A stretch of 64,000 nucleotides of DNA from Roseibium aquae (GTDB lineage: Bacteria; Pseudomonadota; Alphaproteobacteria; Rhizobiales; Stappiaceae). Positions within the stretch are counted from its first letter, which is position 1, and every line of letters starts with the position of its first letter. Shown one piece after another: positions 1 through 64,000 of the stretch. The notes beneath the pieces were generated by a model that worked only from the letters and a program-made list of their open reading frames with translations, made no database searches and was not told the origin of the DNA. The stretch covers positions 62,001-126,000 of the forward strand of contig NZ_VXDC01000009.1 of assembly GCF_008711285.1 (NCBI RefSeq), given 5' to 3'. The position numbers and the translations under genes were made by a program.

Positions 1-1596
1 TTCGGCATCCGCGCCCCCGATCCAGCGGCCCGTCACGGCGGAGAGAAGCCGGGGCGTGCCCTGGACGGCAGTGCGCTGCATGTAATGCTTCACGGAACGC
101 ATGCCACCCAGTTCCTCGCCGCCGCCGGCCCGGCCGGGACCGCCATGGACGAGACCTGGAAGCGGTGAACCATGGCCCGTGGAGGTCTTGGCGCTGTCGC
201 GGTTGCCGATCAGAATCCGGCCGTGGTGGGAAGCGAGCCCGAGCACCGCGTCTTCCGCCACGCGCGGATCATTTGTGAACACCGAACACACAAGCGACCC
301 CTTGCCGCGCTTGGCCAGCGCGACCGCTTCCGCCACATCGTCGTAGGGCATGACGGTTGCCACAGGACCGAACGCTTCCACGTCATGAACGGATTGAGCG
401 TCGAAGGGTTTAGAACAGTGCATCAGCACCGGATTCAGGAAGGCCCCCGCTTCGGCATCGCCCGAGGCGACTTTGACCGATCCCGGATCCCCGGCAACGA
501 TTTCGGCATCCTTGGACAGATCGGCAATGCGCTCGCGCACTTCCTCGCGCTGCGCCAGCGAGGCGAGCGCCCCCATACGCGTCGTTTCCGCCGCGGGGTC
601 ACCCACAACGGTCTTGGCCAGCCGTGCGGAAAGCGCCACGATCACCGGCTCAACATGCGCGCGCGGCACCATCACCCGGCGGATGGCGGTGCATTTCTGC
701 CCCGCCTTCACCGTCATCTCGCGCGCAACTTCCTTGACGAAGAGCTCGAATTCTGGGGTGTCCGGTGCGGCGTCCGTGCCCAGGATCGCGCTGTTCAGAC
801 TATCGGCTTCCATGGTGAAACGGACCGCCTCGCGGATCACGTTTGGATGGGCTTTGAGCATCTGCCCCGTCGCCGCCGACCCGGTGAAGGTCAGAACATC
901 CTGCCCTGTCAGGTGGTCGAGCATGTCGCCGGCCGATCCCGAGACAAGCTGAAGCGCTCCATACGGCAGGACTCCGGTTTCAAGGATCCGGCGAACCATC
1001 AGTTCCGTCAGATAGGCTGTCTGGCTGGCCGGTTTGACCAGGCACGGAACCCCGGCCAGCAGAGACGGCGCGATCTTCTCCAGCATCCCCCAGCAAGGGA
1101 AGTTGAAGGCATTGATATGAACGGCGATGCCCTCCAGCGGTGTCAGGATGTGCTGGGCTGAAAACGTGTTGTCCTTCGACAGCGGTTCCACATCCCCGTC
1201 CGTCAGAACCTTGGCGTTCGGCAATTCCCGGCGGCCCTTGGAGGAATAGGCGAAGAGCGTGCCGATGCCGCCTTCGATGTCGATCCAGCCATCCGCGCGG
1301 GTGGCACCGGTCAAGAAGTTTTCAGCGTAAAACTCTTCCTTGTGGTCCATCAGCGCCTGAGCCAGCGCCTTCAGCATGGTTGCCCGTTCGTGGAACGAGT
1401 ATTTGCGCAGGTTACTTCCACCAACGGACCGGCCCCACTCCAAGGCCGCGCCGAAATCCAAACCGGACGCATCAATCAAAGCCACGGGCTCGCCCGTCGC
1501 CGCGTTGAGAAGCGGCTTGCCCTCTTTCGCGCCGCGGGTCCACCGGCCGGCAACAAAGCTTTCAAGAATGCGCGGGCTGGCGGCCTGAGCGGTCAT
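1..1596 (-). CDS. paaZ: Phenylacetate degradation protein PaaZ, aldehyde dehydrogenase part (truncated by window edge)
   Basis: The 532 codons visible form an aldehyde dehydrogenase domain. In PaaZ this oxidises the semialdehyde formed after hydrolytic opening of oxepin-CoA in the phenylacetyl-CoA pathway. The catalytic Cys302 sits in KAGQKCTAIRR and the general base Glu263 in FTMEADSLN; FTGSAATG and NAFNFPCWG are cofactor and substrate loops. The reading frame is open to base 1, so the C-terminal MaoC-like hydratase domain of the bifunctional family would lie outside. The start ATG follows GGGAGATAT at good spacing. It is the last visible gene of the paaXABCDE run, 58 bases after paaE. Without the C-terminus, a dehydrogenase-only PaaZ/PaaN variant cannot be excluded. 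Confidence 0.92.
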   Translation of the reverse strand, partial: MTAQAASPRILESFVAGRWTRGAKEGKPLLNAATGEPVALIDASGLDFGAALEWGRSVGGSNLRKYSFHERATMLKALAQALMDHKEEFYAENFLTGATRADGWIDIEGGIGTLFAYSSKGRRELPNAKVLTDGDVEPLSKDNTFSAQHILTPLEGIAVHINAFNFPCWGMLEKIAPSLLAGVPCLVKPASQTAYLTELMVRRILETGVLPYGALQLVSGSAGDMLDHLTGQDVLTFTGSAATGQMLKAHPNVIREAVRFTMEADSLNSAILGTDAAPDTPEFELFVKEVAREMTVKAGQKCTAIRRVMVPRAHVEPVIVALSARLAKTVVGDPAAETTRMGALASLAQREEVRERIADLSKDAEIVAGDPGSVKVASGDAEAGAFLNPVLMHCSKPFDAQSVHDVEAFGPVATVMPYDDVAEAVALAKRGKGSLVCSVFTNDPRVAEDAVLGLASHHGRILIGNRDSAKTSTGHGSPLPGLVHGGPGRAGGGEELGGMRSVKHYMQRTAVQGTPRLLSAVTGRWIGGADAE

Positions 1597-1654
1597 GGCG
1601 GATATCTCCCTAAACTCTGATTATCTATTTTTAATCAGTTCGTTGCCTGAAAAT

Positions 1655-2731
1655 TCACTGGTCATAGGTAACGACGATTGTGTCGGTGAGCGGCGTGCAT
1701 TGGCAGGTCAGCACATAGCCGGCGCGGACTTCATAGTCTTCAAGCGCATGGTTCTGGGCCATTTCAACCTCACCTTCGAGCACCTTGGCACGGCAGGTCG
1801 AACAAACCCCGGCCTTGCAGGAAAAGGGCGCGTCGAGATTGTGCTCGATCGCCGCTTCCAACACGCTTTGACCCGTTTTCGGCATGGTGAATGTTCGGGT
1901 CGTGCCATCAAGCGTCACCGTGGCCTTCGCCTCGCCTGCGCGCTCGGCCGCCAGCTTGCTTTTGGCCGGCGCCTTGGCCCGCCCAGGCTGACCGGAGGCG
2001 AAAAGCTCGTACTTGATCTGCTCCGGTCTCAATCCATGCTGCCTGAGGCTGTCCGAAATCGTCAGCATCATCGGCTCGGGACCGCAGATGAACGCGGTAT
2101 CGATCGCCGTGGGGTCGATCCAGGTTTCGAAAAGGCGCTTCAGTTTATCTGCATCGAGCCGTCCGGTGAAAAGCTCGATATCCTGCGCGTCGTTTTCCAG
2201 AATGTGAAGCACAGCGAACCGGTTGAGATACAGATCCTTCAGATCGTCGAGCTCCTCACGGAACATGATCGAGTTGATAGCGCGGTTGGCATAGACGAGC
2301 GTGAAGCGCGAGCCGGGTTCCCGTGCGAGCACTGTCTTGATCAAGGAGAGTACTGGCGTGATGCCTGAGCCGCCCGCGAACCCGAGATAGTGGCGTTCCT
2401 TGGACGGGTCCAGTTCAGTGAAAAACCGGCCCATGGGCGGCATGGCTTCCAGCACCGCGCCCTTGGCAAGATCCTCGTTGGCCCAGGTCGAGAACGCCCC
2501 GCCATCGACACGCTTGATGCCAACCCGCAGGACGCCGTCATCCTTGCCGGCACAAATCGAATAGGACCGGCGCAACTCCACGCCGTCGAAGTCCTTTCGG
2601 AAAGTCAGGTACTGGCCTTGAATGAAGTCAAAAGCAGCGCGGTCTTCCTCTCGGGGCTGCAAGGTGACCACCACGGCATCACGCGTCGTGCGCTGAATAT
2701 CTGTGACTTCTAGGGGATGAAAGCGGGACAT
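1655..2731 (-). CDS. paaE: 1,2-phenylacetyl-CoA epoxidase reductase subunit PaaE
   Basis: 358 aa, the usual PaaE length. It passes electrons from NAD(P)H through FAD and a plant-type 2Fe-2S cluster to the PaaA di-iron centre. Domains in order: FAD-binding barrel with the RSYSICAG flavin motif; NAD-binding domain with GGSGITPVLSLIK; C-terminal ferredoxin domain whose ligands are in CKAGVCSTC plus a fourth Cys in YVLTCQC. It lies 20 bases downstream of paaD, in the same direction, consistent with one transcript. The cytoplasmic enzyme acts on phenylacetyl-CoA made by PaaK, which is not in this window. Confidence 0.96.
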   Translation of the reverse strand: MSRFHPLEVTDIQRTTRDAVVVTLQPREEDRAAFDFIQGQYLTFRKDFDGVELRRSYSICAGKDDGVLRVGIKRVDGGAFSTWANEDLAKGAVLEAMPPMGRFFTELDPSKERHYLGFAGGSGITPVLSLIKTVLAREPGSRFTLVYANRAINSIMFREELDDLKDLYLNRFAVLHILENDAQDIELFTGRLDADKLKRLFETWIDPTAIDTAFICGPEPMMLTISDSLRQHGLRPEQIKYELFASGQPGRAKAPAKSKLAAERAGEAKATVTLDGTTRTFTMPKTGQSVLEAAIEHNLDAPFSCKAGVCSTCRAKVLEGEVEMAQNHALEDYEVRAGYVLTCQCTPLTDTIVVTYDQ

Positions 2732-2751
2732 ACGGCGCGGTCCTCGTCAGC

Positions 2752-3264
2752 TCAGATGCATTTGAAATAGTCGAAAGGTTCCAGACAGCTCCGGCACCGG
2801 TAGGCCGCCTTGCAGGGAGTCGAGCCGAATTGGCTCACCTTTTGGGTATCGATTGAACCGCAGCGCGGGCACTCGATCACAAGATTTCCTTGCCCGGTCA
2901 GGCGGCTTGCCAATCCCGCGGCCCGGCCGTCGGCCGCCGTGCCGTCAATGGGCGGGGCAATGCCATAGGCTTTGAGCTTTTCGCGGCCCACTGTGCTGAT
3001 CCAGTCCGTGGTCCAGGGCGGTGACAGGCGCCGCTCCAGCCGGATCTGCTCCACGCCCTTGTCCAGCAGCACCTTTTCGATCTCGAAATTGATCACGGAG
3101 GTTGCCGGGCAGCCCGAATAAGTCGGCGTAACCGTGACAACCAGGGTGTCTTTGTCCCAGGCCACGTCCCGGATGATGCCAAGATCGGTTAAGGATATGA
3201 CCGGAATTTCCGGATCGGGCACCTCACCCAGCCAGGACCAGATTGTGTCGACGGAGGGATGCAT
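2752..3264 (-). CDS. paaD: PaaD, DUF59/zinc-ribbon maturation factor of the phenylacetyl-CoA epoxidase
   Basis: 170 aa. The N-terminal part (about residues 1-90) is a DUF59/MIP18 domain with DPEIPVISLTDLGII and the family cysteine in YSGCPAT. The C-terminus carries a zinc-ribbon-like set of cysteines (CPRCGS, then C, then CRSC and a final Cys). PaaD is required for PaaABCE activity and is thought to act in metal or Fe-S insertion. The reading frame is open further upstream, but that part overlaps paaC. The ATG at 3264 gives the normal length and begins 4 bases after the paaC stop. The paralogous domain occurs in sufT of this window. Confidence 0.94.
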   Translation of the reverse strand: MHPSVDTIWSWLGEVPDPEIPVISLTDLGIIRDVAWDKDTLVVTVTPTYSGCPATSVINFEIEKVLLDKGVEQIRLERRLSPPWTTDWISTVGREKLKAYGIAPPIDGTAADGRAAGLASRLTGQGNLVIECPRCGSIDTQKVSQFGSTPCKAAYRCRSCLEPFDYFKCI

Positions 3265-3268
3265 CGTG

Positions 3269-4048
3269 TCACCAGACCGCGCCGGGATAAGCGCGCTGCA
3301 GGAACTGCATGTCGGCCAGGATATACCCCAAGTGCTCCGTATGCCGGCCGGATTTGCCGCCTTGATGCGCGAAGGTGCTGTCCGGAACGGAAAGTGTTGC
3401 CGCCCGCAGCACCTCTTCCACTGTCTGGCGCCAGACCGTCCCGACTTTGGCAAGGTCCGGCGCGATCCCGGCCGCAGCCGTGGCAGTGTCGATTTCGTCG
3501 GGTGTCGACAACTCGCCGGTATAGGCCCATTGGTCGTCCAGCGCTGCCTGCATGCGGGCATGGCTCTCTTCAGATCCGTCACCCAGCCGGATCACCAGAT
3601 CGGCCGAACGCTCCAGATGATAGGACACTTCCTTCAGAGCCTTGGCCGCGATCTCGCGGACCCGTTCCTCGGTTGACGTCAAGAGCTCCGTCAGCATGGC
3701 GTGGTGCCAGGCGTCGAACAGGAACTGGCGCATCAGCGTCTGGCCGAAATCCCCGTTCGGACGCTCGACCATCAGGACATTGCGGAACTTCGAGGCATCT
3801 CGAAGATAGGCGAGGTTGTCGGCCGTGCGCCCCGCGCCTTCCACCTCTCCGGCCAGCCCGAGCCAAAGCTGGGTTTGACCGATCAGATCCAGCGCGGTGT
3901 TGGCCATCGCGATGTCTTCTTCGAGGACCGGTGAATGACCGCACCATTCCGACAAACGGTGCCCGAGGATCAACGTGTTGTCGCCCATGCGCATCAACCA
4001 GGTGGCGTAGGCTGTCCGATCGACTTGATCAGCGGCGGCCTCCATCAC
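3269..4048 (-). CDS. paaC: 1,2-phenylacetyl-CoA epoxidase structural subunit PaaC
   Basis: 259 aa, the usual length. PaaC is the ferritin-like partner of PaaA; it scaffolds the oxygenase and lacks its own di-iron centre. It is recognised by the N-terminal RMGDNTLILGHRLSEWCGH and by LIGQTQLWLGLAG and LMRQFLFDAWH. Its ATG overlaps the paaB stop as ATGA (bases 4045-4048), a sign of translational coupling. The start adds one extra Met before MEAAADQ and either could be used. It belongs to the paaABCDE run, all on the minus strand. Confidence 0.95.
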   Translation of the reverse strand: MMEAAADQVDRTAYATWLMRMGDNTLILGHRLSEWCGHSPVLEEDIAMANTALDLIGQTQLWLGLAGEVEGAGRTADNLAYLRDASKFRNVLMVERPNGDFGQTLMRQFLFDAWHHAMLTELLTSTEERVREIAAKALKEVSYHLERSADLVIRLGDGSEESHARMQAALDDQWAYTGELSTPDEIDTATAAAGIAPDLAKVGTVWRQTVEEVLRAATLSVPDSTFAHQGGKSGRHTEHLGYILADMQFLQRAYPGAVW

Positions 4049-4329
4049 ATGTGTCCCACTTCATCGGGAATGTCGAAAAAAGTCGGGTGGCGGTAGACCT
4101 TGTCGTTGGAGGGTTCGAACAGCGGGCCCCGCTCTGAAGGACTTGAGGCAGTGATGTGCTTGGATTCAACCACCCAGATCGACACACCTTCATTGCGCCG
4201 CGTGTAGACATCACGCGCGTTCTTGATCGCCATCTCCGCATCCGGTGCGTGCAGGCTGCCGACATGACGATGGTTCAGGCCGTGCTGTCCCCGGATGAAG
4301 ACTTCCCAAAGCGGCCATTCCTTTTTCAT
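4045..4329 (-). CDS. paaB: 1,2-phenylacetyl-CoA epoxidase subunit PaaB
   Basis: 94 aa, the normal length for this small subunit, which bridges the PaaAC oxygenase core in the PaaABCE complex. Family hallmarks: KKEWPLWEVFIRGQHGLNHR at the start, HAPDAEMAIKNARDVYTRR, and the C-terminal PTFFDIPDEVGHM. The longer in-frame start upstream would add 42 unrelated residues; the ATG at 4329 follows GGGAGAGATC at good spacing and gives the conserved N-terminus. Its stop overlaps the paaC start by 4 bases. An 85-base gap separates it from paaA. Confidence 0.96.
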   Translation of the reverse strand: MKKEWPLWEVFIRGQHGLNHRHVGSLHAPDAEMAIKNARDVYTRRNEGVSIWVVESKHITASSPSERGPLFEPSNDKVYRHPTFFDIPDEVGHM

Positions 4330-4414
4330 CGGATCTCTCCCAAAATCACCAGTGCCGGGCTTTTTGCACAATATGTTTTTATCGTTGTGTCGATGGGACC
4401 CGGTGTCACTGATC

Positions 4415-5407
4415 CTATTCCGCGGCCAATTTTGCAGCAGATTGTTTTTCTGCATGGGCCATCAGCCCTTCGCGGAACCAGGCGCCGTCTTCCCATGCCT
4501 TGACCCGGGCGCCGAGGCGTTCCTTGTTGCACGGGCCATTGCCCTTCAGGACCTCATAAAATTCAGACCAGTCCGGCTCGGAGAAATCGTAGCCGCCCTT
4601 TTCCTCGTTCCACGCCAAGTTCTCATCGGGGATTGTCAGGCCAAGATATTCAGCCTGCGGCACGGTCTGATCGACGAATTTCTGCCGAAGCTCGTCATTG
4701 GTGTTGATCTTGATCTTCCAGGCCATCGACTGCGCCGAATGGACGGAATCCTTGTCCGACGGGCCGAACATCATCAACGAAGGGTACCAGAACCGGTTGA
4801 GCGCATCCTGCGCCATTTCCTTTTGCTCCGGCGTGCCTTTGGCCATCTTCATCATGATGTCGTAGCCCTGGCGCTGGTGGAAGCTTTCTTCCTTGCAGAT
4901 CCGGATCATGGCCCGGCTGTAAGGGCCATAGGACGTGCGCTGCAAGGGCACCTGGTTCATGATGGCCGCGCCATCGACCAGCCAGCCAATGGCGCCAATA
5001 TCGGCCCAGGTCAGCGTTGGGTAGTTGAAGATCGAGGAGTATTTCATATTGCCGGAATGAAGCTTCTCCAAAAGCTCGTCCCGGCTGACACCGAGCGTTT
5101 CCGCCGCGCAGTAAAGGTAAAGACCATGGCCGGCCTCGTCCTGCACCTTGGCAAGCAGGATCGCCTTGCGCTCCAGCGTCGGCGCGCGGGTGATCCAATT
5201 GCCTTCCGGCAGCTGGCCAACGATTTCGGAGTGCGCATGCTGGCCGATCTGCCGGATAAGCGTCTTGCGGTAGCCTTCCGGCATCCACTCTTTCGGCTCG
5301 ATTTTCTCGCCGCGGTCAATGCGCTCCTGAAAGGCCCGTTCTTCCGGCGACATCTCCTTGAGATCTTTGACGCCCTCGCCCGTGGATTTCACCATTTGCG
5401 CGTACAT
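4415..5407 (-). CDS. paaA: 1,2-phenylacetyl-CoA epoxidase catalytic subunit PaaA
   Basis: 330 aa di-iron oxygenase that epoxidises the aromatic ring of phenylacetyl-CoA, the committing step of the pathway. Ligand motifs of the ferritin-like fold are visible: [17 protein letters not shown] and [14 protein letters not shown] (the ExxH pairs). The start at 5407 is preferred because GGAGGAGAGG lies just upstream; an ATG 18 bases earlier would place that ribosome site inside the gene. It is the first structural gene of the operon, 139 bases downstream of paaX in the same direction. Confidence 0.97.
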
Positions 5408-5546
5408 GACCTCTCCTCCAGACATGCAACAAGATGTTTCATCTGCAACTTATACCGCAGAAAGCATCACACGAAAAGCGAAATCCGTATAAATTTTGTA
5501 ATGTTTTACCTCCTGATCCAAGCCGTCCGCGCTTTCGCAGGAAAAA
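5408..5546 (-). promoter_or_regulatory. paaX-paaA intergenic region, probable paaA promoter and PaaX target
   Basis: The 139 bases between the repressor gene and the first epoxidase gene are clearly richer in A+T than the flanks. On the minus strand a TATAAG hexamer (5454-5449) could be a -10 element. Just upstream is TTCGTGTGATGCTTTC, which shares TGTGAT with PaaX sites known from Escherichia coli but does not match the full site. A strong ribosome site, GGAGGAGAGG, ends the region. The assignment is inference from position and composition. Confidence 0.4.
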
Positions 5547-6407
5547 TCAAAAGCTTCGCAAGCCTTGCAGGCGTTTCTTAGACGCCGCCGTCTCAGCCGA
5601 GAGCGGCCCGTCAACCGCCAAAAGATTGCCGGTGATATAAACCTCCGCCGCGGCGGTCATTCGGAGGTAGAGGCGGTTGAACAACGCCCGCGCCAAAGGT
5701 GCCGGCCAATCCGGCGGCAGGGCGTTTGGCGGCAAATGCGGGTCCTTCAAGACCACCGCACGGTAGGCGTGGACCATCGCAAGCCGCAAGGCCAAAGCGT
5801 CCGCGGGCCGCAGGCCGCCGTCCTCCAGCAACGTTGATTCAATCCGTGAATACCGTTCGATAAAGCTCTGATATTTCACCCTGTAGTCGTCAAGCGGCCA
5901 GGCTCCAGAGGCAAGCGCAGCCACGGCGGGTGTCCCGGACAGCGCCTTGGCCGCGAAAACGACGCCCGGCAATTCCTCGCCCGGCTGCGCCGTCCCGATC
6001 CAGACCCCCGTGGACACGGGCACGAACCCCTGCCCGCGCAGGGTGCGATCCTGATCAGCCGGCACATTCAGGGCGATGAAAAAGCCGGATTGTGGCTCCC
6101 GGCGATGGAACAGGATACCGGCCGCCTGCAGATATTCCGCCCGCGCACGATCGGTCAGGCGGTAGAAGCTGCGCCGGCCCACCCGTTCACCGGCCAACTG
6201 GCCGGCGGACACAAGGCGCGATACGGCCGTCCGCGTCAGGCTTTCGCTGATCCCAAACCAGGAGCAGATCTCGATGAGATTGCCCATCCACAGCACACCG
6301 CCCCGCGGATCGACAATATCCCCGTAGATCGTGACGATGAATGCGGCAGCCTTCGGCGTTTCGTCCAGCGCTGAAGCCAGGATGGCGGGGAATGCGGTTT
6401 GGATCAT
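5547..6407 (-). CDS. paaX: Phenylacetic acid operon repressor PaaX
   Basis: 286 aa transcriptional regulator of the PaaX family, which represses paa genes until phenylacetyl-CoA binds. The N-terminal third is a winged helix-turn-helix region including SWFGISESLTRTAVSRLVSA and GRRSFYRLTDRARAEY. The middle and C-terminal parts (DDYRVKYQSFIERYSRIE and VHAYRAVVLKDPHLPPNALP) match the family. It lies upstream of and in the same direction as paaABCDEZ, so repressor and target may share a transcript or be separated by the promoter at 5408-5546. No strong ribosome site is seen at the chosen ATG. Confidence 0.94.
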   Translation of the reverse strand: MIQTAFPAILASALDETPKAAAFIVTIYGDIVDPRGGVLWMGNLIEICSWFGISESLTRTAVSRLVSAGQLAGERVGRRSFYRLTDRARAEYLQAAGILFHRREPQSGFFIALNVPADQDRTLRGQGFVPVSTGVWIGTAQPGEELPGVVFAAKALSGTPAVAALASGAWPLDDYRVKYQSFIERYSRIESTLLEDGGLRPADALALRLAMVHAYRAVVLKDPHLPPNALPPDWPAPLARALFNRLYLRMTAAAEVYITGNLLAVDGPLSAETAASKKRLQGLRSF

Positions 6408-6546
6408 CGCGGCGGGATCTGGAATGGCAACGACTCCCTCTGACCAAGGCTCTCAACACAATTCTGTTTAGCGTTGAAGCCGTGCTCCGGGCAAGGGCCG
6501 CCCAATTCCAGTCATCTTGAGGAAGAACGGTTGCACCTCGATATAT

Positions 6547-6568
6547 GAAACGTTATATGATTACACGT
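6547..6568 (+). promoter_or_regulatory. Candidate Zur box upstream of znuA
   Basis: GAAACGTTATATGATTACAC begins at 6547. Its core GTTATATGATTAC (6552-6564) matches the alphaproteobacterial Zur core GTTATA-NN-ATAAC with one mismatch, and the left flank GAAA also fits. It sits about 33 bases before the znuA start, where it could cover the promoter. Zur with bound zinc would repress here. The match was made by eye and the right outer arm is poor. Confidence 0.6.
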
Positions 6569-6600
6569 AATAGAATTACATCAATTCATGGATCCGCTTC

Positions 6601-7752
6601 ATGCCCCTGTCTTCGCAATCCTCCCCCTCCCTCACCCGCCGCACGGCCCTTTTCACCACTGTAGCCACCTCGCTCGGCCTTTGGGGCGGCGGCGCGCTTG
6701 CGCTTGAAGACCTGAAGGTCGTGACCACGATCAAGCCGGTCCATTCGCTGGTTGCGGCCGTGATGGAAGGGGTTGGCACGCCGTCGCTCCTGATCGACGG
6801 CGCGGCCTCTCCGCACGGCTTTGCCTTGAAACCGTCTCAAGCGGCAGATCTGCAAAATGCGGACCTGGTGATCTGGGTCGGCCCGCAACTTGCACCGGCG
6901 CTCGAAAAACCAATCGAAACACTGGCCGCCAATGCCGTTCAGATCGAGTTGATGAAAGCGCCCGGCGTTCACCTTCTGGGGTATCGGGAAGGCGCGCGTT
7001 TCGAAGGGCATTCCCACGATCACGGCGAAGAGGCGCACGGCCATGACGATCATGATCACGGCAAGGAAGAGCACGCAAGTCATGACCACGGCCACGATCA
7101 TGCTGAACACGATCGTTCACATGACGACCATAGCCACGATGACCACAGCCATGATCACGCGTCGCATGATGATCATGGGCATGACAAAGAGGAGCATGCG
7201 GGCCACGATCAAGGGCATAATCACGCGCATGGCGGCAAGGATTCGCATATCTGGCTGGATCCGGAAAACGGGAAAGCCATGGTCAACGCGATCGAAGCGG
7301 CCTTGATTGAAGCTGATCCGGAACACGCGGACGCATATAAGGCGAATGCAGCAAACACCCGCCAGAAGATCGACAACCTCTCCGCCTCAATCTCCGGCCG
7401 GATGGCCACGCTGAACAACACCGGCTTCATTGTCTTCCACGATGCCTACCGCTATTTCGAGCACCGGTTCGACATTGAGGCCGCCGGCGCGATCTCGATT
7501 TCCCCGGACACGCCGCCGAGCGCGGATCGGATTCGCCAGATCCGGGATCTGATTTCAGAAAGCAGCGCCGCCTGTGTCTTCATCGAACCGCAGTTTGAAC
7601 CGAAGATCGTCGACTCTGTCATCGAAGGCACCCAGACCAAGGCTGTTTTATTGGACCCGCTTGGGGCGATGGTTGAAAACGGACCCGATCTTTACACCAC
7701 AGTCATTGAGGGCGTCGCATCGAGCCTGGAAGAGTGTTTTTCGCAAGGCTGA
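6601..7752 (+). CDS. znuA: Zinc ABC transporter substrate-binding protein ZnuA
   Basis: 383 aa periplasmic protein that binds Zn2+ and delivers it to the ZnuBC importer. A twin-arginine-like or Sec signal is at the N-terminus (TRRTALFTTVAT... to GALALED). The cluster A-1 signature KVVTTIKPVHSLVAAVMEGV is followed by the first ligand region SPHGFALKPSQ. About residues 138-215 is an extended His/Asp-rich loop typical of ZnuA, and later ligands lie in DSHIWLDPENG and IVFHDAYRYFEHRF. The usual znuB/znuC partners are not adjacent: the next gene is on the other strand. Probably Zur-regulated through the box at 6547. Confidence 0.95.
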   Translation: MPLSSQSSPSLTRRTALFTTVATSLGLWGGGALALEDLKVVTTIKPVHSLVAAVMEGVGTPSLLIDGAASPHGFALKPSQAADLQNADLVIWVGPQLAPALEKPIETLAANAVQIELMKAPGVHLLGYREGARFEGHSHDHGEEAHGHDDHDHGKEEHASHDHGHDHAEHDRSHDDHSHDDHSHDHASHDDHGHDKEEHAGHDQGHNHAHGGKDSHIWLDPENGKAMVNAIEAALIEADPEHADAYKANAANTRQKIDNLSASISGRMATLNNTGFIVFHDAYRYFEHRFDIEAAGAISISPDTPPSADRIRQIRDLISESSAACVFIEPQFEPKIVDSVIEGTQTKAVLLDPLGAMVENGPDLYTTVIEGVASSLEECFSQG

Positions 7753-7813
7753 TGACCGGGACAGATTTGTGCCTCAAGTGGTGACCCCAATCACACACAA
7801 AACATAATGAAAC

Positions 7814-7837
7814 CTGCGGAGCATCCACGCTCCGCAG
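7814..7837. terminator. Hairpin between convergent znuA and L,D-transpeptidase genes
   Basis: CTGCGGAG (7814-7821) pairs perfectly with CTCCGCAG (7830-7837) around an 8-base loop. It lies in the 133-base gap between two converging genes, so it could end both transcripts. No long T run follows on either strand, so it may not be a classical intrinsic terminator. Confidence 0.5.
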
Positions 7838-7885
7838 CTCACTACAAAGATACATGTCAGCCGATCAGCCGGTCCCGGCCGGCCA

Positions 7886-9910
7886 TCAGCTCCGGGCAGC
7901 CATCCGCGCTTCGTCGGTGGTCTCCAGCGCCTTGAGCAGATGCTGGTCGCGGTCGTAAACGTCGGCATGATACTCGATCACGCCCTCCGTGTTCGGCCAG
8001 GCCGTGAAGTAGGACACGTACACCGGGATGTCCCCGCCGACGCTTTCCTGAATGGTCCGGCCAGTTGCGATTTGGGAGGCGATATGGTCCTCGCTCATGC
8101 CCAGCACGGCCGCCGCCATCGCTCTTGGATCTTCCAGCCGCACGCAGCCTGCGCTGTAAGCGCGGCTGTCCTTCTTGAACAGGTGCTTTTGCGGGGTGTC
8201 ATGCATGTAGATGGCATGTTTGTTGGGGAACAGGATCTTCAGTTCCCCCAGGGCGTTGGAGCGCCCCGGATACTGGCGGACGTTGATGCTTTTTTCCTTG
8301 GCGGCCACCGCATACCAATCCACGGAAGCGGAAGACACCTGACGCCCGGAGACCGTGGTGACCTCATAGCCGGACCGGTCGAGATAGCTCGGGTCGGCGG
8401 CCAGTTTCGGCAGCAGGTCATTGATGATGATGGAGTATGGCACACCCCAATAAGGGTTGTATTCAACCACTTCCAGCGTGTCGTAGAAGAAGTATGTCTG
8501 GTTGGTTTTCCTGCCGACCACGGTGCGCATGGTCAAGGGCTCGGCGTCCGGAGAAAAATGCGTGGCCTCGAAAGCCGGCACATTGAGCATCACATGCCGC
8601 TCACCCAGGTGTTCAGGGAGCCAGCGGCTGCGCTCCATCGCAAGCTCGATCTTGGCAATCTTGTCGGCATTGGTCACCCCGACAAGCGCAAGGATGGTGT
8701 TCTTGCCCACAATGCCGTCGGCGGCGAGATCGTTTTCCGCCTGATAGGCCTTCACCAGATCCGCAATCTCTTGCGAATACAGCTCTTCACCATCATAGGC
8801 GGCAAGGGTTTCCGCATGCGCTTCCTTAAGGGTGTCGGACCCGTTCTTCACGATTGCGGCAACGATGTTGGCCACTTCCGGACTGCTCCGGCCCACCTTG
8901 AGAAACGTGCCGGGCGCAATGACGATGCGCTCGTCTTCCTCGTCCTGCGCCCGCAACTCCGCGAGCTGAGCCTTCAAAAGCTGGAAATGATCGCCGGCCG
9001 GGTGATGGCTTTCCATAACCGCCCGGACATCCTGCGCCGTTTGCAACGCCCGCGCGGCGGAAACCAGATCGACTTGGTGGCGCGGAAGGTCGTGGTAGCC
9101 GGAGAGCCGGTTCGGATCGATCCGGCCGCGTTCGGCATCCAGAATATAGGTCAAGACCGCGATCGAGAGTTCGATCTCGAAGCCCATGATCACTTCGGCC
9201 CGTTTCAGTTCCGCCGCCTCGAACGCCTCCTTGGCGGCATCATCCGCGTCATCGGGAACCGCGGCGGGCGCCGCCGGGATGATCGGCATGGATACAGCGT
9301 AATCATCGGGATCAAGCGCGAAAAGCGCGGCCTTGTCCAGCGCCTCCATCGCCGAAAGCGCGCCTGCGTTCGGTTCGCCGTCGGTCGTCCAGATGAAGAC
9401 CGGTCTTTCCCGGTAATGCGTCTCCAGAGCCGCGGCAACCTCTGGCAGGGCCTTGAAACGCAGCGTTTTGAGAACCGGCCGCGCGCGGTCAAAATCCGTC
9501 AAAACGGGCGTTGCCGCAGCTTCGGTCATGCTCTGCCCCTCGGCGCCTTCATCAGGGCCGGTTTCGACCGCGGCCGTTTTGACTTCGGCAAGGGTGGCCA
9601 ATGACACGGTTTTCCAGGCATCGGCCTGATATGTCAGGAAGCGCGGTGACGAGACACGGACCTGGGTCGCCTTTTGCTTCAGCGCCTGACGCCGGCGCTC
9701 CGCCTCCAGCCGCTGCTGTTCGGCCCGGTGGCGTTCGGGATCGAACAGCCGCTCGAAGAAATTTTGCGCCTGCGCATCGGTGGGGCTCAGTCCGGTAAAG
9801 CCCGCAGCCAGAACACTGGCCATCAACGCCGCGGTGAAGGTGAGACGAGCCGGACGCATCGGGATGCCCGCAATCGCCTGCGCTGTCGGAATCTTGGTGC
9901 ATTTTGTCAT
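7886..9910 (-). CDS. YcbB/LdtD-type murein L,D-transpeptidase
   Basis: 674 aa. Forms 3-3 cross-links in peptidoglycan, or attaches proteins to it, in the periplasm. The catalytic YkuD domain is C-terminal with YMHDTPQKHLF and SAGCVRLEDP, giving the His and Cys. A peptidoglycan-binding domain precedes it (VKAYQAENDLAADGIVGKNT), and an N-terminal scaffold resembles the YcbB family (RIDPNRLSGYHDL). A signal peptide ends near SPTDAQAQ, followed by a charged helix. The family's usual HGC is AGC here, as in YcbB proteins. The start is uncertain: an ATG at 9910 is used, 9859 would put the signal peptide at the very N-terminus, and 9967 is also open. Confidence 0.88.
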   Translation of the reverse strand: MTKCTKIPTAQAIAGIPMRPARLTFTAALMASVLAAGFTGLSPTDAQAQNFFERLFDPERHRAEQQRLEAERRRQALKQKATQVRVSSPRFLTYQADAWKTVSLATLAEVKTAAVETGPDEGAEGQSMTEAAATPVLTDFDRARPVLKTLRFKALPEVAAALETHYRERPVFIWTTDGEPNAGALSAMEALDKAALFALDPDDYAVSMPIIPAAPAAVPDDADDAAKEAFEAAELKRAEVIMGFEIELSIAVLTYILDAERGRIDPNRLSGYHDLPRHQVDLVSAARALQTAQDVRAVMESHHPAGDHFQLLKAQLAELRAQDEEDERIVIAPGTFLKVGRSSPEVANIVAAIVKNGSDTLKEAHAETLAAYDGEELYSQEIADLVKAYQAENDLAADGIVGKNTILALVGVTNADKIAKIELAMERSRWLPEHLGERHVMLNVPAFEATHFSPDAEPLTMRTVVGRKTNQTYFFYDTLEVVEYNPYWGVPYSIIINDLLPKLAADPSYLDRSGYEVTTVSGRQVSSASVDWYAVAAKEKSINVRQYPGRSNALGELKILFPNKHAIYMHDTPQKHLFKKDSRAYSAGCVRLEDPRAMAAAVLGMSEDHIASQIATGRTIQESVGGDIPVYVSYFTAWPNTEGVIEYHADVYDRDQHLLKALETTDEARMAARS

Positions 9911-10088
9911 TCGAATAACAACTCGTCTCAAGTCGGATGGGCCCGGCGGAGGCGCGGCACCGGACAAACATCAAGCCGACTCGCGCACACCGTGACGCAA
10001 AGTAATACAACACGGCTGTGCGAAGGGTTAAACCGGTCGCGGCGCCGCAAAGGCGTTTGTCACGGATGTGTGACCAAATTGCCGCCCT

Positions 10089-10637
10089 TTAGAAGGGGAT
10101 TTCATCGTCCATCGGGCCGCCGCCACTCTGCCCACCGCCGCCGAAGCCGCCGCCCTGGCCACCGCCATAGCCACCGCCGGACCCGCCGCCATAGCCACCG
10201 CCACCGCCGGATTCACCCCCGAAGCCGCCCCCTGAGGACGAACCGCCGCTATAGTCGGGTATGCTGCCGCCGCCGCCACCCTCTCCACGGCCATCGAGCA
10301 TCGTCAGGTTGGCGTTGTAGCCCTGGAGAACGACTTCGGTCGTATACCGGTCCTGGCCCGACTGATCCTGCCACTTGCGGGTCTGCAATTGGCCTTCGAG
10401 ATACACCTTGGATCCCTTCCGCAGGTAGTTCTCAGCAATCTTGCAGAGCCCCTCGGAAAAGATGACCACCCGGTGCCATTCCGTCTTTTCCCGTCGTTCC
10501 CCGCTGTTGCGGTCCCGCCAGCTTTCCGAGGTAGCGATGCTCAAATTGGCGATCGGACGCCCGTCCTGGGTCCGGCGGATTTCCGGATCGGCTCCAAGAT
10601 TTCCCACGAGAATGACCTTGTTGACGCTGCCCGCCAT
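10089..10637 (-). CDS. ssb: Single-stranded DNA-binding protein
   Basis: 182 aa. An N-terminal OB fold of about 110 residues ([53 protein letters not shown]) is followed by a flexible Gly-rich linker and ends in the acidic DDEIPF tip that recruits repair and replication partners. It coats single-stranded DNA in replication, repair and recombination. CAGGAGGTCGTT precedes the ATG. It diverges from uvrA, and the shared upstream region holds a perfect SOS box, so it is probably LexA-controlled. Confidence 0.98.
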
Positions 10638-11018
10638 AACGACCTCCTGTTGCGAAGGCGCTGAAATCCTGCCGTTTCGGCGCCAAAGATTGAAATTTGC
10701 CCGACCCTATCGCCTTCGTGCCCGCCATCCGATGCTTTTCCGGTGCAACAAGCGCTTTTCCACAAATGGGACCGCAAGATTGGCCCGCCGGGCCTTGCCG
10801 ACCTCGTGGATCCGATAGATCTGGCTATTTTGTTCTTGTTATGTTCATTTCGCAAGCATAGTGTTTGCCTGTCATATGCACAAATCGCAGGCGGATCGGT
10901 CCGGCCGGCTGGCGCTGCCACGGTAGAATGCTATATCCGGCATTTGACCGGATCGCGCACGGCCCTCCGTTCCCGGCATCCAACGCCTGCCAATACCTTG
11001 CTCCGAGGATCGTCCGTC
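10638..11018. promoter_or_regulatory. Divergent ssb/uvrA control region
   Basis: 381 bases with no convincing gene. It holds the ribosome site for ssb at one end, that for uvrA (GAGGAT) at the other, and the SOS box at 10832-10846 near the middle. An open frame continues upstream of uvrA here but carries no UvrA homology, so I treat it as leader. Confidence 0.8.
10832..10846 (+). promoter_or_regulatory. SOS (LexA) box, GTTC-N7-GTTC
   Basis: GTTC at 10832-10835 and again at 10843-10846 with exactly seven bases between. This is the direct-repeat LexA site of Alphaproteobacteria, quite unlike the CTG-N10-CAG palindrome of enterics. It lies between divergent ssb and uvrA, both classic SOS genes, so one site may serve both promoters. 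Confidence 0.88.
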
Positions 11019-13952
<2,934 letters not shown>

Positions 13953-14166
13953 GTTGCAGTGCACCAAGCTTTTTCCGTGAGGACTTTCAAGCTTTTTTGC
14001 TTTTGTCCGGCCGATGGCTGCGACAATTTGTGCTGCATTGCAAACAGCGCATGACTGACATGCATTTCTGAGCCTTCTTTTAATTCGGAGCGCGAATTAT
14101 ATCTGGGTCATCGAGTTGATGACGCAGCGCCGCGACGCGCTGCCATGGACAGAAAGAAATAGGTCG
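13953..14166. other. Gap between uvrA and the first DUF1127 gene
   Basis: 214 bases without a gene. The first part has T runs near 13993-13998 after CAAGC that might end uvrA transcription, but without a strong hairpin. A perfect inverted repeat lies at 14081-14099. It must also hold the promoter of the downstream small gene; I find no clear -35/-10 pair. Confidence 0.5.
14081..14099. repeat. Perfect inverted repeat upstream of DUF1127 gene
   Basis: TAATTCG (14081-14087), a five-base spacer, then CGAATTA (14093-14099). It lies 68 bases before the small-gene start. It could be an operator for a dimeric regulator or a hairpin in the leader. No function is known from the sequence alone. Confidence 0.5.
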
Positions 14167-14316
14167 ATGTTCGACACCGTCGTTCGCAAGTACAACAACT
14201 GGGTGAAGTACCGCCGCACCGTGGATGAGCTGTCTCGGCTCTCCAACCGGGAGTTGGGCGATCTTGGCATCACCCGCAACCAGATTGAGTTTGTCGCCCG
14301 TCGCGGACGCGGCTGA
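14167..14316 (+). CDS. DUF1127 small basic protein, CcaF1-like
   Basis: 49 aa. The DUF1127 core is clear: MFDTVVRKYNNW, then TVDELSRLSNRELGDLGI and a basic tail FVARRGRG. In Rhodobacter such a protein (CcaF1) binds RNA, and its mRNA is processed to yield CcsR sRNAs from the 3' side. Exactly this arrangement follows here, with three CCTCC-loop hairpins starting 18 bases after the stop. The ATG at 14167 starts the conserved domain; a longer frame upstream is not conserved. A paralogue lies at 14743. A role in RNA turnover or stress response is inferred from that family. Confidence 0.9.
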   Translation: MFDTVVRKYNNWVKYRRTVDELSRLSNRELGDLGITRNQIEFVARRGRG

Positions 14317-14330
14317 CCGAACTCGAAAAA

Positions 14331-14460
14331 GCTCGCGGTCCAAGGCTACCTCCTCCTCCCAAGCCAAGGACCGCGTCGAGGCAAGGCCACCTCCTCCCAG
14401 CCTTGTCTCATCCAAACGACGCCCGCCGGTACCTCCTCCCACCGGCGGGCGATCGTTTTT
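14331..14460 (+). ncRNA. CcsR/cuckoo-like sRNA cluster: three hairpins with CCTCCTCCC loops
   Basis: Three consecutive stem-loops follow the DUF1127 gene, each showing an anti-Shine-Dalgarno loop. Hairpin 1: GCGGTCC (14335) with GGACCGC (14368-14374), inner GGCT/AGCC, loop with CCTCCTCCTCCC. Hairpin 2: AGGCAAGGC (14379-14387) with GCCTTGTCT (14400-14408, one G-U), loop CACCTCCTCCCA. Hairpin 3: CGCCCGCCGGT (14420-14430) with ACCGGCGGGCG (14441-14451), loop ACCTCCTCCC, then T5. This matches the alphaproteobacterial CcsR/cuckoo RNA family in loop motif, array form and DUF1127 host gene. Processing into separate sRNAs is inferred. Confidence 0.87.
14420..14460 (+). terminator. Intrinsic terminator of the first DUF1127-sRNA unit
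   Basis: The third hairpin has an 11-bp perfect stem and ends in ATCGTTTTT, so it doubles as a Rho-independent terminator. Its loop still displays CCTCCTCCC, so the terminator hairpin itself is one of the sRNA modules. Confidence 0.88.
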
Positions 14461-14742
14461 CAAGCCTGCGCGCCCCGCACCTTTTTCCATACGTCCGATC
14501 AGTACAACAGTGCCCGCACCCAGAAATTAAGTGTGACGGCGGCACCTGATCTATGCGGATCAACTTTCAACAATGCCTTTAAGACTTTGGTGACCTGCAT
14601 TTTACTCAAGGCTGTCTTGCAAAATAGGGTCTACCTGATGGGCAAGTCCGGGCTTATCTAGCACTCAACAGATTTGATCGGGCCCGGCGCCGAACGGCAC
14701 CACGGCCCCCACAGACACGGTCCCCATAGAAAGGCCAGAACC
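14461..14742. other. Gap between the two DUF1127-sRNA units
   Basis: 282 bases with no credible gene. It should contain the promoter of the second unit, since a strong terminator closes the first. A CTTGCA near 14623 could be a -35 element of a heat-shock-type promoter, but I find no convincing partner. AAAGGCC lies just before the next start codon. Confidence 0.4.
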
Positions 14743-14892
14743 ATGCTTGATTCCGTCGTTCGCTCCTTCCGCAACTGGAAGCGCTACCAGAACACCTACA
14801 ATGAACTGTCCCGTCTGAGTGAGCGCGAACTCACAGATCTCGGGATCAGCCGCGGCGATATCGACCGGTATGCCCGCGCCTCGATGAAGTGA
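14743..14892 (+). CDS. DUF1127 small basic protein, second copy
   Basis: 49 aa, the same length as the copy at 14167 and clearly related (MLDSVVRSFRNWKR, YNELSRLSERELTDLGISR, basic tail ending RASMK). The two differ at many positions, so this is an old duplication. AAAGGCCAGAACC precedes the ATG. It too is followed by hairpins carrying CCTCCC loops, so the unit of duplication appears to be gene plus sRNA. An RNA-binding role is inferred from Rhodobacter CcaF1. Confidence 0.88.
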   Translation: MLDSVVRSFRNWKRYQNTYNELSRLSERELTDLGISRGDIDRYARASMK

Positions 14893-14900
14893 ACCGAACA

Positions 14901-15000
14901 TCCGGGCCGCGCCAACCTCCCATGGCAACGCCCGGCCTCCCGCATGTCACTGCGGGTTTCAAAGACGCCTGCCGGACCTCCCACCGGCAGGCGTTCTTTG
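14901..15000 (+). ncRNA. Second CcsR/cuckoo-like hairpin cluster with shorter CCTCCC loops
   Basis: Hairpin 1: CCGGGC (14902-14907) with GCCCGG (14930-14935), inner GCC/GGC, loop AACCTCCCAT. Hairpin 2: CCCGCA (14939-14944) with TGCGGG (14951-14956); here a CCTCCC overlaps the 5' arm instead of the loop. Hairpin 3: CGCCTGCCGG (14966-14975) with CCGGCAGGCG (14984-14993), loop ACCTCCCA, then a T-rich tail. The motif is CCTCCC rather than CCTCCTCCC, so this cluster is a divergent version of that at 14331. Confidence 0.8.
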
Positions 15001-15003
15001 TTT
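14961..15003 (+). terminator. Intrinsic terminator of the second DUF1127-sRNA unit
   Basis: A perfect 10-bp GC-rich stem (14966-14993), extended by A-T pairs between AAAGA and TTCTTT, is followed by a T-rich tail to 15003. The loop shows CCTCCC. Confidence 0.85.
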
Positions 15004-15009
15004 CAAGGC

Positions 15010-15060
15010 CCAGTTTTTGCGGCCAGTTTTTGCGGCCAGTTTTTGCGGCCAGTTTTTGCG
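15010..15060 (+). repeat. 13-bp tandem repeat, four copies
   Basis: The unit CCAGTTTTTGCGG is repeated without change at 15010, 15023, 15036 and 15049, the last copy lacking one base. It lies just after the second sRNA terminator and about 120 bases before the end of the lipoprotein gene. No coding frame explains it. Copy number may vary between strains. Confidence 0.92.
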
Positions 15061-15182
15061 TTCAGGATTATGCCCCCAGGAGCATACGCTGAACGCCTTC
15101 GGTGGAGCCATATCGGCGGGGGCACGTTACCGTTTCCACACGTTGCGGGCCGCGCCCCGCAATCACGCCGCCTGCATACGAG

Positions 15183-15806
15183 CTAGTAATCCTTGGACAT
15201 CCAGGCTTTCAGGGCAACGATATCCGGCGCTTTGCCATTCCCGCGTGGCCACGAGTCGACCGCGTATCGTTTCCCGGACTGCTTTTCCCGGATGGAGGCG
15301 GTGGCATGGGGGTACTTTCCATCGAGGAGAAAGCCCCGGGAAACAGGCCGGCCCACCGTGTGATGCCTCAGATACCCGCGTGTCTGCGCCATCAGGAGCA
15401 AACTGGTGGTGTTGGTCGCCTCGTCGATACAGTCCATCTGGCCGCGCACATGGGCGTTGTGCAGATCAAGACCGCCCCGGTCATCCGCCGACCCGACCTC
15501 AGGGGCGACCCGGCGTTCGTTCCAGGCCACTGCGCGGGCGATCGCCTCGCGCTCGGCCGCGGGCGATGCCCGGCCCCGGGCGAGCAGCGCGCGCAGATGA
15601 CCGGTATCACGACCGGAATACCGGACCGGTGAGCGATAGATGCAGCCAAAACCGTGACAGATAAACAACCGGTCCTGTGTCGGGCCCAAACCTTCCGAAT
15701 AGGCAAACCATGCGCCCGCGTCACCATCCGATTGACTGACGCAGCCGGAGACCAAAACCACCAAGCCCATCGAAATCAGCGCCCGGCGGATATGAAGCCA
15801 AACCAT
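15183..15806 (-). CDS. Predicted lipoprotein with transglutaminase-like catalytic pattern
   Basis: 207 aa, not assigned to a named gene. A lipoprotein signal ends in LVVLVSGC, so the mature protein starts at that Cys. The second half has QMDCIDEATNTTSLLLM (Cys at the start of a helix), RGYLRHHTV, then YPHATASIREKQSGKRYAVD: a Cys, a His and an Asp in the order and spacing seen in bacterial transglutaminase-like cysteine peptidases. A second motif, FICHGFGCIYRSP, is near the N-terminus. Function is inference; it could be a peptidase or cross-linking enzyme in the periplasm. It diverges from trmFO. Confidence 0.7.
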   Translation of the reverse strand: MVWLHIRRALISMGLVVLVSGCVSQSDGDAGAWFAYSEGLGPTQDRLFICHGFGCIYRSPVRYSGRDTGHLRALLARGRASPAAEREAIARAVAWNERRVAPEVGSADDRGGLDLHNAHVRGQMDCIDEATNTTSLLLMAQTRGYLRHHTVGRPVSRGFLLDGKYPHATASIREKQSGKRYAVDSWPRGNGKAPDIVALKAWMSKDY

Positions 15807-16016
15807 GCGTTCAAGCCCTCCGTCCTTGTCCCTGCCCCTGCCGGATACCCCGGAATGATCCGCGCCAAGATTGGCGGAGCCATCTAAATTCTGCTAGGAT
15901 CATCACATGTTATGACATGCCGCAGGCAAAAGATCGCATTTGCCCGGACAATGGTGAACGAAGGCGATCTCGCGCACCGTGACTGCGGCCCCAAACCCCT
16001 TGAGACAGAGGACTGT

Positions 16017-17438
16017 ATGAAGCCTATCCATGTGATCGGCGGTGGCCTGGCCGGTTCGGAAGCCGCCTGGCAGATCGCCCGGCGCGGTATCCCGGTCGTT
16101 CTTCATGAAATGCGCCCGGTCCGGCGCACCGACGCCCACCAGACGGACGGGCTGGCGGAACTGGTCTGCTCCAATTCGTTTCGCTCCGACGATTCCGAGC
16201 AGAACGCGGTGGGTCTGCTTCACCATGAACTGCGCCAGGCAGGGTCTTTGATCATGGCGTGCGGCGATGCGAACCAGGTGCCCGCCGGCAGCGCGCTTGC
16301 GGTCGACCGGGACGGGTTTTCGGATGCCGTGACAAAGGCCCTGACCGACCATCCGCTGATCACCGTCGAGCGTGGCGAGATCGCGGGCCTCCCGCCCGAG
16401 GAGTGGGACAGCGTGATCGTGGCGACCGGCCCCCTCACCTCGCCCGCGCTCTCGCAAGCGGTTCTCGCCAAGAGCGGCGAAGATGCACTGGCCTTTTTCG
16501 ACGCGATCGCGCCGATTGTCCATTTCGACAGCATCGATCTGGGCAAGGCCTGGTTCCAGTCCCGCTACGACAAAGCAGGGCCCGGCGGAACCGGCAAGGA
16601 TTATCTCAACTGCCCGATGGACAAGGCCCAATACGAGGCGTTCATCGATGCTCTTCTGGCGGGCGACACGACGGATTTCAAGGAATGGGAGGCGAACACG
16701 CCCTATTTCGACGGCTGCTTGCCGATCGAGGTCATGGCGGCCCGGGGTCGGGAAACCCTTCGCCACGGCCCGATGAAACCGATGGGCCTGACCAATCCTC
16801 ACAATCCGGAGGTGAAGGCCTACGCGGTGGTGCAACTGCGCCAGGACAATGCGCTCGGCACGCTCTACAACATGGTCGGATTTCAAACGAAACTCAAATA
16901 CGGCGCGCAGGCCGGCATCTTCCGGATGATCCCCGGCCTGGAAGACGCCCAGTTCGCCCGTCTGGGCGGGCTGCACCGGAACACGTTCCTGAATTCACCC
17001 AAGGTTCTCGACGCAAGTCTGCGTCTGAAGGCAGAGCCGCGCCTGCGGTTCGCCGGTCAGATCACAGGATGCGAAGGCTATGTGGAATCGGCCAGCGTCG
17101 GCTGCATGGCCGGCATCTTCGCTGCTCATGAGCGATTTGGGCGAGCTGTCTCAGCCCCGCCGGCGACCACCGCCATGGGCGCGCTGCTCGCCCACATTAC
17201 CGGCGGTCATATCTCGCGGGACGAGGAAGCGCCGTCAGCTCCCCGCTCCTTCCAGCCGATGAATGTCAATTTCGGCCTGTTTCCGCCGGTGGAAGCACCG
17301 ACCAAGGACGCGGACGGCAAGCGCATCAAGGGCAAGGACAAGACACGGGCCAAGAAACTGGCGATGACCCAGCGCGCCAAAACGGATTTTGCCGCCTGGC
17401 AAGCGCAGATCGGCCCTGTTCAGGCCGCGGCTGAGTGA
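16017..17438 (+). CDS. trmFO: Folate-dependent tRNA (uracil-54-C5)-methyltransferase TrmFO
   Basis: 473 aa. It methylates U54 of the tRNA T-loop using methylene-tetrahydrofolate and FADH2. The N-terminal FAD-binding motif is [19 protein letters not shown], followed by [27 protein letters not shown] and [12 protein letters not shown], all family hallmarks; [15 protein letters not shown] lies in the C-terminal half. AGAGGAC precedes the ATG at 16017; the upstream in-frame extension is not conserved. It converges with grpB, and a hairpin lies between them. Confidence 0.97.
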
Positions 17439-17446
17439 TTGTGGGA

Positions 17447-17465
17447 GCGGCGCCTCAGGCGCCGC
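17447..17465. terminator. Hairpin between convergent trmFO and grpB genes
   Basis: GCGGCGCC (17447-17454), loop TCA, GGCGCCGC (17458-17465). The three-base loop is exactly the stop codon of grpB read on the minus strand, so the arm lies inside the last codons of that gene. It could end transcription from both sides, though T runs are absent. Confidence 0.55.
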
Positions 17466-17985
17466 GTTCCGCATACCAATCGACAGCCAGACGCTCCATA
17501 TTCTGAACGAAGCGGTCCTTGCCAGAGACATAACTGTCCCAATCCCCGCCATCAATCCTGGACAATTTGCGTTTCAGGGCAACATATTCGGCGGCTTTTT
17601 CGGGATGTGCGATCAGGTAGTCCCGGAAAGCCAGGTGCCGGATCGCGTGATCCGACCCGGCAACAAAAACATGCAGGTGGTGGGTCCGGCGCCGCTCGGC
17701 GTTGAACTTGCGGAAATACCGACGTTCCGCGATGCCAAAAGTCCCCATCGCCTCATACCCGAGAAGCTGCATGCCCGCTGTTGCTGCGTCGCAGGCCTCA
17801 AGGCTTACCACTTCCGCCAAGAGATCAATGATGGGTTTTGCAAGGAGCCCGGGCACGGCCGTACTGCCGATATGATGGAGGCTGGTGAGGTTCCCGCCCA
17901 GAACGCCCGCAACCCGGACAGCTTCCTCCTCGAACTGCTGAGCCCATTCGCGCGAGTATTCCGTCAGTTCGACTGTTTCCTTCAC
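17455..17985 (-). CDS. GrpB family (UPF0157) nucleotidyltransferase-like protein
   Basis: 176 aa. GrpB-family proteins have a nucleotidyltransferase-like fold of unclear substrate; some are fused to dephospho-CoA kinase. Motifs: HHIGSTAVPGLLAKPIIDLL near residue 37, RRTHHLHVFVAGS, and LAFRDYLIAHPEKAAEYVAL. The start is GTG with TAGGAGCG nine bases upstream. It follows the squalene-synthase-like gene by 13 bases in the same direction, so they may be co-transcribed. The biological role is unknown. Confidence 0.88.
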   Translation of the reverse strand: MKETVELTEYSREWAQQFEEEAVRVAGVLGGNLTSLHHIGSTAVPGLLAKPIIDLLAEVVSLEACDAATAGMQLLGYEAMGTFGIAERRYFRKFNAERRRTHHLHVFVAGSDHAIRHLAFRDYLIAHPEKAAEYVALKRKLSRIDGGDWDSYVSGKDRFVQNMERLAVDWYAERGA

Positions 17986-17998
17986 CCGGTGTGCGCTC

Positions 17999-18850
17999 CT
18001 ATATCCGGCTGACCGGTTTCCGGCTTGCCCGCCACAAAAGCCATTGCCGGCGCAATTTGGACACTTCGGCCAGTTCTTTGAGCGGATCGTGGTCCGGCAC
18101 CTCGAGCTTTTTCAGATAGGGCTCGACCAGCGCCAGCGGAAGATAGGCTGCCGCGATCCGCGGCGTAATTGCATCCAGATTCTCGCGAACCCGCTTCAGA
18201 TGGTGACGCACATGATCGCGCATCTCATAGAGAGCCGCCTTGAGCTCAGGGGTGGTCTGGCCCTGAAAAACGGTTTCGATCCGCACGCCATGGCGGGCCA
18301 GAAGATCAGAGGGCAGAAAGACCTGACGCCGCGACGCATGATAGGGAAGCGAGCGCATCAGGCCGGTCAAGGCGTAGGCAACACCGGCATGACCGGCCAC
18401 GGTGGCCGTACCGGGGTCTTTCCCACCATTGAGGATCATTCCCGCGATCTGGAAAATAGCGGACGTGGTCTCACCTGCATAGCCTTCAAGATCGTGGAGG
18501 CTCGGCATCGGATCATCATACAGGTCGAAAACACGCGCATCGATCAGGTCTTGAAACGCACCGACCGGTAACCGATACGTGGCAATCGTTCTTTGGAGCG
18601 CGGCCGCATTGGGATTGCCGGCAACTTCGCCGTGTTCCACACCGTTGAGTAAGTCCCGCCACCATTGAAGGCGAACCTCGCCTGGCAAAGGGTCGCTGAT
18701 CATCTGCCGGACCCGCGCAATCTCCGCATTGAACGCATAAAGGGCGAACAGACCCGGCCGGTGCGCCTTGTCGGCAAACAGAACGGACATGTACCGATTC
18801 CAGTCCTGTGTGCGCAGGCTTTCCGCAGCGTGATCGAAATCGCTAGTCAT
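17999..18850 (-). CDS. Squalene/phytoene synthase-like protein, NDUFAF6-type
   Basis: 283 aa with the all-alpha trans-isoprenyl synthase fold (FALYAFNAEIARVR, LQWWRDLLNGVE, YAGETTSAIFQIAG, VAYALTGLMRSLPYH). The Asp-rich substrate motifs of true squalene or phytoene synthases are replaced: the first is NAEIARVR and the second lacks its aspartates. The protein is therefore probably not an isoprenoid synthase. The mitochondrial homologue NDUFAF6 is a complex I assembly factor, and the next gene upstream is an NDUFAF3 homologue, which supports that role. The ATG at 18850 is used; a GTG 15 bases earlier is possible. Confidence 0.82.
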   Translation of the reverse strand: MTSDFDHAAESLRTQDWNRYMSVLFADKAHRPGLFALYAFNAEIARVRQMISDPLPGEVRLQWWRDLLNGVEHGEVAGNPNAAALQRTIATYRLPVGAFQDLIDARVFDLYDDPMPSLHDLEGYAGETTSAIFQIAGMILNGGKDPGTATVAGHAGVAYALTGLMRSLPYHASRRQVFLPSDLLARHGVRIETVFQGQTTPELKAALYEMRDHVRHHLKRVRENLDAITPRIAAAYLPLALVEPYLKKLEVPDHDPLKELAEVSKLRRQWLLWRASRKPVSRI

Positions 18851-18877
18851 CAGGACTGTTGTCACTCCGAAGAAGAC

Positions 18878-19255
18878 TTAATCAGCGGCAACAAGGGCCG
18901 CGGCCACGGCCCGGTCTTCGGACAACAGCACATTGAGCGTCCGGACGGCGGCTCCGGTCGACATCGAGTCCGCCATGATCCCGGCTTCCCGAAAGGCCGC
19001 CTTGAGATCAGCTGGAAGCGGCACGAGATCATTCCCGGTTCCCACCAGAAGGACCTCGATCTCTTCCTGTTCTTCGAAGACCTTTTCAAAGGCCTTCAGA
19101 TCAAGGTCTGCCGGCTTGTTTGGCGCCCAACCATAAATCCCGCTCGGAACACACAGGATAGAACCCCGGTGTGACATCTCGGCGAAGCGGAAACCGCCGT
19201 CGCCATAGCTGTCGATCGGCGCCCGTCCGGGGAAATGCGCCTCGCGTACCAACAT
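18878..19255 (-). CDS. Mth938/DUF498 domain protein, NDUFAF3-type
   Basis: 125 aa. A single Mth938 domain: IDSYGDGGFRFAEMSHRGS, then VLLVGTGNDLVPLP and AAVRTLNVLLSEDRAVAAAL. The eukaryotic relative NDUFAF3 assembles respiratory complex I. It starts 9 bases after secF and is followed by the NDUFAF6-like gene, an order consistent with a role in membrane insertion or assembly of complex I. The frame begins with TTG then ATG; I use the ATG at 19255. The function is inferred from homology and neighbours. Confidence 0.87.
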   Translation of the reverse strand: MLVREAHFPGRAPIDSYGDGGFRFAEMSHRGSILCVPSGIYGWAPNKPADLDLKAFEKVFEEQEEIEVLLVGTGNDLVPLPADLKAAFREAGIMADSMSTGAAVRTLNVLLSEDRAVAAALVAAD

Positions 19256-19264
19256 CAATCCGCC

Positions 19265-20218
19265 TCAGGCCTGAACGCCCTCTTTTGCTTCCGCTGCGCC
19301 TTCTTCTCCGTCCGGAGCCTTCCCGTCGCCGCGCAGATTGAGAAGGATCAAGATCGGCGACGCAATGAAAATCGACGAATAGGTTCCGATCAGGATCCCG
19401 AAAATCATCGCAAGCGTAAACGATTGGATGACTTCACCGCCGAAAGTGTAGAGTGACAGAAGCGCAAGAAGGGTTGTGACGGAGGTCAACACCGTTCGGG
19501 ACAAGGTTTCGTTAATCGAGCGGTCGAGCAGATCCGAAAGAGCCATCTTCTTGTATTTTCGCAAGTTCTCCCTGATCCGGTCATAGACAACCACGGTATC
19601 GTTGAGCGAGTAACCGATAATCGTGAGAACGGCCGCGATGGACGAAAGCGAGAAATCCAGTTGGAGGATCACGAACAGGCCGATCGTGATTACCACATCA
19701 TGAGCCGTCGTGATGATGGCGCCAACGGCGAAATGCCATTCGAACCGGAACCAGATATAAAACAGGATCGCCAGAAGCGACACGCCAACAGCTATGGTGC
19801 CCGCCTGGGCGAGTTCACTCGAAACCCGCGGCCCGATCACTTCGACCCGGCGGAACTCGTAGTTCTTGCCCTCGAACAGGGTTCGGACCTGTCCGACAAC
19901 GGCCTGCTGAGCCAATTCGCCGCCCGGCTGTTCCTCGACGCGGACGAGAACCTCGTCCTCTCCACCGAATTGCTGAACCTGAACATCGCCAAGATTCAGG
20001 GTTCCGAGGTCCGAGCGGATCTGAGCGATATCAGCCGGACCATCGGTCTTGAGTTCGATGATCGTGCCGCCCTTGAAGTCGATCCCGTAATTCAGGCCGA
20101 CTGTCACGAACAGCGCAATCGACGCCAGCACAAGGAGGATGGACGCAGGAAAGCTCACCTTCCGCAACCACATGAATTTGAGATGCGTGTTGTCCGGCAC
20201 CAAACGGAGCAAGGCCAT
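19265..20218 (-). CDS. secF: Protein translocase subunit SecF
   Basis: 317 aa inner-membrane protein that with SecD uses proton motive force to pull proteins across SecYEG. Features: first membrane helix then GLNYGIDFKGGTIIELKT, a short periplasmic P1-like domain, then five helices with FRFEWHFAVGAIITTAHDV and IGYSLNDTVVVYDRIRENL. It follows secD by 15 bases. The C-terminal tail is acidic (APDGEEGAAEAKEG). Its position ahead of the NDUFAF3-like gene suggests one operon yajC-secD-secF and downstream genes. Confidence 0.98.
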   Translation of the reverse strand: MALLRLVPDNTHLKFMWLRKVSFPASILLVLASIALFVTVGLNYGIDFKGGTIIELKTDGPADIAQIRSDLGTLNLGDVQVQQFGGEDEVLVRVEEQPGGELAQQAVVGQVRTLFEGKNYEFRRVEVIGPRVSSELAQAGTIAVGVSLLAILFYIWFRFEWHFAVGAIITTAHDVVITIGLFVILQLDFSLSSIAAVLTIIGYSLNDTVVVYDRIRENLRKYKKMALSDLLDRSINETLSRTVLTSVTTLLALLSLYTFGGEVIQSFTLAMIFGILIGTYSSIFIASPILILLNLRGDGKAPDGEEGAAEAKEGVQA

Positions 20219-20233
20219 GATCTGTCTCCCGGA

Positions 20234-21844
20234 CTAAATCGGCAATTGAGAGGGCCGCCGCCAGCGGACCCACGTGGCCACCAGCAGGCGGCTGAAGGTG
20301 AAAGCGCAGAACACCGTCGTGAAGATCCCGATCGCCAGTGTGACGGCAAACCCCCGGACCGGGCCGGAGCCAAGCTGGAACAGGATCAGCGCGGCGATCA
20401 ACGTCGTGATGTTCGCATCAAGGATGGTCCCAAGCGCGCGTTTGTAGCCCGCGTCGATCGCGGAAATCGCGGATCTACCGGCCCGCGCCTCCTCCCGGAT
20501 ACGTTCGAAGATCAGAACGTTGGCATCAACCGCCATCCCGATGGTCAGGACGATCCCGGCGATCCCCGGCAAGGTCAACGTGGCTTGCAGGAAGGTCAGC
20601 GCGCCGAAAATGAGAACGATATTCGATGCCAGCGCCAAATCCGCGATAATGCCGAAACGCCCGTAGGCCAGGATCATGAAGATGATCACAGCGGCACCGG
20701 CAATGATCGATGCGATCCGGCCTGCATCGACGGAATCCTGCCCAAGTCCGGGCCCGATGGACCGTTCTTCGATCACGGTGAGCTTGGCGGGCAGTGCCCC
20801 GGCGCGCAACAGAACGGCCAGATCGTTCGCTCCGTCCACGGTGAAGCTGCCGGAAATCTGGCCCGATCCCCCGGTGATCGGCTCACGGATAACCGGGGCT
20901 GAAATCACCTCATCATCCAGAACGATCGCAAACGGACGGCCGACATTCTGTTGCGTGATGTTGGAAAACTTCCGCGCGCCGGAAGTGTTGAACCGGAAGT
21001 TGACCACCGGTTCGTTCGTCCGTTGATCGAAACTGACCTGGGCATCGACCAGATCTTCTCCGCTCAGAAGCGGGGATTCCTCGAGAAGATACGGAATGGG
21101 TGGGTCGTCCATCGACATGACGACCATCGTGCCCACGGGCGGGCGAACCTGAAGCGCCTGATCGCCCGACATGGAATTGTCGACCATATGAAAGGTCAGC
21201 TGCGCCGTTTGCCCCACCAGGGCCTTCAGGCGCTCGGGATCGTCTTCGCCAGGCGCCTCGACAAGAATGCGGTCCGTGCCCTGACGCTGAATGTTCGGTT
21301 CGGTGGTGCCGAGTTCGTCGACACGCCGGCGGATCACCTCGATCGACTGTTGAACGATCGATTGCAAACGGTTGTCGAGACCATCTTCGGTGTAGGTGAA
21401 GCGTATCAACCCGTCATTGCCGACAGTCAGCTCGAACTCGTCGACCGGCTGACCGCCGAACAGGGAAGACACGAGGGGATTGCGCAGTTCGTCGAGCCGT
21501 TCGGCTGCTTCTTCCAGCCGGCTCAGATCCCGGATGCGAACTTGTGCAGCATCGCCTTGAACGCCCAGCCCGGTATAGCCGATCCTCGGATCTTCCCTAA
21601 GCAGCGTCCGGATGTCTCCGACAAGGCTGGACAGCCGTTTCTGAACGTAATCCTGCTGATCCACCTCATAAAGGAGATACGCGCCCCCCTGAAGATCGAG
21701 GCCCAGAACCATCTGGTTTTTCGGCAGAAAGTCCGGCCAGCTCTCAAGGGTCTGCTTGGACAGGAAATTGGGAAGCGTTGCGAGAAAACCGGCGGTGATC
21801 ACCACCACAATCAGGGCGATCTTCCAGCGGGCGAAATAGAGCAT
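20234..21844 (-). CDS. secD: Protein translocase subunit SecD
   Basis: 536 aa. After the first membrane helix come the family motifs MVLGLDLQGGAYLLYEVD, a long periplasmic P1 domain of about 250 residues, QNVGRPFAIVLDDEVISAP, then the multi-helix C-terminal half with GIAGIVLTIGMAVDANVLIF and RIREEARAG. It works with SecF and YajC late in Sec-dependent export. It lies 90 bases downstream of yajC. Confidence 0.98.
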   Translation of the reverse strand: MLYFARWKIALIVVVITAGFLATLPNFLSKQTLESWPDFLPKNQMVLGLDLQGGAYLLYEVDQQDYVQKRLSSLVGDIRTLLREDPRIGYTGLGVQGDAAQVRIRDLSRLEEAAERLDELRNPLVSSLFGGQPVDEFELTVGNDGLIRFTYTEDGLDNRLQSIVQQSIEVIRRRVDELGTTEPNIQRQGTDRILVEAPGEDDPERLKALVGQTAQLTFHMVDNSMSGDQALQVRPPVGTMVVMSMDDPPIPYLLEESPLLSGEDLVDAQVSFDQRTNEPVVNFRFNTSGARKFSNITQQNVGRPFAIVLDDEVISAPVIREPITGGSGQISGSFTVDGANDLAVLLRAGALPAKLTVIEERSIGPGLGQDSVDAGRIASIIAGAAVIIFMILAYGRFGIIADLALASNIVLIFGALTFLQATLTLPGIAGIVLTIGMAVDANVLIFERIREEARAGRSAISAIDAGYKRALGTILDANITTLIAALILFQLGSGPVRGFAVTLAIGIFTTVFCAFTFSRLLVATWVRWRRPSQLPI

Positions 21845-21934
21845 GACATCAAGCCTGTGATGGAGTTCGGGCCGGCTGTGAGACCGGCCCGCCGCATTTC
21901 ATTTCCGGATCGGATCCGGCCGGAAAGGACAGCG

Positions 21935-22270
21935 TTAGGAGTTGTCCTTCACCGGCTCCGACTTGGCGCGCACTTCCTGTACCATGTTGCGGACAAGACG
22001 AACCTTGACACCCTCGGCAAGCTCGACATGCAGCTCGCCATCGTCGACGACTTTCGACACCTTGCCGATCAGGCCGCCCGACGTGACCACCGTGTCACCA
22101 CGGCGCAGGTTAGACACCATTTCCTGATGTTGTTTCATCCGTTGCCGCTGGGGCCGGATGATCAGGAACCACATGATGGCGAAAATCGCGACAAATGGCA
22201 GGAGCGACAACAGGAAATCGGAACCGGAAGCCGGACCGGCGGCCTGCGCGTAGGCGGGCGTAATGAGCAT
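21935..22270 (-). CDS. yajC: Sec translocon accessory protein YajC
   Basis: 111 aa with one membrane helix (LLSLLPFVAIFAIMWFLII) followed by the conserved RPQRQRMKQHQEMVSNLRRGDTVVT-type stretch and the SGGLIGKV motif. It accompanies SecDF. First gene of the yajC-secD-secF run; it diverges from a DUF815 ATPase gene, with 236 bases between. Confidence 0.97.
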   Translation of the reverse strand: MLITPAYAQAAGPASGSDFLLSLLPFVAIFAIMWFLIIRPQRQRMKQHQEMVSNLRRGDTVVTSGGLIGKVSKVVDDGELHVELAEGVKVRLVRNMVQEVRAKSEPVKDNS

Positions 22271-22506
22271 TCAAGTCTCCCTAACGTCCAAAGATCCGTC
22301 TGCGCGAGAGCAGTCCAGACGGCTGGAGGATTTTCAGTGGCGCGGACTATAACCACGGTTGTTGCGTTTTCAAGGCATACCGGCATCAACCAGCGTACCG
22401 GAACGCCCCGAAACGGCTTTTCCGCGCCTTTCACACCGTGCTAACCGTTCGAGCCGGCGAAGATGGTCCTCAAATGGGGCAAATTGACAGGGGATACAAG
22501 GCACAA

Positions 22507-23376
22507 ATGACCGACCCGGACACACTTTCGGCTCTCAATGCCAAACTCGATTCTCTGTTGTCCCTCTTAGAACGGGCCGTCCCGCCTGTCCCGAAGGTGC
22601 CCGATTTCACGGCCGCAGACGCCTTCGTCTGGTGGCCAAACCCGGGCGAGCTTCATCCGGTGGCGCGGGTCAACCGCGTGGATTTGGCACTCTTGTGTGC
22701 CGTGACCCGCCTCAAGGAGATCCTTCTGGACAACACGCGGCGCTTTGCCAAAGGCCTCCCCGCAAACAACGCTTTGCTCTGGGGTGCAAGGGGAATGGGC
22801 AAGAGTTCGCTGGTCAAGGCCGTTCATGCGGCAGTGAATGCCAGCTTGGACAGCCCAACCTTGAAGCTGGTGGAAATCCACCGCGAGGACATCGACACCC
22901 TGCCCGCCCTGATGATGCAGATCCGCGATGCCGAAGCCCGTTTCATCATCTTCTGCGACGACCTGTCCTTCGACCACGACGACACGTCCTACAAGTCGCT
23001 CAAGGCGGTGCTGGAAGGCGGGATCGAGGGACGGCCGGACAATGTGATCTTCTACGCCACCTCGAACCGGCGGCATCTACTGCCCCGTGACATGATCGAA
23101 AACGAACGATCGACCGCGATCAATCCGGCGGAAGCTGTGGAAGAAAAAGTGTCTTTGTCCGACCGGTTCGGATTGTGGCTCGGTTTCCACAAATGCAGCC
23201 AGGACGACTATCTCGAAATGGTCCGCGCGTATGCCGATCACTATGCCCTGATCATCGAACCGGCCCGCCTGCGCGCCGAAGCGCTGGAATGGGCCACAAC
23301 CAGGGGAAGCCGCTCGGGCCGTGTCGCGTTTCAGTTCATCCAGGATCTCGCCGGCCGCCTAGAGAAAACGCTTTGA
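22507..23376 (+). CDS. DUF815 family AAA+ ATPase
   Basis: 289 aa. Walker A is WGARGMGKSSLVKA and Walker B FIIFCDDLSF; the sensor region is ATSNRRHLLPRDM. C-terminal residues SLSDRFGLWLGFHKCSQDDYL are typical of DUF815. The family is widespread in bacteria without a firmly known role. An ATG at 22507 with AAGG upstream is chosen; 22474 (ATG) and 22438 (GTG) are in frame too. It ends 3 bases before the end of nlpD on the opposite strand, so the two transcripts converge with no spacer. Confidence 0.9.
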   Translation: MTDPDTLSALNAKLDSLLSLLERAVPPVPKVPDFTAADAFVWWPNPGELHPVARVNRVDLALLCAVTRLKEILLDNTRRFAKGLPANNALLWGARGMGKSSLVKAVHAAVNASLDSPTLKLVEIHREDIDTLPALMMQIRDAEARFIIFCDDLSFDHDDTSYKSLKAVLEGGIEGRPDNVIFYATSNRRHLLPRDMIENERSTAINPAEAVEEKVSLSDRFGLWLGFHKCSQDDYLEMVRAYADHYALIIEPARLRAEALEWATTRGSRSGRVAFQFIQDLAGRLEKTL

Positions 23377-23379
23377 GCC

Positions 23380-24807
23380 CTATCCCCTGGGGAGGTACTT
23401 CAGGGGATCGACCGGCTTGTTGCCGCGGCGGAGCTCGAAATGCACCTGTGGCGTGGTGACCGAACCGGTTGCGCCCGCCAGGCCGACCACATCTCCGCGC
23501 CGGACCGTATCGCCCCGTTTGACTTTCAGCTCACTATTGTGCGCATAGGCGCTGACCCAGCCATCGTCATGGCGCAAGAGAACCAGATTACCGTAGCCCT
23601 GCAGTTCATTGCCTGAGTAGATGACTGTACCGGGAGCCGCGGCGAGCACCGGCGTTCCTTCCGGAACGGCCAGGTTGATGCCTTCATTATGTCCACCACC
23701 CGGCTTGGCGCCGAACTCGGAAATGATGCGCCCACGCACTGGCCAGCGAAACTGCGTCGCACTGGCCGATACTTCTTCCGGCTGCACGGCTGCCACGACC
23801 TGCGGGGTTTGCTCGGGCATGCTGGATCCTGCCGGATTCGGCGTTGCCGACGGGCCGGAAGCCGGAGCCGGCTGGGACGTGGAGACCGTCCGGACCGGCT
23901 GGCGATCTGGGATCGGCGGGCTCGCCGGGCTGGAGATCGATGCTGTGGTTTGAGGCATCTGCCCCGAAGCGGACGGCAACGTCACCGGCTTGGTTCGCGG
24001 CGCGGCACTGACGCGGATGGGCTCCGGCGATGAGGCCGCGACTTGCCCGGCGGAGATCTCCGCAAAACTGGGCTGCCGTGCTGGCTTGCGCTGCGGCACG
24101 CCGCTTTGGGACGTTGCCGCAATGGACCCGGTCGACTGCGGCACCGGTCCAGAAGCTGCAGGCAGGGCGACCGGCTGCGCGGCGGAAACACTTTGCCGCG
24201 CCGGGGTGTCCTGGGCGCCGTAGACATATGTCGGGATGATGATGGATTGGCCGGGCTGAAGCGGCGCATTGTCCGGAAGGCCGTTGACACGGGCGACAGC
24301 CTGCGCCGGCACACCGTAGCGGCGCGCGATCTTGTCGACGCTGTCGCCGGACCTGGCAGCGATGCGCGTCCCGCCAGTGGAGGTCCACCCCTTCCAGGAC
24401 ACGGGCTGCGCGGCACCGGCCGGGACCACCGGCGCGGACACTACCGCTGCCGGCGCCGCAAGGACGGCACCGGGCTGGGGCACGCCTTGCATGGCTGGAA
24501 GGGGCTGACTTTGAATGGTGCGCTGCGGCGCGGGGGTGCGGATTGAGCCGGTCGAAACAGGGGCTGATGACGCCGGGGGCAAACCGGCGACCGTCCCGCC
24601 GGTTCCATTGACGATATCATCGTAACTTGGCTGACTTGCCTCACCGCCCAAAATCGCGCGCTGATTGCCGGTGCCGCCCGTGTAGATCGGCGCCTCTCCG
24701 AACCGTTCCACAGCATTGCTGCAGCCGGCGAGAACGCCGCCAATCAGTGTCACCAGAGCGACTTTGGTCATCAAGTCGCTGCGGAGGGTACGCATCCGCT
24801 TATCCAT
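23380..24807 (-). CDS. nlpD: NlpD-like lipoprotein with LysM and degenerate LytM (M23) domain
   Basis: 475 aa. The lipoprotein signal ends in GGVLAGC. A long Pro/Ser/Gln-rich stretch follows, with a LysM near residue 155-195 (IAARSGDSVDKIARRYGVPA... to LQPGQSIIIPT). The C-terminal M23 domain lacks two zinc ligands: the HxxGxD motif reads HNEGINLA (Asp replaced by Asn) and the HxH motif reads QVHFELR (first His replaced by Gln). NlpD of E. coli is likewise inactive and activates amidases. The order surE-pcm-nlpD is the classical one. The ATG at 24807 is preferred over an upstream TTG. Confidence 0.88.
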   Translation of the reverse strand: MDKRMRTLRSDLMTKVALVTLIGGVLAGCSNAVERFGEAPIYTGGTGNQRAILGGEASQPSYDDIVNGTGGTVAGLPPASSAPVSTGSIRTPAPQRTIQSQPLPAMQGVPQPGAVLAAPAAVVSAPVVPAGAAQPVSWKGWTSTGGTRIAARSGDSVDKIARRYGVPAQAVARVNGLPDNAPLQPGQSIIIPTYVYGAQDTPARQSVSAAQPVALPAASGPVPQSTGSIAATSQSGVPQRKPARQPSFAEISAGQVAASSPEPIRVSAAPRTKPVTLPSASGQMPQTTASISSPASPPIPDRQPVRTVSTSQPAPASGPSATPNPAGSSMPEQTPQVVAAVQPEEVSASATQFRWPVRGRIISEFGAKPGGGHNEGINLAVPEGTPVLAAAPGTVIYSGNELQGYGNLVLLRHDDGWVSAYAHNSELKVKRGDTVRRGDVVGLAGATGSVTTPQVHFELRRGNKPVDPLKYLPRG

Positions 24808-24905
24808 AGCCCTACTCAAACCGAACTAGAAATGGCCGTTATGGTTAAGAGTAGACAGCAGTAAGGTTTATAAAACCTGAAGAAATCCGCTAAAAGGATC
24901 GGGAG

Positions 24906-25595
24906 TTAGAGGCTCTGCGCCCGGCCGGGAGACATCGAAACCAACCGGACCCGGTCAATTTGCTTCTCCACGCGGTTCCCGGTCTCAAACGAGATCCTGG
25001 TCAGCACCTGGGCCTGGCGGGCCGGGCCGATGGGGGCAATCAGGACACCGTCCGGTGTCAGCTGGTTGATCAGGGTTTCAGGCACCGCATCAACAGCGCC
25101 GGTCAGGATGATACGGTCGAATGGAGCTTTCGACTTAAGTCCGGTAAATCCGTCCGCGCAGTGGACCTCCACTTTGGTCATCTTCAAGGCCGCCAGGCGT
25201 TGACGGGCCAGATCCGCCAGAGTTCTGTACCTGTCAATGGTATCGACACGCGCAGCCAAATGCCCAAGAATGGCGGCCTGATAGCCGGATCCGGTGCCAA
25301 TCTCCAACACCGAATGGCTGGATGACACGGACAGCGCCTGCAGCACCGCGGCGACAAAGGACGGCGCCGACACCACCTGCCCGCATTCGATCGGCAACGG
25401 CGAATCCTCGTAGGCCAGATCATGATGGCGGGCGGACAGGAACAAGCGGCGCGGCACGCGCTCAATCGCGGACAACAGCTCGCGAGAACCAATTCCCCGG
25501 CGCCGTAGTCCCAGAACCAGTGCCGCCCTCGCCTCCGCCTCGTCGGGCAGGACCTGAGAACCATCTGACTGTGGATCGGATACGCGAATGGCCAT
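24906..25595 (-). CDS. pcm: Protein-L-isoaspartate O-methyltransferase
   Basis: 229 aa. It methylates isoaspartyl residues in damaged proteins using S-adenosylmethionine. The SAM-binding motif I is VLEIGTGSGYQAAIL, preceded by ECGQVVSAPSFVAAVLQAL (the QTIS region of the family, altered here to QVVSAP) and followed by VEVHCADGFTG and FDRIILTGAVDAVPE. It begins 16 bases after surE in the same direction and precedes nlpD by 98 bases. Confidence 0.93.
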   Translation of the reverse strand: MAIRVSDPQSDGSQVLPDEAEARAALVLGLRRRGIGSRELLSAIERVPRRLFLSARHHDLAYEDSPLPIECGQVVSAPSFVAAVLQALSVSSSHSVLEIGTGSGYQAAILGHLAARVDTIDRYRTLADLARQRLAALKMTKVEVHCADGFTGLKSKAPFDRIILTGAVDAVPETLINQLTPDGVLIAPIGPARQAQVLTRISFETGNRVEKQIDRVRLVSMSPGRAQSL

Positions 25596-25611
25596 GCGCC
25601 GCCTTTGGCTG

Positions 25612-26370
25612 TCAGGTCAGACCGATTGTCAGGTCCGACACCATATCATGCGCGGTCAAGTCGATGCGGAGCGGCGTGACCGAAACGTAGCCGTCCCGAA
25701 CTGCATGAAGATCGGAATTGCCGCGAATGGATTCTCCCCTGTCGCGGAAGCCGAGCCAGTAGTATGGAAATCCGCGCCGGTCCTCCCGCTCGTCGATCAC
25801 AAGGCCGCTTTGTTCATGATGCCCTTGCACGGTCACCCGCACGCCCTTGACCGCGTCGGGGCGGACGGCCGGAAAATTGACATTCAGAAGCGTGTAGCGC
25901 GGCATGTCGAAGGCCATCAGCTTCCTGAACAAGGCTGGCGCGTGCGCCTCCGCCGTTTCATAGGGGGGCTCGGTCTTCGTGTTCCAATCATAGGCCTGGG
26001 ACACGGCGATGGAGCGGATGCCAAGAATGGCACCTTCCATCGCACCGGCCACCGTGCCGGAATAGGTGACATCCTCGGCCAGATTCTGGCCCCGGTTGAT
26101 GCCGGACAGCACCAGATCCGGCATGTCGGGCAGAACCTTGCGCACCCCCATGATCACGCAGTCGGTCGGCGTTCCCTTCAGTGCGAAGCGGCGTTCCGAG
26201 ATCTGCCGCAACCGCAACGGGTCGCTGAGTGTCAGCGAATGAGCTACACCGCTCTGGTCGGTTTCCGGAGCGATGGTCCACACGTCGCCGGACAACTGGG
26301 CGGCGATCCGTTCCAGCGCGTCGAGACCCGGGGCGTTGATGCCGTCGTCATTGGTGATGAGAATCCGCAT
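25612..26370 (-). CDS. surE: 5'/3'-nucleotidase SurE
   Basis: 252 aa metal-dependent phosphatase acting on nucleoside monophosphates, linked to stress survival. The N-terminal metal site is [14 protein letters not shown]; further motifs are [25 protein letters not shown] and [20 protein letters not shown]. Its ATG directly abuts the serS stop (TAAATG), so it is likely translated from the serS message. First of the surE-pcm-nlpD run. Confidence 0.97.
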
Positions 26371-27648
26371 TTAGCCAATTGTCTCCAGTCCGTTCATGTA
26401 AGGGCGCAAAACCTCCGGAACCGTCACAGTTCCATCTGCGTTCTGGTAGGTCTCCAAAACGGCAATGAGCGTGCGGCCTACGGCCAGACCCGAGCCGTTC
26501 AGGGTGTGCACGGGCACCGTCTGTTTCGCATCCGCGGGCCGGTAGCGGGCATTCATGCGCCGGGCCTGAAAATCTCCGCAAACGGAGCAGGAGGAGATTT
26601 CGCGGTAGCTGCCCTGCCCGGGCAGCCAGACCTCGATGTCGTAGGTCTTGCGCGCGCCAAATCCCATATCGCCGGTGCAAAGGGTCATGACTCGATAGTG
26701 AAGCCCCAGCTTCTTCAACACGTTTTCCGCGCAGTCCAGCATGCGCTCCAGTTCGTTCAGCGACTCTTGCGGGGTGGTGACCGACACCATTTCACATTTC
26801 TCGAACTGGTGCTGACGCAGCATGCCACGGGTGTCACGGCCGGCCGACCCCGCTTCGGACCGGAAGCAATAGGTCAGCGCGGCCACGCGAAGCGGCAAAT
26901 CGGTTTCGGCCAGGATCTGACCGGCGACCAGATTGGTCAGCGGCACTTCGGCCGTTGGGATCAGATAATGGTCTCCCGCCTTGAAGAGGTCTTCCTCGAA
27001 CTTCGGCAGTTGGCCCGTTCCGAACAGTGGCTTGTCGTGCACCAGGAGAGGCGGCGACACTTCGGTATAGCCGTGTTCCTGTGTGTGGAGATCAATCATG
27101 AACTGGCCAAGCGCGCGTTCAAGACGCGCGATTTGGCCCTTCAGCACAACAAACCGGGCTCCGGACAACTCGGCGGCCGTTGAAAAATCCATACCGCCAA
27201 GGGCCTCGCCGAGGTCGAAGTGTTCCTTGGGCGCATGATTGAATGTAAAGACCGGTTTTTGGCCATGTTCGCGGTAAAGCACGTTGCCGGATTCATCAGG
27301 GCCGACCGGCACGTCGTCATGCGGCAAGTTGGGGATAACCGCCATCGCCGCCTCAAGCGCGGCAATCAGCTTGCGCTCCTCCTCCTCGCCCGACTGAACG
27401 AAGGCCTTGATATCGGCCACCTCCTTCATGAGCGACTGGGCTTTATCCTCGTCGCCGGCGGCCTTGGCCTTACCGATTTCCCTGGAGGCGGAGTTGCGGC
27501 GTTCCTGGGCTTCCTGAAGCTTGGTGATATGCGCGCGACGGGCGTCGTCAAGCGCGATCAGCTTGGCCGAACACGCTTCGTAGCCACGTTTGGCCAAGGC
27601 CCGGTCGAAGGCGTCGCTGTTTTCCCTGATCCACTTGATATCGAACAT
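26371..27648 (-). CDS. serS: Serine--tRNA ligase
   Basis: 425 aa class II synthetase that charges tRNA-Ser and tRNA-Sec. An N-terminal coiled-coil arm ([20 protein letters not shown]) precedes the catalytic core with PTAEVPLTN (motif region), [20 protein letters not shown] (motif 2) and [19 protein letters not shown] (motif 3). It lies 64 bases downstream of tatC and abuts surE. Confidence 0.98.
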
Positions 27649-27712
27649 ACTGTATCCCGGTACGGCGCTAGAGGGTTACGACCCGCCGAGCCAGGACCAG
27701 GTGCAGAAGGGA

Positions 27713-28510
27713 TCAGGCTTCGTCCCCAGCCTCTTTTTCCGCTTCCTTTTCCGCCCGCTTCCGCTCGATGAGTCTGACTGAAAGGATGGAGACTTCGTAG
27801 AGAAGGAGCGTGGGCAGTGCAAGACCGATCTGCGAGATCGGGTCGGGCGGCGTCAAAACGGCCGCCGCGGCGAATGCGCCGACAATCGCATATTTCCGCT
27901 TCTTCCTCAGGGTGTCGGCCGACACCATACCCGCCCGGCCCAGCAGCGTCAGGACGACGGGAAGCTGAAACACAAGACCGAAGGCGAAGATCAAGATCAT
28001 GATCAGGCCGAGATACTCGCTGACGCGCGGCAGAAGGGAAATGGCGGCCTGACCGGCGGAGCCGTCCTGCTCCATCGACAGGAAGAAGGTCATCGCCATC
28101 GGCATGACCAGAAAATAAACCAGGCACGCACCGATCAGGAACAGGATCGGAGTAGCGGCCAGAAACGGCAGGAACGCCCCCCGCTCTTCCTTGTAGAGGC
28201 CCGGCGCCACGAACATGTAGATCTGGGTGGCGACGACGGGAAAGGCGAGGAACAATGCGCCAAAAAGCGCCAGTTTCAATTGGGTGAAGAAGTACTCCTG
28301 GGGAGCCGTGTAGATCAGTTCGATGGGCCGGGTTTCCCCCGCCGCCCGCTCGTAAGGCACGACGAGAATGTTGAAGATGTCCGTGGCGAAGAAAAAGCAG
28401 ACCACGAACATCACCAGGATGGCCCCGATGGACCAGATCAGCCGCTGACGCAACTCGATCAGATGTTCGATGAGAGGCGCCTTGGAGGCGTCGATGTCTT
28501 CCTGGGTCAT
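27713..28510 (-). CDS. tatC: Twin-arginine translocase subunit TatC
   Basis: 265 aa with six predicted membrane helices. Conserved cytoplasmic [15 protein letters not shown] at the N-terminus, then [43 protein letters not shown] and the C-terminal [10 protein letters not shown]. It recognises the twin-arginine signal together with TatB. Its ATG overlaps the tatB stop (ATGA, 28507-28510). Confidence 0.97.
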
Positions 28511-28983
28511 GCTTTGTTATCTTCCGCAACCGGTGCCGCGGCCGGATCTGGCGCGGAACCCGGAGCTGGGGCCGAAGAGGCGGCCGCGGGTTTGGTCGCC
28601 TCAGGTTTGGATACCTCAGGCGTTTCCGATACGGATGCCGCACCGGTTGGCGCCGCCGGCTTGCTGGCCGGTTGCGCGGGGTCCGGCGTCCCGCTCGTTC
28701 GCGGCTTGGCCTTGAAGTCGTCCTCGATGGACTTTTTCAGATCGCCGAGCGGATTGGTGTTTCCAATTTCCTCGACCTGTTTTTTCATGTCGAGAATGTC
28801 TGCCTCGCGCTCGGCTTCGCGCAGGGCGTCATTGAAAGTGGACTGAAACTCGCGCGACAACCGGCGCATCTTGCCGATTGTCTGGCCGAGCGAGCGCAGC
28901 ATGCGCGGCAAGTCCTTAGGGCCCACCACGATGATCGCAACGCAGGCGATCATCAGAAGTTCCGTCCAACCGATGTCGAACAT
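28507..28983 (-). CDS. tatB: Twin-arginine translocase subunit TatB
   Basis: 158 aa. The short N-terminal membrane helix [20 protein letters not shown] ends in [13 protein letters not shown], followed by an amphipathic helix ([20 protein letters not shown]). The C-terminal half is Pro/Ala/Lys-rich and of low complexity. It forms the signal-binding complex with TatC, whose gene overlaps its stop. tatA ends 49 bases before its upstream side. Confidence 0.96.
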
Positions 28984-29032
28984 GTCAGATCCGCCGTTTC
29001 AAGAACCGGTGCGCGGCAAGGAGACGGCGCGT

Positions 29033-29266
29033 TTAGCTGGCCTTGGTCTTGTCTTCTGCCTTCTCGGCGGAGACGGTTTCCGACGGCTGATGATCAATCG
29101 TCTTGGCGGGCTCGCTGGCGGGCTTGTCGTCGTCCTCCGCCATGCCCTTCTTGAAGCTCTTGATCCCCTTGGCCACATCCCCCATCAGCTCGGAGATCTT
29201 ACCGCGTCCAAAAAGCAGAACGACGATCACCGCAATGATCAGAATCTGCCACACACTAATGCCCAT
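29033..29266 (-). CDS. tatA: Twin-arginine translocase subunit TatA
   Basis: 77 aa pore-forming subunit. [20 protein letters not shown] is the membrane helix, followed by the [20 protein letters not shown] amphipathic helix and an acidic/lysine tail. Of two in-frame ATGs, the one at 29266 is preferred: GGGAG lies eight bases upstream and the protein then begins with the conserved MGISVWQ. First gene of tatABC. Confidence 0.97.
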
Positions 29267-29384
29267 ACGCCAAACTCCCATTCCCTAGGCTCTCGCGGCC
29301 CGGAGGCCCCTTGTACAAAAAAGCCATAGCCCCCGCAACACGGGTCATTCTGCAACGATGGGCGTAGCCGCACCCGGCGCCGAT

Positions 29385-30536
29385 CTACTTCAGATGTGCC
29401 GTGCCGGCTGGAAATACAAGAACATCCTTGGGATCGGTAGACACCGACACATCATTTCCCACCCGCCAGGGGCTGCCGGCGCGCAGCCGGGCATGAAGCG
29501 GTTCGTCAAGCCCATCCACGATAAGCGTGACCAAATCGACTTCCCCGACGAATCGTTTTGCCATGATCCGGGCCTGAACCGGACCGTTCTCCGGAGTATC
29601 CAGAAGGATCCCTTGCGGGCGGATACACACATCGACCTTGAGGCCCGGTGCGAAACCTGCGCCCACAACCGGACCAAGCGCCGTGTCCACCCTTGTTGCA
29701 TCGGCAGCCACGCCCTCGATCAGATTCACCTCGGAAAAGAAGCGCGCGACAAAGGCATCTACCGGGGTGTTGTACAGTTCGCCCGCCGTGCCGTGCTGCA
29801 CCAGCCGCCCCCCCCGCATCAGGGCGATCTTGTCGCCAAGGCGCATCGCCTCTTCCGGATCGTGGGTGACGATGATGCAGGTCGCGCGCGTTTCCCGCAG
29901 GATCGTCAAGGTCTCCTCGCGGACGCGGTCCCGCAGCCGCCGGTCCAGCCCGGAAAACGGTTCGTCCATCAGGAGGATCCCCGGGCGGGGCGCCATGGCG
30001 CGGGCAAGCGCGACACGCTGCTGTTCTCCGCCCGACAACGCATGCGGATAATCCGACGCATAGTCCGCCAAACCGACCCGGCTCAACGCAGCCCTGGCGA
30101 TCTTTTCCCGGTCCTGTTTCGGCATATTGGTGAGGCCGAACATGACATTCTCGCCGATCGTCATATGGGGAAACAGCGCATAGTCCTGAAACATCAGTCC
30201 GACGCCGCGCCGTTCAGGCGGCAAGAACACGTTCGGGCCCGCCACCTCCCGGCCATTGATCAGCACGCGCCCGCTCGTCTGCCGCTCGATGCCGGCCGCG
30301 ACCCGCATCAGAGTCGTTTTGCCGCAGCCGGAATGACCGAGCAGACACAGCACTTCGCCCGGCGCGATTTCCAGGGAAAGATCACGCACGGAAGGCACAT
30401 CTCCATAATGATGGGTAACGGCCTCATAGGTCAGGCCCGCCGCGATCGTGGCACCGGCCGTTCCCCGTTCCCCCCAGCGCGGGCCTTCCGCGGCACCCGG
30501 ATCCCGAGTGTCGTTCCCGTCAATGTGTCTTGGCAT
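29385..30536 (-). CDS. FbpC/PotA-type ABC transporter ATPase without transport partners
   Basis: 383 aa. Walker A LLGHSGCGKTTLMR, Q-loop MFQDYALFPHM, signature LSGGEQQRVALARA, Walker B ILLMDEPFSGLD and switch His in IIVTHDPEEAM. A C-terminal extension of about 120 residues resembles a TOBE-like regulatory domain. It is closest in pattern to ferric iron or polyamine importer ATPases (FbpC type), but no permease or binding protein gene lies nearby. It starts 5 bases after scpB, so it is likely co-transcribed with scpAB, an unexpected site for a transporter gene. The substrate is unknown. Confidence 0.85.
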   Translation of the reverse strand: MPRHIDGNDTRDPGAAEGPRWGERGTAGATIAAGLTYEAVTHHYGDVPSVRDLSLEIAPGEVLCLLGHSGCGKTTLMRVAAGIERQTSGRVLINGREVAGPNVFLPPERRGVGLMFQDYALFPHMTIGENVMFGLTNMPKQDREKIARAALSRVGLADYASDYPHALSGGEQQRVALARAMAPRPGILLMDEPFSGLDRRLRDRVREETLTILRETRATCIIVTHDPEEAMRLGDKIALMRGGRLVQHGTAGELYNTPVDAFVARFFSEVNLIEGVAADATRVDTALGPVVGAGFAPGLKVDVCIRPQGILLDTPENGPVQARIMAKRFVGEVDLVTLIVDGLDEPLHARLRAGSPWRVGNDVSVSTDPKDVLVFPAGTAHLK

Positions 30537-30541
30537 ATGGG

Positions 30542-31255
30542 TCAGCGGTCCAGGTCCTGACTGTCATCGAAAAGACCATCCTCTTCCAGCGGATCCTCAT
30601 CAGCTGTCAAGTCTTCTACGTCATTGGGCATCGGCACTATGAAGGAGGCCGGGACGGCGCTGTCAAGCAGCCCTGCCCCTTTCAATTCCTCCAAACCCGG
30701 CAGGTCCTTCACGCTCTCAAGTCCGAAATGGACCAGAAACCCCTCGGTGGTCCCATAGGTTACGGGACGGCCGGGCGTCCGGCGGCGGCCGCGCATCCGC
30801 ACCCACCCAGTCTCCAACAGCACGTCAAGCGTGCCCTTGGACGTGGAAACACCGCGGATCTCCTCGATCTCCGCCCGCGTCACCGGTTGATGATAGGCAA
30901 TGATGGCAAGGGTCTCCAGGGCAGCCCGCGACAGCTTCTTCTGCTCCTCGGTGCTGCGGCGCATCAAGAAGGAGAGATCTTCGGCGGTTCGAAAACACCA
31001 TTTTCCGGCCACCTGCACCAGATTGACCCCGCGCGCCGCGTATGTCCGCCGCAACGCCTCCAGGATACCGTCGACATCGGCGCCCCGCGGCAACCGGTCG
31101 GCGAGTTCCTCCCTGGACAGGGGATCGGCCGAGGCGAACAGCAGCGCTTCAACCATCCGCATGCCCTCCCGGTCGGACTTGCCGTCCGGCCCTGTCCGGC
31201 GGTCGCGCGGAACCGCGAGATCAAGAAGCTGTCCCTCAGGCTTCATCGGAGTCAT
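30542..31255 (-). CDS. scpB: Segregation and condensation protein ScpB
   Basis: 237 aa. Two winged-helix domains (MVEALLFASADPLSREELAD; LSRAALETLAIIAYHQPVTR; EIRGVSTSKGTLDVLLETGW; YGTTEGFLVHFGLESVKDLP) then an acidic tail. It binds ScpA and SMC in chromosome condensation. The frame stays open far into scpA; the conserved part fits a start at 31255 (ATG) or 31246 (ATG), overlapping scpA by 10-20 bases. The choice between these is uncertain. Confidence 0.93.
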   Translation of the reverse strand: MTPMKPEGQLLDLAVPRDRRTGPDGKSDREGMRMVEALLFASADPLSREELADRLPRGADVDGILEALRRTYAARGVNLVQVAGKWCFRTAEDLSFLMRRSTEEQKKLSRAALETLAIIAYHQPVTRAEIEEIRGVSTSKGTLDVLLETGWVRMRGRRRTPGRPVTYGTTEGFLVHFGLESVKDLPGLEELKGAGLLDSAVPASFIVPMPNDVEDLTADEDPLEEDGLFDDSQDLDR

Positions 31256-32048
31256 CCCTGGTGGCGGCGCGCACATAGACCGTCTCGAAGGCTCCGCTCT
31301 GTCGGATTTCGAGCCGGCCTTCACGCACCATTTCGAGGCTGGCGGAGAAAGAACTGGCCACCACCGTGGCCCAGTCCTTGTCGTTGTAAAGATACTCTTG
31401 GAGATAGCTGGTGATCGGCGCCCACTCCGCAACCTGCCCGATCAGCCGGGTCAGCAGGTCGCGCGCCTCCTGCAAGGACCAGACCGTGCGGCGCAAGACC
31501 TGGACAGACGTCACCGATTGACGCTGGCGTTGCGTGGCGTATGCGGACAGAAGCTCATAGATGGTCGCGTCGAAAACGCTCTTGTGCACGATGCTTTCGG
31601 TTTCAGGGGCGCCCCGGGCAAACACGTCGCGGCCCAACCGGTTTTGGGCCAACAGCTTGCCGGATGCCTCACGCATGGCTTCGAGGCGCCGCAGGCGGAA
31701 GGCGAGCGCCGCCGCAAGCTCCTCACCGGTCGGTTCGTCTTCCTGCTTCTGTTCGGGGATCAGGAGGCGCGATTTGAGATAGGCCAGCCAGGCGGCCATG
31801 ACGAGATAATCCGCGGCCAGTTCCAGCCGCAGCCGGCGCGCTTCGATCACAAAATTCAGATATTGCTCCACCAGAGCGAGGATCGAGATCCGGGCCAGAT
31901 CGACCTTTTGATTGCGCGCCAGCGCCAGAAGAAGATCAAGCGGGCCCTCGAAGCCGTCCACATCGACAACGAGTTGCGGGTCGGAGATGGCCCGGTCCTG
32001 CGCCGGATCGCCGTCCGCCCAAAAGTCTTTCAACTCTTCTTGCGCCAT
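31236..32048 (-). CDS. scpA: Segregation and condensation protein ScpA
   Basis: 270 aa kleisin of the SMC-ScpAB complex. N-terminal signature VDVDGFEGPLDLLLALARNQ binds the SMC neck; DYLVMAAWLAYLKSRLLIPE follows; the C-terminal winged helix has VASSFSASLEMVREGRLEIRQ-type sequence. The ATG at 32048 gives a normal N-terminus; a GTG at 32087 is in frame. It overlaps scpB. Confidence 0.95.
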   Translation of the reverse strand: MAQEELKDFWADGDPAQDRAISDPQLVVDVDGFEGPLDLLLALARNQKVDLARISILALVEQYLNFVIEARRLRLELAADYLVMAAWLAYLKSRLLIPEQKQEDEPTGEELAAALAFRLRRLEAMREASGKLLAQNRLGRDVFARGAPETESIVHKSVFDATIYELLSAYATQRQRQSVTSVQVLRRTVWSLQEARDLLTRLIGQVAEWAPITSYLQEYLYNDKDWATVVASSFSASLEMVREGRLEIRQSGAFETVYVRAATRDDSDEA

Positions 32049-32230
32049 ATCTGCCGCGCCCTCAGCTGTCCCAATCAAGGCCCGCACCGGAGCTTCCAGC
32101 CTTTCTCAAGCCCAACACGCCATAATCGTTTCTCAAGGCCCAGGCGTAAAGATAACGCATGGATGGGACCCGGCCGGCTCGGCAGCGTCCGCTCTCCGGT
32201 CGACGTCCGTCTCAGCGCCTGCGCGCGGAT

Positions 32231-33259
32231 CTAGCCCGGCCGTTGCCATACGGGACGCAATCGGGCGTCCAGCTCGGCAAGTGCCTGCTCCGGATCGAGC
32301 CGGGTCGCAGCCCCGGTCCGACACTCAAGCACTTTTTGGCAACGCTCCGCCCGAACACCAAACATTTCCGGCGCAACCGCCGCGACCGCCTGCATTTCTG
32401 CCATGTCCCCGTTGCAGTGAAGCACCAGGTCGCAGCCAGCTTCAAAGGTTTTCGCGGCACGCGCGGACATATCCCCACCTAGGGCCTTCATGGAGATATC
32501 GTCGGACATCAAACAGCCCTCGAAACCGATGTCTCCGCGAATCACCTCCGTAATGACCTTGACGCTCTGGGTGGCGGGATTGTCCGGATCGATTTCCGGG
32601 TAAAGAAGATGCGCCGTCATCGCCAGCGGCAGGTGGCGGAGGGCTCTGAACGGCGCAAAGTCGGCCGCGCGCAATGTCTCCAAAGGCGCCTCGATCACCG
32701 GCAGTTCCAGATGGCTGTCGACCCGCGCCCGTCCGTGTCCGGGAAGATGCTTGATCACCGGCAAAACGCCGCCGGCCATCAGGCCATCCGCCACGCACAG
32801 CCCGAGATCGGCGACGATCTCCGGGTCGGCCGAAAAGGCACGGTCCCCGATCGCGTCAACGGTATCGGCAAGAAGCAGGTCCAGACACGGCAGGCAATCA
32901 ATCGTGATACCAAGATCAAGCAAGACCTGAGCAATCAGGTGCGCCCCGAGGCGGGCGGCGTACCGGCCGGCGGCCGCATCCTGTTCATAGAGCCGCGCAT
33001 ATGCCTGCTGCGGCGGAAAGACTGGCCAATGGGGTGGGCGGAGGCGTTGAACCCGCCCCCCTTCCTGATCGATCAGGACGGGGGCATCCGGCCGGCCCAC
33101 CGCATCGCGATAAGCCCGCACAAGATCCTGCACCTGGCCGGGCGTTGAAACGTTGCGGGCGAAAAGAATGAGGCCCCACGGCTGTTCGCGGGTGAAAAAC
33201 GCACGCTCCTCATCGCTGAGCTGCAGCCCGGCGCAGCCGGATATGAAGGCCTTTGTCAT
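32231..33259 (-). CDS. nagZ: Beta-N-acetylhexosaminidase NagZ
   Basis: 342 aa glycoside hydrolase family 3 enzyme of cell-wall recycling; it removes GlcNAc from muropeptides in the cytoplasm. Motifs: PVLIDQEGGRVQRLRPPHWP near the start, the catalytic loop VIKHLPGHGRARVDSHLELP with its His-Asp pair, and the nucleophile region CLMSDDISMKALGG. It precedes scpA by 182 bases in the same direction. Confidence 0.95.
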   Translation of the reverse strand: MTKAFISGCAGLQLSDEERAFFTREQPWGLILFARNVSTPGQVQDLVRAYRDAVGRPDAPVLIDQEGGRVQRLRPPHWPVFPPQQAYARLYEQDAAAGRYAARLGAHLIAQVLLDLGITIDCLPCLDLLLADTVDAIGDRAFSADPEIVADLGLCVADGLMAGGVLPVIKHLPGHGRARVDSHLELPVIEAPLETLRAADFAPFRALRHLPLAMTAHLLYPEIDPDNPATQSVKVITEVIRGDIGFEGCLMSDDISMKALGGDMSARAAKTFEAGCDLVLHCNGDMAEMQAVAAVAPEMFGVRAERCQKVLECRTGAATRLDPEQALAELDARLRPVWQRPG

Positions 33260-33346
33260 GAGGTCCGCTTATCCTGCGACGGCCCGCGCCGTCAAGAAAA
33301 CAAAACCCGGCTTGCGGATCCCCCTTCCGCTCTGCCAAGTAGATGC

Positions 33347-34399
33347 ATGTTTGTTCACCTGGAGACCCGCATGCGCGCCCGCCACGATCTTCCCGCCGGA
33401 ACCCTTCACCGCCTGCAGGTCACATCGCCGCTGCTGGCCCAAAACAGGCTTGGAGATCCCGCGATCCGGGAGGTGGTCGTTTATATCCCGCACGGCCAGA
33501 CCGGCGAAGGCCTGCCCCTCCTCGTCGATCTCGTCGGTTATACCTCGGGCGGCCCGGCCCACACCAACTGGAAGAACTTCGGTGAGAACGTTCCCGAACG
33601 GCTCGACCGCCTGATCCATGACGGAGAAATGCCGCCTGTGGCGGTTGCCTTTCCCGACTGTTTCACGCGGCTTGGGGGCAATCAGTACATCGACAGCTTG
33701 GCCATGGGCCCTTGGGCGACCTGGCTCACGACCGACATGCTGACCGCGGTCGAAAAGGCATTCGGCTGCGGCGGCCCAGGCAAGCGCGGCGTCTTCGGCA
33801 AATCGTCAGGCGGTTACGGTTCCATCGTCCATGGCATGCAGCATGCCGACGTCTGGTCGGCGGCCGCCTGCCATTCCGGAGACATGGCGTTCGAACTCTG
33901 CTACCTGCCGGAAATGCCGGGGGTCTTGCGCGCGCTGGCGAAAAAGGGATCGATCGAGGCCTTCGTCACAGATTTCGAAACCGGTCCGAAGTACCCGGGC
34001 TCCGCCCTGCATGACCTGATGACCCTGGCGATGGCCGCCACCTATGACCCTGACCCGGATCCCTCGGTGTTTTGCGGCATCCGTCTCCCGGTCGATTGGG
34101 AAACCTGCGAGTTGGACCCTGATCGCTGGGCAGCCTGGCTGTCCTGGGATCCGGTTGTCATGGCGGACCAGCCCGAACACATCGAGGCGCTGAAATCTCT
34201 CAAAGCCCTGTGGATCGATTGCGGCAATGCCGACCAGTACAATCTGGTGTATGGAGCCCGGCGGCTCACGCGGAAACTCACATCGGCTGGCGTGAACCAC
34301 GTTTATGAGGAATTCAACGACACGCACTCATCCATCGACTACCGCATGGATCGAAGCTTGCCTTTCCTCGCCAAGGCTCTCGTCAGCGCCGCGCGCTGA
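33347..34399 (+). CDS. Alpha/beta hydrolase-fold esterase (PF00756-like)
   Basis: 350 aa. The nucleophile elbow is GKSSGGYGS near residue 151; a catalytic Asp fits LWIDCGNADQYN and the His EEFNDTHSSID. No signal peptide is seen, so it is probably cytoplasmic. The fold resembles esterase D and enterochelin-esterase-like hydrolases, but I cannot assign a substrate. It sits on the plus strand between minus-strand nagZ and the SPOR gene, interrupting an otherwise conserved block, so it may be a lineage-specific insertion. A start at 33371 is also possible. Confidence 0.82.
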   Translation: MFVHLETRMRARHDLPAGTLHRLQVTSPLLAQNRLGDPAIREVVVYIPHGQTGEGLPLLVDLVGYTSGGPAHTNWKNFGENVPERLDRLIHDGEMPPVAVAFPDCFTRLGGNQYIDSLAMGPWATWLTTDMLTAVEKAFGCGGPGKRGVFGKSSGGYGSIVHGMQHADVWSAAACHSGDMAFELCYLPEMPGVLRALAKKGSIEAFVTDFETGPKYPGSALHDLMTLAMAATYDPDPDPSVFCGIRLPVDWETCELDPDRWAAWLSWDPVVMADQPEHIEALKSLKALWIDCGNADQYNLVYGARRLTRKLTSAGVNHVYEEFNDTHSSIDYRMDRSLPFLAKALVSAAR

Positions 34400-34429
34400 G
34401 GACCCGCCAGGTACCTGCCACCCCGGCCG

Positions 34430-34444
34430 CGCGGGAGCCCCGCG
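34430..34444. terminator. Hairpin between convergent esterase and SPOR genes
   Basis: CGCGGG (34430-34435), loop AGC, CCCGCG (34439-34444) in the 64-base gap between converging genes. There is no T run on either side, so termination here is only a possibility. Confidence 0.35.
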
Positions 34445-34463
34445 ACCAGGGGTGCGGACACCG

Positions 34464-37103
34464 CTAGTTCTGCCGGACGAAACAGTCGCCGCCGGCGGCC
34501 TTCAGGTTTTCGCACAAGCTAATCGCCTCCGCCCGCGACCCCGTCGGGATGCGGGCGCGGTAGAACGTCCCGCGATCCGCCAGGTCGGCACGCACGATGA
34601 CTGCGGACCGGCTGCCAAGAACGGAGGGGAAGCGCTGCTGCAGGCTGTTATAGGCGCTCTGGGCCGCCTGTTCCGACCGTTGCGAGGTGACCTGGACGAT
34701 ATAGGTGCCGGAAGGAATGGTCCCGCCAAGGGACGGTGCCGGCGCGGCGGCTGCACTTTGAGCCGGAGCCGCAGCAGGATTGGTGAGATTGAGCGGACCA
34801 TTCGCTGCGGGCGGCGCTGTGACCGCCGGTGCGGCAGGCGCGGTCACGGCTGGCGCCCGGGCGATCTGGACGGGCGGTTCCGGCTTGCGCCGGGGCTGAA
34901 CGGCGGCGACATCGGGCAAGCTGACTTGCGGTTGCGCTGTGTCCACCGGAGCCGTCGCAGCGGGCTGTCCGATGTCCGGCGTTGCCGGCACGGGCGCCGA
35001 AACCGCCGGAACGGCTGGCGTTTGCGTCGTGATCTCGGCGGAAGCAGTTTCCGAGGGCGTTGGAACCGGTTCGCTTGGCGCGGCGGTCACGGGAACCGTG
35101 CTCACGGTGCGTGTTCCTGCCGGGCTGTCGCTGTCGCCATCGGAGATGATCGTGCCGTCCGGCCGGACGACCAGAGTTCGGACCCGACGGGGCACGCCCG
35201 GAGCCTGGGCACCTGGCCCGTCCACCACAGCGGGCGCAGGAGGCAGGTTCGCCACGTCCGGGGTTTCCGGCACCACGAGTTGCCCGCCGTCACCGCCATC
35301 AGCGCCCCCGACCCGGTCATAGATCAGCTTCGCAGTGGACGGATCGGCTGCAGGCTCCGTGCTTTCGGGGAAAACCTTCAGCGGTTCCTGTATGCCCGCA
35401 ATGATTGGCGGTGCACCGGAGGGAACAGAGACCGCATCGCCATCGTAAAGCGCGAAAGCCCCGGCACCCAGGACAGCCACACCGATGATGGCGGCCGCAG
35501 CGTAGAGACCTTTGCGCGATTTTGCTTCGATCGGCTCCGCCGCCGCTCGCTCTTCCCTCGAATGTTGCGGCAAGACACCGCTTCCGCTCAGACTGGGGTC
35601 GCTCTCCTGCATCGCCCGGGCGACCTCTTCAAGGTCGTAACCGCCCGGAGGCGGCGGCATTTCATCCTCATCGGACCGGGGCAAGGACGCGGCCGCTGCA
35701 GGCCAGGTCATGTTGTCGATATCGTCCGCCGTCCCGTTGTCCATGGGAGGCTGGCTCCCGATGGGGTTCCCCGCAACTCTTCCCGCAGGCGCACCGGATT
35801 GCATCGGCGCGCCATAAGCCGGCTGGTTCAGTCCAACGGAGATCGTCGGGGCCTCCACCGCGGCGGCGGGCGCCGCGATGCTGGACACCGCCGGTGCGGA
35901 TGGCCGGGAGAAGCCGCCCTGATCTGACCTTTCGGATGCCACAGCGGTTTCCTCTTGCGCCCCAAGCCGCGGCTCCGCCTGGAATTGCGGGGCATTGCGG
36001 ACTTGCGCACCCAAATCGCGCTCCAGGTCTGCAAACAGACTGTCGAAACCCGAGGACAGGTCATCCGAGGGAGTATCCGCCGGCAAATCTGACGACGCCT
36101 CATCCATGCCCTGGGTTCCCCGCCACCCGTCCGGCGTCCGCAGAGGGGTCCCGGTTGCCTCGCCACCACCGCGAGGCGCCTGATCGAATGCAGCCTCCGG
36201 TTCCGCTGGCCCGGCGTCGTAAGCACCTGGACCAGGTTCCACGCGGGGCGCGGGCGCACCTGCCGGTTCGCCGTGTCGTGGACCGGCCATGCGGGCCAGA
36301 ACTTCGAGGGGATCGGTCCGCTCTTCCGGCGAAACGGCTGTTTGCGCGGGAGCGGTTTCAGCGGGCTGAGACGTGTAAAACGGGTCGGACGGCGCAACCG
36401 GCTGGACTGGACTCCCGTGCGCCGGGTCGCCGATCCGGCCGTGTGGCGTGAAGGACTGGCGCAGTGCACCTGCCAGTTCGTCTTCCAGTTCAGCCGTCAG
36501 ATTCGCTTCCAGATCCAACGATACGGAGCGATCGAAGCTCGGGCTGGGAGCATCCAGGGTGGGTTGCACGGGCAGCGAACCGGACACCGGGTCGGTCCCC
36601 GGCCGATGCGCGCCATAGGAGCCCTCGAACCCGTCACGCTGCCCTTCCGGCGCGCGCGGCGCGGCGGGCTCCCTGTAGGCGGGTTCGACCGCCGCCATCG
36701 GCGGCACCGCCGGATAGCCGCCCTGTTCCGACCAGCCTGCTCCAGCATGCGGGTCCGGGTAAGCCTGCGCCCGATCGTCATAAGGATCTATCTGCGGATG
36801 GGTTACGGGATCGGCAGTCGCAGCAAGCGTTCCCGCCTCAGGTTCGGCTTGCTCAACCGGCAGCGGCTCTGGATGCTGGGCTGATGGCGCTGGATTGGTT
36901 TCAGTGTCGAAATCACTGAGACCGGCGAAGTAGTCCGTGCTGCCAACACGCCCGCTGGCCACGGAACCCCCGGTTTGGGTATTCTGATGGACGATCCGCG
37001 CCAGCTCAAGCAGCGGATCCTCAATCGGCAGGTCCTCGGACGAACGTCCCGAGTCTGGTCCGCGCGTGTATGGCTGTGCGAGATCGTCAGGGTCTTTTGA
37101 CAT
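34464..37103 (-). CDS. Large SPOR-domain membrane protein
   Basis: 879 aa. The N-terminal 500 or so residues are Pro/Ala/acidic and low in complexity. A single membrane helix (GLYAAAAIIGVAVLGAGAFA) follows, then a Pro/Ala-rich periplasmic linker and a C-terminal SPOR domain (SGTYIVQVTSQRSEQAAQSA ... GDCFVRQN) that binds denuded glycan at division sites. The ATG at 37103 is chosen. It follows argS by 75 bases in the same direction, as in related genomes. A role in cell division or envelope integrity is inferred from SPOR. Confidence 0.87.
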   Translation of the reverse strand: MSKDPDDLAQPYTRGPDSGRSSEDLPIEDPLLELARIVHQNTQTGGSVASGRVGSTDYFAGLSDFDTETNPAPSAQHPEPLPVEQAEPEAGTLAATADPVTHPQIDPYDDRAQAYPDPHAGAGWSEQGGYPAVPPMAAVEPAYREPAAPRAPEGQRDGFEGSYGAHRPGTDPVSGSLPVQPTLDAPSPSFDRSVSLDLEANLTAELEDELAGALRQSFTPHGRIGDPAHGSPVQPVAPSDPFYTSQPAETAPAQTAVSPEERTDPLEVLARMAGPRHGEPAGAPAPRVEPGPGAYDAGPAEPEAAFDQAPRGGGEATGTPLRTPDGWRGTQGMDEASSDLPADTPSDDLSSGFDSLFADLERDLGAQVRNAPQFQAEPRLGAQEETAVASERSDQGGFSRPSAPAVSSIAAPAAAVEAPTISVGLNQPAYGAPMQSGAPAGRVAGNPIGSQPPMDNGTADDIDNMTWPAAAASLPRSDEDEMPPPPGGYDLEEVARAMQESDPSLSGSGVLPQHSREERAAAEPIEAKSRKGLYAAAAIIGVAVLGAGAFALYDGDAVSVPSGAPPIIAGIQEPLKVFPESTEPAADPSTAKLIYDRVGGADGGDGGQLVVPETPDVANLPPAPAVVDGPGAQAPGVPRRVRTLVVRPDGTIISDGDSDSPAGTRTVSTVPVTAAPSEPVPTPSETASAEITTQTPAVPAVSAPVPATPDIGQPAATAPVDTAQPQVSLPDVAAVQPRRKPEPPVQIARAPAVTAPAAPAVTAPPAANGPLNLTNPAAAPAQSAAAAPAPSLGGTIPSGTYIVQVTSQRSEQAAQSAYNSLQQRFPSVLGSRSAVIVRADLADRGTFYRARIPTGSRAEAISLCENLKAAGGDCFVRQN

Positions 37104-37178
37104 GAACGTTTTGCAATCCGACCTTACTCGGCCCGGCCCCACGCTATGGTGGAGGGCCTACGGGCCTCTACAGCGACT

Positions 37179-38948
37179 TCAGCGCATCTCTTCGGGCGCA
37201 TCGACCCCCAGAAGCGCAAGACCTGACGCAAGTACTAGAGAGACTGCACGGACCAAGGCAAGACGCGCTAGGGTTAATGTGGTGTTATTCGTATTAATAA
37301 AACGTAATTGCGGCAATTCCTTGCCCCTGTTCCAGTGGCCGTGCAAGGAACTGGCAAGATCGTGAAGGTAAAATGCGATACGGTGCGGCTCATGCGTCTC
37401 GGCCGCGGCTTCCACCATCTTCGGCCAAACCGCCAGTTTCGCAATCAGCTCCAGCTCACCCGAATCAACCAGAACGGACATATCGGCAGCGGACAGGGCG
37501 GCGGGGTCCTGAATCAGATCCGGCAATTCCGCCGCAGCCTGACGCAGCACGGAATGGCATCGTGCATGGCCATATTGCACGTAGAAGACCGGATTGTCCT
37601 TGGACTGTTCGGTGACCTTCTGGAAGTCGAAGTCGAGCGGCGCATCGCTCTTTCGATAGAGCATCATGAAACGCACCGGATCGCGGCCCACCTCTTCCAC
37701 GACATCCCGCAGGGTGACAAAATCCCCCGAACGCTTGGACATCTTGACCGGTTCGCCGCCGCGGAACAGCTTCACCAGCTGGCAGAACCGGACGACAACC
37801 TCGGTCTTTCCTCCGGAAATGGCCTCGCCGACAGCCTGCAAACGCTTGGCATAGCCGCTGTGATCGGCGCCCAGAACAAAGATTGTCTCATCGAAACCGC
37901 GCTGGAACTTGTCCTGGAAATACGCCACGTCAGCGGCGAAATAGGTATAGGAACCATCCGATTTCTTCAGGGCACGGTCGGTGTCGTCGCCGAAATCACT
38001 GGCCCGGAAAAGCGTCTGCTCCCGGTCTTCCCAATCATCGGGCACCTGTCCCTTGGGCGGCGGCAGCGTGCCTTCATACACCAGATCCCGCACACGGAGG
38101 GTCTCCAGCATCTCGTCGATCTTCGATGGCGCGTTTCCTGCGCTGGCATGCAACGACCGTTCGGAGAAGAAGACATCGTGATGCACATTCAGCCGGGCAA
38201 GGTCGGCCCGGATCATGTCCATCATCATGTCGAGCGCGATATCCTTGACGATCGGCATCCACGCCGCCTCGTCCATGCCGGTAAGCGCGTCGCCATGCAG
38301 GTCTTTCAGCTTCGCGCCGACGGGCTGGAGATAGTCTCCGGGATAGAGTCCCGCCGGAATTTCGCCGATATCCTCCCCGAGGGCCTCGCGGTATCGCAGA
38401 AAAACGCTCCGGGCCAGCGTGTCGATCTGAGAGCCGGCATCGTTGATGTAGTACTCGCGGGTCACGTCATAGCCGGCGTGGGCGAGAACATTGGCGAGGG
38501 CATCGCCGACGACCGCTCCGCGCGTATGCCCCACATGCATGGGGCCGGTCGGATTTGCCGAAACATATTCCACGTTGGTCTTCCGGCCCGCCCCCATGGT
38601 CGAACGCCCGAAGTCGGGGCCCAGCGCCAGCACGGAAGCCAGGACCCGGTGATAAACCACCGGCGCCAGCCGCAAGTTGATGAAACCGGGGCCAGCGACC
38701 TCCACCTCGGTGATGTCGGGGTCCGCGCGCAGGACCTGTGCTAGCCGCTCGGCCAGATCACGCGGCTTGGCACCCACCTGCTTGGAGAGGACCATGGCCG
38801 CATTCGTCGCCAGATCGCCATGGGCCGGATCACGCGGCGATTCGACGGTGACTTTGGAAAGGTTCAGCGGCTGCGCGTCTGTCGTCTCGAGACCGAGCTC
38901 ATTGAGCGCTACCTTCACGCGTTCCGAAAACTCGGAGAAAATATTCAT
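37179..38948 (-). CDS. argS: Arginine--tRNA ligase
   Basis: 589 aa class I synthetase. The HIGH motif is in [19 protein letters not shown] and the KMSKS-like motif in [16 protein letters not shown]. The C-terminal anticodon-binding DALR region includes [17 protein letters not shown]. The start at 38948 yields [15 protein letters not shown], which fits the family; the ATG of the longer frame is not supported. It lies between dgt (upstream) and the SPOR gene, all minus strand. Confidence 0.97.
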
Positions 38949-39043
38949 GACCGACCAACTGGTGTGACGTTGAAGCACAACGGGTCCGCAGACCGGACGG
39001 CAGAAAAGCCCGACCGGGGCAGACCGGCTAGATTGGCAGCGGC

Positions 39044-40303
39044 CTAGCCCAATTCCGGCGCAGCGTCAAACAATCTGCGGTGCTCGTCGATGGCGTACCG
39101 GTCCGTCATGCCGGCAATATAGTCGCAGACCCTGCGTGCGAGCTGCTGATCGTCCAGTCCGCCGAGCCCCAGGGACCAGGGGCGGGGCATCAGTTCGGGG
39201 TCGCTCATGAACCGGGCAAAGAGGTTCCGCACGACATCGGCCACGAGCCGCCGGACAGCCAGAACGTCCTCGTGCCGGTAGACCCGCGCAAACAGGAACC
39301 GTTTCACGTCTTTCTCGGCGGCCGCCATCGGGTCGGAGAACCCGACCATACAGCGGCCGGCCAGGCGGATGTCCTCCACAGAGGCCGGCTCCACCTCCCC
39401 AAGGCGCCGCAGGGCTTCGGCAATGACATCCTCCACCATCCGGGTGATCGACCGGCGGACGATTTCATGAATCTTCCGGCTTTTCTCCAACCCTGGATAC
39501 CGCTGTTCGACCTCGCCCAGAATGCCGGCGAGAAACGGAACCTCGCGCAAATCGTCAATATCGATCAGACCGGCCCGCATCCCGTCATCAAGATCGTGGG
39601 CATCATAGGCAATATCATCCGCGATAGCGGCCGCTTGTGCTTCTGCGCTCGGCCAGGTGTCCAAGCGCAGGTCCTGCCGCTCGGCATAGTGGCGGATGGC
39701 GAACGGCAAACTGGCGCCGGCAAACTTGCCAAGCGGCGCACCGTCCGGCCCCAACAGCGGCCCGTTGTGCTTGACCAGACCCTCCAGCGTTTCCCAACTC
39801 AGGTTCAGCCCGTCGAATTCGGCATAGCGTTGTTCAAGATGCGTCACGACGCGCAGCGACTGGGCATTGTGATCAAACCCGCCGAATGGCGCCATGCACT
39901 CATGCATCACATCCTCCCCCTCATGGCCAAAGGGTGTGTGGCCAAGATCATGCGCAAGGGCGAGGCATTCGGCCAGATCCTCATCGAGACGCAGGGCCCG
40001 GGCAAGGGACCGAGCGATTTGCGCAACTTCGATGGTATGGGTAAGCCGGGTGCGGAAGTGGTCGCCTTCATGATAGACGAAGACTTGGGTCTTGTGTTTC
40101 AGCCGCCGGAATGCGGAGGAATGAATGATCCTGTCGCGATCCCGCTGGAAGGGTGTCCGCGTCGGACTCTCGGGTTCGGGCACCAGCCGCCCCCGGCTGG
40201 CCTCGGGATGCTCGGCAAAGACCGACCGGGCCTGCGCGCCGTACCCGATGTTGGCACGGATGGATTGGCCGGACTCAAGCCCTTGGTCTGTCACACTCGG
40301 CAT
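39044..40303 (-). CDS. dgt: Deoxyguanosine triphosphate triphosphohydrolase-like protein
   Basis: 419 aa HD-domain enzyme; the family hydrolyses dNTPs to nucleoside and triphosphate. HD motifs: [19 protein letters not shown], then [20 protein letters not shown], and later [20 protein letters not shown]. It is the type without an extended insert, about 400 residues. The ATG at 40303 is preceded by AGGGGAGAAAG. It diverges from erpA across 143 bases, and argS follows it in the same direction. Confidence 0.94.
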
Positions 40304-40446
40304 GGCGCGAACTTTCTCCCCTACCCCTTTGGTCCGGCACGGCACATTGACGCGGTAGGCCGCGCGTCATACCTATGGATGGAAGTCAACTTTTCCGGCA
40401 CGCCCGGAACCGGGCTCCGGAAGATACCGACCGTCAGGACATACCT

Positions 40447-40788
40447 ATGACCGAAACGCTTGAACATCCCGTAACAGTCAGTGATCGCGCTGCCAAGCGG
40501 ATCGCAAAAATTCTGAAAGACGAACCGGCCGGCAGCATGCTTCGCGTCAGTGTGGAGGGCGGAGGCTGTTCAGGACTGCAGTACAAATACGACCTCGTGC
40601 GGAGCCGGGAAGACGACGATATCGCGATCGAGAAAGACGGCGTGACCGTCCTTGTGGACAGTGTTTCCCTAGAATACATGGGCGGCTCGGAAATCGACTT
40701 CGTCGACGATATCATCGGCCAGTCGTTCCAGATCAAGAACCCGAATGCGAGTGCCGGCTGCGGCTGCGGCGTCAGCTTCACGATCTGA
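40447..40788 (+). CDS. erpA: Iron-sulfur cluster insertion protein ErpA
   Basis: 113 aa A-type carrier that hands Fe-S clusters to target proteins. The three conserved cysteines are Cys41 in GGGCSGLQY and Cys105/Cys107 in AGCGCGVSF. The start at 40447 gives the normal family length; upstream in-frame codons are unlikely. It overlaps no other gene and precedes xthA by 25 bases. A second A-type carrier, sufA, lies in this window at 50315. Confidence 0.95.
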   Translation: MTETLEHPVTVSDRAAKRIAKILKDEPAGSMLRVSVEGGGCSGLQYKYDLVRSREDDDIAIEKDGVTVLVDSVSLEYMGGSEIDFVDDIIGQSFQIKNPNASAGCGCGVSFTI

Positions 40789-40813
40789 TCCTTCTATTCG
40801 GCGGGCCCCGTTC

Positions 40814-41596
40814 ATGAAAATCGCGACCTGGAACATCAACGGGGTCAAGGCCCGCATCGACACCGTGCTGGCCTGGCTGCGGGAGACAAGTCCGGACATC
40901 GCCTGCTTTCAGGAGATCAAGTCCGTCGACGAGAACTTCCCCTCCTCCGCCTTCGAGGAACTGGGCTACAATGTCGCCACGCATGGGCAAAAAGGGTTCA
41001 ACGGCGTGGCCCTCTTGTCAAAGCTGCCGCTTGAGGACATCCAGCGCGGATTGCCGGGCGACGAAGCGGACCAGCAGGCCCGCTATATCGAGGCCAGTGT
41101 GTCTGCGGAAAACGGCGCGCTCCGGGTCGGATGCCTTTATCTTCCCAACGGTAATCCGCTCGGCTCCGAGAAATTTCCCTACAAGCTGCAATGGATGGAC
41201 CGGCTGATCGCCCATGCGAAGCTGCGACTTCTGGACGAAACCCCATTCCTGCTGCTCGGCGACTACAACGTCATTCCCGACCCCATCGATGCCAGGAACC
41301 CGGCGGCATGGTCAGGGGATGCCCTGTTCCAGCCCGAAAGCCGCGCGAGGTTCCGCGCCCTCACGCATCTGGGCTTCACCGAGGCTGTGCGTGCCACGAC
41401 CGACGCGCCGGAAACATTCACCTTTTGGGACTATCAGGCCGGAGCTTGGCAGAAGAACAACGGGATACGGATCGACCATATCCTGCTGTCGCCTCAAGCC
41501 AGTGACCGGCTGAACGGATGCGGGATCGACAAGCATGTTCGCGGATGGGAAAAACCGTCGGACCATGTGCCCGTTTGGGTCGATTTGGCAGCCTAA
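40814..41596 (+). CDS. xthA: Exodeoxyribonuclease III
   Basis: 260 aa exonuclease and AP endonuclease of base excision repair. Catalytic motifs in order: KIATWNINGVKARID, CFQEIKSVDENFP, LLGDYNVIPDPIDA, FTFWDYQAGAWQKNNGIRID and SDHVPVWVDL. The ATG at 40814 starts the conserved sequence; a longer frame reaches into erpA and is not supported. Probably co-transcribed with erpA. Confidence 0.96.
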   Translation: MKIATWNINGVKARIDTVLAWLRETSPDIACFQEIKSVDENFPSSAFEELGYNVATHGQKGFNGVALLSKLPLEDIQRGLPGDEADQQARYIEASVSAENGALRVGCLYLPNGNPLGSEKFPYKLQWMDRLIAHAKLRLLDETPFLLLGDYNVIPDPIDARNPAAWSGDALFQPESRARFRALTHLGFTEAVRATTDAPETFTFWDYQAGAWQKNNGIRIDHILLSPQASDRLNGCGIDKHVRGWEKPSDHVPVWVDLAA

Positions 41597-41671
41597 TTCG
41601 CAACTTGCCGTCAAAAACAACCCTCGATTTGAAACATTCATTCGCTGGCGAAGTCATGCTATCGTTTGCGA

Positions 41672-42106
41672 ATGAGGAGAGCTGGTTTTCGATTCTGGAC
41701 AAAGCGGCGTTTGAGACAGGCGCGTCCGGCACATTGTGATGCCCGATATGACCCCCGGTGCGGATTGCGCCCTTTGGGCCGTGCGGTCCTGCTGGGGGGA
41801 AGCCTGTTCCTGCTGGCAAGCGCGCATTTGGCGACCGCACCGGTTGCCGCTCAGGGACTGGGTCAGGGTCACGTACAGACAAGACCTCAGGCGCAACAAC
41901 CGGTCGTCCCGTGCACCTGCCGTCACAAGGGGGACGATTATCAGGTCGGCGCGCAAACCTGCCTCAAGACCCCGCGCGGCCCCCGGATCGCTGTCTGCGA
42001 TCGTGTCCTCAACAACACGTCGTGGCGGTTTACCGATGCGCCCTGCCCGAGCGCCGACGCGGCGCCCGCCCTGCCAAACCGGCAACACGTTTCCTTGAGG
42101 AGCTGA
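41672..42106 (+). CDS. Small secreted cysteine-rich protein of unknown function
   Basis: 144 aa. A basic N-terminus is followed by a hydrophobic stretch (AVLLGGSLFLLASAHLAT) and a likely cleavage site near APVAAQ. The mature part holds five cysteines: CTCRHKG, AQTCLKTPRG, AVCDRVLN and DAPCPSAD. The last part of the precursor is otherwise unremarkable. It lies 75 bases downstream of xthA and converges with exoR. I do not recognise the family. The basic region before the hydrophobic stretch is unusually long (about 40 residues), so the true start may be further downstream. Confidence 0.65.
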   Translation: MRRAGFRFWTKRRLRQARPAHCDARYDPRCGLRPLGRAVLLGGSLFLLASAHLATAPVAAQGLGQGHVQTRPQAQQPVVPCTCRHKGDDYQVGAQTCLKTPRGPRIAVCDRVLNNTSWRFTDAPCPSADAAPALPNRQHVSLRS

Positions 42107-42148
42107 TACGGGATGCGCGCGGCGTGGCTTGGCTGCGCAATAGAACCG

Positions 42149-42166
42149 TTCGCCACTGCGGGCGAA
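42149..42166. terminator. Hairpin between convergent cysteine-rich protein gene and exoR
   Basis: TTCGCC (42149-42154), loop ACTGCG, GGCGAA (42161-42166), followed by AA on the plus strand and preceded by AACCG. It sits in the 68-base gap between converging genes. The stem is short, so confidence is limited. Confidence 0.4.
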
Positions 42167-42174
42167 AACCCTGC

Positions 42175-43101
42175 TTACTGCACGGGTTGCTGCCGGGCAG
42201 CAACGATATCCGGCCGGTTGTTCTCGATCCAGTTCTCCGCCATCCCGCGCGCGAGGGTTCGCACGGGCTCGCTGGCCAGGGCGAAATACTGCTCGTGAAG
42301 CGCATTGATCCAGTCGGTATCGGCACCAAAAGCCTGTTTGCGGGCCACGGTCATCCACATCAGACCGCGCGCCTGCCGGTCTTCGGATGAACCCATTGCG
42401 TAAAGGGTCTCGCCCAGCCGGGCCTGGGCCGGCACATGCCCCTTGATCGCGGCAAGATTATACCAGCGCACAGCCAGGCGATCGCTCGATCCCTGATAAA
42501 GACGGCCCAGGTGGTATTGCGCGTCGGCGTCACCGAAATAGGATGCCGCGTGGGTAAAGATCTGGCGGGCCCTGGAAATGTTTTTCGGAACAACTCCGTT
42601 GATGCCGTTCATATAATATGTGCCGAGGGCCACAAAGGCGCTGGAGACGAACGGCGCGTCCGGATCATCGGGCCTGTCGTCCCCATGCTCACGCACGATC
42701 TGGCTGTAATACTCGAATGCCTTGACGTCGTCTTCTTGAACACCGTCGCCGCTTGCGTACATTTCGCCAAGCTTCCATGCCGCCATCGGCTGACCGTTCT
42801 CGGCCGCGTACCGCAGCGCCATCAACGCCCCTTCCTTGTCACCGGCATAGTACTTGCGCGCGCCGCTGCGCAACGCCTCGGTTGGGCTGAGAGCATTGGG
42901 AGCAATAGCTTGCGGCGCCGGGCTTCCCGTATCGAAGGCTGCCGCGGGAACCGGTGCCAGAACCCATCCTGACAAACAGACCGCGGCGACGCCAGCGCGC
43001 AAAGCGAGGCTGCCGCCCCTGGCAGTCCTTCGCTTGACTGCGGGCACCGTTCGCGCTCGCCTGTTTTCGACCAATCCTGTCATACGCCGTACTTGGGGCA
43101 T
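42175..43101 (-). CDS. exoR: ExoR-type Sel1-repeat periplasmic regulator
   Basis: 308 aa. A signal peptide (VAAVCLSGWVLAPVPAAAFD) precedes several Sel1 repeats: ALMALRYAAENGQPMAAWKLGEMYASGDG, FVALGTYYMNGIN, DADAQYHLGRLYQGS and GHVPAQARLGETLYAMGS. In Sinorhizobium ExoR binds the periplasmic face of ExoS and restrains the ExoS-ChvI system, controlling exopolysaccharide and motility. The spacing WKLGEMYASGDGVQEDDVKA and the overall plan fit ExoR. Starts at 43101 and 43083 are both possible, with no clear ribosome site. Confidence 0.84.
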   Translation of the reverse strand: MPQVRRMTGLVENRRARTVPAVKRRTARGGSLALRAGVAAVCLSGWVLAPVPAAAFDTGSPAPQAIAPNALSPTEALRSGARKYYAGDKEGALMALRYAAENGQPMAAWKLGEMYASGDGVQEDDVKAFEYYSQIVREHGDDRPDDPDAPFVSSAFVALGTYYMNGINGVVPKNISRARQIFTHAASYFGDADAQYHLGRLYQGSSDRLAVRWYNLAAIKGHVPAQARLGETLYAMGSSEDRQARGLMWMTVARKQAFGADTDWINALHEQYFALASEPVRTLARGMAENWIENNRPDIVAARQQPVQ

Positions 43102-43659
43102 TCTATTTTCTCATGCACATGGATCGTTTTGATCAAGCCAATCGATCCACCTCGCCTCGGACCCTTGATAACGCTTCAATCCGGCCAGACTGCGACCGTC
43201 CAGCTGTTTTTGTGGCAACAAGGAGGAAACTGCAGGGCGCTTTCGTGCCGGACCGGAACTGACGGGTTCCGGCCAACGCCTGAGTGCCTTCGGTTGCTGG
43301 CAGCAGCGTTGCGCGGGAAACATGGCCGAACCACGGCAAAATTTGCCTCATTCGACCAGATCCGCAAATGCCGGCCGCTCTGTTGCGCCCCGGTCACACA
43401 TCGACCGCAGCCGGCTCGCATGGTGGAAGACACGGATGATGCGAACTGAAACAAGCCGTATGGATCCCCCTGATCACAACTGCCAGGCATGACACCACAG
43501 ACCGGTTGACATTCTGTTTCGGACAGGCAATTCGGAGCCGCGGCTGTTGAATGCTGGGACAAGCCACCGGTGACCTTTGCCGTTCCGGGTTTGTCCTGCG
43601 ACAATGAAACGATTCGACAATGCATCACCGCAGGCCGCCCCACAGTTGATGGACCATTC
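43102..43659. other. 558-base stretch between divergent exoR and parE with no supported gene
   Basis: Open frames exist on both strands but none has a ribosome site, signal peptide or familiar motif. A perfect stem CCGGAAC/GTTCCGG with a six-base loop lies near 43253-43272. A TTGACA at 43506-43511 resembles a -35 element for parE but has no good -10 partner at 16-18 bases. The region probably holds both promoters and a long parE leader. Confidence 0.6.
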
Positions 43660-45708
43660 ATGAGCGGAAATGACGACCTTTTCGATGGCAATGCCGCCGT
43701 CTCCAAAAGTGTAGTGCAATCGGCGTCCAAGCAGGACGCGCGACCGCCAAGAAAGGCCGCTCCTGTTCCGCAGCCGGCGGATGATTATTCGGCCGCCGAT
43801 ATTGAGGTGCTGGAGGGATTGGAGCCGGTCCGCCGCCGGCCGGGCATGTATATCGGCGGAACCGACGAAAAGGCTCTCCACCACTTGTTCGCCGAGGTGA
43901 TCGACAACTCGATGGACGAGGCCGTCGCCGGGCATGCCACATGGATCGATGTCTCGCTCGGCGAGGATGGCTATCTGACGGTGGTCGACAATGGACGCGG
44001 GATCCCGGTCGACCCCCATCCGAAATTCACCGGAAAATCGGCCCTCGAAGTGATCATGACCACGCTGCATGCCGGCGGGAAGTTTGATTCAAAGGTCTAT
44101 GAAACATCGGGCGGCTTGCACGGCGTGGGCATCTCTGTCGTCAATGCGCTCTCCGAGGACCTTGTCGTTGAGGTCGCCAAGGCCCGGAAACTGTACCGCC
44201 AGCAGTTTCAGCGCGGCAAAGCGACAGGGCCGCTCGAACTCGTTGGCGACACACAGAACCGTCGCGGCACGAGTGTGCGGTTCAAACCCGATCCGGATAT
44301 TTTTGGAAAGGCCGCCGGTTTCCAGCCAGCCCGCCTGCTCAAGATGGCGCGCTCGAAGGCCTATCTTTTCGGCGGCGTCGAAATCCGGTGGCACTGCGCG
44401 CCCTCGCTCCTGGGCGAGAAGGATCAGACCCCGGCCGAGGCCGTGTTCCATTTCCCCGGCGGGCTGCGGGACTTCCTCGACGAGCGCCTGGCCAATGAAA
44501 GGCGGGTCGTTGACGACGTGTTTGCCGGCCGCACCTCCAACACCGGCAAACACGGCGCCGTCGAATGGGCCGTCAGCTGGTTCGCGGGCGACGGATTTGT
44601 CAATTCCTACTGCAACACCGTGCCCACGCCCGAAGGCGGCACGCACGAAGCCGGGTTCCGTTACGCGCTGCTGCGCGGCCTGAAAGCCTATGGCGAACTG
44701 ACCAGCAACAAGAAGGCCGCCATCATTACCGGCGACGATATCATGACCTCGGCCGGCGGAATGTTGTCCGTGTTCATTCGCGAACCGGAGTTCGTCGGGC
44801 AAACGAAGGACAGGCTTGCGACAAATGAAGCAACACGGATTGCTGAAAACGCGGTCCGCGACGCGTTCGATCATTGGCTGACCGCCTCTCCCAACCAGGC
44901 CAACAGGCTTCTGGAGTGGGTCATCGACCGCGCGGAAGAGCGCCTCATGCGGCGCAAGGAGCGGGATGTCGCCCGCAAGACAGCCGTTCGAAAACTGCGC
45001 CTGCCGGGCAAACTGGCGGACTGCTCGACAAGCCAATCGAGCGGTACGGAGCTTTTCATCGTCGAGGGCGACTCGGCCGGGGGCTCGGCCAAACAGGCCC
45101 GGAACCGGTCCAATCAGGCCATTCTTCCCCTGCGCGGCAAGATCCTGAACGTGGCGAATGCCGGGCGAGAAAAACTGGCGTCAAATCAGCAACTTGCCGA
45201 TCTCGTCCAGGCATTGGGGTGCGGCACCCGATCCGCCTACCGGGACAGCGATCTGCGATATGAAAAAATCATCATCATGACGGACGCCGATGTGGATGGT
45301 GCCCATATCGCTTCCCTTCTGATCACCTTTTTTTACCGGGAAATGCCCGAGCTGATCAGCCATGGCCACTTGTTTCTGGCCGTCCCGCCGCTTTACCGGC
45401 TCACCCAAGGGGGCAAGACGCTTTACGCCCGCGATGACGCCCACAAGGACGATTTGCTGGCCACGGCGTTCAAGGGAAAAGGCAAAATCGACATCGGACG
45501 CTTCAAGGGGCTTGGCGAGATGCTGCCGGCGCAGCTCAAGGAGACCACGATGGACCCGTCAAAACGCAGTCTCCTGCGGGTCAAGATCGAGGAAAACGAC
45601 GAACAAGACGCCCGGGCCGCAGTGGAGCGCCTGATGGGCAACAAACCGGAAGCCCGTTTTCGTTTCATTCAGGAAAATGCCGAATTCGCTGAAGATCTCG
45701 ATATTTGA
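43660..45708 (+). CDS. parE: DNA topoisomerase IV subunit B
   Basis: 682 aa type II topoisomerase ATPase subunit, which with ParC separates daughter chromosomes. GHKL motifs: EVIDNSMDEAVAG, VVDNGRGIPVDPHP and GLHGVGISVVNALSED. The TOPRIM region has FIVEGDSAGGSAKQARNRSN and MTDADVDGAHIASLLITFF. ParE is preferred over GyrB because of length and the TGKSALEVIMTTLHAGGKFD pattern. The ATG at 43660 is used; upstream in-frame codons are not conserved. Confidence 0.95.
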   Translation: MSGNDDLFDGNAAVSKSVVQSASKQDARPPRKAAPVPQPADDYSAADIEVLEGLEPVRRRPGMYIGGTDEKALHHLFAEVIDNSMDEAVAGHATWIDVSLGEDGYLTVVDNGRGIPVDPHPKFTGKSALEVIMTTLHAGGKFDSKVYETSGGLHGVGISVVNALSEDLVVEVAKARKLYRQQFQRGKATGPLELVGDTQNRRGTSVRFKPDPDIFGKAAGFQPARLLKMARSKAYLFGGVEIRWHCAPSLLGEKDQTPAEAVFHFPGGLRDFLDERLANERRVVDDVFAGRTSNTGKHGAVEWAVSWFAGDGFVNSYCNTVPTPEGGTHEAGFRYALLRGLKAYGELTSNKKAAIITGDDIMTSAGGMLSVFIREPEFVGQTKDRLATNEATRIAENAVRDAFDHWLTASPNQANRLLEWVIDRAEERLMRRKERDVARKTAVRKLRLPGKLADCSTSQSSGTELFIVEGDSAGGSAKQARNRSNQAILPLRGKILNVANAGREKLASNQQLADLVQALGCGTRSAYRDSDLRYEKIIIMTDADVDGAHIASLLITFFYREMPELISHGHLFLAVPPLYRLTQGGKTLYARDDAHKDDLLATAFKGKGKIDIGRFKGLGEMLPAQLKETTMDPSKRSLLRVKIEENDEQDARAAVERLMGNKPEARFRFIQENAEFAEDLDI

Positions 45709-45797
45709 AGCGTCCGCGGCGGACAGGCCCCGATCTGCGGTCCTTGACCTTCGTCTTTTCGTCAACTAACGGTAACGCGTATGGTTACGGGGGGCAT

Positions 45798-46580
45798 ATG
45801 CTCAGTTTAGTATACGACGCGCTGGACCGTCAGAAGCGCCCTCTGCGCCACTACAACTTTCTGGTCTTTCCAAAAGCCGGCGTTGCGTTTGCCCGGATTC
45901 CAGGCGCCCCCTTCCGGGCCATGCTACCCGTGCTCGCCGACCTGGCGGACGTGGGATCTTGTGCGGCTGCGGCATCGGCGGACTGCGACAAGGTCACGGC
46001 GCTGTGGAACGGCAACATGGAGCCGCGCACCGCACGACAGCTCAAGCGCTTGTATCCCGATTTCCCGGTGTTTGCCGTTGTGCAGTCTCCGGTCGAGCGC
46101 ATGTGTTCAGTTTACCAAGACCTGTTTCTGGGACCGGACCCCTTGCCGGCGTTTTTCGCGGAAAAGCGCTTCAGCAAACAGATGACGCCGGCCGAGTTCG
46201 CCGCCCGGGTCTGCGCCTTGCCCGATCTGAGAGCGGACAACCGTATTCGCACTCAAATGGCGATCCTGTCCTATCGCGGTCGTTTCATTCCCGATTTGGT
46301 CTTGAAACTCGACGATCTGACCAAAGAATGGCCCCAAAAGGCGAAAGACTTGCAAAGCAACGGACAGCCCCTGGCCGAGAAGATCAGCGCCAGGCCGCAA
46401 ACGCAGCCTCGTCCCGACCCGGAATTGCTGGACATTTTTTCAAGCCGGGCCCTGCAAGCACCTATTCAGCGCCGATACCGCGCTGATTTAATTTCGTTTT
46501 TCGAACCCGGCCCTAACGGTCCGACGCGCTCGCAGTTGACCACTGCGCCGTCCGGGCAACTGGCATCGACACATGGCTGA
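45798..46580 (+). CDS. Sulfotransferase family-like protein
   Basis: 260 aa. The phosphosulfate-binding (PAPS) signature is partly kept: FLVFPKAGVAFARIPGAPFR stands where the PKxGST loop is expected, and AVVQSPVERMCSVYQDLF matches the 3'-phosphate motif RdPveRlvSaY, with Gln-Ser in place of Arg-Asp. It may therefore have changed substrate or lost activity. The C-terminus is low in complexity. The ATG at 45798 follows GGGGGG at good spacing. It is 89 bases downstream of parE in the same direction. Family membership is by motif pattern only. Confidence 0.65.
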   Translation: MLSLVYDALDRQKRPLRHYNFLVFPKAGVAFARIPGAPFRAMLPVLADLADVGSCAAAASADCDKVTALWNGNMEPRTARQLKRLYPDFPVFAVVQSPVERMCSVYQDLFLGPDPLPAFFAEKRFSKQMTPAEFAARVCALPDLRADNRIRTQMAILSYRGRFIPDLVLKLDDLTKEWPQKAKDLQSNGQPLAEKISARPQTQPRPDPELLDIFSSRALQAPIQRRYRADLISFFEPGPNGPTRSQLTTAPSGQLASTHG

Positions 46581-46616
46581 CCAAGATTATCCAGTGTGGT
46601 TTCCAATGCCTACAAC

Positions 46617-46652
46617 CCTGATTTTCTAACGTATTGAGTTTTCGAAATCAGG
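46617..46652. repeat. Inverted repeat between sulfotransferase-like and helicase genes
   Basis: CCTGATTT (46617-46624) pairs perfectly with AAATCAGG (46645-46652) across 20 bases, followed by TTTCTTG. It could be a terminator of the upstream gene with a long loop, or an operator. Confidence 0.45.
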
Positions 46653-46744
46653 TTTCTTGACCGGACTTTTTTGAAAAAACTTGGCAGCGGACGCGACTTC
46701 ATCCCGCAAACAAGCAATTTGTTCGCCATTTGGGGGAACTTACG

Positions 46745-46772
46745 TTGACACGCCAAGTTTGAACTGTAGGGT
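46745..46772 (+). promoter_or_regulatory. Candidate promoter of the DEAD-box helicase gene
   Basis: TTGACA (46745-46750), 16 bases, TAGGGT (46767-46772). The -35 is perfect and the -10 weak. It would give a leader of about 70 bases before the ATG at 46850. Confidence 0.4.
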
Positions 46773-46849
46773 GTGCCACACATTGGCGGAGGTCCTCGCA
46801 AGGGTTCTGCCGAGAGATCATTCATCACAAAATCCGGGCACACCGCTCT

Positions 46850-48280
46850 ATGTCATTCAATACCCTCGGTCTTAGCGAGAAGGTCCTCTCGGCTGTCGAA
46901 GCAGCCGGGTATACGACGCCGACAGCCATCCAAGCAGGCGCTATCCCTCATGTGTTGGAGCGCCGCGACATTCTCGGCATCGCGCAAACGGGAACCGGAA
47001 AGACCGCAAGTTTCACGCTTCCGATGCTCACACTTCTGGAAAAAGGGCGCGCCCGGGCACGGATGCCCCGCACCTTGATCCTGGAACCGACCCGAGAACT
47101 GGCAGCCCAGGTCGAGGAGAATTTCGAGAAATACGGTGTCAACCACAAACTGAATGTCGCACTCCTGATCGGCGGCGTGTCATTCGGCGACCAGGACAAG
47201 AAGCTTGATCGGGGCACCGATGTTTTGATTGCGACACCGGGCCGTCTTCTGGATCATTTCGAACGTGGAAAGCTTCTTCTGCAAGGCGTAGAGGTTCTGG
47301 TGATCGACGAAGCGGACCGCATGCTTGACATGGGCTTCATTCCCGATATCGAGCGGATCTGCAAGCTGATCCCCTTCACGCGGCAAACCTTGTTTTTCTC
47401 GGCAACCATGCCGCCAGAAATCAAACGGCTGACCGAAGCCTTCTTGCAAAATCCCGTCCGGATCGAGGTCGCTCCGACTTCTTCCACCGCGGAGAACGTG
47501 ACCCAGCTGCTCGCTTCGACCGGCGGCAAGGACTTCGACAAGCGGGCGACATTGCGCGAACTGCTCGAAGGCTCGGAAGATCTCCAGAATGCCATCGTGT
47601 TCTGCAATCGGAAGCGGGACATCGGCACATTGTTCCGCTCGCTGGAGCGGCACGGATACAGTGTCGGTTCCCTCCATGGGGACATGGACCAGCGGACGCG
47701 CATGACCACGCTGGACAACTTCCGCAAGGGGACCATCACCCTGCTCGTGGCCAGCGATGTCGCGGCCCGTGGGCTTGATATCCCGGAAGTCAGCCATGTG
47801 TTCAACTACGACGTTCCCAGCCATGCGGAGGACTACGTTCACCGGATTGGCCGCACCGGGCGCGCCGGGCGAAAGGGCACGGCCTTCACACTGGTGACAA
47901 CCAGCGACCAGAAATATCTCGATGCGATCGAAAGCCTGATCAACAAGAAAATCGATTGGATCGGTGAGCCGATCGATTTCGAGGCTGCCGCAGAAGAGCG
48001 CAAGGCCCGCAAACGCGGCAAGGGACCGAAGTCGGAGGAGACAGCGCCCGCTCCCGAAAAACCCAGAGCTCCGCGCAGCCCGAAGCCGAAGGCCGAAGAC
48101 CGCACACCGGTGGATCCCGGCCCGGTTGCGGAACAAGACTTCAGACCTCCAACTCGGAGGGATCGCGAGCCGAAACGGGCCAACCGCGAACAACGGTCCG
48201 ACAACCAGCCGGCCTTCAGCCCGGGAACGCATATTCCTGCGTTCCTTTTGCGCGAGGCCCGGCCCCGCAAGGCGTCATAA
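46850..48280 (+). CDS. RhlE-type DEAD-box RNA helicase
   Basis: 476 aa. Q motif TPTAIQAGAIP, motif I AQTGTGKTASF, motif Ia PTRELAAQ, DEAD in VLVIDEADRMLDMGF, SAT in LFFSATMPPEI, and motif VI YVHRIGRTGRAGR. A basic, Pro-rich tail of about 100 residues follows the core, as in RhlE proteins that act in ribosome assembly or mRNA decay. The 269 bases upstream include an inverted repeat and a TTGACA promoter. Which RNA it acts on cannot be read from the sequence. Confidence 0.92.
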   Translation: MSFNTLGLSEKVLSAVEAAGYTTPTAIQAGAIPHVLERRDILGIAQTGTGKTASFTLPMLTLLEKGRARARMPRTLILEPTRELAAQVEENFEKYGVNHKLNVALLIGGVSFGDQDKKLDRGTDVLIATPGRLLDHFERGKLLLQGVEVLVIDEADRMLDMGFIPDIERICKLIPFTRQTLFFSATMPPEIKRLTEAFLQNPVRIEVAPTSSTAENVTQLLASTGGKDFDKRATLRELLEGSEDLQNAIVFCNRKRDIGTLFRSLERHGYSVGSLHGDMDQRTRMTTLDNFRKGTITLLVASDVAARGLDIPEVSHVFNYDVPSHAEDYVHRIGRTGRAGRKGTAFTLVTTSDQKYLDAIESLINKKIDWIGEPIDFEAAAEERKARKRGKGPKSEETAPAPEKPRAPRSPKPKAEDRTPVDPGPVAEQDFRPPTRRDREPKRANREQRSDNQPAFSPGTHIPAFLLREARPRKAS

Positions 48281-48403
48281 CGGCGCCTGCGGTATTCTTT
48301 TTGTTAGGCTTAACCTGACCTTAAAACATCTGCTGGAAACTCCACCTCAAGATGAACCGATCTGATAGTGAGGTCGGGCCGTCTTTTGGCTTTGGGATGG
48401 CAA

Positions 48404-49468
48404 ATGGCAGATGAAGACGACTACCTGCGGACCATCGTTTATGGTGAATCCGCCATTTCATACATCAAACGCAATACGCTGCCAGCGTACCCGCGGTCCT
48501 ATGAGCTTTGGTATACTTACTCTGCCGGGTACAATCACGGCCTGAACCGGGCGATCAACGAGCTGCTGAAGGAAAACGGGCGTGTTACGTCCGAACAGAT
48601 GCAGTCGATCTATGGAAAGTTCCTGTCTCCCAACCGCCTCGGTGACCAACTGGACGAAGTCGGCCAGAAGGTTGCCAGTGAGGTGGAGGATCTGATCGAC
48701 ACGCTGAAGCTGAGCGCCGACGCGACCTCCGATTATGGCGCGACCCTCGAGCAAGCCAATGAAAAGCTGAAAAACGTCAAGGATCCAAGCAAACTTCAGA
48801 CCGTACTGGCGCATATGGTCAAATCGACCCATGCCGCTGTGGCCGCGAACCGTGCGCTTGAAACGCAACTGCTGGATTCCAAACGTCAAATTGAAACGCT
48901 CCAGACAAGTCTTGAAGCCATCCGGTACGAATCGCTAACGGATGAGCTGACAACGCTGAGCAACCGGAAGCATTTCGACAACACACTTGAGCGCGCGGTC
49001 ACGCACGCCAAGGACACCAAATCGAGCTTTGCCCTCCTGCTCACCGACATCGACCATTTCAAAAAATTCAACGACACCTACGGACACCAGACTGGCGATC
49101 AGGTGCTCCGGCTCGTCGCTCTATCGGTGAAACAAAACGTCAAGGGTCAGGACACGGCCTGCCGCTATGGCGGGGAAGAATTTGCCATCATCCTTCCGCA
49201 TTCCAGCCTGAAAGAGGCGACTGAAGTTGCCGAGCGGATCCGCAAGGCCGTGATGTCGAAGGAACTTGTCAAACGCTCCACGGGCGAAAACCTCGGCAGG
49301 ATCACCATTTCGATCGGTGTGTCGACATTTCATCAAAATGATACCCAAGAGACCATCGTCCAACGGGCCGACGAGGCGCTTTACGCCGCAAAACGGGATG
49401 GCCGGAACATGGTCAAGACCGAACGGGACCTTGAAGCCTCAAGCTCCACCCGGCATGGCGCCGCCTGA
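48404..49468 (+). CDS. Diguanylate cyclase with N-terminal coiled coil
   Basis: 354 aa. A C-terminal GGDEF domain has the active site RYGGEEFAIIL (GGEEF form) and the metal site TDIDHFKKFNDTYGHQTGD, so it should make cyclic di-GMP. The inhibitory I-site, normally RxxD five residues before the active site, reads KGQD; the Arg is lost and product inhibition may be weak. The N-terminal 190 residues are helical and soluble with a coiled coil near residues 150-190; no membrane helix. GGGATGG precedes the ATG at 48404. Confidence 0.9.
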   Translation: MADEDDYLRTIVYGESAISYIKRNTLPAYPRSYELWYTYSAGYNHGLNRAINELLKENGRVTSEQMQSIYGKFLSPNRLGDQLDEVGQKVASEVEDLIDTLKLSADATSDYGATLEQANEKLKNVKDPSKLQTVLAHMVKSTHAAVAANRALETQLLDSKRQIETLQTSLEAIRYESLTDELTTLSNRKHFDNTLERAVTHAKDTKSSFALLLTDIDHFKKFNDTYGHQTGDQVLRLVALSVKQNVKGQDTACRYGGEEFAIILPHSSLKEATEVAERIRKAVMSKELVKRSTGENLGRITISIGVSTFHQNDTQETIVQRADEALYAAKRDGRNMVKTERDLEASSSTRHGAA

Positions 49469-49490
49469 GCGCGGTGTTCAGGCAGGCAGG

Positions 49491-49516
49491 CGCGGACCAG
49501 GCGGGTCCGTGTTTTT
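49491..49516 (+). terminator. Intrinsic terminator after the diguanylate cyclase gene
   Basis: CGGACC (49493-49498), loop AGGCG, GGTCCG (49504-49509), with outer C-G and G-U pairs, then T5 (49512-49516). It lies 24 bases after the stop and faces the tenA end. Confidence 0.8.
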
Positions 49517-49610
49517 CACACTCGATGAATGTCTAAGGCTTGAAGGACAGAGCCTGTCGGGTCTCTCATGAAACGCTTGAGAAAACTTGCGCCGGCAAAC
49601 GCGGCAGACA

Positions 49611-50282
49611 TCAGCGTTTGCCGGGATAATTCAGGCCCATCTGCCAAAAATCCGCCTCAAGAGCACTGGCCTTGCCAAACAGCTTCAACAAGCGGGGATA
49701 CCGGTTTTCGGTGAGGTAGATGTCAGCCGTTTGATCGATCCAGGCCAAAAAGCCCGCGGCGACCCGCGTATAGGCTTCGCCGGAATATTCGTCGATCCAG
49801 CGCCGATAGGGATTGGCATGCAGCCCATCCCCATGCCGGTCGGCAAGCGTGCGCCCGATTTCCGCATACCCGAGGATACATGGTGCGAGGGCCACCTGCA
49901 GATCAAGCAGATCCCCTGCCATACCAGCCTCAAGCACAAACCGCGTATAAGCCATGGTCTGGGTCATTTCCGGGGCGGTTTCGATGGCTGTCCGATCGAG
50001 ACCCCACTCCCGGCAAAGCTCCAGATGCAGATTTAACTCCACATCGAGAATGGCCTTCACACCCTCAAGGGCCTGGTACATGTCGCCGGTGTCGGGGCTT
50101 TTGTAGATCGCCAGCGCGTACGCACGCGCAAACTGGATCAGGAAAAGATAGTCCTGTACCAAATAGTGCTTGAATGCATCCAGGGGAAGATCGCCCTGGC
50201 CCAACTTCCGGACGAAGGGGTGATCGACATAGGATGTCCAGACCTCTGGAGCATCGGCCTTCAAACGGTCAAACAGGGTCAT
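49611..50282 (-). CDS. tenA: TenA family aminopyrimidine aminohydrolase (thiaminase II)
   Basis: 223 aa. TenA salvages base-degraded thiamine by hydrolysing aminopyrimidines. The conserved Cys is in VALAPCILGYAEIG; AFKHYLVQDYLFLIQFARAYA near residue 35 and the C-terminal ENRYPRLLKLFGKASALEADFW region, with Glu near the end, fit the family. The start at 50282 is chosen; the longer frame overlaps the sufA end. It follows sufA by 32 bases in the same direction, so it may be the last gene of the suf transcript. Confidence 0.9.
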   Translation of the reverse strand: MTLFDRLKADAPEVWTSYVDHPFVRKLGQGDLPLDAFKHYLVQDYLFLIQFARAYALAIYKSPDTGDMYQALEGVKAILDVELNLHLELCREWGLDRTAIETAPEMTQTMAYTRFVLEAGMAGDLLDLQVALAPCILGYAEIGRTLADRHGDGLHANPYRRWIDEYSGEAYTRVAAGFLAWIDQTADIYLTENRYPRLLKLFGKASALEADFWQMGLNYPGKR

Positions 50283-50314
50283 GAAAAAACGGTCTTCTTT
50301 GACACCAATGGCGA

Positions 50315-50689
50315 TCAGCGGGCCAAGAGGGCAGGATCTGCGGCCTGGAGAGAGATGGATTCGCCGCAACCACAAGCCGATACTTCATTCGGGTTCTTGA
50401 AGACAAACCCCGACCGGAACTTGGTGATCTCAAAATCCATTTCGGTGCCAAGAAGAAACAATACGGCCGACGGATCGACGAAAAGGGTGGCGCCCTTGTC
50501 ATCGATACGATCATCCCCGGGTTTTGGCTCGTTCACGAGATCCATGGTGTACTCCATGCCAGCGCAGCCGCCCTTTTTGATCCCGACCCGAAGGCCAAGA
50601 ACGTCCGTGTCGGCGTTGTCCACCAGTTCCCGCACGCGCTCGGCGGCGGCATCCGTCATGGTCATCACCTGAAATTTGCCGGCGGGCAT
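50315..50689 (-). CDS. sufA: Fe-S cluster assembly scaffold SufA
   Basis: 124 aa A-type carrier. Cys42 in KKGGCAGMEYTMD and Cys106/Cys108 in SACGCGESI are the cluster ligands. The ATG at 50689 is used because AGAGG then lies six bases upstream; the ATG at 50695 would touch it. It is the seventh suf gene, 76 bases after sufT. Confidence 0.94.
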   Translation of the reverse strand: MPAGKFQVMTMTDAAAERVRELVDNADTDVLGLRVGIKKGGCAGMEYTMDLVNEPKPGDDRIDDKGATLFVDPSAVLFLLGTEMDFEITKFRSGFVFKNPNEVSACGCGESISLQAADPALLAR

Positions 50690-50765
50690 GATCATCCTCT
50701 TTGGCTTGGTTGCGGGTCTAACCTGATATGGAAACTCAAGTTAACACATAAAAGGGAGGCGGTCA

Positions 50766-51161
50766 TCAATACCAGTTGAGTGCGACCTTCGCCTCTTCGG
50801 ACATCCGGTCCGGGGTCCAGGGCGGGTCAAACACCATGTCGACATTCACATGGCCGACGCCCGCGACGGACGACACCGCATCCGATACCCAGCCCGGCAT
50901 TTCGCCGGCCACCGGACAGCCCGGCGCGGTCAGCGTCATGTCGATATTGATCGACCGGTCGTCTTCAATATCGACCTTGTAGATCAGACCGAGTTCATAG
51001 ACGTCCACCGGGATTTCGGGATCGTAAACCGTCTTCAGGGCCCCGATGATGTCCGTGGTCAAACGCTCCAATTCTTCCTGGGGGAGCGCGCTGGTGCTTG
51101 AAACATTCGCCTGGACTTCGGTCCCATCGGGGCCCGCATCTATGCTGCTTGGATTATCCAT
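50766..51161 (-). CDS. sufT: SufT, DUF59 Fe-S assembly factor
   Basis: 131 aa MIP18/DUF59 protein, also called SufX in related operons. DPEIPVDVYELGLIYKVDIE and TLTAPGCPVAGEMPGWV carry the family's acidic and Cys motifs, and DPPWTPDRMSEEAKVALNWY is the conserved C-terminus. It helps mature Fe-S proteins under high demand. The start at 51161 has GGGATGG upstream; 51170 is in frame. It begins 11 bases after sufS. PaaD (2752) is a paralogous domain in this window. Confidence 0.93.
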   Translation of the reverse strand: MDNPSSIDAGPDGTEVQANVSSTSALPQEELERLTTDIIGALKTVYDPEIPVDVYELGLIYKVDIEDDRSINIDMTLTAPGCPVAGEMPGWVSDAVSSVAGVGHVNVDMVFDPPWTPDRMSEEAKVALNWY

Positions 51162-51172
51162 CGGTTCCATCC

Positions 51173-52432
51173 CTATCCGAAGAACGCCTGAGCCTTGTGG
51201 AGGGCTTCACACAGGGCGTCCACTTCCGATTTCGTATTATACATGCCAAAGCTCGCCCGGCACGTCGAGGTCACGCCATAGCGCGACAGCAGCGGCTGGG
51301 CACAGTGGGTTCCGGCCCGCACGGCCACCCCGGAGCGGTCGATGATCGTTGCCACGTCATGGGCATGCGCGCCTTCGATCTCGAAAGAGACAATCGCCCC
51401 CTTCCCGGGCGCAGTGCCGAAAATCCGCAGGGAGTTGATTTCGGACAAGCGCTGGTGGGCATAGTCCTTCAAGTCCGCCTCATGCGCGGCAATCCGGTCC
51501 CGCCCGATCCGCTCCATGTAGGTCAGCGCGGCCCCCAGGCCGATGGCCTGGACAATGGGCGGCGTTCCCGCTTCGAAGCGATGCGGCGGATCATTGTAAG
51601 TGACCGCGTCTTCCGTGACATCGAGGATCATCTCGCCGCCGCCATTGAACGGCTTCATCTGCTTCAACTGCTCTGATTTGCCCCACAGCACGCCAATGCC
51701 CGACGGGCCATAAACCTTGTGTCCGGTGAAGCAGTAGAAATCGCAGCCCAGATCCTGCACATCCACATGCATGTGGACGGCGGCCTGGCTGCCATCGACC
51801 AGAACCGGAATGCCCCGCTCATGGGCGATGCGGCACACGTCCTTGATCGGTACCACGGTGCCGAGCACATTGGACATGTGAGTGATCGCGACAAGTCTGG
51901 TCTTGTCTGTCAGAGCGTCGGCAAAGGCATCGAGGTCAAAGGAGCCATCCTCCCGGACATAGACCCATTTGAGCACCGCGCCCTTGCGTTCACGGTGAAA
52001 GTGCCAGGGCACAATGTTGGAATGGTGCTCCATGATGGACAAGACAATCTCATCGCCTTCCCCGATCCGGTCATCCCCGAAGCCGTAGGACACCAGATTG
52101 ATCGCCTCGGTGGTCGAGCGCGTGAAGATCACCTCGTCGACACTCGGGGCGTTGAGGAACCGGCGCACGGTCTCGCGCGCCGCCTCGTAGTTGTCCGTCG
52201 CCGTGTTGGACAGGTAGTGCAGGCCGCGGTGGACGTTCGCATACTCATGGCCATAGGCATGGGAGACCGCATCGATGACCGCCTGCGGCTTTTGCGCTGA
52301 TGCTCCATTGTCCAGATAGACCAATGGTTTGCCGTAGACCTCCCGGGCCAGGATCGGAAAATCCCTCCGGATTGCCTCGACGTCATAAGCCAGATCGGTT
52401 GCGGGCGGTGTGTGTGCGGTTGCGACCGTCAT
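51173..52432 (-). CDS. sufS: Cysteine desulfurase SufS
   Basis: 419 aa PLP enzyme that releases sulfur from cysteine for cluster building. The PLP Lys is in DFYCFTGHKVYGPSGIGVLWG; the catalytic Cys is in ATSTCRASFGMYNTKSEVDA-type motif near the C-terminus (VTSTCRASFGMYNT), marking a group II desulfurase. It follows sufD by 22 bases. A second, group I-like desulfurase heads the operon. Confidence 0.95.
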   Translation of the reverse strand: MTVATAHTPPATDLAYDVEAIRRDFPILAREVYGKPLVYLDNGASAQKPQAVIDAVSHAYGHEYANVHRGLHYLSNTATDNYEAARETVRRFLNAPSVDEVIFTRSTTEAINLVSYGFGDDRIGEGDEIVLSIMEHHSNIVPWHFHRERKGAVLKWVYVREDGSFDLDAFADALTDKTRLVAITHMSNVLGTVVPIKDVCRIAHERGIPVLVDGSQAAVHMHVDVQDLGCDFYCFTGHKVYGPSGIGVLWGKSEQLKQMKPFNGGGEMILDVTEDAVTYNDPPHRFEAGTPPIVQAIGLGAALTYMERIGRDRIAAHEADLKDYAHQRLSEINSLRIFGTAPGKGAIVSFEIEGAHAHDVATIIDRSGVAVRAGTHCAQPLLSRYGVTSTCRASFGMYNTKSEVDALCEALHKAQAFFG

Positions 52433-52454
52433 GCGGTGCTGCTCCTTAGGTTCG

Positions 52455-53771
52455 TCAAGCGGCGAGCCAGTCGCGAACGCGGGTCTCCAGACCGGCGGTC
52501 ACGTCGTCCTCGTCGTATTCCTCAATGGCTTCGGCCAGGAACGCCAGAACAAGAAGGGTCTTTGCCTCGTCCTCCGGAATCCCGCGGGCCCGCAGATAAA
52601 ACAGGAGATCTTCATCGATCTGACCGCTCGTCGCTCCGTGGGCGCAGATCACGTCATCGGCAAAGATCTCCAGTTCCGGCTTGTTCGCCATCTCTGCCTC
52701 TTCAGACAGAAGTAGGGCCTGGGTCATCATTTCGCCATCGGTTTTCTGCGCATGGGGCGCGACATTGATCCGCCCCTGGTAGACACCGCGCGCCTGGCCA
52801 TCCAGCACGGTCTTGAAGAATTCCCGGCTGTTGCAATGCGGAACGGCGTGATCGACGATCAGGGTTTGATCCGCAAGGTGCGAGGCGCGCGCCATGCTGA
52901 CCCCATAGATCTTGGCCTCGGAATTCTCGCCGACAAAATGGATGAACTGCTGGTTCCGGACAAAATCCGGGCCTGCGACAAAACCGAGCGACTTGAAAAG
53001 GCAGCCTTCGCCGAGGGTCGCGATGGTCGTGCATAGGCGCGGTGCGGGCGCATCGCCCGCGATCAGGCGCGTGGCGGCCACATTCGCCTTGTCGCCCACC
53101 TGATAATCGAACACGGCGTTGATTTCGCCCGCGCCGGCATCACCGGTGAAGGTTTCAAGAAGGCGAAGCTTCGCGCCGGCGCCGACCCTGATGCGGCTGC
53201 GGGTCACGCATGCCCCGTGCGAGGCCGCGACGTGAACCAGTTCAATGGGTTTGGACACCTCCGCTCCATCGGCGACCGTGATCACAACGCCGCCCTGCAC
53301 GAAAGCGGTATTCAGCGCGACAATCCCGTCGCCAGGCGCGGTCTTCGGCGCCCCCAAGAGCTGCGATCCTCCGTCTTCGGTCAGGGCCTTTGCGAAATCG
53401 GCGACCGAAACGCCTTCGGCCTGCAAGTCTGCCAGATCGCTGACCTCCGGTGCAAAATTCCCATTGGCGATCACGATCCGGTACCGGTCGAGTTCGCCGT
53501 AGCTGTCTTGCACGTTCAAGGCCTGCCGCACGGCTGCGGCTTCGGCCGGAGCGGCCAAAGGTGCAGCCGACTTCATGAAGGCGCGCAGATCGGAATACTT
53601 GTATTCCTCCACCCGGCGGTGCGGAAGGCCCTTGTCCTGGATCTGCGCCAAAGATGCCGCACGCAGTGCGCCAACTGACACGGATCCGGCCAAGCTCTCG
53701 CGCGCTGTCTCAAACCGCGCGATCAGGTCCGTTTCGCCCTGGGTGTGCTTGATTGGGGTATTGGCATTCAT
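52455..53771 (-). CDS. sufD: Fe-S assembly protein SufD
   Basis: 438 aa. The C-terminal half has the SufB/SufD core: AKIYGVSMARASHLADQTL, HNxREFFK-like HCNSREFFKTVLDGQARGVY and EIFADDVICAHGATSGQIDE. It pairs with SufB in the SufBC2D scaffold. It starts 18 bases after sufC and ends 22 bases before sufS. Confidence 0.95.
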   Translation of the reverse strand: MNANTPIKHTQGETDLIARFETARESLAGSVSVGALRAASLAQIQDKGLPHRRVEEYKYSDLRAFMKSAAPLAAPAEAAAVRQALNVQDSYGELDRYRIVIANGNFAPEVSDLADLQAEGVSVADFAKALTEDGGSQLLGAPKTAPGDGIVALNTAFVQGGVVITVADGAEVSKPIELVHVAASHGACVTRSRIRVGAGAKLRLLETFTGDAGAGEINAVFDYQVGDKANVAATRLIAGDAPAPRLCTTIATLGEGCLFKSLGFVAGPDFVRNQQFIHFVGENSEAKIYGVSMARASHLADQTLIVDHAVPHCNSREFFKTVLDGQARGVYQGRINVAPHAQKTDGEMMTQALLLSEEAEMANKPELEIFADDVICAHGATSGQIDEDLLFYLRARGIPEDEAKTLLVLAFLAEAIEEYDEDDVTAGLETRVRDWLAA

Positions 53772-53788
53772 ATCGCTCTCCCCTTGGC

Positions 53789-54544
53789 TCAGGCGGCCGC
53801 GTCGATGAAATCGGCGTACCCGTTCTTCTCCAGCTCCAGCGCCAGATCCTTGTCGCCGGTCTTGACGATCTTGCCCTTGGACAGGACGTGAACGACATCC
53901 GGGACAATGTGGTCGAGCAGACGCTGGTAGTGCGTGATCACAATCATGGCCCGGTTCGGCGAACGCAGCTTGTTAACGCCATCGGAGACAACCCGGAGCG
54001 CATCGATGTCGAGGCCGGAGTCTGTTTCATCCAGAACGCAGAGTTTCGGCTCCAGCAGCGACATTTGCAGGATCTCGGCCCGCTTTTTCTCACCGCCGGA
54101 AAAGCCCACGTTCAGCGGCCGCTTGAGCATGTCCATGGACACGTTCAGGTGCGCGGCAGCTTCCTTCACGCGCTTCATGAAGTCCGGAATGGACAGCGCG
54201 TCTTCGCCGCGCGCCTTGCGCTGCGCGTTCATGGCCGTCTTCAGGAATTCCATGGTGGCGACACCCGGAATTTCGATCGGGTACTGGAATGCCAGGAAGA
54301 GGCCGGCGGCCGCGCGCTCGTCAGGCTCCATGTCGAGCATGTTCTCGCCGTTGAACAGGATCTCGCCTTCGGTGACCTCATAGTCTTCCTTACCCGCGAG
54401 AATATAGGAGAGCGTGGACTTTCCGGAGCCGTTCGGGCCCATGATGGCGTGCACTTCACCCGGCTTCACGGTCAGGTCGATGCCGCGCAGGATTTCGGTT
54501 TCGTCTTCCGCAATGCGGGCGTGGAGGTTTTTGATCTCAAGCAT
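53789..54544 (-). CDS. sufC: Fe-S assembly ATPase SufC
   Basis: 251 aa ABC-type ATPase of the SufBC2D scaffold. Walker A MGPNGSGKSTLSYILAG, signature region VGFSGGEKKRAEILQMSLL, Walker B CVLDETDSGLDIDALR and switch His in IVITHYQRLLDHI. Cytoplasmic, not a transporter. It lies 68 bases after sufB. Confidence 0.98.
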   Translation of the reverse strand: MLEIKNLHARIAEDETEILRGIDLTVKPGEVHAIMGPNGSGKSTLSYILAGKEDYEVTEGEILFNGENMLDMEPDERAAAGLFLAFQYPIEIPGVATMEFLKTAMNAQRKARGEDALSIPDFMKRVKEAAAHLNVSMDMLKRPLNVGFSGGEKKRAEILQMSLLEPKLCVLDETDSGLDIDALRVVSDGVNKLRSPNRAMIVITHYQRLLDHIVPDVVHVLSKGKIVKTGDKDLALELEKNGYADFIDAAA

Positions 54545-54612
54545 CAGAGTGTTTCCTGAATTTTATGCGGCGCGTCTTGGCGCCAGAACTGTAAAGAACG
54601 GGTGGCAGCCGC

Positions 54613-56085
<1,473 letters not shown>

Positions 56086-56202
56086 GGTTTCATCTCCATA
56101 AGTTCGGGGTTCAAAGCCCCGACCGTGGGTTTAAATGTTCCCAGGCATCGCCAAAAACGAGGCAGTGCCAGGGGCAGTTGGTTCGCCCAAACCGCTCCGC
56201 CC

Positions 56203-57369
56203 TCAGGCGGCCCGGGTTCGGGCCTCGGGTTTCAAGCGGTCGACGATCGCGGGCCAAACCTCGAGAAACCTCTCGACCTCCGCCTCGCCCGAATCCCAGC
56301 CGAGGCTGATCCGCAGCGCGCAGCGCGCCAAGGCTTCGTCGACGCCCATCGCGGTAAGGACATGAGACACCGACACCTTGCCCGACGAGCACGCGGATCC
56401 GGACGAAACAGATACGCGTTCGAGATCGAAGGCGATCAGTGCGGTTTCGGCCGCAAGGCCCTCAACCGCGAAGCAGAGCGTATTGGGAAGTCTGTGCGCA
56501 TTGCCGCTGAACACGACCGCATCCGGGCAGATGGCAGTCACGCCCGCCTCCAGCCTGTCCCGCAGCGCGCTCAGACGGTGGGTTGTTTCGAGCTCTGCGA
56601 GGGCCGCCTCGGCGGCAGCGCCGAACCCGGCTGCGGCTGCGACATTCTCGGTGCCGGCACGCCGCCAGTTCTCCTGCCCGCCGCCGGTCAGCAAAGGGGC
56701 CGGGACCCTCGCGGTCGATCGGACGACCAGCGCGCCGATCCCTTGGGGACCGCCGATCTTGTGGGCGGACAAGGAGACGGCATCGGCCTGCCATTCATCC
56801 AGATCAATCGCCATCCGGCCCGCGGCCTGGACGGCATCGACATGGAACACGCCGCCATGACCTTGAACCAGTTTTCCGATCTCGGCGAGCGGTTGAACGA
56901 CACCGGTTTCATTATTGGCAGCCATGATGGACACAAGCGCCGGACCGCCCTGCCCCAGCAAATGAGCGAGCGCGTCAAGGTCAATCCTGCCTTGCGAATC
57001 GACGGCCGCAACAGTCTGATCCTTGACGGCAAAGCGCCCGCCGGACGCGACCGAAGGGTGCTCGGTGGCACCGCGGATGAGCCGGTCGAGATAGAGCGGC
57101 GCTCCGTCCGCCTGCCAAACCGGCGTGAGCGCGGTCATGTTGGCTTCCGTGGCCCCGGACACGAACGTCACGGCCCGCGCACGCCGGTTGCACAGCTGCG
57201 CGACAGTCTCGCGGGCAAGCTCAAGCCGCGCCCTGGCTGCCCGGCCATGTGTATGGACCGACGAGGCATTCCCGGTTTCGGCCAATGCCGCGATCATCGC
57301 CTCGCGCGCGGCGGCACGCAACGGTGCTCCGGCGTTGTGGTCGAGATAGATCGGTGCGGCCTTTGGCAT
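56203..57369 (-). CDS. sufS2: Cysteine desulfurase heading the suf operon (SufS2/NifS-like)
   Basis: 388 aa, group I-type desulfurase distinct from SufS. YLDHNAGAPLRAAAREAMIA at the start, EHPSVASGGRFAVKD, PLP Lys in SLSAHKIGGPQGIGAL, and an active Cys in VSSGSACSSGKVSVSHVL. The gene order S2-B-C-D-S1-T-A is that reported in Agrobacterium. The ATG at 57369 is chosen; a start at 57405 adds 12 residues. It follows a promoter with an ICE-like box, so iron (Irr) control is likely. Confidence 0.9.
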   Translation of the reverse strand: MPKAAPIYLDHNAGAPLRAAAREAMIAALAETGNASSVHTHGRAARARLELARETVAQLCNRRARAVTFVSGATEANMTALTPVWQADGAPLYLDRLIRGATEHPSVASGGRFAVKDQTVAAVDSQGRIDLDALAHLLGQGGPALVSIMAANNETGVVQPLAEIGKLVQGHGGVFHVDAVQAAGRMAIDLDEWQADAVSLSAHKIGGPQGIGALVVRSTARVPAPLLTGGGQENWRRAGTENVAAAAGFGAAAEAALAELETTHRLSALRDRLEAGVTAICPDAVVFSGNAHRLPNTLCFAVEGLAAETALIAFDLERVSVSSGSACSSGKVSVSHVLTAMGVDEALARCALRISLGWDSGEAEVERFLEVWPAIVDRLKPEARTRAA

Positions 57370-57556
57370 TGTGAGATCAACGTCCCTTTTCAATCCCGGA
57401 AACAATCAGGCTTTCGAAGATCGGGCCTCTTCGCCCAAAAATTCCGCCTGTTGCACGGAAAGCTTGAAATTTTCCGCACTGGTGACGATAACGAGGCCCG
57501 ACCGAGTGATCCGAATGTCGTTGCCCGCCGCCCTGTCACCAGGCCGGGCTTTCGAA

Positions 57557-57573
57557 TTTCGAATAATTCTAAA
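57557..57573 (-). promoter_or_regulatory. Candidate ICE box (Irr operator) at the suf promoter
   Basis: Read on the minus strand, TTTAGAATTATTCGAAA matches the rhizobial iron control element TTTAGAA-NNN-TTCTAAA at 13 of 14 fixed positions. It begins 4 bases after the -10 hexamer, so bound Irr would block transcription start. Irr is known to control suf genes in relatives; the call here rests on motif and place. Confidence 0.75.
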
Positions 57574-57577
57574 CAAG

Positions 57578-57606
57578 GTTCTAGAAACTCGGAGCTTCAG
57601 AGTCAA
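57578..57606 (-). promoter_or_regulatory. Candidate sigma-70 promoter of the suf operon
   Basis: TTGACT (57606-57601) and TAGAAC (57583-57578) on the minus strand with a 17-base spacer. Transcription would begin near 57571, inside the ICE-like box, with a leader of about 200 bases to the sufS2 start. Confidence 0.6.
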
Positions 57607-57695
57607 GTTTGAAGTCCGGGGTTTCACGTATAAAGGACCGGCCCGCGCCGGGAGCGCCGCTCCAGGCAGGGCGACAAAAGAGGACGTAACCCTTC

Positions 57696-58364
57696 ATGCC
57701 CGAGGTGATCTTTAACGGTCCCGCCGGCCGGCTGGAAGGCCGGTTCCACCCCGCCAGAAAGCGCAATGCGCCAATCGCGCTGGTTCTTCATCTGCACCCG
57801 CAGTTCGGCGGGACGATGAACAACCAGATCGTTTATCAGATGTACTACATGTTCGCCCGACGCGGCTTCGCCGTGCTGCGGTTCAACTTCCGGGGGGTCG
57901 GGCGGTCACAGGGCGCTTTCGATCACGGCCAGGGCGAATTGTCCGATGCCGCCGCCGCGCTCGATTGGGTGCAGACGGTCCACCCCGACGCCCGGGCGTG
58001 CTGGATCGCGGGCTTCTCCTTCGGGGCCTGGATCGGCATGCAGCTGTTGATGCGCCGGCCGGAAGTGGAGGGCTTTATTTCCGTGGCGCCGCCGGCCAAC
58101 CTGCACGACTTCTCGTTCCTGGCGCCCTGCCCGTCTTCCGGCCTGATCATCCACGGCGACAATGACAAGGTCGTGCCGCAAAAGGACGTTCAGACCCTTG
58201 TCGACAAGCTGAAGACACAAAAGGGCATCGTCATCGACCATGAGACGATTCCGGGCGCCAACCACTTCTTCGAAAACGACATGGAAGATCTGCTCGAGCG
58301 TTGCGGCACCTATGTCGACCGCCGCCTCGGCCTGACGCCGGACGATTACATCCCAATCGACTAG
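57696..58364 (+). CDS. COG2945 alpha/beta hydrolase
   Basis: 222 aa. The oxyanion region HLHPQFGGTMNNQIVYQMYY, the turn RFNFRGVGRSQGAFDHGQGE and the nucleophile elbow IAGFSFGAWIGMQ fit the COG2945 family; Asp is in IIHGDNDKVVPQKD and His in IPGANHFFENDM. Cytoplasmic, substrate unknown. AAAGAGGACG lies upstream of the ATG. It diverges from the suf operon. Confidence 0.92.
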   Translation: MPEVIFNGPAGRLEGRFHPARKRNAPIALVLHLHPQFGGTMNNQIVYQMYYMFARRGFAVLRFNFRGVGRSQGAFDHGQGELSDAAAALDWVQTVHPDARACWIAGFSFGAWIGMQLLMRRPEVEGFISVAPPANLHDFSFLAPCPSSGLIIHGDNDKVVPQKDVQTLVDKLKTQKGIVIDHETIPGANHFFENDMEDLLERCGTYVDRRLGLTPDDYIPID

Positions 58365-58489
58365 CGCATCGGGCGTTTTGCTTGAAACGCCCAAAGATGC
58401 GCGGCCACTCAAGATACGATCAGCTTGGGGCGCGAAACCGGTTCCGGTTAAACGCCCGCTGATCCAGAATTTCGGCCTTGTCCCGTGAA

Positions 58490-58510
58490 AACCCGCCATG
58501 CCGGCGGGTT
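58490..58510. terminator. Hairpin terminator between convergent hydrolase and aminotransferase genes
   Basis: AACCCGCC (58490-58497), loop ATGCC, GGCGGGTT (58503-58510), preceded by AA and followed by ATT. The perfect stem with A and T flanks can work in both directions between the converging genes. Confidence 0.75.
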
Positions 58511-58540
58511 ATTCAGGCGGGTTTATATGGCGGCCAGACC

Positions 58541-59710
58541 TCACCGCAGCCAGTCCTTGAGCCGCCTGACCGCCTCATGCATGTCTTCATGCGATCCGGC
58601 GAACGAGAATCTCGTGAACTCCGCCCCATGCACGGGATCGAAATCGGCGCCCGGCGTCGCGGCGACCCCGGCCTCTTCCAGCATGGCCCGGGTAAAGGTG
58701 AGGGAGTCCTGCGAAAAACCGGAGGTGTCGGCGTAGATATAGAACGCCCCATCAACGGGCAGCAAACGGTCAAAACCGATCCCCGGCAGCGCCTCAAGAA
58801 GAAAATCCCTGTTCCGGGCATATCCCTGGCGGACGGTTTCCAGTTCCTGCGTGGCGTCCAGGGCCGCCGTGGCGGCAATCTGTGACAGTTCCGGCGGCGA
58901 GATGTAAAGGCTTTGCGCGATCCGTTCGGCCGGCCGTACCAGGATTTCGGGAAGGACCATCCATCCGATCCGCCATCCCGTCATGCAATAGTATTTGGAG
59001 AAGCTGTTGATCACGATCGCGTTCTGCGAGCTCGAAAGCGCACAGGCCTGTTCCGCGCCATACACCAGCCCATGATAGATCTCGTCGGAAATGAACCAGA
59101 TCCCTTGATCGTCGCAATAGCCGATCAGATCGGCCAGCGCTTCCGGGGTCATCATCGTGCCGGTGGGATTTGCCGGGCTTGCCACCAGCACGCCCTTGAC
59201 CGGACCGTCCTTCGCCGCCGTCTCGAGCAGATCCGGGGTCAGGCACCACCGGGTGTCCGCGCCAACCTCGATCTCAACGGGCACGAGCCCGAGAGCCTTG
59301 ATAATGTTGCGGTAGGCCGGATAACCAGGCGCGGTCAGCGCGATCCGGTCTCCCGGATCAAACGCGGAGAGGAAAGCCAGATTGAACCCGGCGGACGAAC
59401 CCGTGGTCGCGACGATCCGGCTTTCGGGAACGTCCAGGCCGTAGGCCGCCCGGTAATGGGAGACCAGACGGTGGCGCAAGGCCGCCAGACCGCGCGCTTC
59501 CGTATAGCCCAGCCGGCCGTGTTCCAGAGCCGAGCGGGCTGCTTCCAGCGCCGGTTTCGGGGCCGGCGCCGACGGCTGGCCGACTTCCATGTGAATGATG
59601 CTCCGGCCGTTCGCCTCCAGCCGGGCAGCGGCGCTTAGAACGTCCATGGCCAGAAACGGCGCGACATTGCTGCGGTTCGAGGGTTTGAAAGATGGAAAGG
59701 ACACGGACAT
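58541..59710 (-). CDS. Class I/II pyridoxal-phosphate aminotransferase
   Basis: 389 aa fold type I aminotransferase. HMEVGQPSAPAPKPALEAA near the start, GSSAGFNLAFLSAFDPGDR, SPANPTGTMMTPEALADL, SDEIYHGLVYG and the PLP Lys in NSFSKYYCMTGWRIGW. The substrate is not clear; aspartate-type or alanine-type are both possible. It diverges from the M48 protease gene. Confidence 0.93.
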   Translation of the reverse strand: MSVSFPSFKPSNRSNVAPFLAMDVLSAAARLEANGRSIIHMEVGQPSAPAPKPALEAARSALEHGRLGYTEARGLAALRHRLVSHYRAAYGLDVPESRIVATTGSSAGFNLAFLSAFDPGDRIALTAPGYPAYRNIIKALGLVPVEIEVGADTRWCLTPDLLETAAKDGPVKGVLVASPANPTGTMMTPEALADLIGYCDDQGIWFISDEIYHGLVYGAEQACALSSSQNAIVINSFSKYYCMTGWRIGWMVLPEILVRPAERIAQSLYISPPELSQIAATAALDATQELETVRQGYARNRDFLLEALPGIGFDRLLPVDGAFYIYADTSGFSQDSLTFTRAMLEEAGVAATPGADFDPVHGAEFTRFSFAGSHEDMHEAVRRLKDWLR

Positions 59711-59927
59711 GGCAAGACCCGGACGGTTGGAATAGGACCCGGGCCTTCTAGCACCCTTGCGCGGAAAATGTCAGCGGGATCAACCATCCACAGGCGGCCC
59801 GGGACCGTAACCTTGCCGAAGAAGCGGATCATGCGCCAGCTTGACCGGCCGGCCAGCCAGCCATACGGTCGCCGCAATCATCCAGGCTTTTTGCGCCTGG
59901 ACCAGAATTGAGAAGGCAGCATCTGTC

Positions 59928-61379
59928 GTGACAGATCATTTCGGCGTGCGCGCGGCGCGTTTCCTTGGCACCAGGTTGCAGACCGGCTTTCGAAAGGGAT
60001 TGGCGGTGTCCTGCGCGGCCGCCGTGGCGCTGCCGCTGATTTCAAGTTCGGCCTTGGGCCCCGCCCCGGCCTTCGCCCAGGCTGGACGGAAGGGCCTTTC
60101 TCTTGTCCGGGACGCCGAGATCGAGGGCCTTTTGCGCGACTACGCGACGCCGATCTTCCGGGTCGCGAATGTGATGCATTCGGAACCGGAAATCATTCTG
60201 GTGAACGACAAGTCATTCAACGCATTCGTCCCTGACAGCCGGCGGATCTTCATCAACATCGGCGTGATCATGCAGGCCGAAACCCCGGGCGAAGTGATCG
60301 GCGTTCTGGCCCATGAAACCGGTCACATCGAAGGCCGGCATCTCGTACGCCTGCGGTCGGCGGCCACCAACGCCCAGATCATGAGCGTGATTGGCATGAT
60401 TCTCGGCGCCGGAGCGGTGGCGGCCGGGGCCGCAAGCGGATCAGGCACAGCCGCGTCCGGCGGGGCAGCCGCTGCGGTCGGGGCGGGCTCGGTCGGCCAA
60501 CGGACCTTCCTGGCCTATCGCCGGGGCGAAGAGGTCGCCGCCGACAGGGCGGCCCTGAGGTATCTGGAAGCCACCAAGCAAAGCGCGCGCGGCATGCTGG
60601 CGACTTTCGATCGCATGGCGGGCCAGGAAATGTTCTCGGCGCGCCTGGTCGACCCCTATGCCGTCTCGCACCCGATGGCGCGCGACCGGTTCCGCGCCTT
60701 GGAGACGGAAGCCCGCAAGAGCCCCTATTTCGACAAGCCGGACGATTACATCCTGCAATACCGGCACGACATGGCCAAAGCGAAGCTGCTGGCATTCACC
60801 AGCCACCCCAGCGCGGTCACGCGCCGCTATCCCAACTCCGACAAGAGCCTTCCCGCCCAGTATGCCCGGGCCATCGCCGCGCTTCAAAGCCGTTCGCGAT
60901 CCGCGGTCGGGATGATCGATGCTTTGATCCGGCAACATCCGAACAATCCCTATTTCCATGAAATCAAGGGCCAGGCCCTCATCGAAAGCGGCAATCCGGC
61001 CGCCGCCGTGGCGCCTTTCCGCAGAGCGCTCGAGCTGCGGCCGCACGAATCCCAGTTCAAGATCTGGCTCGGGTACGCCCTGGTCGCGTCCAACAATGAC
61101 GCCGTTCTGCCCGAGGCCGAACGCCTGCTGAGGCAGGCGCTTCAATCGGATCCCAACTCAAGCATCGGCTACAGCCAACTGGCAATTGCCCATTCCCGCC
61201 AGGGGGAAGTGGCCGAGGCGGATCTGGCCACCGCCCGCAGCCTGATGGTGCGCGGCGATTTCGAGGCCGCCAAACGATATGCCGCGCGCGCTCAACAGAA
61301 ATTGAACCGCGGAAGTCCGGCATGGCTTCAAGCCGATGATATTGTGTCCTACACACCGCCCCAGATGGAGCGGCGCTGA
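59928..61379 (+). CDS. BepA-like M48 metalloprotease with TPR-like C-terminus
   Basis: 483 aa. A signal peptide ends near APAFAQAG. The zinc site is AHETGHIEGRH (His129, Glu130, His133) with the third ligand in RGEEVAADRAALRY. A Gly/Ala-rich stretch divides the two. The C-terminal 200 residues are helical repeats (PNNPYFHEIKGQALIESGNP; PHESQFKIWLGYAL). BepA-type proteases clear misassembled outer-membrane proteins in the periplasm. The start is uncertain: GTG at 59928 gives a normal signal peptide; a TTG at 59841 is also in frame. It precedes the dsbA-like gene by 55 bases. Confidence 0.88.
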   Translation: MTDHFGVRAARFLGTRLQTGFRKGLAVSCAAAVALPLISSSALGPAPAFAQAGRKGLSLVRDAEIEGLLRDYATPIFRVANVMHSEPEIILVNDKSFNAFVPDSRRIFINIGVIMQAETPGEVIGVLAHETGHIEGRHLVRLRSAATNAQIMSVIGMILGAGAVAAGAASGSGTAASGGAAAAVGAGSVGQRTFLAYRRGEEVAADRAALRYLEATKQSARGMLATFDRMAGQEMFSARLVDPYAVSHPMARDRFRALETEARKSPYFDKPDDYILQYRHDMAKAKLLAFTSHPSAVTRRYPNSDKSLPAQYARAIAALQSRSRSAVGMIDALIRQHPNNPYFHEIKGQALIESGNPAAAVAPFRRALELRPHESQFKIWLGYALVASNNDAVLPEAERLLRQALQSDPNSSIGYSQLAIAHSRQGEVAEADLATARSLMVRGDFEAAKRYAARAQQKLNRGSPAWLQADDIVSYTPPQMERR

Positions 61380-61434
61380 TAGGCCCGACCGCTGATCGAC
61401 CGCGGCGCGGTCGGAACCCAATGAGGAGTTGTCC

Positions 61435-62211
61435 ATGATCTCGATCCAGTCCCTGTGTACACCGCTGAAGACGGCGCTCAGCGGTTTCCTTCTGGCCGTC
61501 GCAATGCTGCTGCCGGCCCAGGCCACGGCGGACGAATTGACCAAAAGCGATGTGGAAACCATCGTGCGCGAATACCTGATCGCGAACCCGGACATCATTG
61601 CCGATGCTCTGACCGAGCTGGATCGCCGCCAGAGGGAGGCCGAGGAAGCCGCCCGGGTACAAGCATTGACCGAGTCGGCGGACATTCTGTTCAATTCGAG
61701 CCGTCAGGCGGTATTGGGCAACCCCAACGGCGACATCACCCTTGTCGAGTTTTTCGATTACAATTGCGGCTACTGCAAACGCGCGCATGGCGACATGGTC
61801 CGCCTGATCGAGGACATGCCCAATCTACGCGTGGTTCTGAAGGAATTTCCCGTTCTCGGTCAAGGCTCCGTGGAAGCCGCGCAAATCGGCATTGCCGTGA
61901 ACGCGATTGCCCCGGACCGGTATGGCGAGTTTCATGAAAACCTGATGCTCCAACGGGGTCAGGCCAACCGGGCCAGCGCCATGAAGGTGGCAACGGACAT
62001 GGGCCTGAGCGAAGCCAGCCTGGCGGAAGCTTTGGCAACCGACGAGGCCGGCCGGACGCTCGAGGAGGTTTATACGCTGGCCAATCGTCTCGGGTTGACC
62101 GGGACACCCTCTTACGTCGTCGGCGATGAAGTGATCATGGGCGCGGTTGGCTATGAACAGCTGCAGGCGAAACTGAAGTCGATGGACAGCTGCGGTGAGA
62201 CATCCTGCTGA
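61435..62211 (+). CDS. DsbA family periplasmic thiol:disulfide protein
   Basis: 258 aa. Signal peptide to about residue 30 (AVAMLLPAQATADE), an N-terminal helical region as in Com1/ScsC proteins (ETIVREYLIANPDIIADALT), then a thioredoxin fold with active site NCGYCKRAH (Cys111, Cys114) and cis-Pro in TGTPSYVVGD. It oxidises or isomerises disulfides in the periplasm. Two further Cys are at the C-terminus. GAGGAG lies upstream of the ATG. It follows the M48 gene in the same direction. Confidence 0.92.
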   Translation: MISIQSLCTPLKTALSGFLLAVAMLLPAQATADELTKSDVETIVREYLIANPDIIADALTELDRRQREAEEAARVQALTESADILFNSSRQAVLGNPNGDITLVEFFDYNCGYCKRAHGDMVRLIEDMPNLRVVLKEFPVLGQGSVEAAQIGIAVNAIAPDRYGEFHENLMLQRGQANRASAMKVATDMGLSEASLAEALATDEAGRTLEEVYTLANRLGLTGTPSYVVGDEVIMGAVGYEQLQAKLKSMDSCGETSC

Positions 62212-62493
62212 TACAATCTAACGTTAACGTCATGTGCGGTGAGGTCTTTTCCTCGGCCATCTGACTGCTTATAAGGGCGGGGTCTGGGGTGCCGTTTGGC
62301 AATCGCGGACCCCGTTCCTACATCCCGTGTGTTGGCCGTTAGATCCGCCAAGCCGGCACATGGCGCTGTGAAATCGCCCGCGCTGTTTCAAGGCGTGCGG
62401 ATGGCAAACGCCCGGTGCCCTGCCGCAAGCACCAAGATCAACACGGCATGGTCCAACCGGCCCTGAATGAGCCCGAATACGAAAGCCCAACGA
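62212..62493. other. Gap between dsbA-like gene and accB
   Basis: 282 bases with no supported gene. In related genomes aroQ often lies here; no trace of it is seen. ACGTTAACGT (62221-62230) is a perfect palindrome just after the dsbA-like stop. The region should hold the accBC promoter. Confidence 0.55.
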
Positions 62494-62967
62494 ATGTCCA
62501 AGGATAATAAGAAATTCGACACGGACCTGATCCGCGACCTTGCCGTTCTTCTTGACGAAACCAACATCTCCGAGATTGAACTGGAGCGGGGCGACGTGCG
62601 CATCCGGGTGGCCCGGCAGCTGAACATCGAAGCGCCGGTGTCCATGGCGGCCCAGCCGGCCTATGCCGCGCCGATGGCCGCGCAGCCGCAGGCGGCCGCG
62701 CCCGCAGCCCAACCGGCCGACACGGGACCGCATCCGGGCACAGTCGCCTCCCCGATGGTCGGCACGGCCTATCTGGCACCCGAACCGGGCGCCCGGAACT
62801 TCATCGAGGTCGGCGACAAGGTGTCGGAAGGCCAGACGATCATGATCGTCGAGGCCATGAAGACCATGAACCACATTCCGGCCCCCAGGGCAGGCACCGT
62901 GAAACAAGTGCTTGTCGACGATGCTCAGCCGGTCGAATTCGGCGAGCCGCTCGCGATCATCGAGTGA
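62494..62967 (+). CDS. accB: Acetyl-CoA carboxylase biotin carboxyl carrier protein
   Basis: 157 aa. The N-terminal part binds AccC ([20 protein letters not shown]), a Pro/Ala linker follows, and the C-terminal biotinyl domain has [16 protein letters not shown] and the biotinylated Lys123 in [10 protein letters not shown]. It carries carboxyl groups for malonyl-CoA synthesis. Starts at 62494 and 62467 are both possible, with no clear ribosome site. accC begins 8 bases later. Confidence 0.96.
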
Positions 62968-62975
62968 GGCGGCCC

Positions 62976-64000
62976 ATGTTCTCCAAGATCCTGATTGCCA
63001 ACCGGGGCGAGATCGCCCTGCGCATCTTGCGGGCGTGCAAGGAACTCGGCATATCGACCGTCGCCGTGCATTCCACGGCGGACGCCGATGCCATGCACGT
63101 GCGTCTGGCCGACGAAAGCGTGTGTATCGGCCCTCCGGCCGCGCGCGACAGCTATCTGAACATTCCCAATCTTCTGGCAGCTTGCGAAATCACCGGCGCC
63201 GACGCGGTCCATCCAGGATACGGTTTCTTGTCGGAAAATGCCCGCTTCGCCGAGATTCTCGATGCCCACAACATCGAGTTCATTGGCCCCACCGCCGACC
63301 ACATCCGGATCATGGGCGACAAGATCCAGGCAAAGAAGACGGCAAAGGACCTCGGCATCCCGGTTGTCCCCGGATCCGACGGCGCGGTCCGGCCCGAGGA
63401 CGACGCGCACGCGATCGCCCGGGACATCGGCTATCCGGTGCTGGTCAAGGCCGCGGCCGGCGGCGGCGGGCGCGGCATGAAAGTCGCCAAGACCGAAGCC
63501 GATCTCAGCAGCGCCTTGTCGACCGCGCGCTCGGAGGCCATGGCGGCCTTTGGCGACGACGCCCTCTATATTGAAAAATATCTCGGCAAGCCGCGCCACA
63601 TCGAAATCCAGGTGCTGGGCGACGGGAAAGGTAATGCGATCCACCTTGGGGAACGTGACTGCTCCTTGCAACGCCGCCACCAGAAAATTCTGGAAGAGGC
63701 CCCGTCCCCGGCACTCAACACGGAACAGCGCAACAAGATTGGCGAAGTCGTGGCCTCGGCGATGCGCAAGCTGAAATACCGCGGCGTCGGGACGGTCGAG
63801 TTTCTGTATGAGAACGGCGAGTTCTATTTCATCGAGATGAACACGCGGCTTCAGGTGGAGCATCCGGTGACCGAGATGATCACCGGGATCGACCTGGTCA
63901 ACGAGCAGATCCGGATCGCGGCGGGCGGCTCGCTGGAGATCGAACAGTCCGATATCCGCTTCGAAGGCCATGCGATCGAGTGCCGCATCAACGCGGAGGA
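62976..64000 (+). CDS. accC: Acetyl-CoA carboxylase biotin carboxylase, truncated by window edge
   Basis: 341 codons visible. It carboxylates biotin on AccB using ATP and bicarbonate. N-terminal [40 protein letters not shown]-grasp glycine loop [26 protein letters not shown] and [20 protein letters not shown]. About 105 residues of the usual 450 should lie past 64000. TGAGGCGG precedes the ATG. Probably translated with accB from one message. Confidence 0.97.

Follow-up and report, generated by a model that had tools for sequence, protein, structure and literature searches.

The window, the whole 64,000-nt stretch of Roseibium aquae DNA analyzed here, contains a short + strand gene for a 49-aa DUF1127 protein (gene A, 14167–14316; Pfam PF06568, 58.2 bits, E 6.6e-16), followed directly by three hairpins on the same strand (array A, 14331–14457), each with CCUCCUCCC in its loop. 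A second DUF1127 gene of the same length (gene B, 14743–14892, + strand; PF06568, E 4.8e-16) stands a few hundred bases further on, with an array of its own (array B, 14897–14999, + strand). This second cassette, spanning 14743–15000 in all, was absent from the first-pass annotation of this DNA. Upstream of gene A, a long open reading frame (ORF) ends at 13952, which we take to be uvrA. Of 36 genus stretches (one being the second stretch of one genome), 32 have a uvrA-like motif upstream, as do 10 of the 29 best-scoring DUF1127 loci of the order.

Array A begins close behind its gene, with 17 nt between the stop codon and the first stem. In the minimum free energy (MFE) structure, CCTCCTCCC is present in the loops of all three + strand hairpins, namely hairpin 1 (14334–14375, CCUCCUCCUCCC in the loop), hairpin 2 (14378–14409, ACCUCCUCCCA in the loop), and hairpin 3 with its T5 tail (14414–14460, loop ACCUCCUCCC). 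Folding of 14317–14462 placed the stem of hairpin 3 at 14414–14458 and the T5 run at 14456–14460. This last hairpin looks terminator-like by eye, and it was not listed by our terminator scan because the scan allows loops of 3–8 bases only and this loop has 10. The array folds at −67.9 kcal/mol, compared to −38.6 ± 3.7 in 200 dinucleotide shuffles, none of which was as low (z −7.96). The motif CTCCTCCC occurs 82 times on both strands of the 4.4 Mb genome, and three of these copies fall within 88 bases at array A. The first-pass annotation had described three hairpins ending in T5, with a shared loop motif, directly after a DUF1127 gene, and each of these elements was borne out.

To assign the array to an RNA class, we compared it with Rfam models. 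The ar14 model (RF02344) matched 14331–14457 at 72.5 bits (E 4e-11), exceeding its gathering threshold of 58.8, while CcsR1 (RF02791) reached only 28.8 bits over 14373–14457 in a permissive search, below its gathering threshold of 65.3. The earlier assignment to a CcsR/cuckoo class was thus half right: a cuckoo/CIN1-type anti-Shine-Dalgarno (aSD) array does lie behind the DUF1127 gene, but the model that fits it is ar14. Similarly, the locus is invisible to protein gene callers, as had been suggested, yet Rfam detects array A at its default threshold. No ar14 match at E 0.01 or better was found in the genome beyond arrays A and B. Seven weaker matches (13–24 bits) occur elsewhere, and six of these were set aside as further copies since no CCTCC hairpin stands at the match. 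Given the ar14 match, the invariant loop motifs, and the covarying stems described below, array A is, as far as sequence comparison can say, an alphaproteobacterial ar14/“cuckoo” anti-Shine-Dalgarno RNA. The locus is therefore a further example of a known RNA type behind a DUF1127 gene.

Across relatives, both the array and its position are conserved. By DUF1127 protein, the nearest named relatives are Roseibium (formerly Labrenzia) and Pannonibacter. Matches to ar14 at E 0.01 or better were present in 36 of 37 same-genus genomes, its own included, and in 47 of the 61 genomes of the relatives set. At least two consecutive DUF1127 genes, with CCTCC hairpins behind the first, were found in the window and in 35 of 35 other genus loci; in the stretches examined, R. 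litorale has four such genes and R. suaedae five. We aligned array A from 35 of these 36 loci, including the window (L124 was left out because the rule for finding the array end failed there). Three CTCCTCCC motifs were present in all 35 arrays, and 27 of 27 positions of the three CCTCCTCCC motifs were invariant, compared to 17 of 58 stem positions. Double compensatory changes were found in 17 of 29 stem pairs, with 98.7% of cells paired across 33 distinct rows. The covariation score was 0.283. None of 500 shuffles reached this value (0.169 ± 0.007), and sliding the partners gave 0.087 at most, although these shuffle counts do not equal probabilities because the sequences are related. The number of further pair types was not above chance, at 27 compared to 26.1 for the shuffles, 178 of which scored as high. 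Still, stem covariation around constant loops, which the first-pass annotation had named as a check on its proposal, was on the whole found among the relatives. In the 35 aligned loci, the gap between stop codon and first stem is 6–19 nt. This is too short for a promoter, so the array A RNA presumably derives from the 3′ part of the DUF1127 transcript.

The second cassette appears to be a tandem copy of the first. Array B resembles ar14 at 37.2 bits, below gathering, and has shortened loops (ACCUCCCA twice, plus one plain hairpin) and a terminator-like end. The first and last loops carry ACCTCCCA, the middle hairpin lacks a motif, the fold is again stable (z −5.52), and the last hairpin was listed by the terminator scan. 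A tandem DUF1127 gene pair was present in all 36 genus loci examined. By contrast to the strictly constant loops of array A, two CTCCTCCC motifs were kept in only 25 of 34 arrays B, with one or both missing in the remaining 9, the window included. The window array B has no full CTCCTCCC motif, and the one in L115 lacks even CCTCCC. The alignment of array B excludes L116, where the end was mis-set, as well as L123 and L130, where the DUF1127 genes number more than two. In L116, only 146 nt of array B were read, and it is scored as lacking two motifs, even though one more CTCCTCCC lies beyond. Gene B is present in all nine loci with reduced motifs. A tree of the prpE gene from 35 genomes, 33 of which have a motif state assigned, shows at least five changes of state, four of them forced by well-supported branches, though such counts from a single-gene tree do not distinguish gain from loss. 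Our reading is that these changes are losses. Cassette B would thus be a copy shared by all the genus loci examined, with its protein gene kept throughout but its loop motifs altered or absent in the window and some other lineages.

The leader of cassette B (14676–14742, + strand) is strongly conserved in most relatives, where the stretch GAACGGGCCAGACGCCGATCCGCGGTGCCATGGCC...GAAAGGCC precedes gene B, and has diverged in the window. A TTG-started frame of 72 aa runs into gene B in the window, but an upstream ORF in this leader was rejected as neither start codon nor frame is conserved, and the fold z is only −0.83. A search for a 16-mer of the leader at one mismatch was too noisy for use. Directly behind array B, at 15011–15059, a 13-nt unit, CAGTTTTTGCGGC, occurs head to tail three times in full, together with ten bases of one more copy.

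Upstream of gene A, comparison across the genus revealed a palindrome, GCATGACTGACATGC (14049–14063), and a promoter-like element, CTTCTT-N17-TTATAT (14074–14102, + strand). The palindrome fits the VtlR/LsrB box GCAT-N3-TG-N3-T, a consensus reported from Brucella and Agrobacterium (PMC7486931). Its exact form, GCATGNCNGNCATGC, was found in 34 of 36 genus loci. In all 33 of the 36 loci that show the whole pattern, it lies 10 nt before a −35-like hexamer of the CTTCNN type, with a spacer of 16–19 nt to a TATAT-like hexamer (17 nt in 24 loci, 19 in 6, and 16 in 3). In 34 of 35 relatives, the box itself, a 7-base consensus taken from genera other than Roseibium, stands 60–190 bases ahead of gene A, compared to a mean of 2.6 and a maximum of 8 in 200 shuffles, although these are not 34 independent events because the loci are related. 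None of the 33 genes B has the box. Judged by sequence alone, an LsrB-type box with −35/−10-like hexamers thus precedes the first DUF1127 gene.

The box was also looked for across the order. Among the best-scoring DUF1127 loci (the best match of each of 29 genomes, and so a biased sample), 14 of 40 DUF1127 genes have the box (shuffle mean 1.7, maximum 6), and 8 of these 14 also have CCTCC hairpins. In a lower-scoring sample, 4 of 33 genes have it (shuffle mean 0.77, maximum 3); here 29 of 40 DUF1127 loci gave rows, the rest being missed by the two-sequence HMM or lying too near an edge. Box and hairpins are separable, since six Rhizobium loci have the box without such hairpins behind their first DUF1127 gene, and seven Pseudochrobactrum-type and three Salipiger/Citreicella loci have hairpins without a box in 260 bases.

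Other readings of the upstream region fared less well. A scan of 13950–15050 with the sigma-70 consensus returned 0 sites, so a plain sigma-70 promoter was not recovered in this way, and the conserved hexamers emerged through genus comparison instead. The sequence TGCATTGCA before cassette A resembles the reported PhaR consensus TGCRNYGCASMA (PMC6201568), but we set PhaR aside as the less likely regulator because the window copy departs from that consensus and the palindrome under the LsrB box is better conserved. A regulon defined by the palindrome was also rejected, as its second exact copy in the genome (L142) misfits GCAT-N3-TG-N3-T and could be linked to no start site.

A candidate for the regulator is present in the same genome, where trxB is followed by a 298-aa LysR gene (Pfam). 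This order has been described for vtlR/lsrB (PMC7486931, PMC11975290), and in Agrobacterium the AbcR RNAs are reported directly downstream of vtlR, with AbcR1 activated by VtlR (PMC7486931). Here, an AbcR-like hairpin starts 318 nt behind the LysR gene (L004 positions 1501–1630, − strand; G000:C12:514865–514991), with the loop ACCTTCCTCCCA and an ar15 match of 24.3 bits (E 0.046), below the gathering threshold of 40. At E 0.001, the ar15 search gave no match here, nor in the controls. The same RNA accounts for one of the seven weaker ar14 matches, its hairpin lying on the opposite strand. Its CCTTCCTCCC is preceded by the box GCATAGCTGCCTT at a distance of 84 nt. This combination of an AbcR-like RNA, the box, and the Agrobacterium gene order serves as a positive control both for the box and for naming the LysR gene, and we infer that this gene is probably LsrB. 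No box was found in the 300 bases before trxB, although autoregulation has been reported in Agrobacterium.

The loops of array A are complementary to extended Shine-Dalgarno (SD) sites, and we therefore looked for such sites before start codons. The pattern GGGAGGAG, 3–10 nt before an ATG, occurs 19 times in the genome vs. 2 for the reversed pattern. Twelve of the 19 sites were annotated, and several sites precede tiny frames only. The longer frames include a fadD-like ligase, a prpE-like ligase, and the phenylacetate-CoA ligase PaaK, alongside an arsenite-oxidase-type small subunit, a flavocytochrome sulfide dehydrogenase, and a Usp protein. The known NfeR1 target ntrB was not recognized among the 12 annotated of the 19 sites. 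The fadD-like gene, one of two candidates followed across the genus, has the SD site but was rejected as a target because it occurs in 1 of 37 genus genomes (its own only, at a threshold of E 1e-180). The prpE-like gene, on the other hand, is present in 37 of 37, and its start could be read in 30 of these, with GGGAGGA before it in 28 of the 30. Its leader pairs with the loop at −16.1 kcal/mol vs. −11.2 kcal/mol with the 16S tail, accessibility being ignored. The DUF1127 leaders showed no such preference in duplex energies for the loop over the 16S tail. In the window, 41 long ORFs were inspected by a crude rule that detected no SD at all for 22, and GGGAGGA was seen before none. The prpE-like protein (636 aa) is best matched by propionate-CoA ligase models (739 bits, under the cut-off of 955), with acetate-CoA ligase nearly as good (645.5 vs. 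657). This prpE-like acyl-CoA ligase would be the best conserved candidate target found, as a prediction chosen from a list.

Taken together, we consider the locus to be probably a stress- or nutrient-responsive operon that encodes a 49-aa DUF1127 protein and carries an ar14/cuckoo RNA in its 3′ part. LsrB, the product of the LysR gene behind trxB, would activate a single transcript. RNase E cleavage near the stop codon, perhaps aided by the DUF1127 protein, would then free an RNA of ~125 nt ending at hairpin 3, and each loop could pair with extended SD sites (UGGGAGGA and similar) to block translation. For this operon as a whole, with an LsrB-activated transcript, an RNA freed from its 3′ part, and loops that block SD sites, we estimate a probability of about 0.75. 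The first-pass annotation had expected several small RNAs processed from one transcript, by analogy to Rhodobacter, but a single three-hairpin RNA would be at least as likely. Its further suggestion that the loops sponge a regulator found no support.

The closest described system is NfeR1 (Smr14C2/SmelC397) of Sinorhizobium meliloti, the founder of ar14, a 123-nt RNA with three redundant CCUCCUCCC loops (PMC10746234, PMC7143759). NfeR1 is reported to be directly activated by LsrB and repressed by NtrC, and to silence ntrBC through its aSD loops (PMC10746234, PMC7143759). Array A is like it in having three hairpins, CCUCCUCCC in each loop, a length of about 123 nt, the covariance match, and an LsrB-type box upstream. 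However, NfeR1 has its own LsrB-dependent sigma-70 promoter according to the paper, whereas here the box precedes the DUF1127 gene and the RNA begins 6–19 nt behind the stop codon. Descriptions of multi-hairpin aSD RNAs in Rhizobiales, and of how they resemble a Rhodobacter RNA, date from 2011 (PMC3927594). The association of aSD RNAs with DUF1127 genes has been called CIN1 (PMC10253847, PMC8307010, PMC8625941). In Brucella and Agrobacterium, VtlR/LsrB systems share with this genome a LysR-type box before short DUF1127 genes and the trxB-LysR-AbcR-like order, and VtlR is reported to regulate DUF1127 genes in Brucella (PMC12595884). The accounts of these systems, as given in the cited texts, concern protein genes and AbcR, unlike the DUF1127-ar14 operon seen here.

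The array also resembles the cuckoo RNA family and the CIN1 locus that Reinkensmeier and Giegerich reportedly described in 2015, with CCUCCUCCC loop hairpins that are said to vary in number and to be tied to short DUF1127 genes. Cassette A likewise combines an aSD-loop array with a short DUF1127 gene, both in the window and in 35 of 35 relatives, whereas the tandem double cassette, with loop differences in its second copy, does not figure in the accounts of cuckoo/CIN1 given by the cited texts. To the known picture, this locus would add a conserved tandem pair whose second array has changed repeatedly, an LsrB-type box before gene A, and a single candidate target that is conserved. Among the matches listed, we found no literature on the locus in Roseibium/Labrenzia, and none on LsrB with CcsR, ar14, or cuckoo RNA beyond the papers cited here.

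The strongest competing explanation is a CcsR-like one. In Rhodobacter sphaeroides, CcsR RNAs are reported to arise from the 3′ UTR of ccaF1 under RpoHI/RpoHII, through RNase E and the DUF1127 protein CcaF1 (PMC10253847, PMC8307010, PMC8625941). Applied here, this would mean a transcript from an RpoH promoter that is cut into several RNAs of one or two hairpins. The position of the array directly behind a DUF1127 gene, presumably on one transcript, is the same as in ccaF1-CcsR1-4, and the sub-threshold CcsR1 match covers 14373–14457. The published biology of CcsR (PMC10253847, PMC8625941) also speaks for it. However, there are four RNAs and an RpoHI/RpoHII promoter in that system, while here CcsR1 scores far below gathering (28.8 vs. 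65.3 bits) and ar14 fits far better and across all three hairpins. Moreover, the conserved upstream element is LsrB-like with CTTCTT-N17-TTATAT, and an RpoH-type CTTG −35 was not seen upstream (on visual inspection). We regard a CcsR-like arrangement as conceivable but on the unlikely side. It is less probable that the hairpins act in cis only, as a 3′ UTR that terminates or stabilizes the DUF1127 mRNA without acting on other RNAs. The terminator-like look of hairpin 3 would fit this, as would array B, whose end still resembles a terminator despite its changed loops, and L115, which kept its gene without even CCTCCC. Yet termination does not require a fixed 9-nt sequence in the loops of three hairpins, and all 27 motif positions are invariant while the stems change; the founder of ar14 also acts in trans (PMC10746234, PMC7143759).

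A role as a protein platform or sponge, in which the loops bind and titrate the DUF1127 protein or another RNA-binding protein, seems similarly improbable. CcaF1, itself a DUF1127 protein, is reported to bind RNA and to affect CcsR maturation (PMC10253847, PMC12501420), and an array stands behind each first DUF1127 gene examined in 35 of 35 genus relatives. On the other side, the invariant letters are those complementary to extended SD sites, the six Rhizobium loci have a DUF1127 gene without such hairpins, and gene B persists where the loop motifs are missing. Whether DUF1127 proteins act through RNA or protein binding is disputed, and no evidence was found that YjiS binds RNA (PMC12501420). 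As for a conserved peptide encoded across the array, two frames are open, a + strand ORF of 101 aa (14225–14530) and a − strand ORF of 136 aa (14080–14490). Neither has a Pfam match, alignment gaps of varying length would break the frame, and substitutions follow base pairing instead, leaving this explanation with a negligible chance.

Returning to the LsrB-controlled operon, one locus from another family hints at how it may have formed. In L156, a terminator-like hairpin and a stretch with GCATAGCTGCCCT, which fits the box by eye, separate the DUF1127 gene from ar14-like hairpins. With the two units apparently separate there, Roseibium would represent the fused form. This leads to a broader and quite speculative proposal, which we think rather unlikely to be right in every part. 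A DUF1127 gene and an ar14 RNA, each under LsrB control and seemingly separate units in L156, would have been fused into one operon in Roseibium and the lineages closest to it, such that the redox regulator LsrB makes both. The RNA would restrain genes for acyl-CoA ligases, including the prpE-like gene with an SD that matches the loops better than it matches the ribosome. Cassette B would then form a natural series, with four or more changes in its RNA loops while the protein was kept, and so separate the two functions. The pairing of DUF1127 genes with anti-SD RNAs is known, but its logic is disputed, in that the protein may bind RNA or a protein partner and the pair may amount to a single regulator or to two. 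The Roseibium loci are a tractable set for this question, because the loops of cassette A are strictly constant while those of cassette B, only a few hundred bases away in most loci, have been repeatedly altered with the gene kept. Comparing cassette A with B, and loop-positive with loop-negative species, would separate the role of the RNA from that of the protein. Its LsrB-type box connects the locus with redox control, the mode known for NfeR1 of Sinorhizobium, rather than with the RpoH control of Rhodobacter.

Several further DUF1127 loci differ in layout from the tandem pair. The third DUF1127 gene of the R. aquae genome (L041, G000:C35:89103–89210) has a longer open frame and lies beside a LysR gene (Pfam), and no CCTCC hairpin array was seen there in the sequence inspected. 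Within the genus, L123 and L130 have one DUF1127 gene, then three successive array-like groups of CCTCC hairpins, then four and three more DUF1127 genes, respectively. In another family, a 2.3 Mb genome (L138, G043:C130:30700–33500) carries a run of four DUF1127 genes, and behind every one but the first stand two CCTCC hairpins whose outer stems are AT-rich. The longest array seen was in L170 (G046:C6), where about eight CTCCTCCC motifs, counted by eye, follow a DUF1127 gene, the last of them in a terminator-like hairpin.
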